Positions 1-34,119 of a stretch of DNA of 34,119 nt are shown here, piece after piece. The stretch's first letter is position 1; each line of letters begins with the position of its first letter. This DNA is from Anaerolineales bacterium (GTDB taxonomy: Bacteria; Chloroflexota; Anaerolineae; Anaerolineales; UBA11858): NCBI GenBank assembly GCA_016783125.1, contig JADHXE010000012.1, forward strand, positions 1 to 34,119, given 5' to 3'. The notes under the pieces are model-generated. The model did no database searches and was not told where the DNA came from. It worked only from the letters and a program-made list of their open reading frames with translations. Made by a program: the position numbers and the translations under genes.

Positions 1-1
1 C

Positions 2-550
2 CTGACCCGTTACGCGGGTCTCTCTGATGTAGAGATTCAAGGCACGCGCGGCAAACTCACCGATCACTATGACCCGCGCTCCAAGGTGCTCAGGCTCTCG
101 CAAGGCGTATACCAGGGCGACTCGGTGGCATCCCTGGCTATCGCCGCGCATGAATTGGGGCATGCCATGCAAGATCAGGACGAGTATTTCCCTTTGCGCG
201 TCCGCAGTATGCTGGTGCCGGTGGTCAATATCGGCTCGTACCTGGGCTGGATTTTGATCATGATCGGCCTGTTCCTCAGGTTGACCGATCTGGCCTGGTT
301 GGGAGTAATGGTCTTCTCTGGAGGAGCACTGTTCTCGTTGGCGACTCTACCCGTGGAGCTAAATGCCTCAGCCCGAGCCAAGGCCCTGCTGACGAACTCG
401 GGGTTGATCCGCACCGAAGATGAGCAGCGCGGCGTCAACGCGGTGCTCAACGCCGCCGCGCTGACCTACGTCGCCGCCATCTTTACTGCGATCTTGCAGT
501 TATTGTATTGGGCTTCTATGATAGCTGGGATTGGTGGCAGGCGTAGGTAG
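2..550 (+). CDS. YugP-type neutral zinc metallopeptidase, membrane-bound (5' end missing)
   Basis: The reading frame is open from base 2, so the gene begins upstream of the window; 182 residues are visible. My recollection of family length (about 230) suggests roughly 45-50 residues are missing. The visible part begins with LTRYAGLSDVEIQG, followed by LTDHYDPRSKVLRLS and the zinc-binding segment AAHELGHAMQD, an HExxH motif. After that come two or three hydrophobic segments (around VVNIGSYLGWILIMIGLFL and WLGVMVFSGGALFSLATL), the conserved VELNASARA stretch, and a C-terminal hydrophobic helix. These are the hallmarks of the YugP/DUF2227-like membrane metallopeptidases; the substrate is unknown. 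It converges with the HD-GYP gene, with a hairpin between their 3' ends. The internal GTG at 86 is not the start because the homology extends upstream of it. Confidence 0.9.
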   Translation: MTRYAGLSDVEIQGTRGKLTDHYDPRSKVLRLSQGVYQGDSVASLAIAAHELGHAMQDQDEYFPLRVRSMLVPVVNIGSYLGWILIMIGLFLRLTDLAWLGVMVFSGGALFSLATLPVELNASARAKALLTNSGLIRTEDEQRGVNAVLNAAALTYVAAIFTAILQLLYWASMIAGIGGRRR

Positions 551-579
551 AATAAAACCATACCGCAGAGAGCACTGAG

Positions 580-635
580 ATTGAAAAATAGGATGCAAGC
601 TGGCGCAAAGCGCGGCTTGTATCCTATTTTTCAAT
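580..635. terminator. Bidirectional hairpin between convergent genes
   Basis: Arms 580-600 and 615-635 are complementary over 21 positions with one G-T pair. The loop contains a small gcgc/gcgc stem. The outer ends read TTGAAAAATAGGAT and ATCCTATTTTTCAA, giving an A-tract/T-tract terminator on both strands. The TAG stop of the minus-strand HD-GYP gene lies inside the right arm, so the last residues of that protein (IEK) are encoded by the hairpin. It belongs to the dispersed hairpin family described in the findings. Confidence 0.75.
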
Positions 636-3179
636 TACTTCCCCTGCAATCATCCTCAAAAATACATCCACCACCCTGGGGTCGAAGTATTGGCCGGATT
701 GCTCACGGAGGTAGTCGATCATCTTATCCTCAGGCCAGGCATCTCGATAAGGTCGATCCGAACGCAAGGCATCCCAGACATCCACAATGGCGAAAATACG
801 CGCTGGCAAAGGTATCTGCTCACCCTTCAGACCACGAGGATAGCCGCTGCCATCCCATTTCTCATGATGGCAGTAAGGAATATCCAGGGCAGAGCGTAAA
901 TAAGCTATCGGGGAAAGCATCTCGAAAGCGTGTACCGGATGCTGCCGCATGATCACCCACTCATCATCACTAAGCGAACTTTTCTTTTGCAAGATATTAT
1001 CCGGGACACCCATCTTGCCAATATCGTGCAGCAATGCCCCGCGGCGGACGTGCACCAATTCCTGATCAAATATCCCCATTTCACGGGCAATCTTGATGGT
1101 CAAATCTACCACACGCCGGCTATGCCCCTCGGTTTCCATATCGCGCAACTCTAAAGCGCGTGCCCATCCTTCAATGGTGGCATCGTAGGCAAGACTCAAT
1201 TCCATGTGGGAGGTTCGCAGGTCTTTGAACATGGTGATATTGTCGATGGCAATCGCGGCCTGGCTGGCCAGTGTCTCCATGAATTCTTCCCACTCTGGTG
1301 AGAATGAAAGGGATTCACGATGAAGGATTTCCAGAACACCGGCTAACTGTCCTTTGGCCAGCAACGGAACACCATAATACGAGACAAAGCCTTCATCCTT
1401 GAAGAGGGGAGATCTTTGGAACTCGGTTTCTTGATCGTTTAAATCTGGAATATAGACAATACGCCTTTCCAAAGCAGCAATGCCGCAATAACCCTGCCCC
1501 AATCGAAGATTAGTATGTTGAAGCGCGGCCGTCCGAAAACCGCGCCCCACCGAAAACTCTAAAGTGTGCAGCTCCTTCTGGTATAACAACACAGCCGCGG
1601 CATCGACCTCCAACTGATTGACCGCCTGCTCTAAAACCACATCCAGAGCAACCGCTAAACTGACTGTTCCAGATATAGCTTGGTCGATTCTGTGCAGGGA
1701 TTTCAGCCGTTCCATGCGTTGGTGGGCTTCTGAAAAGAGGCGCGCATTTTGAATGGCGATCGAGGCCACATTAGCCAACCCCGACAAAAGATCGACATCT
1801 TCCAGGGAGTACGCGTCCAGTGAATGACTCTGAACTTGCAGTACCCCAATAGTTACCCCTTTATCCTTCATAGGAACCAGGATGGCCGAATTGGTTGATA
1901 CATCCCTCTGATCATCCGGTGGAGATCCCTCGAGAACTTCTCCGTCTTCGGTTATTACATGTTCGGTTTCGGTATTCACCATTGCCACCCGGAAGTCGGG
2001 AATATAAATAGGGTCTCCGGTACGGATAACTTGACTCTGGGTTCCAAGCCCATCTTTCTCAAGGGGTATGGGAGGAAGTTTTGTTGCGTCAAGAAGATTG
2101 CCTTCCATGATCACGAAGCCGGCATGGATGAGCTGCGCCGCCTGCTCATAAGATGATATAACGAATGCATCCACATCCATTAGCTCCACCACATGTTTGT
2201 AGATGATCTGGTAGACATCGGCAAGCTCCAATGACTCCCCCAGGGATAAGGCCAGTTGATTGGCAGCGATTTGCTGCTTCAGTAAACGTTGAGATTGCTG
2301 TTCCAAACGTTTGCGCTCGGTGATATCAATAATGCTGACCAGGACGCTGTCAAAGCGGGCGGTCTCTTGGGGGATTTTCATGGTCAACAATACATTAATG
2401 CGCTCCCCCTGCAAAGTCTGGTTGATGCTCTCGCCCTCGAAATAGGTCTGTCCTTCTGCGATGACGATGAGTTCTTCCCGAAATATCTGCAGCGTCTCTG
2501 GCACGAAAACTTTGTCCAGCGAGCCCAGTAGTTCCTCCTTGTTCTGAGCGCCTAACATCTTGAGCGTGGCTTCGTTTACATCTCGGACTTTGATCATTTG
2601 CGCGGCTTGAGCCACAAATTCGGGATGCTCATTTAGGTACGTTGGAAAATCTGTAACTCCCTGTTGTTTCAAGTCATCAAAGGCTTGTTTGACCTCTGTA
2701 AAATCCTCCTCCCAAATCGACACCGCCGCTGTCTCGAAAATGGTGCGGTACCTGAGCTCATTTTCCTGGATTAGCTTTTCAGCATGCATCCTTTCAAGGT
2801 GTAAGAGTTTCTCCTCGATGGCCCGAGAGATAGCCGGACCCAGGCGCGTCAAACGATCCTTGAGCAGGTAATCCGTAGCGCCCTGCTTCATACATTCCAC
2901 CGCCACCTCTTCACTCACCGATCCGGTGACAATGATGAAGGGGATATCCAGGCCGCGCGCTTGCATATCTTGAAGCGCCCGAAGGGCGTTATATTGCGGC
3001 AGTGAGTAATCGGCCAGGATGATATCCCATTCGCTGCTTAGATGATCAAGATAATCTCCCCGCGCTTCCACACACACCCATTCAACCTCAAAACCCGCGC
3101 GCTTCAACTCATGCAGCATCAAATCGGCATCAGTTTGGCGGTCTTCAAGGATGAGTGCTTTGATAGAGATAGACATCAT
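624..3179 (-). CDS. Response regulator with PAS, two GAF and an HD-GYP phosphodiesterase domain
   Basis: Predicted cytoplasmic 851-residue protein. Residues about 6-130 form a receiver domain with E12/D13 in the acidic pocket, D57 as phosphoacceptor (ILADYS), and a later IVTG and LLKDR. A PAS-like region follows (about 135-300, ending VSIIDITERKRLEQ), then two GAF domains (about 320-480 and 495-645). The C-terminal HD-GYP domain starts near 665 and carries HDIGK and HHEKWDGSGYP. HD-GYP proteins hydrolyse cyclic di-GMP, so the likely role is to lower this messenger when the receiver is phosphorylated. The start was placed at the first of two ATG codons (3179) because CTGGAGAA sits about 6 bases upstream; a longer open frame to 3224 lacks such a site. 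It is the last gene of the minus-strand signalling operon. Confidence 0.9.
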   Translation of the reverse strand: MMSISIKALILEDRQTDADLMLHELKRAGFEVEWVCVEARGDYLDHLSSEWDIILADYSLPQYNALRALQDMQARGLDIPFIIVTGSVSEEVAVECMKQGATDYLLKDRLTRLGPAISRAIEEKLLHLERMHAEKLIQENELRYRTIFETAAVSIWEEDFTEVKQAFDDLKQQGVTDFPTYLNEHPEFVAQAAQMIKVRDVNEATLKMLGAQNKEELLGSLDKVFVPETLQIFREELIVIAEGQTYFEGESINQTLQGERINVLLTMKIPQETARFDSVLVSIIDITERKRLEQQSQRLLKQQIAANQLALSLGESLELADVYQIIYKHVVELMDVDAFVISSYEQAAQLIHAGFVIMEGNLLDATKLPPIPLEKDGLGTQSQVIRTGDPIYIPDFRVAMVNTETEHVITEDGEVLEGSPPDDQRDVSTNSAILVPMKDKGVTIGVLQVQSHSLDAYSLEDVDLLSGLANVASIAIQNARLFSEAHQRMERLKSLHRIDQAISGTVSLAVALDVVLEQAVNQLEVDAAAVLLYQKELHTLEFSVGRGFRTAALQHTNLRLGQGYCGIAALERRIVYIPDLNDQETEFQRSPLFKDEGFVSYYGVPLLAKGQLAGVLEILHRESLSFSPEWEEFMETLASQAAIAIDNITMFKDLRTSHMELSLAYDATIEGWARALELRDMETEGHSRRVVDLTIKIAREMGIFDQELVHVRRGALLHDIGKMGVPDNILQKKSSLSDDEWVIMRQHPVHAFEMLSPIAYLRSALDIPYCHHEKWDGSGYPRGLKGEQIPLPARIFAIVDVWDALRSDRPYRDAWPEDKMIDYLREQSGQYFDPRVVDVFLRMIAGEVIEK

Positions 3180-3273
3180 ATTTCTCCAGAAATCTACAAA
3201 CACCTCCGCTCCCAAGCCCGTCACTTCGCAAGCTCAGCACAGGCCTCGGGCGAGAGCAGGAGAGCAGGCCATA

Positions 3274-3308
3274 GGGTGCGTTTCATTCCAGTGGAATGAA
3301 ACACACCC
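3274..3308. repeat. Compact palindrome (outer hairpin, unfilled copy)
   Basis: Arms 3274-3290 and 3292-3308 (gggtgcgtttcattcca / tggaatgaaacacaccc) match over 16 of 17 positions with almost no loop. It lies between the response regulator and HD-GYP genes. A near-identical sequence at 6005-6114 is split by about 75 bases carrying a second hairpin. Confidence 0.8.
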
Positions 3309-3311
3309 ATA

Positions 3312-3764
3312 TTATTCAATAGGCTGGTTGAGCAACAACCAATAGAGGCCAATCTGTCGTACGGACTCAGTAAACTGCTCGAAATCGACCGGCTTGACGA
3401 TATAGCTGTTAACGCCCAGGTTGTAGCTCTTTTCGATATCGTGGTTTCGATCTGATGATGTCAGCACCACCACTGGGATAGCTTGGGTATGCAGGTCGGA
3501 CTTGATGCGCTCTAACACTTCTAAGCCAGAAACTTTTGGGAGCTTCAAATCCAGCAAGATCACTTTTGGCAAGTCAGCCATTTCGAGATCGGCGTACTCC
3601 CCTTCGCAAAATACATAATCCAAAGCTTGGGCGCCATCCCGCACAACCTGAATATGATTAGCCAGGTTGTGCTTCTTCAGCGCTCGCAAGGTCAGTTCTT
3701 CATCGTTGGGATTATCCTCAACCAGTAAGATCTCCACCGGCTGTTTATAACTTTGCTCACTCAC
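3312..3764 (-). CDS. Single-domain response regulator, Rcp1-like
   Basis: 150 residues forming one receiver domain. It has E16/D17 in VEDNPND, the phosphoacceptor D72 in VILLDLKLP, VVVLTSSD, and the conserved lysine in YIVKPVD. The ED-NP-D-E signature and the absence of an output domain match regulators paired with phytochrome-type kinases (Rcp1-like), which act by protein contact or phosphotransfer. The start is a GTG at 3764 preceded by GAGGAGG at a 6-base spacing, and it overlaps the stop of the upstream kinase gene by 8 bases. That implies translational coupling and makes the kinase its likely partner. The same frame stays open to 4061, but that part overlaps the kinase C-terminus and is not expected to be translated. 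Confidence 0.93.
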   Translation of the reverse strand: MSEQSYKQPVEILLVEDNPNDEELTLRALKKHNLANHIQVVRDGAQALDYVFCEGEYADLEMADLPKVILLDLKLPKVSGLEVLERIKSDLHTQAIPVVVLTSSDRNHDIEKSYNLGVNSYIVKPVDFEQFTESVRQIGLYWLLLNQPIE

Positions 3765-5991
3765 AACTGTCCTCCTCAGGTATCGAAAAATAAAAAGTCG
3801 CTCCCAGGTCAACCTCGGCTTCAGCCCAAACGCGACCGCCATGACGCCGGATGATGCGCTGCACAATGGCCAGGCCCACCCCAGTGCCCTCGAATTGCTC
3901 AACGGGATGCAGACGTTGGAAGACACCGAATAGCTTATCAGCGTATTCCATATCGAACCCCACACCGTTGTCTTTGACGAAATAAACTGTCTCGTCACCT
4001 GAATCTTGCCATCCAATCTCGATTTTAGCATCTTCCCGTTGGCGGGTGAATTTAAGTGCATTGCTGATCAAGTTATGATAGACCTGCTTCATCAGTGAGG
4101 GATCGCCCTGGCAAGGCGGCAGATCGCCAACCTCGATCTCGACAGCGCGCCCCTCCTGTTCTCTTGCCAACTCCTTCAGGGTCTGCTCCACGACCATCCC
4201 AGGATCGATGCGCATCTTTTGGAGCGGCTTACGACCCAGGCGCGAGAGATCGAGCAGGTCCTGGATCAGTTCACCCATATGCTGGGCGCCCTCACTGACC
4301 TTGTCCAGGTAGCGTACAGCCTCAGCGGGTAATTGTTGGGCATAATCCTCCAGCAAGATTTGGGAGAAGCCATCCACCGCCCGCAAGGGAGCTCGCAGGT
4401 CGTGGGAGACGGAGTAGGTGAAGGATTCCAGGTCGGCGTTGACCTGCCGCAGATTACGAGCATTTTCTTCGGCGATTGCGTTTGCGGCGTTCAGATCGCT
4501 CAATAGATTCGACATGCCCAGGTTGAGGCTTTCCACCATTTCTACGCGCTGATTCAGTTCAGTAGTGCGCTGCTCGACCAGCTCCTCCAGATGATCCCGG
4601 TGTTTTGCCAACTCTTCCTCGGCCCGCTTGCGCTCGGTGATGTCGCGCACAACGCTGTGTATGTGCAATGGTTTGCCCCCCGCGTCGCGCACCAGCGCAG
4701 CGGTGATTTCCACTGGAACCGTTGTGCCATCTTTGCGGAGGAAGGTGCGCTCGTATACTGGCAATGTATGCTCACCCAGCAATTGCGCCAGCCTATCAAG
4801 CCCGATTTGCTTTTCTTCCGGAACGATAAAGTAATAAAGCGGCCGACCAATGATCTCATCCACCGGATATCCCAGCATATCGCTGACTTGCGGGTTGACC
4901 TCCATGTGAATGCCATCCAGGCTGATGAGGAACACGGCGTCATTGGTCTGTTCGAAGAGTGCCCGGTAGCGAATCTCGCTCTCCCGCAGCGACTCCTCCG
5001 CCTGCATCCGATTGGTAATATCGCGCAGGGCGGTTATACGGATGCGCTTACCCTTATAATCCGTCATGCGGCCCTGTATTTCGCAGGGAAACGTAGAACC
5101 GTCTTTTCTTAATGCGGTTGCTTCATAAGGTTGTTCATAACCCGACAGCATTTTCTTCATGACCGTGTCACGGTACCCTGGGGCAATCCATTCCGTACCC
5201 GGTCTGCCCAGCGATTCATCTAATGTATAACCGAACATTTTTTCGGCGGCCATGTTTTGTCCTAAACAGATTCCTTTTTCAGATAAAAAGATCGCTTCGA
5301 AAGTGGCGTCGGATAACAATTGATATCGTTCTTCGCTCTCCCGCAACTCCTGCTCTGCTCTCCCGCGTTCAGCAATTTCTGTATGTAAATTCTGATTGGC
5401 GTCGTCTAATTCCTCTCGATGCTTATGCTCCTTCAAGATAGCGCGATGGAACTGGTTGATCGAAAACCACTGCAGGAGCGCTATGCCTGTGGATGTGCCC
5501 CCAACAATGATGATTACTTCAATGATACCCTGAATAGACTCCTGGCTGCGTCCTGCCCCAATGGCAAAGTAAGCCGCCAAACTGAGCCCCAATACGAGCC
5601 AATATACTTTTAGCCCTTGCAACATACTTGTTAGCATGACTGCCAGGATGAAAAAGAGAAGCGATATCATGCCCAAAGGGCTAGTGAAACTAAAATAAAG
5701 CCCCAAGGCAAAAAACAGGATCGGAGGAATGTGCCTGGCAATTTGCCAACGTCCATGATACGCCCACCAGAAACCTGCAATTGTTGGCACGAGCAAAGAC
5801 AGCATAGTGATAATGGCTTCTAATGGGAACGCGCCAGTAATCCATCCAACGACAATCGGTATGGTGAACACAGTCAAAGCGATTCCCTGCATAAGTAGAA
5901 TCACTCGCGTCATATATTCGCGGAGCGCGTTATCCGGATCGTTAGCAAACGGCGTAGTCAAACGCGTCCACAAGTTCTGAAATCCGTTCAT
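3757..5991 (-). CDS. Membrane PAS-PAS sensor histidine kinase
   Basis: 744 residues. Residues about 28-190 hold roughly six hydrophobic helices, forming an integral-membrane input module. Two PAS domains follow (about 225-335 ending ALRDITNRMQAEE, and 345-465 ending SVVRDITERKRAEE), then a coiled coil (about 470-515). The HisKA segment carries the phosphorylatable histidine in SVSHDLRAPL, and the HATPase_c domain has N box NLISNALKFT, DNGVGFD, FQRLH and GTGVGLAI. All catalytic boxes are present, so it should be active. The start at 5991 was chosen because AAAGGA precedes it; the open frame to 6072 would be encoded by an intergenic hairpin. It is third in its operon and overlaps the response regulator gene. 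Confidence 0.93.
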   Translation of the reverse strand: MNGFQNLWTRLTTPFANDPDNALREYMTRVILLMQGIALTVFTIPIVVGWITGAFPLEAIITMLSLLVPTIAGFWWAYHGRWQIARHIPPILFFALGLYFSFTSPLGMISLLFFILAVMLTSMLQGLKVYWLVLGLSLAAYFAIGAGRSQESIQGIIEVIIIVGGTSTGIALLQWFSINQFHRAILKEHKHREELDDANQNLHTEIAERGRAEQELRESEERYQLLSDATFEAIFLSEKGICLGQNMAAEKMFGYTLDESLGRPGTEWIAPGYRDTVMKKMLSGYEQPYEATALRKDGSTFPCEIQGRMTDYKGKRIRITALRDITNRMQAEESLRESEIRYRALFEQTNDAVFLISLDGIHMEVNPQVSDMLGYPVDEIIGRPLYYFIVPEEKQIGLDRLAQLLGEHTLPVYERTFLRKDGTTVPVEITAALVRDAGGKPLHIHSVVRDITERKRAEEELAKHRDHLEELVEQRTTELNQRVEMVESLNLGMSNLLSDLNAANAIAEENARNLRQVNADLESFTYSVSHDLRAPLRAVDGFSQILLEDYAQQLPAEAVRYLDKVSEGAQHMGELIQDLLDLSRLGRKPLQKMRIDPGMVVEQTLKELAREQEGRAVEIEVGDLPPCQGDPSLMKQVYHNLISNALKFTRQREDAKIEIGWQDSGDETVYFVKDNGVGFDMEYADKLFGVFQRLHPVEQFEGTGVGLAIVQRIIRRHGGRVWAEAEVDLGATFYFSIPEEDSCE

Positions 5992-6004
5992 GGCATTATC
6001 CTTT

Positions 6005-6114
6005 GGGTGCATTTCATTCCAGTGGAAGTAATCCCGGAAATAGGGGTGTGCGGGGGGTGTCCCTCCCCGCACACCCCTATTTCCGGAACTTTTCCGCTCG
6101 TTTGAAACACGCCC
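6005..6114. repeat. Nested hairpin: a long stem-loop inside a split palindrome
   Basis: The inner hairpin has perfect 22-base arms at 6034-6055 and 6065-6086 with a 9-base loop; its outer ends read CCGGAAATAGGGG / CCCCTATTTCCGG. It is bracketed by 6005-6027 and 6103-6114, which match the left half (22 of 23) and right end (11 of 12) of the intact palindrome at 3274-3308. The extra material is about 75 bases (6028-6102). It occupies most of the gap between the kinase-less sensor and the histidine kinase genes. Confidence 0.85.
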
Positions 6115-6130
6115 TTATCTTTTTTACTTA

Positions 6131-8743
6131 TCATCGCGAAATAGGCTTCCCCAGTGGATCATCGGCGACCGGGGTCATGCCAGCACCTTCGAGCTGGGCG
6201 CGCAGCTTTTTGATGACCTTCTTCAACTCGGCCATGCGGATCTCGCGTCCAGCCGTCAAGTTGACGAAATTCTGCAATTCTTCGGTACGCTGCTGGACGC
6301 GTTTTTCTATTTCGTTGCTGTCCTGGATGATGCGCTCATATAAGCGGGCATTGTGAATGGCCTGGGCTGCCTGGGCCGCAAATGGCCTCACCAAAGCGGC
6401 TTGCTCAGGCGAGTAGGCATCGGGTTGGACGCTTTCGAGGGTCAAGAAGCCAATCAAGGTGTCGCGGGCGATCAGCGGAATGCCCATCCAGCTTGCTATA
6501 TTCTCGGACTGGCCCCAATTCTGGAAACGAGAATCATCTTTAACGTTATTCAATATAAGCGGTTCACCCGTTTGTTGTAGCTTTTTAAAAAGTTCATTTT
6601 CACCGGGGAAAACATGCCCTTTGACCGATGGCGTGATACCGCGATCGACCACCACAGGCAATGCATCCTCTTCATGCAAGAAAATGGCTCCGCTATCAAG
6701 GGGCAGCACTTGTCCGATCTGATCGAGAATGAGTTCCAGCACGTTATCTAACTCCAAGGATGTGGATAGCGCCACCGTGACGGTATTCAGCGTTTCCAGT
6801 TGGTGGACATGCCGCTGAACTTCCCCATATAAACGGGCATTGTTAATCGCGACGGCAGCCTGGTCGGCAAGCAATTCCAGAATGTGCAGTTCGCTTTTGC
6901 CAAATTCATACGCTGTATGCATGGCGACATTCATCACCCCTACTACCTGATCGTCGCGGAGCAATGGTAATCCCACAATGGCGCCCTCCAGCGGCCAATC
7001 CTGAAAGATGGGGCTGTCACTTATATCGTTGACGACCATGCGGTCTCCACTGCGGGCGACCGAATACGTCAGTCCATTTTGGCGCGGTTCGGCAAAGGGT
7101 TCTGCCTGACGGCCATCTGCCCAGCGCACAGCACCGAAATTCAGCGCCTTGCCATCATAGGTAAAAATATGGGCGTCATCAGCAGGCACCAGTTGCAAAA
7201 CATATTCCAGAAGCGCATCAAAGACGACCTGCAACGACAGATTGGAGGTCAGGCTCAGGCTGGCCTCGCGCAGCGCTTCGAGATGCCGAGTATATTGCTG
7301 CAAGGCGACCTCAGCTTGTTTGCGATCCATGATCTCACGTTGGGCCGTTTCGAATAATTGCGCATTATCCAACGCCACTGCAACTTGATTTGCCAGAGTC
7401 ATTGCCAGATCGAGTTCCTGATGAGTGAATTGGATTTCTTTCTCCCAGGCTTCTAATTCAAGAATGCCGATAATCCGGTCTTTCACTTTTAGCGGGAAAA
7501 CAACCAGAGTGAGAGTTTCATATTCTTTCATGAGTGCCAATTCTGCCGGATCAGCATCCGGTTCGCTGGCTTGCACTACCAATGGCTCAAATGATTCCAT
7601 CACCTTTGCCGTAGCCGGATAATCTTCGAGCAGGATCGTTTTCCCCATCCAGCCGGAATCAACGTACTCCCCATCTTCATCATAGTAATAATCCACTATT
7701 GTTTTTAGTGTGCCTTTGCCGGGGTCGTAGAGAGAGACAGAGCATTCGGGAAGACCCATGACATCTACAAATTGTTGGGCCACCAGCATTGCAATTTCAT
7801 CGGTTTTGAGAAGAGTCCGGGCCACCGATTGGCTGAAGCGATTGAGCATCGAGAACTCTTCTAACCGCACCTGGATTTCTTCCTGCGCCTGCACCCGCTC
7901 GGTGATATCGCGTGTAACCCCCAGGATCCCCACCGGCTGGCCATCCGGGTCACGCAGGAAGGAGGTTGTAACCTCTGTCCAAATTGTGTGACCATCTTTA
8001 TGCCGTTGTTCAAGTTCCATCACTCGCGACCAAAATGCTTCTCTTGACCGTGTCTGCTCTGCGACCAGTTCTTCTTCAAAAACCTTTACAGCAATTTCAA
8101 AGGAGGCCGGGGTCAATATTTCGGCCAATGACAGGGCCATGGCTTCATCGACGCTGTAACCCCCGATACGCGTAACGGAGGGACTCATATACGTGAAACG
8201 GAGGCTCATATCCATCATCCAGATGAGATCCGTTATATTCTCAGCGAGCAGACGGTAGTACGCCTCACTCTCCCGCAACGCTTCCTCGGCCTGCACCCGC
8301 TCGGTGATATCGCGCGCCACAGCCACTAAACCCGCATATTCATCACCGTCCATCAGCGCAGATAACTTCATGGCGTACCAGCGCGGGCCGCCCGGCATTT
8401 CCAATTGATATTCATAACCGGCTGTTTTGCCCCGTTTCACTTCTGGTAAAGCCGCCGCGAATAATTCATCGATATGCGCTGGCATGACCTCTGCGTGCGT
8501 TTTGCCAAAAAATCCATCCGGCGGCAGATAAAGTTCACCCTCCGGCGAATAAGTGAACACGAAGCAATTGTCCTGGTCGAGGACGAAAACTAAATCATCC
8601 ATCGTCCGGAGGATACTACGGAGTTCATCCGCGTCCGTGCGCAGGGATGGCCTGCTTCCGACCCCCTGCATTTCGTCCATCCGTTGACGAAGTTCCACCA
8701 ACTCATCGATAAGCTGCTTTTTGGTTTTTCGTTCATCCTTCAT
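6131..8743 (-). CDS. PAS-PAS-GAF-GAF-GAF sensor protein without kinase domain
   Basis: 870 residues, no signal peptide or membrane helix. A short N-terminal coiled coil (KKQLIDELVELRQRMDEM) is followed by two PAS domains (about 45-165 and 170-290, each ending in VARDITERVQAEE or VTRDITERVQAQE). Three GAF domains lie at about 305-480, 495-650 and 665-810. The C-terminus is a coiled coil with QQRTEELQNF, NLTAGREIRMAELKK, KLRAQL and PVADDPLG. No HisKA, HATPase, GGDEF, EAL or HD motif is present, so it is a sensor or scaffold only. Position upstream of a full kinase suggests it feeds that kinase, but this is inference. ATG 8743 was chosen because CAGGTGA lies 6 bases upstream; the frame to 8821 overlaps the small ORF in another frame. 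Confidence 0.9.
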   Translation of the reverse strand: MKDERKTKKQLIDELVELRQRMDEMQGVGSRPSLRTDADELRSILRTMDDLVFVLDQDNCFVFTYSPEGELYLPPDGFFGKTHAEVMPAHIDELFAAALPEVKRGKTAGYEYQLEMPGGPRWYAMKLSALMDGDEYAGLVAVARDITERVQAEEALRESEAYYRLLAENITDLIWMMDMSLRFTYMSPSVTRIGGYSVDEAMALSLAEILTPASFEIAVKVFEEELVAEQTRSREAFWSRVMELEQRHKDGHTIWTEVTTSFLRDPDGQPVGILGVTRDITERVQAQEEIQVRLEEFSMLNRFSQSVARTLLKTDEIAMLVAQQFVDVMGLPECSVSLYDPGKGTLKTIVDYYYDEDGEYVDSGWMGKTILLEDYPATAKVMESFEPLVVQASEPDADPAELALMKEYETLTLVVFPLKVKDRIIGILELEAWEKEIQFTHQELDLAMTLANQVAVALDNAQLFETAQREIMDRKQAEVALQQYTRHLEALREASLSLTSNLSLQVVFDALLEYVLQLVPADDAHIFTYDGKALNFGAVRWADGRQAEPFAEPRQNGLTYSVARSGDRMVVNDISDSPIFQDWPLEGAIVGLPLLRDDQVVGVMNVAMHTAYEFGKSELHILELLADQAAVAINNARLYGEVQRHVHQLETLNTVTVALSTSLELDNVLELILDQIGQVLPLDSGAIFLHEEDALPVVVDRGITPSVKGHVFPGENELFKKLQQTGEPLILNNVKDDSRFQNWGQSENIASWMGIPLIARDTLIGFLTLESVQPDAYSPEQAALVRPFAAQAAQAIHNARLYERIIQDSNEIEKRVQQRTEELQNFVNLTAGREIRMAELKKVIKKLRAQLEGAGMTPVADDPLGKPISR

Positions 8744-8747
8744 GCTA

Positions 8748-8921
8748 TCACCTGTAGTTCTTGGACACAAAACGGCGGTTTTGGAAAACCGCCTTACGCG
8801 GCTTGTAGGGCAGGTATTCATAAACCCCCACCCGCAAAGCCAGGGCTTGATCTAGAAGAGTGATCCAGGTGAGCTGACTGACTGTAAATATCAGCAAGAA
8901 AAAATGGTGGATGAGGCGCAT
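8748..8921 (-). CDS. Small leader ORF, possible remnant of a solute-binding-domain sensor
   Basis: 57 codons preceded by a strong AGGAGG. The product has a hydrophobic N-terminus (MRLIHHFFLLIFTVSQLTWI) resembling a signal peptide, then ALALRVGVYEYLPYKP. ALRVGVYE is how many periplasmic solute-binding-type sensor domains begin after signal cleavage. The remaining residues (KAVFQNRRFVSKNY) are encoded by a palindromic repeat (8774-8793) and show no family resemblance. The stop TGA is part of the AGGTGA ribosome-binding site of the sensor gene, 4 bases from its ATG, so the ORF could couple translation. It is either a truncated gene relic or a functional leader peptide. Confidence 0.55.
   Translation of the reverse strand: MRLIHHFFLLIFTVSQLTWITLLDQALALRVGVYEYLPYKPRKAVFQNRRFVSKNYR
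8774..8793. repeat. Palindrome inside the small ORF
   Basis: The arms ggcggtttt and aaaaccgcc are perfectly complementary around a 2-base centre. The unit is coding on the minus strand (VFQNR region of the small ORF), and the solute-binding-like homology appears to stop just before it. Confidence 0.75.
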
Positions 8922-8959
8922 AGTAGCCTCCTGTGAATGGGTTATGGGTGTACTGATAT

Positions 8960-8988
8960 ATTATACTTCATGCCCCCTGCCCCCAACC
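8960..8988 (-). promoter_or_regulatory. Likely promoter of the signalling operon
   Basis: On the minus strand TATAAT occupies 8965-8960. It is preceded by a weak TTGGGG about 15 bases upstream and followed by a leader of about 30 bases ending in AGGAGG before the ATG at 8921. The -10 box is perfect; the -35 is poor and the spacing short. A large palindrome (8981-9023) overlaps the -35 and could be an operator or a repeat. Confidence 0.5.
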
Positions 8989-9023
8989 TTGGGGGAGTAG
9001 AAGGATTCCCCCAAAAGTTGGGG
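8981..9023. repeat. Stem-loop beside the signalling promoter
   Basis: Left arm 8981-8998 (ccccaaccttgggggagt) pairs with right arm 9005-9023 (attcccccaaaagttgggg) with two or three mismatches. It could be an intergenic repeat or a protein-binding palindrome. Confidence 0.55.
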
Positions 9024-9399
9024 AGTTACTCGAAGAGTACACAGAGTGCAGGGGGGCAACTGCGTAAGTCCTACCTCAGGGCGGCGAACATGGACAACCG
9101 TGGACAGACACCTCGACCTCGCTTTAAAGCCCCGTCCTCGGGGCGACGCACTTCGCCAGGAAACGCCAGGGCAATCGCATAGGGATTGTTAGCTCAGATC
9201 TCGGCGACTGGAAGTCGCAGCAACGGTTGCAAAACCTGCCTGCGCAGGTTGATTTCCAGTCGCCGGAGGGCGACTTTGCAAATGTTGGTGCAATTTCCAA
9301 CTGCCGCATTACATATAAAGTGTCTAAATGCGATTACCCTGCAGGAAACGCCCGTGGACGGGCTGAGGAAGCGAGTGGCTTTGCTTTCCCACAAACCAC
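9024..9399. other. Non-coding divergent intergenic region with repeats
   Basis: No convincing gene. The stretch between the divergent signalling operon and the UDG-like gene contains a multi-arm palindrome (9202-9264) and the short palindrome gcccgtggacgggc near 9350. A variant of the latter, gcccgtggatgggc, recurs near 9467, just downstream of the promoter. Confidence 0.6.
9202..9264. repeat. Multi-arm palindromic repeat
   Basis: Outer arms cggcgactggaa (9202-9213) and ttccagtcgccg (9253-9264) are perfect. Inside lie a second stem aacctgc/gcaggtt (9233-9250) and a small gcaacggttgc palindrome. The fold would be a branched cruciform, typical of dispersed non-coding repeats. Confidence 0.7.
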
Positions 9400-9427
9400 T
9401 TGATCCAGACATCGGTTCTTGTATAAT
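9400..9427 (+). promoter_or_regulatory. Sigma70-like promoter for the UDG-like gene
   Basis: TTGATC at 9400-9405 and a perfect TATAAT at 9422-9427 are separated by 16 bases. Transcription would begin near 9434, about 80 bases before the ATG at 9515. Confidence 0.65.
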
Positions 9428-9514
9428 AGAGACACGGCTCTTGGCGTAGCACAATCCCCCAGCCGCCCGTGGATGGGCTGAAGAGCATTATCACGTTATT
9501 ATTGGGAGGGCCAT

Positions 9515-10123
9515 ATGCATATTAGCGATTGTATTGGATGCGAAACATTTCCCTGTGTGGATATCAACCGGGAAAACCACATCCTACCAGATACCGACCT
9601 CAATCCCGTCAAGATCAAAATCATCATGATCTCAGAAGCTGCCCCAGCCGATCTCTCAGATTATTACTACGCCCCAGGCGAGCCTCACTTCCAACAGACA
9701 ACCCTGCTGGCCTTTCAAGATGCCGGTGTACAGGCAAGTTCTTTCGAGGATATCCTCAACCTGGGGGTGTACTTCACCACGGCAGTCAAGTGCGGCAAGA
9801 CGGGCTACGGGATCAAGGCTGGCACCATCAAAGAGTGCTCACACATCCTGGAGAAGGAACTGGCCTTTTTCCCGAACGTACAGGTGTTTCTGCTGATGGG
9901 AGATGTGGCCATCAAGGCCATCAACTATATCGCCAAGCGGACTGACCAAGAACGAGCAATCCCGGCCGGCTCGACATATAAGATCCGCGGGGGAGAATTT
10001 TATTTCCGGGGGGCACGCGCATTTCCGTCTTATTTGCAGGTTGGGCCCAGTTTCAACATCGAGAAGAGCAAACGCCGCATGATCGCCGAGGATATCGCCG
10101 CGGCGCTCAATTTCTTAGAATAA
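9515..10123 (+). CDS. Uracil-DNA glycosylase superfamily protein with four-cysteine pattern
   Basis: 202 residues, starting at an ATG behind GGGAGG. The N-terminus has CIGC (C6, C9, also C14). Further on come VKCGK (C93) and KECSH (C108), which align in spacing with the two later cysteines of family-4/5 4Fe-4S uracil-DNA glycosylases. MISEAAPADLSDYYYAPGE resembles motif 1 (usually GEAPG), and LLMGDVAIKAI resembles the central strand-helix. The region expected to hold the HPS-type catalytic loop reads AFPSYLQVG, with no histidine, so glycosylase activity is doubtful. The protein may be a diverged DNA-repair enzyme or a nucleic-acid-binding relative. It has its own promoter and no operon partner. 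Confidence 0.6.
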   Translation: MHISDCIGCETFPCVDINRENHILPDTDLNPVKIKIIMISEAAPADLSDYYYAPGEPHFQQTTLLAFQDAGVQASSFEDILNLGVYFTTAVKCGKTGYGIKAGTIKECSHILEKELAFFPNVQVFLLMGDVAIKAINYIAKRTDQERAIPAGSTYKIRGGEFYFRGARAFPSYLQVGPSFNIEKSKRRMIAEDIAAALNFLE

Positions 10124-10202
10124 ATGGGGCGCGGATTTCTAAGGATTACCACCAAGGCTCAACGCCACAGGCGCGCAAATCGAAGGTTCAAAGGGGCCAT
10201 CC

Positions 10203-10244
10203 AAGAATAACTTGCTCGTAGTGCGGGCTTCAGCACGCTTGCCA
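10203..10244. repeat. Half copy of the repeat found whole at 16161-16238
   Basis: It shares aagaataactt, cgtagtgc and acgcttgcca in the same order with the left half of the repeat at 16161-16238, but lacks the complementary right half. It ends exactly where the TTGACA -35 box begins. Confidence 0.6.
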
Positions 10245-10273
10245 TTGACATCTATATTCAGATTTGATATTCT
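10245..10273 (+). promoter_or_regulatory. Sigma70-like promoter for the GH25-like gene
   Basis: A perfect TTGACA at 10245-10250 and TATTCT at 10268-10273 are separated by 17 bases. The leader is about 75 bases and ends in the strong AAGGAGG before ATG 10355. Confidence 0.7.
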
Positions 10274-10354
10274 GGTTTTGGGGCAATATCCATTCCACCG
10301 TCAAAACCCCTAAACTGCATACTGTTTTGTCAGGTTGTTTCCAAGGAGGAAAAG

Positions 10355-11434
10355 ATGACTGATAGACAAGCATTAGGTATCGATATCAACCAATATGCCA
10401 GGGCGGGCGGCACCAACTTTGGGTTAGCCAGGGATCACATCCAGGCCGGGGTCTACGACTTTGTAATCATCAAAATTGGGTTGGGATTCAATAAAGTCGA
10501 CATTTTCGATGAGCAGGTCAACGGCTGCATCCAACACGATATCCCCTATTCAACCTATCATTTTCCCGATCCCGAGTTGAACATGAAAACCCAGGCTCGC
10601 AAATATGTCGATTGGGTTGGCACCAAGCAGCAAGCCTATATCGTCGATGTCGAGAAACCGCGCCAAAACTCAAGACCACCTAATCGAGGTGAATTGCGAA
10701 GCTATCTCGATGAGTTGGAAGGGCTAATCGATGTGAAACCGATCCTCTATTCGAGTATCGCCATCTTGAGTAGCATCGGATTCAAAAATGATGCCAAAGA
10801 ATATAAGCTATGGATTGCCCATTATCTGTACATGAAATCCCTATGGCCGCTCCAGAAGAAGCTGTATTCAAAATTCGATGATTTTGTAAAAGATCATGCC
10901 GGAGAAATTCCCCCGGCAGCAAGAGGGTCAGGGCTGGAAAATAACGTCATTTTGTGGCAGTTCACCGATCGAGGCGATGGACGGTTTTATATTTACAATC
11001 GGCATACCAATGACTCAAGATACCCCGATGGGATGACCAATGCCGATCTGAATATTTCTATCCATAAGCGTGACGACTTTATGCCGATGATGTTCAACGG
11101 TGTGCCCGTAGATATCACCACCCAATACCTCAAAGCCCTCAATAGTCATGACCCCAACCAGGTCGCGGCACTCTATACCGATCAGGCCGTTCATGTCAAC
11201 GCCAATCGATCCATCGCCGGTAAAGACCAGATCAAAGCCTGGTATCAGACCTTCTTCGACCAATTGCTGCCCAACGGCACATTCACGCGCACCGGCTTTA
11301 CGGCACCCGGCAACTCTCGCACCTTCTCCTGGAGGGCGCGCTCGGATGCTGGAGAGGTTCTTGATGGCAACGACACTTTTGGTTTGATGAATGACAAGAT
11401 CGCCTATCACTTCACCCACTTCAATGTGACATAA
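10355..11434 (+). CDS. GH25-type lysozyme-like domain fused to an NTF2/SnoaL-like domain
   Basis: 359 residues, start fixed by AAGGAGG. Residues 1-235 match the GH25 layout: GIDINQY (D10), FVIIKIGLG, IPYSTYHF, YIVDVEKP with the D98-x-E100 pair, PILYSS, LWIAHY, ILWQFTDRG, and a final aspartate-asparagine in ADLNIS. GH25 enzymes cleave peptidoglycan between N-acetylmuramic acid and N-acetylglucosamine. The C-terminal residues (about 252-359) form an NTF2/SnoaL-like domain (YLKALNSHDPNQVAALYTD, IAGKDQIKAWYQTFF), a small-ligand-binding or catalytic fold. No signal peptide or membrane helix is visible, which is odd for a wall hydrolase. Its substrate and location are therefore uncertain; an intracellular or holin-like export role is possible. 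Confidence 0.75.
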   Translation: MTDRQALGIDINQYARAGGTNFGLARDHIQAGVYDFVIIKIGLGFNKVDIFDEQVNGCIQHDIPYSTYHFPDPELNMKTQARKYVDWVGTKQQAYIVDVEKPRQNSRPPNRGELRSYLDELEGLIDVKPILYSSIAILSSIGFKNDAKEYKLWIAHYLYMKSLWPLQKKLYSKFDDFVKDHAGEIPPAARGSGLENNVILWQFTDRGDGRFYIYNRHTNDSRYPDGMTNADLNISIHKRDDFMPMMFNGVPVDITTQYLKALNSHDPNQVAALYTDQAVHVNANRSIAGKDQIKAWYQTFFDQLLPNGTFTRTGFTAPGNSRTFSWRARSDAGEVLDGNDTFGLMNDKIAYHFTHFNVT

Positions 11435-11445
11435 TCAAAGTAGTT

Positions 11446-11499
11446 CCCGAAAATAGGGTGTGCGTGCGCTTTGCGACCCACGCACACCCTATTTTCGGG
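11446..11499. repeat. Long perfect hairpin of the dispersed family
   Basis: Perfect 21-base arms at 11446-11466 and 11479-11499, with ends CCCGAAAATAGGGTG / CACCCTATTTTCGGG and a 12-base loop. It lies 12 bases after the GH25-like stop and could act as a terminator. Confidence 0.85.
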
Positions 11500-11541
11500 C
11501 TATCTCTCTCTAAGTCTGATTCCAATTCATAGGTGCTGAAA

Positions 11542-12468
11542 ATGAATAAAGACGTTATTCAATGGCTGCTGGACTCCGAGGAACCCTGGACGCGCTACCG
11601 CTTTATGGTGGATGTGCTTGACAACCACGAGGCTGATTCCGTTGTTCAGGCGGCGCGTGCCGAGATGCTGGCACACCCCCAGGTGCAAGCCCTGATAGCG
11701 ACGGCGCAAAGCTGGCCGGTCTACACACTCAAACGCCACAACGACGCCAAACATGCGCTGTATGCCATCAGCACCCTGGCCGACTTTGGGCTGCGTGCCG
11801 ACGATCCCGGCGTGATGCCCGTCATCGAAGAAATTATGGCGCATCAAGCTTCCGAGGGAGCTTTCCTGACCCCGCTCAACATCGGCAAAGCCTACGGCAG
11901 CGGCGAAGATCAATGGAGTTGGATGGCCTGCGACGCGCCGACATTGCTCTATGCCCTGTTATCCTTTGGGCTGGGGAATGACCCGCGTGTGCAGGCGGCC
12001 GTTGAGCACCTGACCAGGCTGGTCGATGACAACGGCTGGCGTTGCGTGGCCGCCCCAAAGTTGGGCAAATTCCGCGGCCCGGGGCGCAAAGCCGACCCCT
12101 GCCCAATTGCAAACGTTTACGCACTCAAAGCGCTCCCCCTGACCTCGCAAAATCTCAACAGTCCAGCCGCGCGCAAAGGCGTCGAAATGCTGCTCTGGCA
12201 TTGGGAGCACCAGACCGAGCGAAAAATCTACCTGTTTGGCCTGGGGGGCGATTTCCGCAAGCTCAAATACCCCTTCGTTTGGTACGACATCCTTCACGTA
12301 ACCGATGTGCTCAGCCGTTTCCCCTTCGTGCATGATGACCCCCGCTTCTTAGAGATGGTCTCCACAATCACCGACCAGGCCAACGAAGCCGGACGCTATA
12401 CCGCCAACTCAATGTACATGGCCTGGAAAAGCTGGTCATTTGCAAACAAGAAAGAACCCTCCCCCTAG
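11542..12468 (+). CDS. Conserved hypothetical, alpha-alpha toroid (terpene-cyclase/prenyltransferase-like) fold
   Basis: 308 residues from the ATG at 11542; an in-frame GTG nine bases upstream lies inside the AGGTG ribosome-binding site. The sequence is all-helical with repeats separated by short tryptophan-rich or glycine-rich turns (SEGAFLTP, GEDQWSWMACDAPTLLYAL, DNGWRCV, KADPCPIANVYALKAL, FVWYDILHVTDVL). This arrangement is typical of squalene-cyclase/prenyltransferase-type toroids and polysaccharide-lyase-like helical barrels. No DXDD or equivalent catalytic motif could be picked out, so no reaction is assigned. The family is often annotated only as hypothetical. It is followed by the repeat block flanking the GxxExxY gene and has no obvious operon partner. 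Confidence 0.65.
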   Translation: MNKDVIQWLLDSEEPWTRYRFMVDVLDNHEADSVVQAARAEMLAHPQVQALIATAQSWPVYTLKRHNDAKHALYAISTLADFGLRADDPGVMPVIEEIMAHQASEGAFLTPLNIGKAYGSGEDQWSWMACDAPTLLYALLSFGLGNDPRVQAAVEHLTRLVDDNGWRCVAAPKLGKFRGPGRKADPCPIANVYALKALPLTSQNLNSPAARKGVEMLLWHWEHQTERKIYLFGLGGDFRKLKYPFVWYDILHVTDVLSRFPFVHDDPRFLEMVSTITDQANEAGRYTANSMYMAWKSWSFANKKEPSP

Positions 12469-12501
12469 CTGACGTTTTTAGTGTATCGAATTCTCAATCG
12501 G

Positions 12502-12689
12502 TTGGATCGCTGATGACACTGATACTTTGATTACGCTGAACTAATCGAACACGCTGTTACATTCAGCGCGATCATCATTTCAGCGCAATCTGTGATCCAA
12601 TCACTGGTATCGCTGATTACGCTGATCCGCTTGATACCGCTGAACGCCTCGCTCAATCATCCCACCAGCGAAATCTGCGATTCAATTCC
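12502..12689. repeat. GCTGATT-type inverted repeat block (right of the GxxExxY gene)
   Basis: The arms 12502-12540 (starting ttggatcgctgat, ending acgctgaa) and 12562-12600 (ttcagcgcg ... gtgatccaa) are inverted with partial matches. The rest of the gap repeats degenerate cgctgat/acgctga words up to the stop of the GxxExxY gene. Confidence 0.6.
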
Positions 12690-13100
12690 TCATGGGGCCG
12701 AATTTATCAAACGTCGAACTTCCAGGTTCTTACTCCCAAAGTTTATCAGCAGCCCTATCTCGTAACCGGATGCCTTCAGGTATGAAAGCGTTTGCACATA
12801 ATCAACATCTTCGAGCTTTGATTTTGCTTTGATTTCCACCATTACTTGACCGGTTTGATCTCCAGCAATGAAATCGACTCGTTTCTTGCCATCTTTTTGC
12901 CCTCGATACAAAACATCAATCCAAACTTCACGCGTAAATTCGACATCATAAACTGGCAGTTCCAAAGCCAGTGATCGCTGGCAAATCACCTCTTCAAACC
13001 CCGGCCCCAGTACCCGGTGCACAGCCTGTGCTGCCGCAATGATACGTCCAGTTAGAGCAGAGAGCGGGTATTTTTCATCGACATAATTCGTTTGGTTCAT
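12690..13100 (-). CDS. GxxExxY protein (PD-(D/E)XK-like)
   Basis: 136 residues, ATG preceded by GGGAGA. The N-terminal half reads LTGRIIAAAQAVHRVLGPGFEEVI, which is the GxxExxY signature with G34 and E37 present but the final tyrosine replaced by C40. The second half has DVEFTREVWIDVLYRG, KRVDFIAGD and VMVEIKAKSKL, giving the D...ExK core of the PD-(D/E)XK nuclease superfamily, then YLKASGYEIGLLINFGS. Biochemical function of the family is not established; proposals include a nuclease. It stands alone on the minus strand and is flanked on both sides by GCTGATT-type inverted repeats, which suggests it travels as a small unit with them. Confidence 0.88.
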   Translation of the reverse strand: MNQTNYVDEKYPLSALTGRIIAAAQAVHRVLGPGFEEVICQRSLALELPVYDVEFTREVWIDVLYRGQKDGKKRVDFIAGDQTGQVMVEIKAKSKLEDVDYVQTLSYLKASGYEIGLLINFGSKNLEVRRLINSAP

Positions 13101-13119
13101 AATAATCTCCCTTTCTTAT

Positions 13120-13197
13120 GGATCGTTGATTTTGCTGAAGAACTGGCTACGCTGATGTTTTTCAGTGAAATCACGCTCACAGCGTAATCAGTGATCC
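13120..13197. repeat. GCTGATT-type inverted repeat block (left of the GxxExxY start)
   Basis: Ggatcgttgattttgctgaa (13120-13139) is inverted relative to 13161-13197, which ends gcgtaatcagtgatcc. The words are the same as in the block after the gene. Confidence 0.6.
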
Positions 13198-13215
13198 CAG
13201 TATATACCAACAAAA

Positions 13216-13794
13216 TCAGAATATACCCGGATTCGACAACCAAATCAAAACCCCAATCGCGATAAAAACAATCACCAATACAAGTGCTATCACCAGCCCC
13301 AGGTTTGATATTACCGGCTCCATCACACTTTGCGTTGGTGATTGCATGTACTTGGGTTCGATAAGTTCATCATCGTGGGGTTTGAAGTAAGAATCGCGCT
13401 CGCGTTCGCGCCAGGGTTCATCGAAGATCTCCACACTCCCCGGATCTGCTTCATTTACAGCACTCTGGTAAACTCGACGTACTTCAGCGGGCATCTCACC
13501 CACGCTGCGAAATGTTTTGCCATTGACAGTGATGCTGGTGTCTGTGACCTTGATAATCGCCAGTTGATGCTGGTGCAAGGTTTTCCCAGATTTGCTCATC
13601 TGGGAAATATCTTTCATGAAGCCAAAAACCTGTTTGACGCCCGCGATACTTCCCTCCTGGAGGATATCAGGAACACCATCTCGATCAGCATCTGTGACTA
13701 GTTTTTCCAACCTTTCATAGAGCTGGCGCTCATCAGGAGGCATTTCGCTCACGCTGCGGTAAACACGTCCGTTGAAGATTATTTTCTCACTCAT
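13216..13794 (-). CDS. Tail-anchored membrane protein with duplicated NG.xxRSVxEMP motif
   Basis: 192 residues from ATG 13794, chosen because GAGGAG lies 6 bases upstream. Two copies of one motif are visible: IIFNGRVYRSVSEMPPDER near the N-terminus and ITVNGKTFRSVGEMPAEVR about 80 residues later. Each is a beta strand pair followed by a helix. Between them lies DADRDGVPDILQEG, an aspartate-rich stretch that resembles a calcium-binding (EF-hand-like/dockerin-like) loop. The C-terminus ends in one strong membrane helix (LGLVIALVLVIVFIAIGVLI), so the protein probably has a cytoplasmic body and a tail anchor. No known function is recognised. Confidence 0.7.
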   Translation of the reverse strand: MSEKIIFNGRVYRSVSEMPPDERQLYERLEKLVTDADRDGVPDILQEGSIAGVKQVFGFMKDISQMSKSGKTLHQHQLAIIKVTDTSITVNGKTFRSVGEMPAEVRRVYQSAVNEADPGSVEIFDEPWRERERDSYFKPHDDELIEPKYMQSPTQSVMEPVISNLGLVIALVLVIVFIAIGVLIWLSNPGIF

Positions 13795-14067
13795 CGTAAA
13801 CTCCTCGTAAAAAACGGGTAAAACATAATATATTTCGGCATGGTTCAAAATACTGAGAATCTAGCTTGACAAATTTATAAAATGAGAAAACACGAATATG
13901 CACGAATTGGCCGAATTGCACAAATAAAGCCATCAAAAATTCGAGTAATTCGTGATATTCGTACCCATTCATGATGCCAACGGCACGCAAAGCGAAGCAA
14001 ACCTGTGACGCTAATTGTAAAGGGGTTTGTAGTTCGATGAGATTAATCCCAGTTTATCCCAACAAGA
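13795..14067. other. Divergent non-coding region with an inverted repeat
   Basis: No gene is supported. The stretch contains an inverted pair, acgaatatgcacgaatt (near 13892) and aattcgtgatattcgt (near 13946), forming a hairpin with about 40 bases between the arms. It also holds an isolated TTGACA near 13866 without a fitting -10 box. Confidence 0.5.
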
Positions 14068-14096
14068 TTGGGGAGTCAAAGAGTTTCCGTTATAAT
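14068..14096 (+). promoter_or_regulatory. Possible promoter of the lipoprotein cluster
   Basis: A perfect TATAAT at 14091-14096 has only a weak TTGGGG 17 bases upstream. Transcription would start near 14103, leaving a leader of about 135 bases. That leader contains tatcctattttta (14159-14171), which resembles the right end of the hairpin at 580-635. Confidence 0.5.
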
Positions 14097-14237
14097 CACT
14101 TTACACGACATAAAACAAATCTCAATAACTTCTAAACAATTTCTGAACAAAGAGCGAGTATCCTATTTTTAAGATACCAAGAGAACGAGAACCGATATCC
14201 TATTAATTCTTCATAACCCATAACCGGAGGTACCACC

Positions 14238-15755
14238 ATGAAACGCACAATTCTCATTCTTACACTACTCATTACCCTCAGCCTGGCATGTTCTCTCAAC
14301 GGCCTGACCGGCGGCGGAGATGATACCGTCACACAGAACGAACCGCCTCCCCAGAGCGAAAACCGCTGCGGCGATGATGTCTGCGACGGGCCAGAAAACA
14401 CGGACAACTGCCCGGAAGATTGCAATGCTACCATCCCCGATGCAGGCGAGGCCGCTGCCCCCTCTGAAGAAAATAATGTGGCAGGAATGGCAAATGCCGA
14501 ATATAGCATCCTTTATCATATCGTAGAGCATACAGTAGCCAGCAATCAAATGAGCGGCGCTAAATGCTATACGTTTACCTTCCGCAAATATCTTGATGGA
14601 GGACATGTACAACCTGACGGCAGCGGAAATGAAATCCTTGAATTACAGGATTACCCCACCAGTATGATCACTTCGAAGAAGCACGATAATTTTTATTACA
14701 TCAGTTCCCCCATAAGCCCTATCTTTGAAAATTATGGCATAGAAATGTTTGATTGGGACGTTGAAGGTCAGACTTTGTGGGCCTCCGCTTTTGCCAATAA
14801 CAATCCTGTGGAATTTGCAAAATCCGTTGGAGGCAAGTTCCCGGGCGGCGCAACCACCTCGCCTGAAAATGAATATTTGGTTTATCTAATCACCCAGAAA
14901 ACTGGTGAAAATCAAAGTCAGCCCGGTGGATTTATGCCTAATAACATGAATCCCTTTTTATCTGATTCAAATCTAATTGTTGCTAATCTAAAAAATGGCG
15001 GAGAAACAACCGCACTTTCAGGAAACTATAACCGGCAGCTCTTTACCAGTCTTGCAGATTTATCAGCAGACGGCAATTCTTTTTATACCATTGCCAAAGA
15101 AGGAGAGAGCTTTCAGTTTGTAAAAATTTCACTTGAATCCGGGAAAGCCACAGGCTTTCCAGAAATTTTCCCTGGTTTTGATTGGAGAATGGTGAACTGG
15201 GATGAGTTATTCCCGAAAGCAAATGATTTTGCCTATGCATCTTTTTCAATATCACCTGATGAAAAAAGATTGATAGCCTATAAAAATATATTTACAGCAA
15301 ATCTTGACAATCCCTGCTTTACAGAAGCATCACATCACCTGTGGGTTTTTAACCTTGAAGAAAACACAACGGATAGTTTCAAAAACCAGGATGGGTATGT
15401 CAGTGATTCCGCATGGAAATATGACAGTTCAGAATTTACGCTATCGATTATGGGAAGTAGTGGCTGTTATCCGGATTATCTGGATTCTAGCATCGAGATA
15501 CTCGACAAAGACGGCGAAAACCGTTCCACCCTGGTAAATGAACCCAAAAGCAAGATCACGAATTTAGGCTGGTCTCCTGATGGCAGTGTGATTGTATATG
15601 ATGTTTACACCACAGATTTAATCGGCCGCCTCAAACTGGTTGATGTGAGCACCAAACAAGTCGATGAAATCATCAATACCCAGGCTTTGGGTTATGCAGT
15701 CAGTCAATCTGCACCGGTCACACTGTTATTTGCCGATTGGGTTTCTACAAAATGA
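14238..15755 (+). CDS. Lipoprotein with Cys-rich module and TolB-like beta-propeller
   Basis: 505 residues behind GGAGG. The signal peptide ends in LSLAC, so C18 would be lipidated and the protein anchored outside the membrane. Residues about 42-62 form a compact module (NRCGDDVCDGPEN then NCPEDC) whose four cysteines probably pair or bind metal; the same module follows the lipobox of the lipoprotein at 21716. After an acidic/alanine linker, the body shows repeated strands such as SISPDEKRLIAY, LGWSPDGSVIVYDVY and SPENEYLVYL, typical of TolB/WD-like propeller blades. No catalytic site is recognised. It is the first gene of the cluster, and its stop overlaps the next gene by ATGA. Confidence 0.75.
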   Translation: MKRTILILTLLITLSLACSLNGLTGGGDDTVTQNEPPPQSENRCGDDVCDGPENTDNCPEDCNATIPDAGEAAAPSEENNVAGMANAEYSILYHIVEHTVASNQMSGAKCYTFTFRKYLDGGHVQPDGSGNEILELQDYPTSMITSKKHDNFYYISSPISPIFENYGIEMFDWDVEGQTLWASAFANNNPVEFAKSVGGKFPGGATTSPENEYLVYLITQKTGENQSQPGGFMPNNMNPFLSDSNLIVANLKNGGETTALSGNYNRQLFTSLADLSADGNSFYTIAKEGESFQFVKISLESGKATGFPEIFPGFDWRMVNWDELFPKANDFAYASFSISPDEKRLIAYKNIFTANLDNPCFTEASHHLWVFNLEENTTDSFKNQDGYVSDSAWKYDSSEFTLSIMGSSGCYPDYLDSSIEILDKDGENRSTLVNEPKSKITNLGWSPDGSVIVYDVYTTDLIGRLKLVDVSTKQVDEIINTQALGYAVSQSAPVTLLFADWVSTK

Positions 15756-16135
15756 TGGAACCGAAAACATCTTACCGAAAAGAAAAGACCCACGGGGCAA
15801 TCGCCGGCCTCATCGGCGCGCTAATTAGTTTCTACCCAATAATGATCGTCCGCTTGATCAGTATGGAGTATTTGCATGACATTTACGGCGGCTACAATGA
15901 CGTCCCAGACCTGCTCACGCTGTTCATCATGGGCATCCCCCTTCCAGCCATGCTTTGGATCCCATCTGTCGCCATAGGCGGCGCGATCTTTGGCGCAATC
16001 GGGGCTGTGCGCGCCCAAAAACGCCAGATTGCCCGTCACGGCACAGACAACCCCCTCGGCGCGGCAAAACGCTGGCTCTGGGGCGGATTGTCTGGACTTC
16101 TGATCAATGCCTTCGTGAGCTTCTGGTCAATCTAA
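15752..16135 (+). CDS. Small integral membrane protein
   Basis: 127 residues if it starts at ATG 15752, whose ATGA overlaps the TGA of the preceding lipoprotein gene; a second ATG follows immediately. Three hydrophobic segments are visible: AIAGLIGALISFYPIMIV, LLTLFIMGIPLPAML with the glycine-rich SVAIGGAIFGAIGAV, and a C-terminal LWGGLSGLLINAFVSFW. No family is recognised. The overlap indicates translational coupling to the TolB-like lipoprotein, so the two may work together at the membrane. A TTG at 15737 also lies in frame but has no better signal. Confidence 0.65.
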   Translation: MMEPKTSYRKEKTHGAIAGLIGALISFYPIMIVRLISMEYLHDIYGGYNDVPDLLTLFIMGIPLPAMLWIPSVAIGGAIFGAIGAVRAQKRQIARHGTDNPLGAAKRWLWGGLSGLLINAFVSFWSI

Positions 16136-16160
16136 TTATGATGACTTTTAGTGAGCGTCT

Positions 16161-16238
16161 AAGAATAACTTCCCTGTCCGTAGTGCACGCTTGCCACAGG
16201 CACGCCTTCGGCGAAGCGAGCACTACGGACAAGTTATT
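16161..16238. repeat. Hairpin repeat between membrane-protein and propeller-lipoprotein genes
   Basis: Arms gtccgtagtgc (16176-16186) and gcactacggac (16220-16230) are extended outward by aataactt (16164-16171) and aagttatt (16231-16238), with a four-base bulge. The loop holds the ccacaggcacgcc and ttcggcgaagc words seen in other intergenic repeats. A left-half copy lies at 10203-10244. Confidence 0.75.
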
Positions 16239-16269
16239 TATGGACAGTTACTTAACAAGGAGATTTTCA

Positions 16270-18381
16270 ATGAAACGCACTGTCTTATATCCCGCACTCT
16301 TTCTAATCATCTCGTTGGGATGTTCGATCTCAAGGGGTCAGGCCGCAGCGTCGCCATATATTGAGAGTCCACCCCAAGATATCCCGTCTACTGTCAATAA
16401 AGATTCGGCCAATACAGAGGCGCAATCTTCGCCCGTGACATCAGCATCAAGCCCTGCAGCAGGTCCTTCAGAACTGGTAACAGAGGCATACTTGATGGCC
16501 TTCCACGCCTGCGACACCGCCGGCGAAGCTGACTGTCACGATCCCCGCAACCACATGGTCTACCTGGCTCAGAGTGACGATGGCGCAAATTGGAACCTGA
16601 TCCCCGGCTGGGAACCATTCCGAGGTTCAGTCCCCGACGTGATCCGGCGTGGAGATACACTCTATATTTACACCCCAGGCCAATTGGTGCGCTACCACTT
16701 AGACACCAACACAATCGACCCATTCACTCAGGTACAAGTGTCCGACCTGGACAGCGGATATGTCGATCCCTCGCTGGTTATCGACGATAATGGGCGATTG
16801 GTGCTCTTTTTCCTCTACGGCCAACCCGGCATGGACCCGGCTGGCTGCTCACCTGAAGAAACAAGCTGTGTGCGCCAGATCGGCTCAGCCACCGAGGTGG
16901 CGGGCAGCGATGGCGCTGAATTCACATTGGATGATGGACAGCGCGCCTCGCTAACCATCGATCCAACCTCTCAGATAAAATCGTTCTCCGATCCAGACAT
17001 CTTCTTCGATGGGGATCAGTACGTGCTCTACGTCTCACACGGCCCTTCAACATCTGTTTGGGTTTCAAAAGAGCTGCGCGGCGAATACGCCCAGGAACCA
17101 GCTCTGCCCCAGGGTCTGCTGACCAACAATACCGGCGGAGTCCCGGCGGGTCATTTCGATATGGCTAACGCTCAATACTGGACCTACGCGCATATCAACA
17201 TCAACGGCAAGACTGTTATCCGGCGCGCCGTACACCCTGATCTCTTCCAGCAGTTGGACGAAAACGATTTCGACGAGGTCATCACGGGTGAAAGTATCGG
17301 CCTGGGAGCCAGCTTCGTGATTGCCAGCCCGGGTTTCGCAGTCAACAGCCCTGGTAACGAACCGATCTACAACGAACATGCGAGGACGATAGACGAACAA
17401 CCTATCCCAGAATTCAACCCTTTTGAGAATCTGACCCCCGAACAGGAGAATTGCCTGCGGGAGGCCTGGGGTGATTCTATCTTTGATGATATTACTGCCT
17501 TCAAACGACCCCTTTCTCAAGATGAGGAACCCGCCATGGGAGAATGTCTGGGCTTCGAGCCGGGCGGCCCCGGCGGGCCAGGCGTCCAACCAGAAGGCGG
17601 AGGTCACGCTCCCACCGGTGACCAGGTTCTTTACACCACTTCGTCCGATGGTTTGCAATGGGGGGCGGGCAAATTATTGGCCGAAGCCGCCTCTGTACCC
17701 GATGTCATCCGTACATCCACCGGCGAGGTCTGGGCCTATTGGGTGGATTTCAGCGAGTTCACCGGGCCAAATATGGAAAAGATTGGCATCGCCCGTAGCA
17801 GGGATGATGGCGCTACCTGGGAAATGTTGGGCAACGCCAACTTCAATGGCTTGGGGAATATCGTCCCCGTCGATCCGGATGTGATCGAGTTGCCCGATGG
17901 CCGCTTCCGCATGTACTTCTTCGATATTGCCGTACGTCAATTATCCCACCCCATCTACAGCGCCATCTCCGAGGATGGCATCAACTTCACCCTCGAGCAG
18001 GGTGTGCGTATCTGGATGGACGAAATCTACGACCCCGACGTGATCCAACTCCCTGACAGCAGCTACCGCATGTACCTCAACTCGGGTGACATCCTCAGCG
18101 CCAACAGCCCTGATGGTTTAACCTTCACCGCCGAAGAGGGCGTGCGCGTCGAGAACGGCAGCGTGCCCGGCTCCATCGTCATGCCGGATGGGGGTATCCG
18201 CATGTACAACTGCGCTCATGGCATCTCTGTCTTCGAAAGTCAGGATGGGCTGAACTTCAATTTACTGAAAGAAGGAGTCATTCGTGATGACAGCGGCACC
18301 GGGCGGATCATCTGTGACCCATCCATAACGGCTATAGAGGAAGGTTACTTGATCGTCTACAAAACCAACCGGGGGCAATAA
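16270..18381 (+). CDS. Lipoprotein with two GH43/GH32-like beta-propeller regions
   Basis: 703 residues from ATG 16270, preceded by AGGAG; the frame is open further upstream but only through the hairpin repeat. The signal peptide ends ISLGC, placing the lipidated cysteine at 18. A Ser/Ala/Pro-rich linker (to about 68) precedes two propeller-like regions. Blades are recognisable by repeated DGxxW/F and PDVI..PDG.xRMYF units: [79 protein letters not shown]. Such units occur in five-bladed glycosidase propellers (GH43, GH32, GH130) and in sialidase-type repeats. The catalytic carboxylates were not identified, so it may bind rather than cleave glycans. A Pro/Gly-rich hinge ([13 protein letters not shown]) separates the two halves. 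Confidence 0.7.
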
Positions 18382-18422
18382 AAACACCAAACCCGCCCTA
18401 CCTGTTGAAGGAGTCATCCGAT

Positions 18423-20477
18423 ATGAAGAAAGAATTTCTCATTTTCATTGTTTTGACTGTTTTGTCAACGTCGCTGCTCCTCGTCCAGGCCTGCGCCACC
18501 GCCTCAGAACCAGCCATAGAACCAGAGCCGATCCAGCTATCGCTCTCGGTATCCAATCAGCCTGAAATACCAACAGAATCCACCTCCGCCATCACGCGGG
18601 TTTGGGCCAACGAAGGCGGCGACAAAGTGACCCAGGCTGAACTGCGCGCCAGCAGCGACCCGGCTGCGGTTCTCAATTCAGTCTGGGATGGATCAGGCAT
18701 TTCTCTGTTTGGAGCGCGCAACGAGGTGGTCAGTTTTAACCTGGTGCTGGAAGCCCCCCACGCCGACGCCGCAAATGTAGAGGTGACTCTCACAGAACTG
18801 AACGGCCCATCTGGGATGGCGATCAGCACGCGTCCAGCCTCGGGTGATGATCTGTTCGATTTCATCGGGCGGAATATCGAGCTATTTTTCGTGCGCTATC
18901 TCGAAATCCAGGGGCTGAGCACACTGACCTACGAAACCTACGACGAGCGGCATATCCCAGAACGCTGCCGCCGCCCCTTAAACAAGGACGGCAGCGGCGC
19001 AGGCACCTGGGAAGATCGGCCCTGTCACAACCAACACTATCCTGATATCGCTGTTCCCCTTGAACTGGAAACCCCTTTCACGATTAGGGCCAGGACGAAT
19101 CAATCCATATGGGGGGACATTTACATCCCCAAGGACGCGCCCGCCGGGTTCTACCCAGGGAGCATCACCATTCTCGAAGATGGGGTACAAACCTGGGAGA
19201 TTCCTATCCAACTGCAAGTGCGCGACTTCACCTTGCCAGACCTGCCCAGCGCCCGCACAATGATCTACTTCAGCATCGAAAATGTCAATGAGCGCTACCT
19301 GGGTCAGGAACATATTTATCCTGACCCTGAGACGGATGCATACAATCAAGCTCAACTTCTGGCCGACCGTCATTTTCAACTGGCTCACAGGCACAAGATC
19401 TCACTCATCGATGACTATATCCCCCCAGAGCAAATGAGGTATGTCTGGCTCGCCCGTCTGAACGGAAAGCTATTCACATCCACCCAAGGTTACGCCGGGA
19501 TCGGGGAGGGTGTGGGCAATAATATTTATTCCATCGGCACCTACGGAAGCTGGCCCTGGATGGGTTTGGGCCAGACGGGGATGTGGGCCAATAGCGATAC
19601 CTGGGTGAGCTGGTTCGACGCCCATCCATTGGATACCCCGACTGAATATTTCCTTTACCTGGTCGATGAATCCGACGATTTCGACCAGACCGAACAATGG
19701 GCCAGTTGGATAGACAATAACCTCGGCCCCGGGGCGCGCCTGATGTCTTTGGCGACGATCGACCTGCCCAACGCGGCCGCCCATGTGCCATCGTTGGATA
19801 TCCCTGCTTCCTTTATGTTGGTCGGCGACAACGAGAGCTGGGCATCTGCTTCCGAAGAGTATGTGAACGACTCCAGCAAACGCTTCTATTACTACAACGG
19901 CGGACGGCCAGGGTCGGGCACCTTCGCTATCGAGGATGAAGGCATCGCCCTGAGAGCTTCTGCCTGGGCGCAGTACAAAATGTCGATTGACCGGTGGTTC
20001 TTTTGGGAATCGACATATTACCTGAACTACCAGTGTTATGGCTATACCGACGAAGCGCAGACCAATGTCTTCCAACAAGCGCAAACTTTCGGATGTTACG
20101 AGGAGGACGACCCGGTGATGGGCCGAACCGGTTGGAATTACACCAATGGGGATGGCCTGCTCTTCTACCCCGGGGTTGATACGCATTTCCCCGGGGAGAG
20201 CTACGGGGTTATGGGACCCATAGCCTCCCTGCGCCTAAAATTGATGCGGCGCGGCCTTCAAGACGCCGACTACCTGGCCCTGGCTGCTGCGGTCGATCCC
20301 GTCCGAACCGCCGACATTGTGAGCGCGCTGATCCCAAATGTTTTATGGGAGTACGGCGTGGCTGATCCTGAAGATCCTACCTGGGTATATACTGATATTA
20401 GCTGGCCCACCGATCCCGACGCCTGGGAAGCCGCCCGGTCTGAACTGGCCGATATCATCGAGAGCGCACAGGAGTGA
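18423..20477 (+). CDS. GH123/DUF4091-type glycoside hydrolase lipoprotein
   Basis: 684 residues. ATG 18423 was preferred to an upstream TTG, since GAAGGAG precedes it by about 8 bases. The signal peptide ends LLLVQAC (C24 lipidated). The N-terminal beta-sandwich has [35 protein letters not shown] and [16 protein letters not shown]. The central (beta/alpha) barrel carries [18 protein letters not shown], and the C-terminus ends in [21 protein letters not shown], the signature of DUF4091. The D-E pair in DESDD fits the substrate-assisted catalysis known for GH123 beta-N-acetylgalactosaminidases, but the assignment of the pair is inference. It is likely a surface enzyme acting on N-acetylated glycans. 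The next gene begins 3 bases after the stop. Confidence 0.8.
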
Positions 20478-20479
20478 TC

Positions 20480-21430
20480 ATGAAACAAGTTGCCTTTCCC
20501 CTGACTTTGTTAGCCTTAATCACCTTGGCCTGCAATGCCATCTCCGGGCTGACCGCGCGCCCTACACCGTCCGAAACACCAGCCCAGACCCCTGTAGAAA
20601 CCCCATCGACTTTCGATCCAGCCAAATTGGGCACCACCGCAGAAGATATCACCTATTGCAGCATCCCTTACGGCACACCGCTCTTGATGGATGTCTATTA
20701 CCCCGAAGATGGCGATGGCCCCTGGCCGGTCACAGTCTACGTCCACGGTGGCGGCTGGGTCAGCGGTGATAAATCCAAAGGCGCTGGATTCCGTTTCGTC
20801 GAACCCCTGCGCCGGAGTGGCTACCTGGTCGTCTCGATCAATTACCGCCTCTCCCCAGAGCACCAGTTCCCTGCGCATATCGAAGATGTCAAATGCGCTA
20901 TCCGACACCTGCGCGCCAATGCGGGGGCATACAATCTTGACCCCGAACACATCGGCGTTTTCGGCGGCAGCGCAGGCGGCCATCTGGCAGCGCTGCTTGG
21001 CACCAGCGACGAATCCGCGGGACTGGAAGGCCCAGGGGAATACCAGGAATATTCCAGCCGCGTGGATGCTGTCGTTGATCTTTTTGGCCCCACCGATGGG
21101 ACAGCTTTTTGTATCCCGTCCAAGATCGAAGCCGTTTTCGGCGCCGACACTTGCGAGGACGAGATCATCACAATTGCCAGCCCCATGACCTACATTTCAG
21201 CAGATGACCCACCCTTCCTGATCTTCCACGGCGACCAGGACGATGTCGTGCCCATCAACCAATCCGAAAGACTGCACGAGGCCTTGATGGCCGCGGGAGT
21301 ACAATCGACATTCATCGTGGTCGAAAACGCCGGGCATGGCTTCTCGCGCGCCGGTGATAGCGAGTTATACCCCACCATGAAGACAGTTCTGCAGATGGTG
21401 GTTGATTTCTTCAATCATCACTTGCGCTAA
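20480..21430 (+). CDS. Alpha/beta-hydrolase lipoprotein (carboxylesterase, BD-FAE/HSL type)
   Basis: 316 residues. ATG 20480 lies 3 bases after the GH123-like stop, and CAGGAG in the end of that gene serves as ribosome-binding site. The signal peptide ends ITLAC (C18 lipidated), followed by a Thr/Pro-rich linker. The fold is the esterase/lipase type: oxyanion loop HGGGW (H89), nucleophile in GGSAGG (S164), acid D254 in HGDQDD, and histidine H286 in NAGHGF. LSPEHQFPAHIEDV is typical of the HSL/bile-acid-hydrolase-like esterase group. It likely removes acyl or ferulate-type esters from extracellular substrates. The close coupling to the GH123-like gene supports a joint role in glycan processing. 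Confidence 0.9.
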   Translation: MKQVAFPLTLLALITLACNAISGLTARPTPSETPAQTPVETPSTFDPAKLGTTAEDITYCSIPYGTPLLMDVYYPEDGDGPWPVTVYVHGGGWVSGDKSKGAGFRFVEPLRRSGYLVVSINYRLSPEHQFPAHIEDVKCAIRHLRANAGAYNLDPEHIGVFGGSAGGHLAALLGTSDESAGLEGPGEYQEYSSRVDAVVDLFGPTDGTAFCIPSKIEAVFGADTCEDEIITIASPMTYISADDPPFLIFHGDQDDVVPINQSERLHEALMAAGVQSTFIVVENAGHGFSRAGDSELYPTMKTVLQMVVDFFNHHLR

Positions 21431-21715
21431 ACCACAAAGGCACGAAGGCACAAAGTGAAACTCAGCAGATCACGATTTTGTGTCATTGCGAGGCGTTTTT
21501 TGCCGAAGCAATCCCCTCATAACGCTATGCGAGCCTCGCTTTGCGCGCCTGTGGCGGGCCGGGGGAGATTGCCACACTACGCTGCGCTTCGTTCGCAACG
21601 CCAAAGGCGCGCAAAGCGATGACATCAATAATGGCAAAACTGTGATCTACTGAAACTGCTTTTTCATTCATCTTCGTGGCTTAGAGTCTTCGTGGTGAAA
21701 AGTAGGAGGAAACCA
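21431..21715. repeat. Nested inverted repeats
   Basis: Three layers are visible. The outermost pair is accacaaaggcacgaag (21431 on) and cttcgtggcttagag...cttcgtggt (about 21670-21697). The middle pair, 21463-21480 and 21635-21652, matches 15 of 18. The core begins gtcattgcgaggc near 21482, ends gcgatgac near 21615, and includes gattgccacac. The core words GTCATTGCGAGG and GCAATC..GAGATTGCC are well-known dispersed genomic repeats. No gene is present. Confidence 0.75.
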
Positions 21716-23479
21716 ATGAAACGATTTGCAACATTTATAAGCATCCTGCTTCTACTCTCGCTGGCCTGCACTCTGAGCGGTTTTGCAGAGGGCGATGTAT
21801 CACCGGACGAAAATATTGCCCCAGCCCAAAGCGAAAATCGTTGCGGTGATGGCATCTGCGACGGGCCAGAGAACGCCGCCAATTGTGCCGCTGATTGCAC
21901 GGAATCTTCATCCCAGGCCGAAGCCCGCGCTCCAGATTCGGTTTGCGCCCTGCCCAATCCTCAGCGCGCCGTCGTCTCCCAAGAACTGCTGGAATTCAAC
22001 AATTATTATGCCGACAGCAGCTTCGAAGATGGGACTGCCGAAGTGATCGTCTTGCCCCACCAAAAGGACGATCTCCAAATGGCGAGCGTTAAGCGCGATC
22101 AAGCAGCTGCCCACAGTGGTGATTGGGGCTATTTGATCAACGCAGGTCCCAACCAGGGAGCCACCTTCGGCGCTAAAGGCTATATCGAAAAAGGCGAAGA
22201 ATTGCATTTCTCAGCCTGGGTGCGCGTGCCCGATGGGAGCGCCCCCGTCACGCCGATGGTCTTCTGGGTGGAAAATGAAAACGACCTGGGAATCCCCACG
22301 CGCGGCGAAACCGTCACAGTAGGCCAGGAGTGGACGCAAGTGCAACTTAAAGCATCCACAACCAAGGCCGCCCTCTACGCCCTGCTGACCTTCGAAGTCG
22401 GCCCAGAAACCACGCTGCACATCGACGATGTCGAGATTTCTGTCCCGCTCTGGCGCATGGCCGAGTACGAGGGCCAAAGCCGAACCGTCGGCGGTGTGAC
22501 TGTGCCCGCAGAATCAGCCGCAGTGACACACTTCAATATTGTTATCCACATCGAAGACCCCAATTTGCTGCACAACAACCGCGCATACTTCGAGCAACAG
22601 ACTGCTATCTTCACCGAATTAGCCAAGATCATTCATAAGCATGGCGGTTTCTTGACCATCCAGCCCGAACAGGATTGGCCTCAAGCTGCCGAAGAAGGCT
22701 TCCACCCAGGATTGCTGGCTGAACTGGCTCAGAACTATAACGTGGTTTACTCCAACCACACGCACGGCCCAAACTGCATCGATCCCCAGGGCATTCCGCG
22801 CAGCTCAGCAGATTGCAACACCAATCCAGGCTGGGATCGTAACATTACCGACGATGACATGGTTATCTATGCTCAAAATATGCGCCAGCTATTCGAAAGC
22901 GCCTCTGGCGTCCCCGTTACTGATCACAACGGCAACTTCGACTTCACCGCCACCAGCCGCTTTTCCGAAGCAGGCATCAAAACGCTCTCCGTTTTCAAAG
23001 ACAAAACCACCCAAAGCACCTACGACCGCCTGATCAACAATCCCTGGCGGCCTGGCCAAGGGAACGCCCTCGAGAATCTCGAAAACTTTCTCTCCCACGA
23101 CCCTAATACGCAGATCATCTACATCCCAGGCTGGGGACAGGCTCTCACCCGCCATCCGCAGCGCGTCACCGAGCGCATCCGCCCCATGCTCAGCCAGGTC
23201 ATTCGCTTCGCCGATCCCCAGCGCGTCAATTCTTTCTACGTTATTACACACGTCGGCCATTTCTACTCTCGTACAGGCGACCTCAATTATCTGCATTACA
23301 ACGAGAGCAGCGGCCAGGTCGAATACTCGGTTGAATTTCTCGAACATCTCAACGACTGGGACAAGATGTTGAGTGAGGTCATCGTTCCATTGGTTGAGGG
23401 GGGCTATCTGCAATGGACCAGCATCACAGACATTGGTGAACTTTTTGAAATCTGGGAAACGGGTTGTGAGGATGGCTAA
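21716..23479 (+). CDS. Lipoprotein with Cys-rich module, CBM-like sandwich and NodB-like region
   Basis: 587 residues from ATG 21716, preceded by AGGAGG; the open frame to 21692 is repeat sequence. The signal peptide ends LLSLAC (C18). Residues about 38-60 hold the CGDGICDGPEN...NCAADC module shared with the lipoprotein at 14238. A CBM4/9-type sandwich follows (NNYYADSSFEDG, AAHSGDWGYLI, LHFSAWVRVPDG, TTLHIDDVEI). The C-terminal half resembles a polysaccharide-deacetylase-like barrel: THFNIVIHIEDP, KHGGFLTIQPEQDW, VVYSNHTHGPNC and FYVITHVGHFYSRTGDL, with a histidine pair in NHTHG. The metal triad was not proven. A deacetylase or related metal-dependent hydrolase is the best guess. Confidence 0.65.
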   Translation: MKRFATFISILLLLSLACTLSGFAEGDVSPDENIAPAQSENRCGDGICDGPENAANCAADCTESSSQAEARAPDSVCALPNPQRAVVSQELLEFNNYYADSSFEDGTAEVIVLPHQKDDLQMASVKRDQAAAHSGDWGYLINAGPNQGATFGAKGYIEKGEELHFSAWVRVPDGSAPVTPMVFWVENENDLGIPTRGETVTVGQEWTQVQLKASTTKAALYALLTFEVGPETTLHIDDVEISVPLWRMAEYEGQSRTVGGVTVPAESAAVTHFNIVIHIEDPNLLHNNRAYFEQQTAIFTELAKIIHKHGGFLTIQPEQDWPQAAEEGFHPGLLAELAQNYNVVYSNHTHGPNCIDPQGIPRSSADCNTNPGWDRNITDDDMVIYAQNMRQLFESASGVPVTDHNGNFDFTATSRFSEAGIKTLSVFKDKTTQSTYDRLINNPWRPGQGNALENLENFLSHDPNTQIIYIPGWGQALTRHPQRVTERIRPMLSQVIRFADPQRVNSFYVITHVGHFYSRTGDLNYLHYNESSGQVEYSVEFLEHLNDWDKMLSEVIVPLVEGGYLQWTSITDIGELFEIWETGCEDG

Positions 23480-23592
23480 TATTCCGAAATAACCTCTCCA
23501 ACTCATTTAAAATGCGCTCAACTGATACAGTTGCTAACCCGCAGAACAGCAATAGCATGTGCCAATTTGGTCAAATTCAACCATCAGAAAGT

Positions 23593-23621
23593 TTGACCAG
23601 ACAAACCTCCTACGGTATAAT
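23593..23621 (+). promoter_or_regulatory. Strong promoter of the rpmH-rnpA operon
   Basis: TTGACC at 23593-23598 and a perfect TATAAT at 23616-23621 with a 17-base spacer. Transcription would start near 23628, giving a leader of about 115 bases before rpmH. The leader can form an imperfect stem from about 23651-23671 and 23691-23710. Its loop contains cccttttttcggg, identical to an arm end of the dispersed hairpin family. Confidence 0.8.
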
Positions 23622-23742
23622 CATGCGTCGGTTTAGAAGCAAAAAGGTAACTACTCAAGCTAAGGGAGAGATGCCCTTTTTTCGGGAACTTTCTCTCTGT
23701 AGTTGAGCAGTAATTAGAAACAGAAAGCATAGGTACAATATC

Positions 23743-23919
23743 ATGCCAAAACGAACGTATCAACCTAAAAAACGCCGTCGTGTGCGCGTGCACGGTTTTC
23801 GCTCTCGAATGTCAACCCGCGGCGGCCGCGGGGTTCTCAAGCGACGCAGGCAAAAAGGCCGCCTTCGCCTGGCGGTGAAAATGAATAATCACGTCAAGAA
23901 AATGAATTGGAACAGCTAA
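23743..23919 (+). CDS. rpmH: 50S ribosomal protein L34 with C-terminal extension
   Basis: 58 residues beginning [20 protein letters not shown], then [20 protein letters not shown], which is the canonical L34 sequence. L34 is a late-assembling large-subunit protein that binds 23S rRNA. Usual bacterial length is 44-47 residues; here the last dozen residues ([13 protein letters not shown]) extend past the normal end. AGGT lies about 10 bases before the ATG. It is the first gene after the strong promoter and is followed by rnpA, the near-universal bacterial order. Confidence 0.96.
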
Positions 23920-23961
23920 CTCAAACTTGGGCTGCCAGAGTCCCCCTTCACAGGTTTCAGA

Positions 23962-24312
23962 GTGAAGCGAAAATTCCGTCTGACCAGTGCAACCGACTTT
24001 AAGCGGGTGCGGCGTTTTGGGAAGTCTTATGCCCACCCGCTTATTGTGTTGATTATTCAACCGGGCGAGTTAACATTCTCAAGGTTTGGCGTCTCCGCAG
24101 GAAGGTCGGTTGGCAACGCTGTCCGACGCAACCGAGCAAAACGTCAGATTCGAGAAATTATTCGACCGCTTATTCCCGAAATCCAATTGGGCTGGGACAT
24201 TGTCATCCTGGCCCGAAGCGCAATTGCCCAAGCAAACTATCAAGAAATCGATACTGCCATCAACGAACTGCTGCGAAGGGCCAATCTACTTCTAGATCAG
24301 AATGTCCACTGA
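23962..24312 (+). CDS. rnpA: Ribonuclease P protein component
   Basis: 116 residues starting at GTG 23962. The start [21 protein letters not shown] is typical of the family, and the RNR signature reads [17 protein letters not shown]. The protein binds the catalytic RNA of RNase P and helps it remove 5' leaders from tRNA precursors. Length is normal. It overlaps yidD by 11 bases, so the two are translationally linked. Confidence 0.96.
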
Positions 24313-24622
24313 ATACCATCTCGATCATATCGAGCATCTAGAACACGAGGATCACAATCACGATGGAGAACCGCGTTTGCGGGATCTGCGTCGGACGATC
24401 TTCAATTTGCCCCGTCTGCCATTGCTGGCCCTCATTCGGTTGTACCAACTGACCATCGCGCGCGCTTTGCCGCCCAATACATGCCGCTTCTATCCTTCGT
24501 GCTCCCACTACGGGTACAGAGCGATCTATAAGTTTGGTGCGCTCAAAGGAAGCCTGATGGCAATCTGGCGCGTCCTGCGCTGCAATCCTTTCAACCCAGG
24601 AGGTTACGATCCTGTCCCCTAG
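24302..24622 (+). CDS. yidD: Membrane protein insertion efficiency factor YidD, His/Glu-rich N-terminus
   Basis: 106 residues. The core from about residue 38 matches Yid[20 protein letters not shown], then [40 protein letters not shown]. YidD is a small membrane-associated helper of YidC-dependent insertion. The N-terminal 25 residues ([17 protein letters not shown]) are an unusual histidine/acidic extension that looks able to bind metal; most YidD proteins start close to the LLALIRLYQ segment. The ATG lies inside the rnpA 3' end. Confidence 0.95.
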
Positions 24623-24716
24623 ATATCTGCGTCAATCTAGCAGTAGCCGCTGAGCAGCGATCAGGTAATTATCCCTGCTTACCGCTCACTGATAGTGTCA
24701 ACGGACACCGAAACAC

Positions 24717-25802
24717 ATGAAAACAAAACGCTTTTCCCTAATTATTTTCACCCTGCTGTTTATCACCATCGCACTGAGCGCCTGCGCCAGCGGCAGCCGG
24801 GTCATGGCATCTGGCTGGGCCGGCATCACCACCGATGATGAAACCGCCTACCTGGCCTACAATACCCATGTTTATGCCATCGATTTAGCCAATGGCAACC
24901 TGCGCTGGCGATACCCATCAGAACCAGATCCCAAAATCACCTTCTACGCGCCTCCTGCGCTGACAGAAGATGGGCAGTTGATCATCGGTGGCTACGACAA
25001 TATTCTTTACAGCCTCAATCCGCTGAATGGGCAAGTCAATTGGACTTTTGAAGGCGCTGAAGGTCGCTATGTCGGAGGGCCGCTAGTTACCGAACACGGA
25101 ATCTTCGTCCCCTCTACTGACTATAGGGTTTATGCCCTCGGTTTCAATGGGCAGCCGCTGCGCGATCCCTTCCCCACCGAAGCTGAAATTTGGGCCACCC
25201 CAGGCAGCGACTCAGAGTGCGAGTGCGTCTACGTGGCATCCATGGACCACCGCGTTTACGCCATCAACGCCAAAACGGGATCACTTAGCTGGGTCACAAA
25301 TGATCTTGGGGGGGCGCTTGTCGGCACACCAGCACTGAGTGAAGACCGCCAACTCTATATCAGCACTTTTGCCGAAGAGATGGTCGCTCTAAACGCCGAC
25401 AACGGCGCTGAGCTGTGGCGTTTTACCGCCCAAGATTGGGTTTGGGGCGGACCAGCCCTGGGTGATGACACCATCTACTTTGGAGATCTAAGCGGCGCAT
25501 TCTTCGCCCTGGATCGACAGAGTGGCGTCCAAAAATGGCAGACTCAGACTGGAAGCGCGATTGTGGATTCACCCCTGGTCACGGAAGAAGCCATTTACCT
25601 GACTGCTGAAAACGGCCTGCTCGTCTCGGTAACACCGGAAGGTGTCAACCGCTGGCAAAAGGAATTCGAAGGCAATACTTACAGCGGGCCTGTTGCAGCT
25701 GGCGATTTGATCCTGGTATCGACATCCCAGCCCGAAGCCCTGCTGGTGGCCTTTGACTCCAACGGGGTCCAGAAGTGGACTTTCAGCGATGCCGGCGAGT
25801 AA
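24717..25802 (+). CDS. PQQ-repeat (BamB-like) beta-propeller lipoprotein
   Basis: 361 residues. The signal peptide ends IALSAC, so C23 would be lipidated. The body is a run of PQQ-like blades: VYAIDLANGNLRWRY, LYSLNPLNGQVNWTF, VYALGFNGQ, VYAINAKTGSLSWV, MVALNADNGAELWRF, FFALDRQSGVQKWQT, and LLVAFDSNGVQKWTF. The AxDxxxGxxxW pattern is clear in each. In Gram-negative bacteria, BamB with this fold scaffolds outer-membrane assembly, but Chloroflexota are mostly single-membrane. Lying between yidD and yidC, it may instead assist folding or quality control of exported or inserted proteins (inference). The ribosome-binding site is weak. A strong hairpin follows its stop. Confidence 0.88.
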   Translation: MKTKRFSLIIFTLLFITIALSACASGSRVMASGWAGITTDDETAYLAYNTHVYAIDLANGNLRWRYPSEPDPKITFYAPPALTEDGQLIIGGYDNILYSLNPLNGQVNWTFEGAEGRYVGGPLVTEHGIFVPSTDYRVYALGFNGQPLRDPFPTEAEIWATPGSDSECECVYVASMDHRVYAINAKTGSLSWVTNDLGGALVGTPALSEDRQLYISTFAEEMVALNADNGAELWRFTAQDWVWGGPALGDDTIYFGDLSGAFFALDRQSGVQKWQTQTGSAIVDSPLVTEEAIYLTAENGLLVSVTPEGVNRWQKEFEGNTYSGPVAAGDLILVSTSQPEALLVAFDSNGVQKWTFSDAGE

Positions 25803-25812
25803 TTGATAAATC

Positions 25813-25865
25813 CCGAAAAATGGGTCTGCTTGGGGGCTGTGCCCCCAAGCAGACCCATTTTTCGG
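25813..25865. repeat. Long perfect hairpin of the dispersed family, terminator-like
   Basis: Perfect 25-base arms at 25813-25837 and 25841-25865 around a 3-base loop. The outer ends are CCGAAAAATGGGT / ACCCATTTTTCGG. It lies 11 bases after the PQQ-lipoprotein stop and 33 bases before yidC. It could terminate or attenuate transcription between them. Confidence 0.85.
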
Positions 25866-25897
25866 CTAAACTCTACTTTTAGAAACGGAAAAACGCT

Positions 25898-26659
25898 ATG
25901 TGGGATTCTTTCATTAGCCTTATGATCAACATCTTGCTCTATATCTACTCATTTGTAGGGCAAGACTTCGGCCTGGCCATCATCTTATTCACCATTCTCG
26001 TCCGCCTTGTGACTTACCCTTTGAATGCTCAACAGGTCAAGCAAAGCCAGGCCATGCAGGATCTGCAAGAGAATAAGAAATGGCAGGCGATGCAAAAAAA
26101 GTATAAGAACGATAAGGAAAAATTAGCCCAGGAACAGATGGCGCTCTACAAGGAATTAGGTGTCAACCCCTTTGGTTCCTGTCTGCCCACCCTGGTCCAA
26201 TTCCCGATCATCATCGGCCTCTATCAGGCCATCATTCGGGCGCTGGCGGTCAGCCCGCTCCAGTTGCTGAACCTCTCCAAACACATCAGCAATGGCGCGG
26301 ATCTGATCCCGCTCAACAACCATTTCCTTTGGATGGACCTCAGCCTGCCCGAAAAAGATTTCGGCCTGTCCATCGCCGGGTATGGTATACCAATCCTGGC
26401 CCTCATCGTGCTCATCACCAGTTATGTGCAAACCAAGCTGATGACTCCTCCGAGTACCGGCGGGGCCGGCGATCAAAGCGCTCAGATGACAAAAGCCATG
26501 GGTATGTATATGCCCATATTCATGGGTTGGCTGGCTTATAGTTTCTCTTCGGGGTTGGCGCTTTACTTCGTCGTCAGCAACCTGGCCACTATCTTGCAGT
26601 ATGCCATCACGGGCCGCCTCGATTGGAGCAATCTGCTCCCTCAAAGAGCAAGTAAATAA
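25898..26659 (+). CDS. yidC: Membrane protein insertase YidC/Oxa1 family
   Basis: 253 residues, without the large periplasmic domain of Gram-negative YidC, as expected for a single-membrane cell. Visible features: the N-terminal hydrophobic segment SLMINILLYIYSFVG, FGLAIILFTILVRLVTYPLNAQQVKQSQAM carrying the conserved arginine of the groove, the charged cytoplasmic hairpin KKYKNDKEKLAQEQMALYKE, then GVNPFGSCLPTLVQFPIIIGLYQAI. Two or three more helices follow, including SSGLALYFVVSNLATILQYA. Unlike many Gram-positive YidC proteins it has no lipobox. It inserts membrane proteins with or without Sec. GGA lies about 10 bases before the ATG. It is followed by jag after 14 bases. Confidence 0.96.
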   Translation: MWDSFISLMINILLYIYSFVGQDFGLAIILFTILVRLVTYPLNAQQVKQSQAMQDLQENKKWQAMQKKYKNDKEKLAQEQMALYKELGVNPFGSCLPTLVQFPIIIGLYQAIIRALAVSPLQLLNLSKHISNGADLIPLNNHFLWMDLSLPEKDFGLSIAGYGIPILALIVLITSYVQTKLMTPPSTGGAGDQSAQMTKAMGMYMPIFMGWLAYSFSSGLALYFVVSNLATILQYAITGRLDWSNLLPQRASK

Positions 26660-26673
26660 TCGGAGAGTCGAAT

Positions 26674-27438
26674 ATGACTGATAACCGCGCCACTCTAGAA
26701 ATCATTGCCCCCACGATAGATGAAGCCATCGAAAAAGGTCTCGACGACTTAGGATTATCTCGTGAAGATGTTGAAGTAGAAATACTCGATGAAGGAAGCG
26801 GCGGATTATTTGGATTAGGAACCCGCCAAGCGCGTGTCATGCTGATCGTAAAGGGAGCAGCGGGGGCTGAAGTTACGCCTGATTCTGCTCCCGAAGAGCA
26901 AACACAGCCCGAGGCCGTAACCCCCGAATCCAAGCCCGAAGATGCGGTTGTTTCCCAAGATGATACATATTTAGTCGACGTCGCCCATGGGATCGTCAAC
27001 GATCTGCTGCTCAAGATGAAGCTCGATGACGCAAAAGTCGATGCCTATTTGGGCGAGGCCTATGGGCCGCAGAAACGCATCCCCGTGCATGTCGATATCC
27101 ATGGCGACGATCTGAGCATTCTAATTGGCCATCGCGGCGAAACCTTGGAAGCCCTGCAATACATCGCCCGTCTGATGCTGGGCAAGGAACTCGAACGCAC
27201 TGTGCCCCTGATCATCGATGTCGAGGGATACCGCACGCGCCGCGAACAGCAAATTCGCCAGCTGACCCGCCGGATAGCCGACCAGGTCATCCAGACCAAC
27301 CGCCGCCAATCGCTGGAGCCGATGCCCGCCAATGAGCGCCGTCTTGCCCACCTCGAGCTGCAAGAAGATACCCAGGTGTACACAGAAAGCACCGGGGTTG
27401 GCCGCCAGCGCAAAGTGATTATCTATCCAAGAGATTAG
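26674..27438 (+). CDS. jag: RNA-binding protein Jag/KhpB (Jag-N, KH, R3H)
   Basis: 254 residues behind GGAGAG. The N-terminal Jag domain (residues 1-52) reads ATIDEAIEKGLDDLG-like sequence, then VEVEILDEGSGGLFGLG. An acidic linker (about 60-90) leads to the KH domain with DIHGDDLSILIGHRGETLEA. The R3H domain ends the protein (QSLEPMPANERRLAHLELQ, VGRQRKVIIYP). The family binds RNA and is linked to control of cell division and envelope synthesis. Its place immediately after yidC is the classic arrangement. All three domains are intact. Confidence 0.95.
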   Translation: MTDNRATLEIIAPTIDEAIEKGLDDLGLSREDVEVEILDEGSGGLFGLGTRQARVMLIVKGAAGAEVTPDSAPEEQTQPEAVTPESKPEDAVVSQDDTYLVDVAHGIVNDLLLKMKLDDAKVDAYLGEAYGPQKRIPVHVDIHGDDLSILIGHRGETLEALQYIARLMLGKELERTVPLIIDVEGYRTRREQQIRQLTRRIADQVIQTNRRQSLEPMPANERRLAHLELQEDTQVYTESTGVGRQRKVIIYPRD

Positions 27439-27540
27439 CCTGTTCTTCTCGCCAAATTCAATACTTTACGATTCAGGCTCACGCCCAGGGCGTCCCGGGG
27501 ACGGGTCTTAGACCAAATTCGTATCAACCCGGCAAATTAT

Positions 27541-27574
27541 CGAATCCCTAAGAACGAACGCTCTTAGGGATTCG
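27541..27574 (+). terminator. Hairpin after jag
   Basis: Perfect 13-base arms cgaatccctaaga and tcttagggattcg around an 8-base loop, followed by a short T-rich stretch (tgcttt). It probably ends the rpmH-to-jag operon. It lies immediately before the -10 box of the PfkB gene. Confidence 0.6.
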
Positions 27575-27584
27575 TGCTTTCAGG

Positions 27585-27590
27585 TATAAT
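27585..27590 (+). promoter_or_regulatory. -10 box for a leaderless PfkB transcript
   Basis: TATAAT ends 6 bases before the ATG at 27597, so transcription would start at or next to the A of the start codon. No Shine-Dalgarno sequence is present. The -35 position falls inside the terminator hairpin and matches poorly. Confidence 0.6.
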
Positions 27591-27596
27591 TCATCC

Positions 27597-28472
27597 ATGC
27601 ACAACCCCGCCCACTTTGAAGCCATCAATTATCTGGTTGTTGGGCATCTATCCTATGACCAGACTCCCGGCGGCCCCCGCCTGGGAGGCACTGCCGCATT
27701 TTCAGCGCTGACTGCCCGGACTTTGGGGCTGCGAGTGGGCATCGTCACTGTTTGGGACGAAGAGCTCCCTTTGGCCTCCTTGCGGACTATCCCCATCGCT
27801 GGTGAAATTGCTGCACAAAGCACATCCTTCGAAAATATCCAGACCCCAATTGGGCGGCAGCAAGTTATTCATCATATAGCGCCATCCCTCGGCTGCGAGC
27901 ACATTCCTGAAGTCTGGCGCGCGGCTCCGATTGTCCATCTGGGGCCCATCGCGCAGGAAGTCGATCCTTCTTTGGTAGAATATTTTCCTGAGGCTCACAT
28001 CTGCACAACAGCTCAAGGATGGCTGCGCGACTGGGACGAAGATGGGCTGGTCTTCCGCTCTGATTGGCCGGAGGCATCCTTTGTACTCTCCAATGTTGAT
28101 GCCACTGTGATCAGCATCGAAGATGTCGCCGGGGATGAGAAGCGCGTCGAGGAGATGGCTGAGGCCAGCCAGATACTAGTCGTCACCGAGGGAGCAGATG
28201 GCGCCAGGATATACTGGGGTGATGAATTACGCAGCTTCCCCGCCCCCCAAGTTGATGAGGTTGACTCCACTGGAGCGGGCGACATTTTTGCGGCAGCCTT
28301 CTTCATTCAACTTTATCAAACAAGTAATCCTTGGTTCGCTGCTCAGTTCGCTAACCATCTAGCCGCTTTATCTGTCACTCACCCGGGGCTGGATGGCATA
28401 CCAAAACCCGAGGAAATCTATCCTGGTAACCGCTCGGCCGTAGAGAAAAAGCTTGTCGCTCCCTTGGCCTGA
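27597..28472 (+). CDS. PfkB-family carbohydrate kinase
   Basis: 291 residues. The N-terminal GG switch reads DQTPGGPRLGGTAAFSALTA, and the C-terminal signature is VDSTGAGDIFAAAFF with catalytic D229 and the GAGD anion hole. The ATP site also includes VVTEGADGARIY. The family phosphorylates sugars, nucleosides or inositol-like alcohols; the substrate cannot be read from the sequence. Length is slightly below the usual 300-320. The start appears leaderless, since TATAAT ends 6 bases before the ATG. The downstream parA has its own promoter, so the gene is probably monocistronic. Confidence 0.88.
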   Translation: MHNPAHFEAINYLVVGHLSYDQTPGGPRLGGTAAFSALTARTLGLRVGIVTVWDEELPLASLRTIPIAGEIAAQSTSFENIQTPIGRQQVIHHIAPSLGCEHIPEVWRAAPIVHLGPIAQEVDPSLVEYFPEAHICTTAQGWLRDWDEDGLVFRSDWPEASFVLSNVDATVISIEDVAGDEKRVEEMAEASQILVVTEGADGARIYWGDELRSFPAPQVDEVDSTGAGDIFAAAFFIQLYQTSNPWFAAQFANHLAALSVTHPGLDGIPKPEEIYPGNRSAVEKKLVAPLA

Positions 28473-28477
28473 TTAGT

Positions 28478-28507
28478 TTGACAATGTAAAATTTCAAACA
28501 AGATACT
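28478..28507 (+). promoter_or_regulatory. Promoter of the parA-parB operon
   Basis: A perfect TTGACA at 28478-28483 and GATACT at 28502-28507 with an 18-base spacer, about 45 bases before the parA ATG. Confidence 0.55.
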
Positions 28508-28553
28508 CGAATCGAAGAAGTTATCCATTCTTATCGAGCAAAGGTGTAATTCT

Positions 28554-29348
28554 ATGGGAATCGTCTACGCTATCGCCAACCAAAAGGGCGGCGTTGGGAA
28601 AACCACCACCACTATCAATTTAGGGGCTTATCTGGCAGAGAATTATAAGAATGTTTTACTGGTAGATATCGACCCTCAGGCCAACGCTACCGCCTCGATA
28701 GGTGTCGATAAGGACACCATCCAAGGCGGAACATACGAAGCTTTATTGGGCATCGAGTCAGCCAAAAACAAAATCCTGCACAACCCCAGGCTAAAATTGG
28801 ATTTGCTCCCCTCTACACCAGCGTTGGCGGGTGCCAGCGTTGAATTAGTCAACGAAGAGGGTCGCGAACTGTACCTCAAGGAAGCCATCGAGCCACTGAT
28901 CGACAAATATGACTATGTGTTAATCGATTGCCCTCCGGCTTTAGGGATATTGACCCTTAATGGGCTGGTTGCCGCAAAAGATGGCGTGATCATTCCCGTG
29001 CAGTGTGAATATCTAGCCCTTGAAGGTCTCGGGCAGCTGATGCAAACACTGAATCGCATCCGCAGCTCGGTCAGCCCAGACCTTTCAGTCCGTGGCTTGT
29101 TATTGACCATGTTTGACCCGCGCACGAATTTATCCAGCGATGTTGTAGACGAGGTGCGGCGACACTTCCCCAATCAGGTTTTCAACTCAGTTGTGCCGCG
29201 CAGCGTCCGTTTGGCTGAGGCGCCATCGTATGGGATCCCCATATCGATCTACGACCCCAATTCCACTGGCGCCAAAGCCTATAAGGAACTGGCCAAAGAG
29301 ATGTTGGCAGCAGACGAGCCCAAAGTTCCAGCCTTTGCAGAGGCATAA
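28554..29348 (+). CDS. parA: Chromosome-partitioning ATPase ParA/Soj
   Basis: 264 residues. The deviant Walker A is KGGVGKTTT (K11, K16), Walker A' reads VLLVDIDPQANAT, and Walker B is YVLIDCPPALG. LLTMFDPRTNLSSDVVDEV and VPRSVRLAEAPSYGIPI are diagnostic of the Soj/ParA family. ParA binds DNA non-specifically as an ATP dimer and moves ParB-parS complexes. AAAGGTG lies about 8 bases before the ATG. parB follows after 29 bases, so the two are co-transcribed. Confidence 0.96.
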   Translation: MGIVYAIANQKGGVGKTTTTINLGAYLAENYKNVLLVDIDPQANATASIGVDKDTIQGGTYEALLGIESAKNKILHNPRLKLDLLPSTPALAGASVELVNEEGRELYLKEAIEPLIDKYDYVLIDCPPALGILTLNGLVAAKDGVIIPVQCEYLALEGLGQLMQTLNRIRSSVSPDLSVRGLLLTMFDPRTNLSSDVVDEVRRHFPNQVFNSVVPRSVRLAEAPSYGIPISIYDPNSTGAKAYKELAKEMLAADEPKVPAFAEA

Positions 29349-29377
29349 AACCACAGAGAAAAAAGTAGGTGACCCAA

Positions 29378-30250
29378 ATGCAGCGAAAACGCCCAGGTCT
29401 TGGAAAGGGTTTAGACGCCCTCATCCCATTGGCTGAATCCGCCACTGCCTCCCATCCGGGGTCTTCAGGGGTAGATCAGATTCCGGTCACGAGTATCACC
29501 CCAAACCCCCGTCAGCCGCGCGCCCATTTCAACCCCGAGGCCATTACTGAGCTGGCAGCATCCATCAAGGAGCACGGCGTCATCCAGCCGCTGATCGTCA
29601 CCCAAGAACCCCAAACCGGCACTTACACGCTTATCGCCGGAGAACGGCGTCTTCTCGCTGCCCAAGAAGCCGGGCTTGAATCAGTCCCTGTGATCGTGCG
29701 CGAGGCCAGCGATCAAGATCGCCTGGAAATCGCTCTGATCGAAAACGTGCAGCGCGCCGACCTCAGCCCGCTGGAAACTGCCGATGCTTACCATCAACTT
29801 GCTGATGATTTCAAATTAGCTCACGGGGAGATTGCCGAGCGAGTGGGCAAAAGCCGTGTAGCCGTCACCAACACCTTGCGGCTGCTCAACCTGCCCCCCA
29901 GCGTCAAACAAGCTCTGGCGCAAGGGCAAATCACCGAAGGGCACGCCCGGGCGCTGCTGGCCTTGCCCAACACCCAAAGCCAGGCCGCCGCGCTGGGCAC
30001 GATCATCAAAAAAGAACTCAACGTCCGCCAGACCGAAGCGCTGGTACGCAAACTGACCGGGGAAAAACCCGCAACCCCGCCCAAGCCTGGCCGCGCGCCG
30101 GAAATCGTCGCCCTGGAAAAAAGATTGCAATTTGCCCTGGGGACGAAGGTGACCATGAAACACGGTCAAAAAGGCGGCACGATTACTGTTCATTATTATT
30201 CAGACGAAGAATTAGATAGCCTGATCGACAAATTTGCGGGGGACGCGTAG
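29378..30250 (+). CDS. parB: Chromosome-partitioning protein ParB/Spo0J
   Basis: 290 residues from ATG 29378; an in-frame GTG at 29369 falls inside the AGGTG ribosome-binding site. It starts MQRKRPGLGKGLDALIPL, the N-terminal ParA-contacting peptide. The CTPase/ParB domain has ITPNPRQPR, LAASIKEHGVIQPLIV, and GERRLLAAQEAGLESVPVIV with LIENVQRADLSPLETA. The helix-turn-helix (EIAERVGKSRVAVTNTLRLL) reads parS, and the C-terminal dimerisation domain is present (LEKRLQFALGTKV). The domain set is complete. No palindrome close to the usual parS consensus TGTTTCACGTGAAACA was noticed in the window. Confidence 0.96.
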   Translation: MQRKRPGLGKGLDALIPLAESATASHPGSSGVDQIPVTSITPNPRQPRAHFNPEAITELAASIKEHGVIQPLIVTQEPQTGTYTLIAGERRLLAAQEAGLESVPVIVREASDQDRLEIALIENVQRADLSPLETADAYHQLADDFKLAHGEIAERVGKSRVAVTNTLRLLNLPPSVKQALAQGQITEGHARALLALPNTQSQAAALGTIIKKELNVRQTEALVRKLTGEKPATPPKPGRAPEIVALEKRLQFALGTKVTMKHGQKGGTITVHYYSDEELDSLIDKFAGDA

Positions 30251-30267
30251 CGTAGCAAAGGAGCGCC

Positions 30268-31959
30268 ATGCACATTCTCCACAATGCGCGTATTTACACT
30301 TTAGACGATAAGACGCCAACTGCAACAGCGATAGCCATTGACCGCGGGAGAGTCCTGGCCCTGGGGGATGATCGTGAGATTCTGACTCAGTTTGGGGGTG
30401 GGGCGCGAACCTTGAACATGGATCAACATCCAGTGATTCCCGGATTGATCGACGCCCATGTTCACCTGCAACATTACGCCCTTGGCCTGCAAAAAATAGA
30501 TTGTGAAGTTCCCACGCTCGAAGAATGCATCCGGCGTGTTGCCGAGCGTGTCAAAACAACCCCGCCCGGCGAGTGGGTCTTAGGCCACGGCTGGAACCAA
30601 AATGACTGGGAACCCCCCCTTGCCTCCCCGTTTACGGGGGGGAATGAGGGGGGGTTCCCTTCCGCGGCAGACCTCGATAAAGTCGCCCCCAACAACCCTG
30701 TTTATCTAACCGCCAAATCGCTGCATACCGGTTGGGCCAACAGCGCCGCGCTGCGTGAGGCGGAAATCAACGCGGGCATCGATGACCCCGCCGACGGAGA
30801 GATCCAACGCGATCAGCATGGCAACCCAACCGGCATCTTCTTGGAAGGCGCCATGTGGCTGGTTTATCGGGCGATCCCTGAACCCCGAGGGGAAGAATTG
30901 GCTGAAGCGATCAAAGTTGCGCAAGCCAAACTCTGGGAGATGGGCCTGACTGGCATCCACGATTTCGATGGGAGTGTCTGCCTCGATGCGCTTCAACGTT
31001 TACATTTACGGGGAGAACTGGGCTTACGAGTAGTCAAAAATATACCTGTAGCCGATCTTCCCCATGCCAGAGCGCTAGGCCTGCGCTCTGGCTTCGGAGA
31101 TGAGTACCTGCGCATCGGCGGAATCAAAGCCTTCACTGATGGCGCTCTGGGCCCGCATACCGCTGCTATGCTCCAACCCTACGAAAACGAGCCGGAAAAC
31201 CGCGGCATGTTGCTTCTAGATGCTGAACAGATCCTGGAATACGGCCAGGAGGCCGCCAGTTCCGGTCTCTCCATGACAGTGCACGCCATCGGGGATCGGG
31301 CCAATCATGAGGTGCTGAATGCATTTGAGAAATTAAGGGAGTTCGAGCGTAACGCTATGACTGAAGACCGGAGACGGAAGACCGACAGCCTCGGTCATCG
31401 GTCATCTGTCATCCGTCCGCTTCGCCACCGCATCGAGCACGCTCAACTGCTCCACCCTGGGGACGCGCCCAGGCTGGCCGATCTGGGCATCATCGCCTCG
31501 ATGCAGCCGATCCACGCCACTTCAGATATGCATATGGCGGATCGCTGCTGGGGTCAACGCGCCGCCAACGCCTATACCTGGCGGGAGCAACTCAATCACG
31601 GCGCAGTGCTGGCCTTCGGCTCCGATGCGCCGGTAGAGTCACCCAACCCCTTCTGGGGTCTGCACGCCGCCGTCACCCGCCAACGCGCTGATGGCAGCCC
31701 TGGGCCTGAAGGGTGGTATCCAGAACAAAGATTGAGCATCGAGGAGACCTTGCGAGCCTACACCATCAGCGCCGCTTACGCCGCCGGGACAGAAGATCAG
31801 CAAGGGAGACTATCCCCTGGGTATTGGGCTGATCTGGTTGTATTGGATAAAGACCCTTTCGCTTGTGAGCCTGAAGACCTACACAATATCAAGCCACTAG
31901 GCACGATGGTTGGAGGCAAGTGGGTGTTCGGGGCTTTTTCAAACCAAGCCGAAATGTGA
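30268..31959 (+). CDS. YtcJ-type amidohydrolase with two repeat-encoded insertions
   Basis: 563 residues, start supported by AAAGGAG. The metal-dependent amidohydrolase fold is clear: GLIDAHVH (H64, H66), SLHTGWANSAALREA, TVHAIGDRANHEVL, RHRIEHAQLLHP, FGSDAPVESPNPFWGLHAAVTR, and the C-terminal YAAGTEDQQGRLSPGYWADLVVLDKDP. YtcJ-like proteins are metal hydrolases with mostly unknown substrates, some acting on N-substituted formamides. Two stretches look foreign: residues about 114-131 (PPLASPFTGGNEGG) and about 364-384 (TEDRRRKTDSLGHRSSVI). Both are encoded by palindromic, intergenic-type repeats inserted in frame. The gene is 18 bases after parB and probably co-transcribed with it. Confidence 0.9.
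   Translation: MHILHNARIYTLDDKTPTATAIAIDRGRVLALGDDREILTQFGGGARTLNMDQHPVIPGLIDAHVHLQHYALGLQKIDCEVPTLEECIRRVAERVKTTPPGEWVLGHGWNQNDWEPPLASPFTGGNEGGFPSAADLDKVAPNNPVYLTAKSLHTGWANSAALREAEINAGIDDPADGEIQRDQHGNPTGIFLEGAMWLVYRAIPEPRGEELAEAIKVAQAKLWEMGLTGIHDFDGSVCLDALQRLHLRGELGLRVVKNIPVADLPHARALGLRSGFGDEYLRIGGIKAFTDGALGPHTAAMLQPYENEPENRGMLLLDAEQILEYGQEAASSGLSMTVHAIGDRANHEVLNAFEKLREFERNAMTEDRRRKTDSLGHRSSVIRPLRHRIEHAQLLHPGDAPRLADLGIIASMQPIHATSDMHMADRCWGQRAANAYTWREQLNHGAVLAFGSDAPVESPNPFWGLHAAVTRQRADGSPGPEGWYPEQRLSIEETLRAYTISAAYAAGTEDQQGRLSPGYWADLVVLDKDPFACEPEDLHNIKPLGTMVGGKWVFGAFSNQAEM
30608..30659. repeat. Palindromic repeat inside the amidohydrolase gene (first)
   Basis: Perfect 12-base outer arms gggaaccccccc (30608-30619) and gggggggttccc (30648-30659) enclose a second ccccg/cgggg stem (30626-30639). 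The length keeps the reading frame and adds about 17 residues. Confidence 0.85.
31359..31417. repeat. Palindromic repeat inside the amidohydrolase gene (second)
   Basis: The stretch has gactgaagaccggagacgg-type units on the left and tcggtcatcggtcatctgtc on the right, imperfectly inverted. It encodes an Arg/Ser-rich segment just before the conserved RHRIEHAQLL motif. Confidence 0.7.
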
Positions 31960-31981
31960 TGTAAGCTACAATTTTCAGGTT

Positions 31982-33037
31982 ATGGCAGAAAACAGCATTA
32001 CACCCAAAAAGGACCAGAGCTCTCACAAATTCGCCACTACCTTTGCCGAAGGGTTCGATGATCCGCGCTTCGGAACATGGGCGCGCGAAATTGATGTTCC
32101 CCCTAAACTGGACTCGCTATCCAAAAGAGGATTCCGCATTCTCGATGAATTGACTTTATTCCTTAGGGTTATCAGGGCAGCCTTTCGCGATAAAGCCTTG
32201 TTGCTGTTCAGTTCCCGAGGTCGTCTGAAACCTGAAATTTTGGCCATATTATTGATTGGCTTTTGGCCAAAAAAGGTTCGACCAAAGATCGTTTTATATG
32301 GCGAAATGTTCGAACCCAATTCTGGCTTTCGCCATGTGGTTGAGCGATTGATCATGAAACTCGTCGACCGGGTTGTTGATCGCTACATCCTATTCTCCAC
32401 CGCTGAGCTTGAAGTTTTCCCAGCTATGTGGGGTGCCCCTAAGGAAAAAATTAGGGTTTGCCATCAGTTTTATTTTCCCCCATCTCAATCTGATGAAAAA
32501 CAGCCGGGGAAGTCGATCGGCAGTCACGTCTTCGCAGGAGGAAACTCATTTCGGGATTATGAGGCATTCATCAAAGCGGCCGGTCAAATGCCGGAGCATG
32601 AATTTGCCGTTTGCACCACACGGATTGCTGAAGATGAAGAATTACCCCCTAATGTAAAAGTTAGTTGGCCGCCTCTCCAGGAGTACCTGGATTTGATCGA
32701 CACGGCCGCTGCTGTAGTGATCCCAATCAAAATGGGGTTAAAACGCACAGCAGGTTTGCTGACCTGTTTTGAGTCTATGTGGCTCAAGAAGCCAATCATC
32801 GTCCCCAAGGCACTGGGCATAGAAGATTATATTCAAGATAAGGTCACCGGTTTATTAGTCGATGGTACGCCAGAGAGTTACGTCGAAGCGATCAACTGGG
32901 TTCTTGATCCCGGAAACGAGAAAGCCATAAAAGAAATGGGAAGGCTGGCTCGTAAATCTATTTCTGAGCATTACACACTCTCAAAATACAACAATTGTGT
33001 TTTATCGGTAATGGATGAAGTGGTTGAAATCTCATAA
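31982..33037 (+). CDS. Glycosyltransferase, GT-B (GT4-like)
   Basis: 351 residues from ATG 31982; the frame is open to 31910 but that part overlaps the end of the amidohydrolase gene. The C-terminal half looks like a GT-B nucleotide-sugar domain: HVFAGGNSFRDYEAFIKAA, FAVCTTRI, VKVSWPPLQEYLDLIDTA, VVIPIKMGLKRTAGLLTCFESMWLKKPIIVPKA, then DKVTGLLVDGTPESYVEAI. The F-E in TCFESMWLKKPII fits the usual EX7E-type region loosely. The N-terminal half has a membrane-associating surface (KPEILAILLIGFWPKKV). Substrate and acceptor are unknown. No good Shine-Dalgarno is present; a TACAAT box ending 10 bases upstream suggests a nearly leaderless message. Confidence 0.75.
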   Translation: MAENSITPKKDQSSHKFATTFAEGFDDPRFGTWAREIDVPPKLDSLSKRGFRILDELTLFLRVIRAAFRDKALLLFSSRGRLKPEILAILLIGFWPKKVRPKIVLYGEMFEPNSGFRHVVERLIMKLVDRVVDRYILFSTAELEVFPAMWGAPKEKIRVCHQFYFPPSQSDEKQPGKSIGSHVFAGGNSFRDYEAFIKAAGQMPEHEFAVCTTRIAEDEELPPNVKVSWPPLQEYLDLIDTAAAVVIPIKMGLKRTAGLLTCFESMWLKKPIIVPKALGIEDYIQDKVTGLLVDGTPESYVEAINWVLDPGNEKAIKEMGRLARKSISEHYTLSKYNNCVLSVMDEVVEIS

Positions 33038-33054
33038 CCCTGAAAATGTGCTCA

Positions 33055-34065
33055 TCAAGGTAATGTGCCCAACTCATTCAATAATTTCACCAATTCCGTA
33101 GCTAGCGCGTCATGTTTATCGATACCGATATGCCCGTCGTACATGTACCCTCCCCCTACATTGCCAATACTTATCAACGCGAGTATATCTGCCTGATTTA
33201 GTACCGCCATAATTGCTTCTACCTCAGCAACCTCCTCATCCGTTACAATGATGATTGGTATTCTTGATTCCTCCGCTTTTGCAAGGATGTAGGTCAGTGG
33301 TTCTGTTTCCTCAACCCATTTAGAAGCGTACGACTCTACTACTACTTCTGCTGCTTCTTCAGCGTTTCTGCGGTCGCGGATTTCCCGCCAGGCCAGCGTG
33401 AAATAGCGCCAGAAGTGGAACCTGCTCAAGAATACCCTGACAGATTTTGGAATAAATCTCGCAGCATCTTCTTTGTATTTATCCACCAAATACCCATTTT
33501 CTACATCATGATTATCTGGGGGCTGCCAATCGTTATCAACCAGATACAAAACTATCGCAGAAATATCAGGGTATAACTCTGTTAGTTCGTCATACACGGA
33601 TTGATAATGCCAGAGGTTCCAGCCAGGAGATGAGGCATTTACCGTACGGATATCATAGCCAAGTTCATGAAGCCGTGTTTCTGTTTTATATACAAAGGTT
33701 TCTTCGGTCGTGACCATCCAGCCGAAGGTTTGCGAATCGCCAATGAATAGAACCACCTGATCATCATCCTGGGGGTAATCATCACGTGCTAAAACCCTAA
33801 AACCATTGGGGTCTGTGTAAAACACCTCGCCATTTTGGTATAGCTCCCCATTGCTTTTAAAACGATGTGCAAGCTCCGAGTCTTCTACGTATGGCTCTGG
33901 TTTAATGATGTAATCTGGGAAAGGCAAAAAGATCGCCAATCCGGCCTCAACGATGATCAACCCTACGAAGAGAGAAACCAGGGCAATGATTAGATTTCCC
34001 CATATTGTTTTTTTATTGGACGATTTTTTCTCAGTCATAAAAACAAAAGGTAACTGCTCAGCCAT
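33055..34065 (-). CDS. Membrane-anchored SGNH/GDSL-like hydrolase family protein
   Basis: 336 residues if the start is at 34065; ATG 34038 (MTEKKSSNKK) is equally possible, and neither has a clear ribosome-binding site. One N-terminal membrane helix (IWGNLIIALVSLFVGLIIVEAGLAIFLPF) anchors the protein, with the rest outside. Block I of the SGNH fold is FIGDSQTFGW (nucleophile Ser). A later N is in VNASSPGWNLWHYQS, and DGHIGIDKHDALA near the C-terminus could supply the catalytic histidine. Such anchored SGNH proteins often modify exported polysaccharides by adding or removing acetyl groups. It converges with the glycosyltransferase gene, 17 bases apart, hinting at a cell-surface polysaccharide region. 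Confidence 0.75.
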   Translation of the reverse strand: MAEQLPFVFMTEKKSSNKKTIWGNLIIALVSLFVGLIIVEAGLAIFLPFPDYIIKPEPYVEDSELAHRFKSNGELYQNGEVFYTDPNGFRVLARDDYPQDDDQVVLFIGDSQTFGWMVTTEETFVYKTETRLHELGYDIRTVNASSPGWNLWHYQSVYDELTELYPDISAIVLYLVDNDWQPPDNHDVENGYLVDKYKEDAARFIPKSVRVFLSRFHFWRYFTLAWREIRDRRNAEEAAEVVVESYASKWVEETEPLTYILAKAEESRIPIIIVTDEEVAEVEAIMAVLNQADILALISIGNVGGGYMYDGHIGIDKHDALATELVKLLNELGTLP

Positions 34066-34076
34066 GGAACGGATTA

Positions 34077-34119
34077 CCCCGAAAAAAGGGTATGCGCAGG
34101 GGGCTGCGCCCCCTGCGCA
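34077..34119. repeat. Hairpin of the dispersed family, cut by the window end
   Basis: It begins CCCCGAAAAAAGGGTATGCG. The inner stem 34093-34104 pairs perfectly with 34108-34119 around a 3-base loop. The outer right arm should continue beyond the window. It lies 12 bases upstream of the SGNH start. Confidence 0.7.

Follow-up and report, generated by a model that had tools for sequence, protein, structure and literature searches.

The question raised by this locus is whether a small hairpin has moved into the loop of another palindrome, or whether palindrome and hairpin belong to one mobile unit. In the window, as we call the whole 34,119-nt stretch of DNA that was analysed, a palindrome at 3274–3308 (17-nt arms with one mismatch, 1-nt centre) recurs in split form at 6005–6027 plus 6103–6114, with one mismatch in each half (against 3274–3296 and 3297–3308, respectively). 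The halves are separated by 75 bp (6028–6102), and a perfect hairpin with 22-bp arms lies within them at 6034–6086. The first-pass annotation had described these features, and their positions are confirmed here. Both sites are part of one cluster of signalling genes that are all read leftward. The annotation went further: it took the two sites as the empty and occupied forms of one target, into which the hairpin had moved without a visible target duplication.

The cluster consists of genes for a PAS/GAF protein (6131–8743, minus strand, start codon approximate), a PAS histidine kinase (3757–5991, minus strand), a response regulator (3312–3764, minus strand) and a GAF/HD-domain response regulator. 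The PAS/GAF gene lies upstream of the split palindrome, whose end at 6005 is 13 nt from the start codon of the kinase gene; the short palindrome is 3 nt from the stop codon of the response regulator gene. No orthologs of the operon were found in the six other genomes of the genus, where the best match reached about 70% across 227 aa in a single GAF region, nor in named genomes (best segment 45%), and pre-insertion alleles therefore cannot be read in the genomes compared.

The split palindrome and its contents form a unit of 110 bp (6005–6114). On the plus strand it begins with a left terminal repeat, GGGTGCATTTCATTCCAGTGGAA (6005–6027), and ends with a right terminal repeat (6088–6114) that includes an inner part, the CTTTTCCGCTCGTTTGAAACACGCCC region, which is missing at 3274–3308. 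Between them lies the hairpin, with arms CCGGAAATAGGGGTGTGCGGGG (6034–6055 and 6065–6086), a 9-nt tip and the 17-nt core CCGAAAAWWGGGGTGTG. The predicted RNA fold of the 110-nt unit (MFE −78 kcal/mol, z = −12) is far beyond chance, and the unit codes for no transposase. It is flanked by two 9-bp direct repeats, TTATCCTTT (5996–6004) and TTATCTTTT (6115–6123), which agree at eight of nine positions, whereas no 9-bp duplication was seen at the borders of the inner hairpin. The first-pass annotation saw no target duplication; the repeats were missed because they are located outside the outer palindrome. Read on the minus strand, the left duplication gives AAAGGA beside the point where translation of the next gene starts.

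Searching the genome of the window (4.33 Mb, 318 contigs, 88% complete) with BLAST, we found about 40 distinct copies of the 6005–6114 region, which share its end points. About 1 Mb of this genome was read directly, in stretches picked partly for holding copies; unless stated otherwise, element counts refer to this sample, in which genes were called by a simple codon-usage script. When 30 copies were aligned, most of them began and ended at identical bases, GGGTGYRTTTCA...TGAAACRYRCCC, and most were flanked by 9-bp direct repeats, for example TAATCAATA, AAATGAAAT and TAATGTTAT. Among 90 candidate shells of this type, designated S1 (30–170 bp long, some of them chance matches), 47 had a 9-bp duplication with at most one mismatch, compared with 0.6% at shifted positions. 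As the duplications flank full shells, outer palindrome and inner hairpin travel jointly, as a single element. With its 110 bp, multiple copies, lack of coding capacity, common terminal inverted repeats (about 24 bp, imperfect inward of the outer 12 bp) and 9-bp target duplication, the element is a MITE, and 6005–6114 is a complete copy of it.

At two loci (L029:1364-1629 and L042:1392-1621) two S1 elements were seen adjacent or nested, with an exact 9-bp duplication around the outer pair. In a 748-kb sample, 6 of 16 scored S1 elements with this type of hairpin lay between divergent genes and none between convergent genes, numbers too small to show a preference. Some ISKra4 elements are said to insert upstream of promoters (PMC3942029).

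A candidate source of the transposase was seen in a sister genome. There, an element of 1,648 bp (G001:C102:2523-4170) has ends matching those of S1 and is bordered by an exact duplication of 9 bp (ATATGATTT). It contains a single long reading frame, whose product scored 259.5 bits against the NCBIfam model of the ISKra4 family transposase (curated cut-off 205); Pfam gave no match for it. A 46% homologue is present in another genome of the set, G006. ISKra4-type elements are reported to have inverted repeats of 18–39 bp and direct repeats of 8–9 bp, and the family belongs to the Mutator superfamily, p-MULT 4 (PMC3942029); the repeats and duplications of S1 fall within these ranges. S1 thus resembles ISKra4-family insertion sequences in its ends and in the 9-bp duplication of the sister-genome element, and differs from them in having no coding capacity and in carrying a hairpin, which was not seen near the ends of the autonomous element. 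The shared ends and duplication length suggest that S1 is mobilised by an ISKra4 transposase. Against this, the assembly to which the window belongs, which is 88% complete, yielded no match to such a transposase.

What, then, is the palindrome at 3274–3308? This 35-mer, whose predicted fold is also stable (−25.6 kcal/mol, z −8.6), corresponds to the outermost 23 and 12 nt of a complete element. Its own genome holds no second 35-bp copy at up to three mismatches, and it has no target duplication in its flanks, CAGGCCATA and ATATTATTC, which share nothing with those of 6005–6114. A looser pattern retrieved three short shells in this genome, namely the 35-mer, a 36-mer and a 53-bp copy, and none in six congeners. 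The 36-mer (contig C203; L118:5753-5788) lies inside an exact 9-bp duplication, TAATCAAAC. The 53-bp copy at C1 has kept half a hairpin between the repeated flanks GATCAATC and TAATCAATC. Similarly, a 77-bp copy (L130:10402-10478) with an exact target duplication, TAATCAAAT, contains half a hairpin, and its junction is at a CCCG found on both sides in full copies. Further shortened copies inside duplications measure 68 bp (L001) and 55 bp (L140:2071-2125). The 77-, 68-, 55- and 36-bp copies, all within target duplications, indicate that interiors were lost in place, and for this reason we interpret the 35-mer as most likely a relic of deletion, an S1 copy that has probably lost its interior. 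Since it has no duplication, either a flank has changed or two copies have recombined.

These findings bear directly on the proposal that the hairpin itself is mobile and inserts into the loops of palindromes, with 3274–3308 as the empty and 6005–6114 as the filled site. The exact-looking outer match between the two sites speaks for it, as do the presence of core hairpins in several shells and the lack of a recognisable shell around 10 of the 77 core-like hairpins sampled. However, the full form is multicopy and the 35-mer a singleton; the target duplications flank the outer palindrome rather than the hairpin; and half-hairpin copies within target duplications indicate loss. Moreover, the right inner repeat at 6088–6102 is present in the 110-mer and missing from the 35-mer, so that insertion of a hairpin into the 35-mer could not have produced the 110-mer. 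The filled form is therefore not the empty form plus a hairpin unit, and two sites without common flanks are not alleles of each other. We saw no event of hairpin insertion, and consider this explanation very improbable; the reading as an empty and occupied pair is given up.

A different origin of the 35- and 36-mers, fold-back copying of one transposon end by template switching at a small inner palindrome (TTCCAGTGGAA), seems unlikely to us. It would account for two short shells that each form a near-perfect palindrome of one end and are joined at almost the same point, which random deletion does not predict, and no microhomology is evident by eye at the junction of the 35-mer. On the other hand, the 36-mer lies within an exact 9-bp duplication, the remaining short forms have simply lost internal sequence, and one position in the right-hand 12 nt of the 35-mer is not what straightforward copying of the left end would give. 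Even so, the deletion reading is weakened by the same near-identity of the two junctions and by the missing target duplication of the 35-mer, whose own history could also be explained by recombination of two copies or by fold-back of one end.

The broader idea of separable parts is nevertheless supported, and the annotation was partly right in this: one shell holds several interiors, and one core occurs in several shells. S1 shells with duplications contain at least three interiors: the hairpin of the window (type A, 28 copies), a GCGTATT-type palindrome (B, 16 copies) and a further palindrome, CCTCCCGCAGGTT (C, 3 copies). B-type palindromes without an evident S1 shell were noted at L105:6820-6875 and L131:3795-3840, and the B interior, like A, may be an independent dispersed repeat. 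The A core is also found in two other shells of the same genome, S2 (NNGGACTTACGCA...) and S3 (GTAACTGCTCAGCC...); a sizeable share of the seemingly solitary hairpins belong to such other shells. The shells that share the core differ in their ends and in the length of the duplication, which is 9 bp for S1, 5 bp for S2 and about 8 bp for S3. The 5-bp duplications of S2 were seen in three of six elements in this genome and in 9 of 21 candidate pairs in relatives, and no exact 5-bp match occurred at any other offset tested. For S3 the examples are few (such as CAACGAAC and TCAGGATT). A fourth shell with the A core, S4 (AAGTAGATTTTGGAAAG...), is present in the sister species G005, where the length of the duplication is not readable. 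We also noted a MITE family, S5, with ends TTGACAATGTCACATT, a long hairpin CGAAATTTGGGGGTGCGAGCGGGG and 4-bp duplications in four of five cases (L121:9097-9207, L119:6932-7042, L123:18852-18980); its hairpin was excluded as the same cassette, as the similarity of its arms was not above that of shuffles.

The arms of representatives of S1, S2, S3 and S4 are more alike than block-preserving shuffles (0–31 of 3000). In addition, five of the seven genomes in the genus contained the 17-nt core, with 10 to 155 hits and none for the reversed control, and outside the genus there were single hits in 2 of 144 other genomes of the order. The shared interiors and shells, together with this near restriction to the genus, make exchange of the hairpin between elements, or its repeated capture, likely on the basis of sequence comparison. 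The tip of the hairpin is highly variable and occurs in both orientations (cgctttgcga / tcgcaaagcg; compare L026, L029 and L048 with L036, L045 and L050, and see L052 and L056). Changes in the arms affected both arms identically at 35 positions, the pattern that copying of one arm from the other would produce, and one arm only at 38. Fast-changing tips and correlated arm changes may point to copying between elements by template switching at the hairpin.

The main rival to exchange is convergence: the MITEs would possess bidirectional intrinsic terminators independently of one another, and the likeness of the cores would reflect their function. Many copies do have the shape of A4–6, a GC-rich stem and T4–6, and a GC stem with a T-run on both strands is found in many S2, S3 and shell-less hairpins; several of the shell-less ones lie 7–30 nt past stop codons, and the hairpins of S5 show no significant similarity to core A. 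The similarity of the S1–S4 arms above shuffles and the near confinement of the core to one genus argue against convergence, as does the window hairpin itself, which has a weak T-tract (TATTTCC and no more) and went unreported in the terminator scan (the loop limit of the scan is 8, the hairpin loop 9). Nor were core hairpins enriched between convergent genes (5 of 47 scored, compared with 17% of intergenic bases), so that their position does not prove terminator function. Taken together, we regard convergence as rather doubtful. As a tentative alternative, to which we give somewhat more weight while still holding it short of probable, the hairpin could be a GC-rich, exchangeable terminator-like cassette of at least four unrelated shells, copied by template switching and perhaps insulating both the element and the genes beside it against read-through transcription.

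Other hairpins of this kind were noticed in the window. Long perfect or near-perfect hairpins of the form GAAAA...GC stem...TTTTC lie at 580–635, 11446–11499 and 25813–25865, two of them 10–11 nt past a stop codon, and that at 11446–11499 may be a decayed S3 element. At its right end (34046–34119) the window stops within an element of S3 type (ggtaactgctcagcc...CCCCGAAAAAAGGGTATGCGC...). Repeats of this sort also form the beginning or end of several further contigs, for example C166, C69, C88 and C203, and for this reason the hairpins probably break the assembly.

Our overall reading, which we hold with good confidence, is that 6005–6114 is a non-autonomous ISKra4-type MITE, that the 35-mer is a deletion relic and that interiors have been exchanged between shells. 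An ISKra4-family transposase supplied in trans would recognise the ends of about 24 bp and insert the whole 110-bp unit, the inner hairpin being moved along as part of it. Insertion at the junction of two signalling genes would duplicate 9 bp and leave a sequence resembling a ribosome-binding site on the downstream side. Long perfect palindromes provoke deletions. The palindrome at 3274–3308 would remain from another S1 copy after deletion of its interior, including the hairpin, and over longer times hairpin interiors may have been swapped between unrelated MITE shells in the genus.

The claim of a hairpin insertion is thereby replaced by a tested transposon unit with its ends, duplications and an autonomous ISKra4-family relative. 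This raises the question of why one core, nearly confined to a genus, occupies several unrelated miniature transposons of uncultured bacteria, probably Anaerolineales to judge from the best named protein match; it could serve these transposons as a common terminator or insulator, or be a passenger that was copied from one to another. Precedents exist for small repeats whose interior is optional and for repeats nested in one another, including a terminator-like one. The Correia elements or NEMIS of Neisseria are small elements with terminal inverted repeats, in which an internal segment may be present or absent (lengths of about 107 and 155 bp; PMC2229807). The optional interior is common to them and S1, but in our case a long perfect hairpin fills this place, the alternative interiors number at least three, and there are several shells. 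The pneumococcal BOX, RUP and SPRITE are likewise modular small repeats, one of them terminator-like, and are reported to be inserted into one another (PMC3049150; reviewed in PMC10969869); in our case one core lies inside several distinct shells with terminal inverted repeats, and nested hairpin insertion was not seen. REP and REPIN sequences with their RAYT transposases (PMC3733652, PMC3116915) are also high-copy dispersed intergenic palindromes, whereas S1 has DDE-type terminal inverted repeats and 9-bp duplications; the repeated unit ends in GGGTG...CACCC and does not have the GTAG/CGTC end tag of REP. In the literature searched we found no description of one hairpin core common to several unrelated shells in one genus, and within that literature the shared core is an undescribed variant, while the ISKra4-type MITE with an internal hairpin adds to the elements already known.
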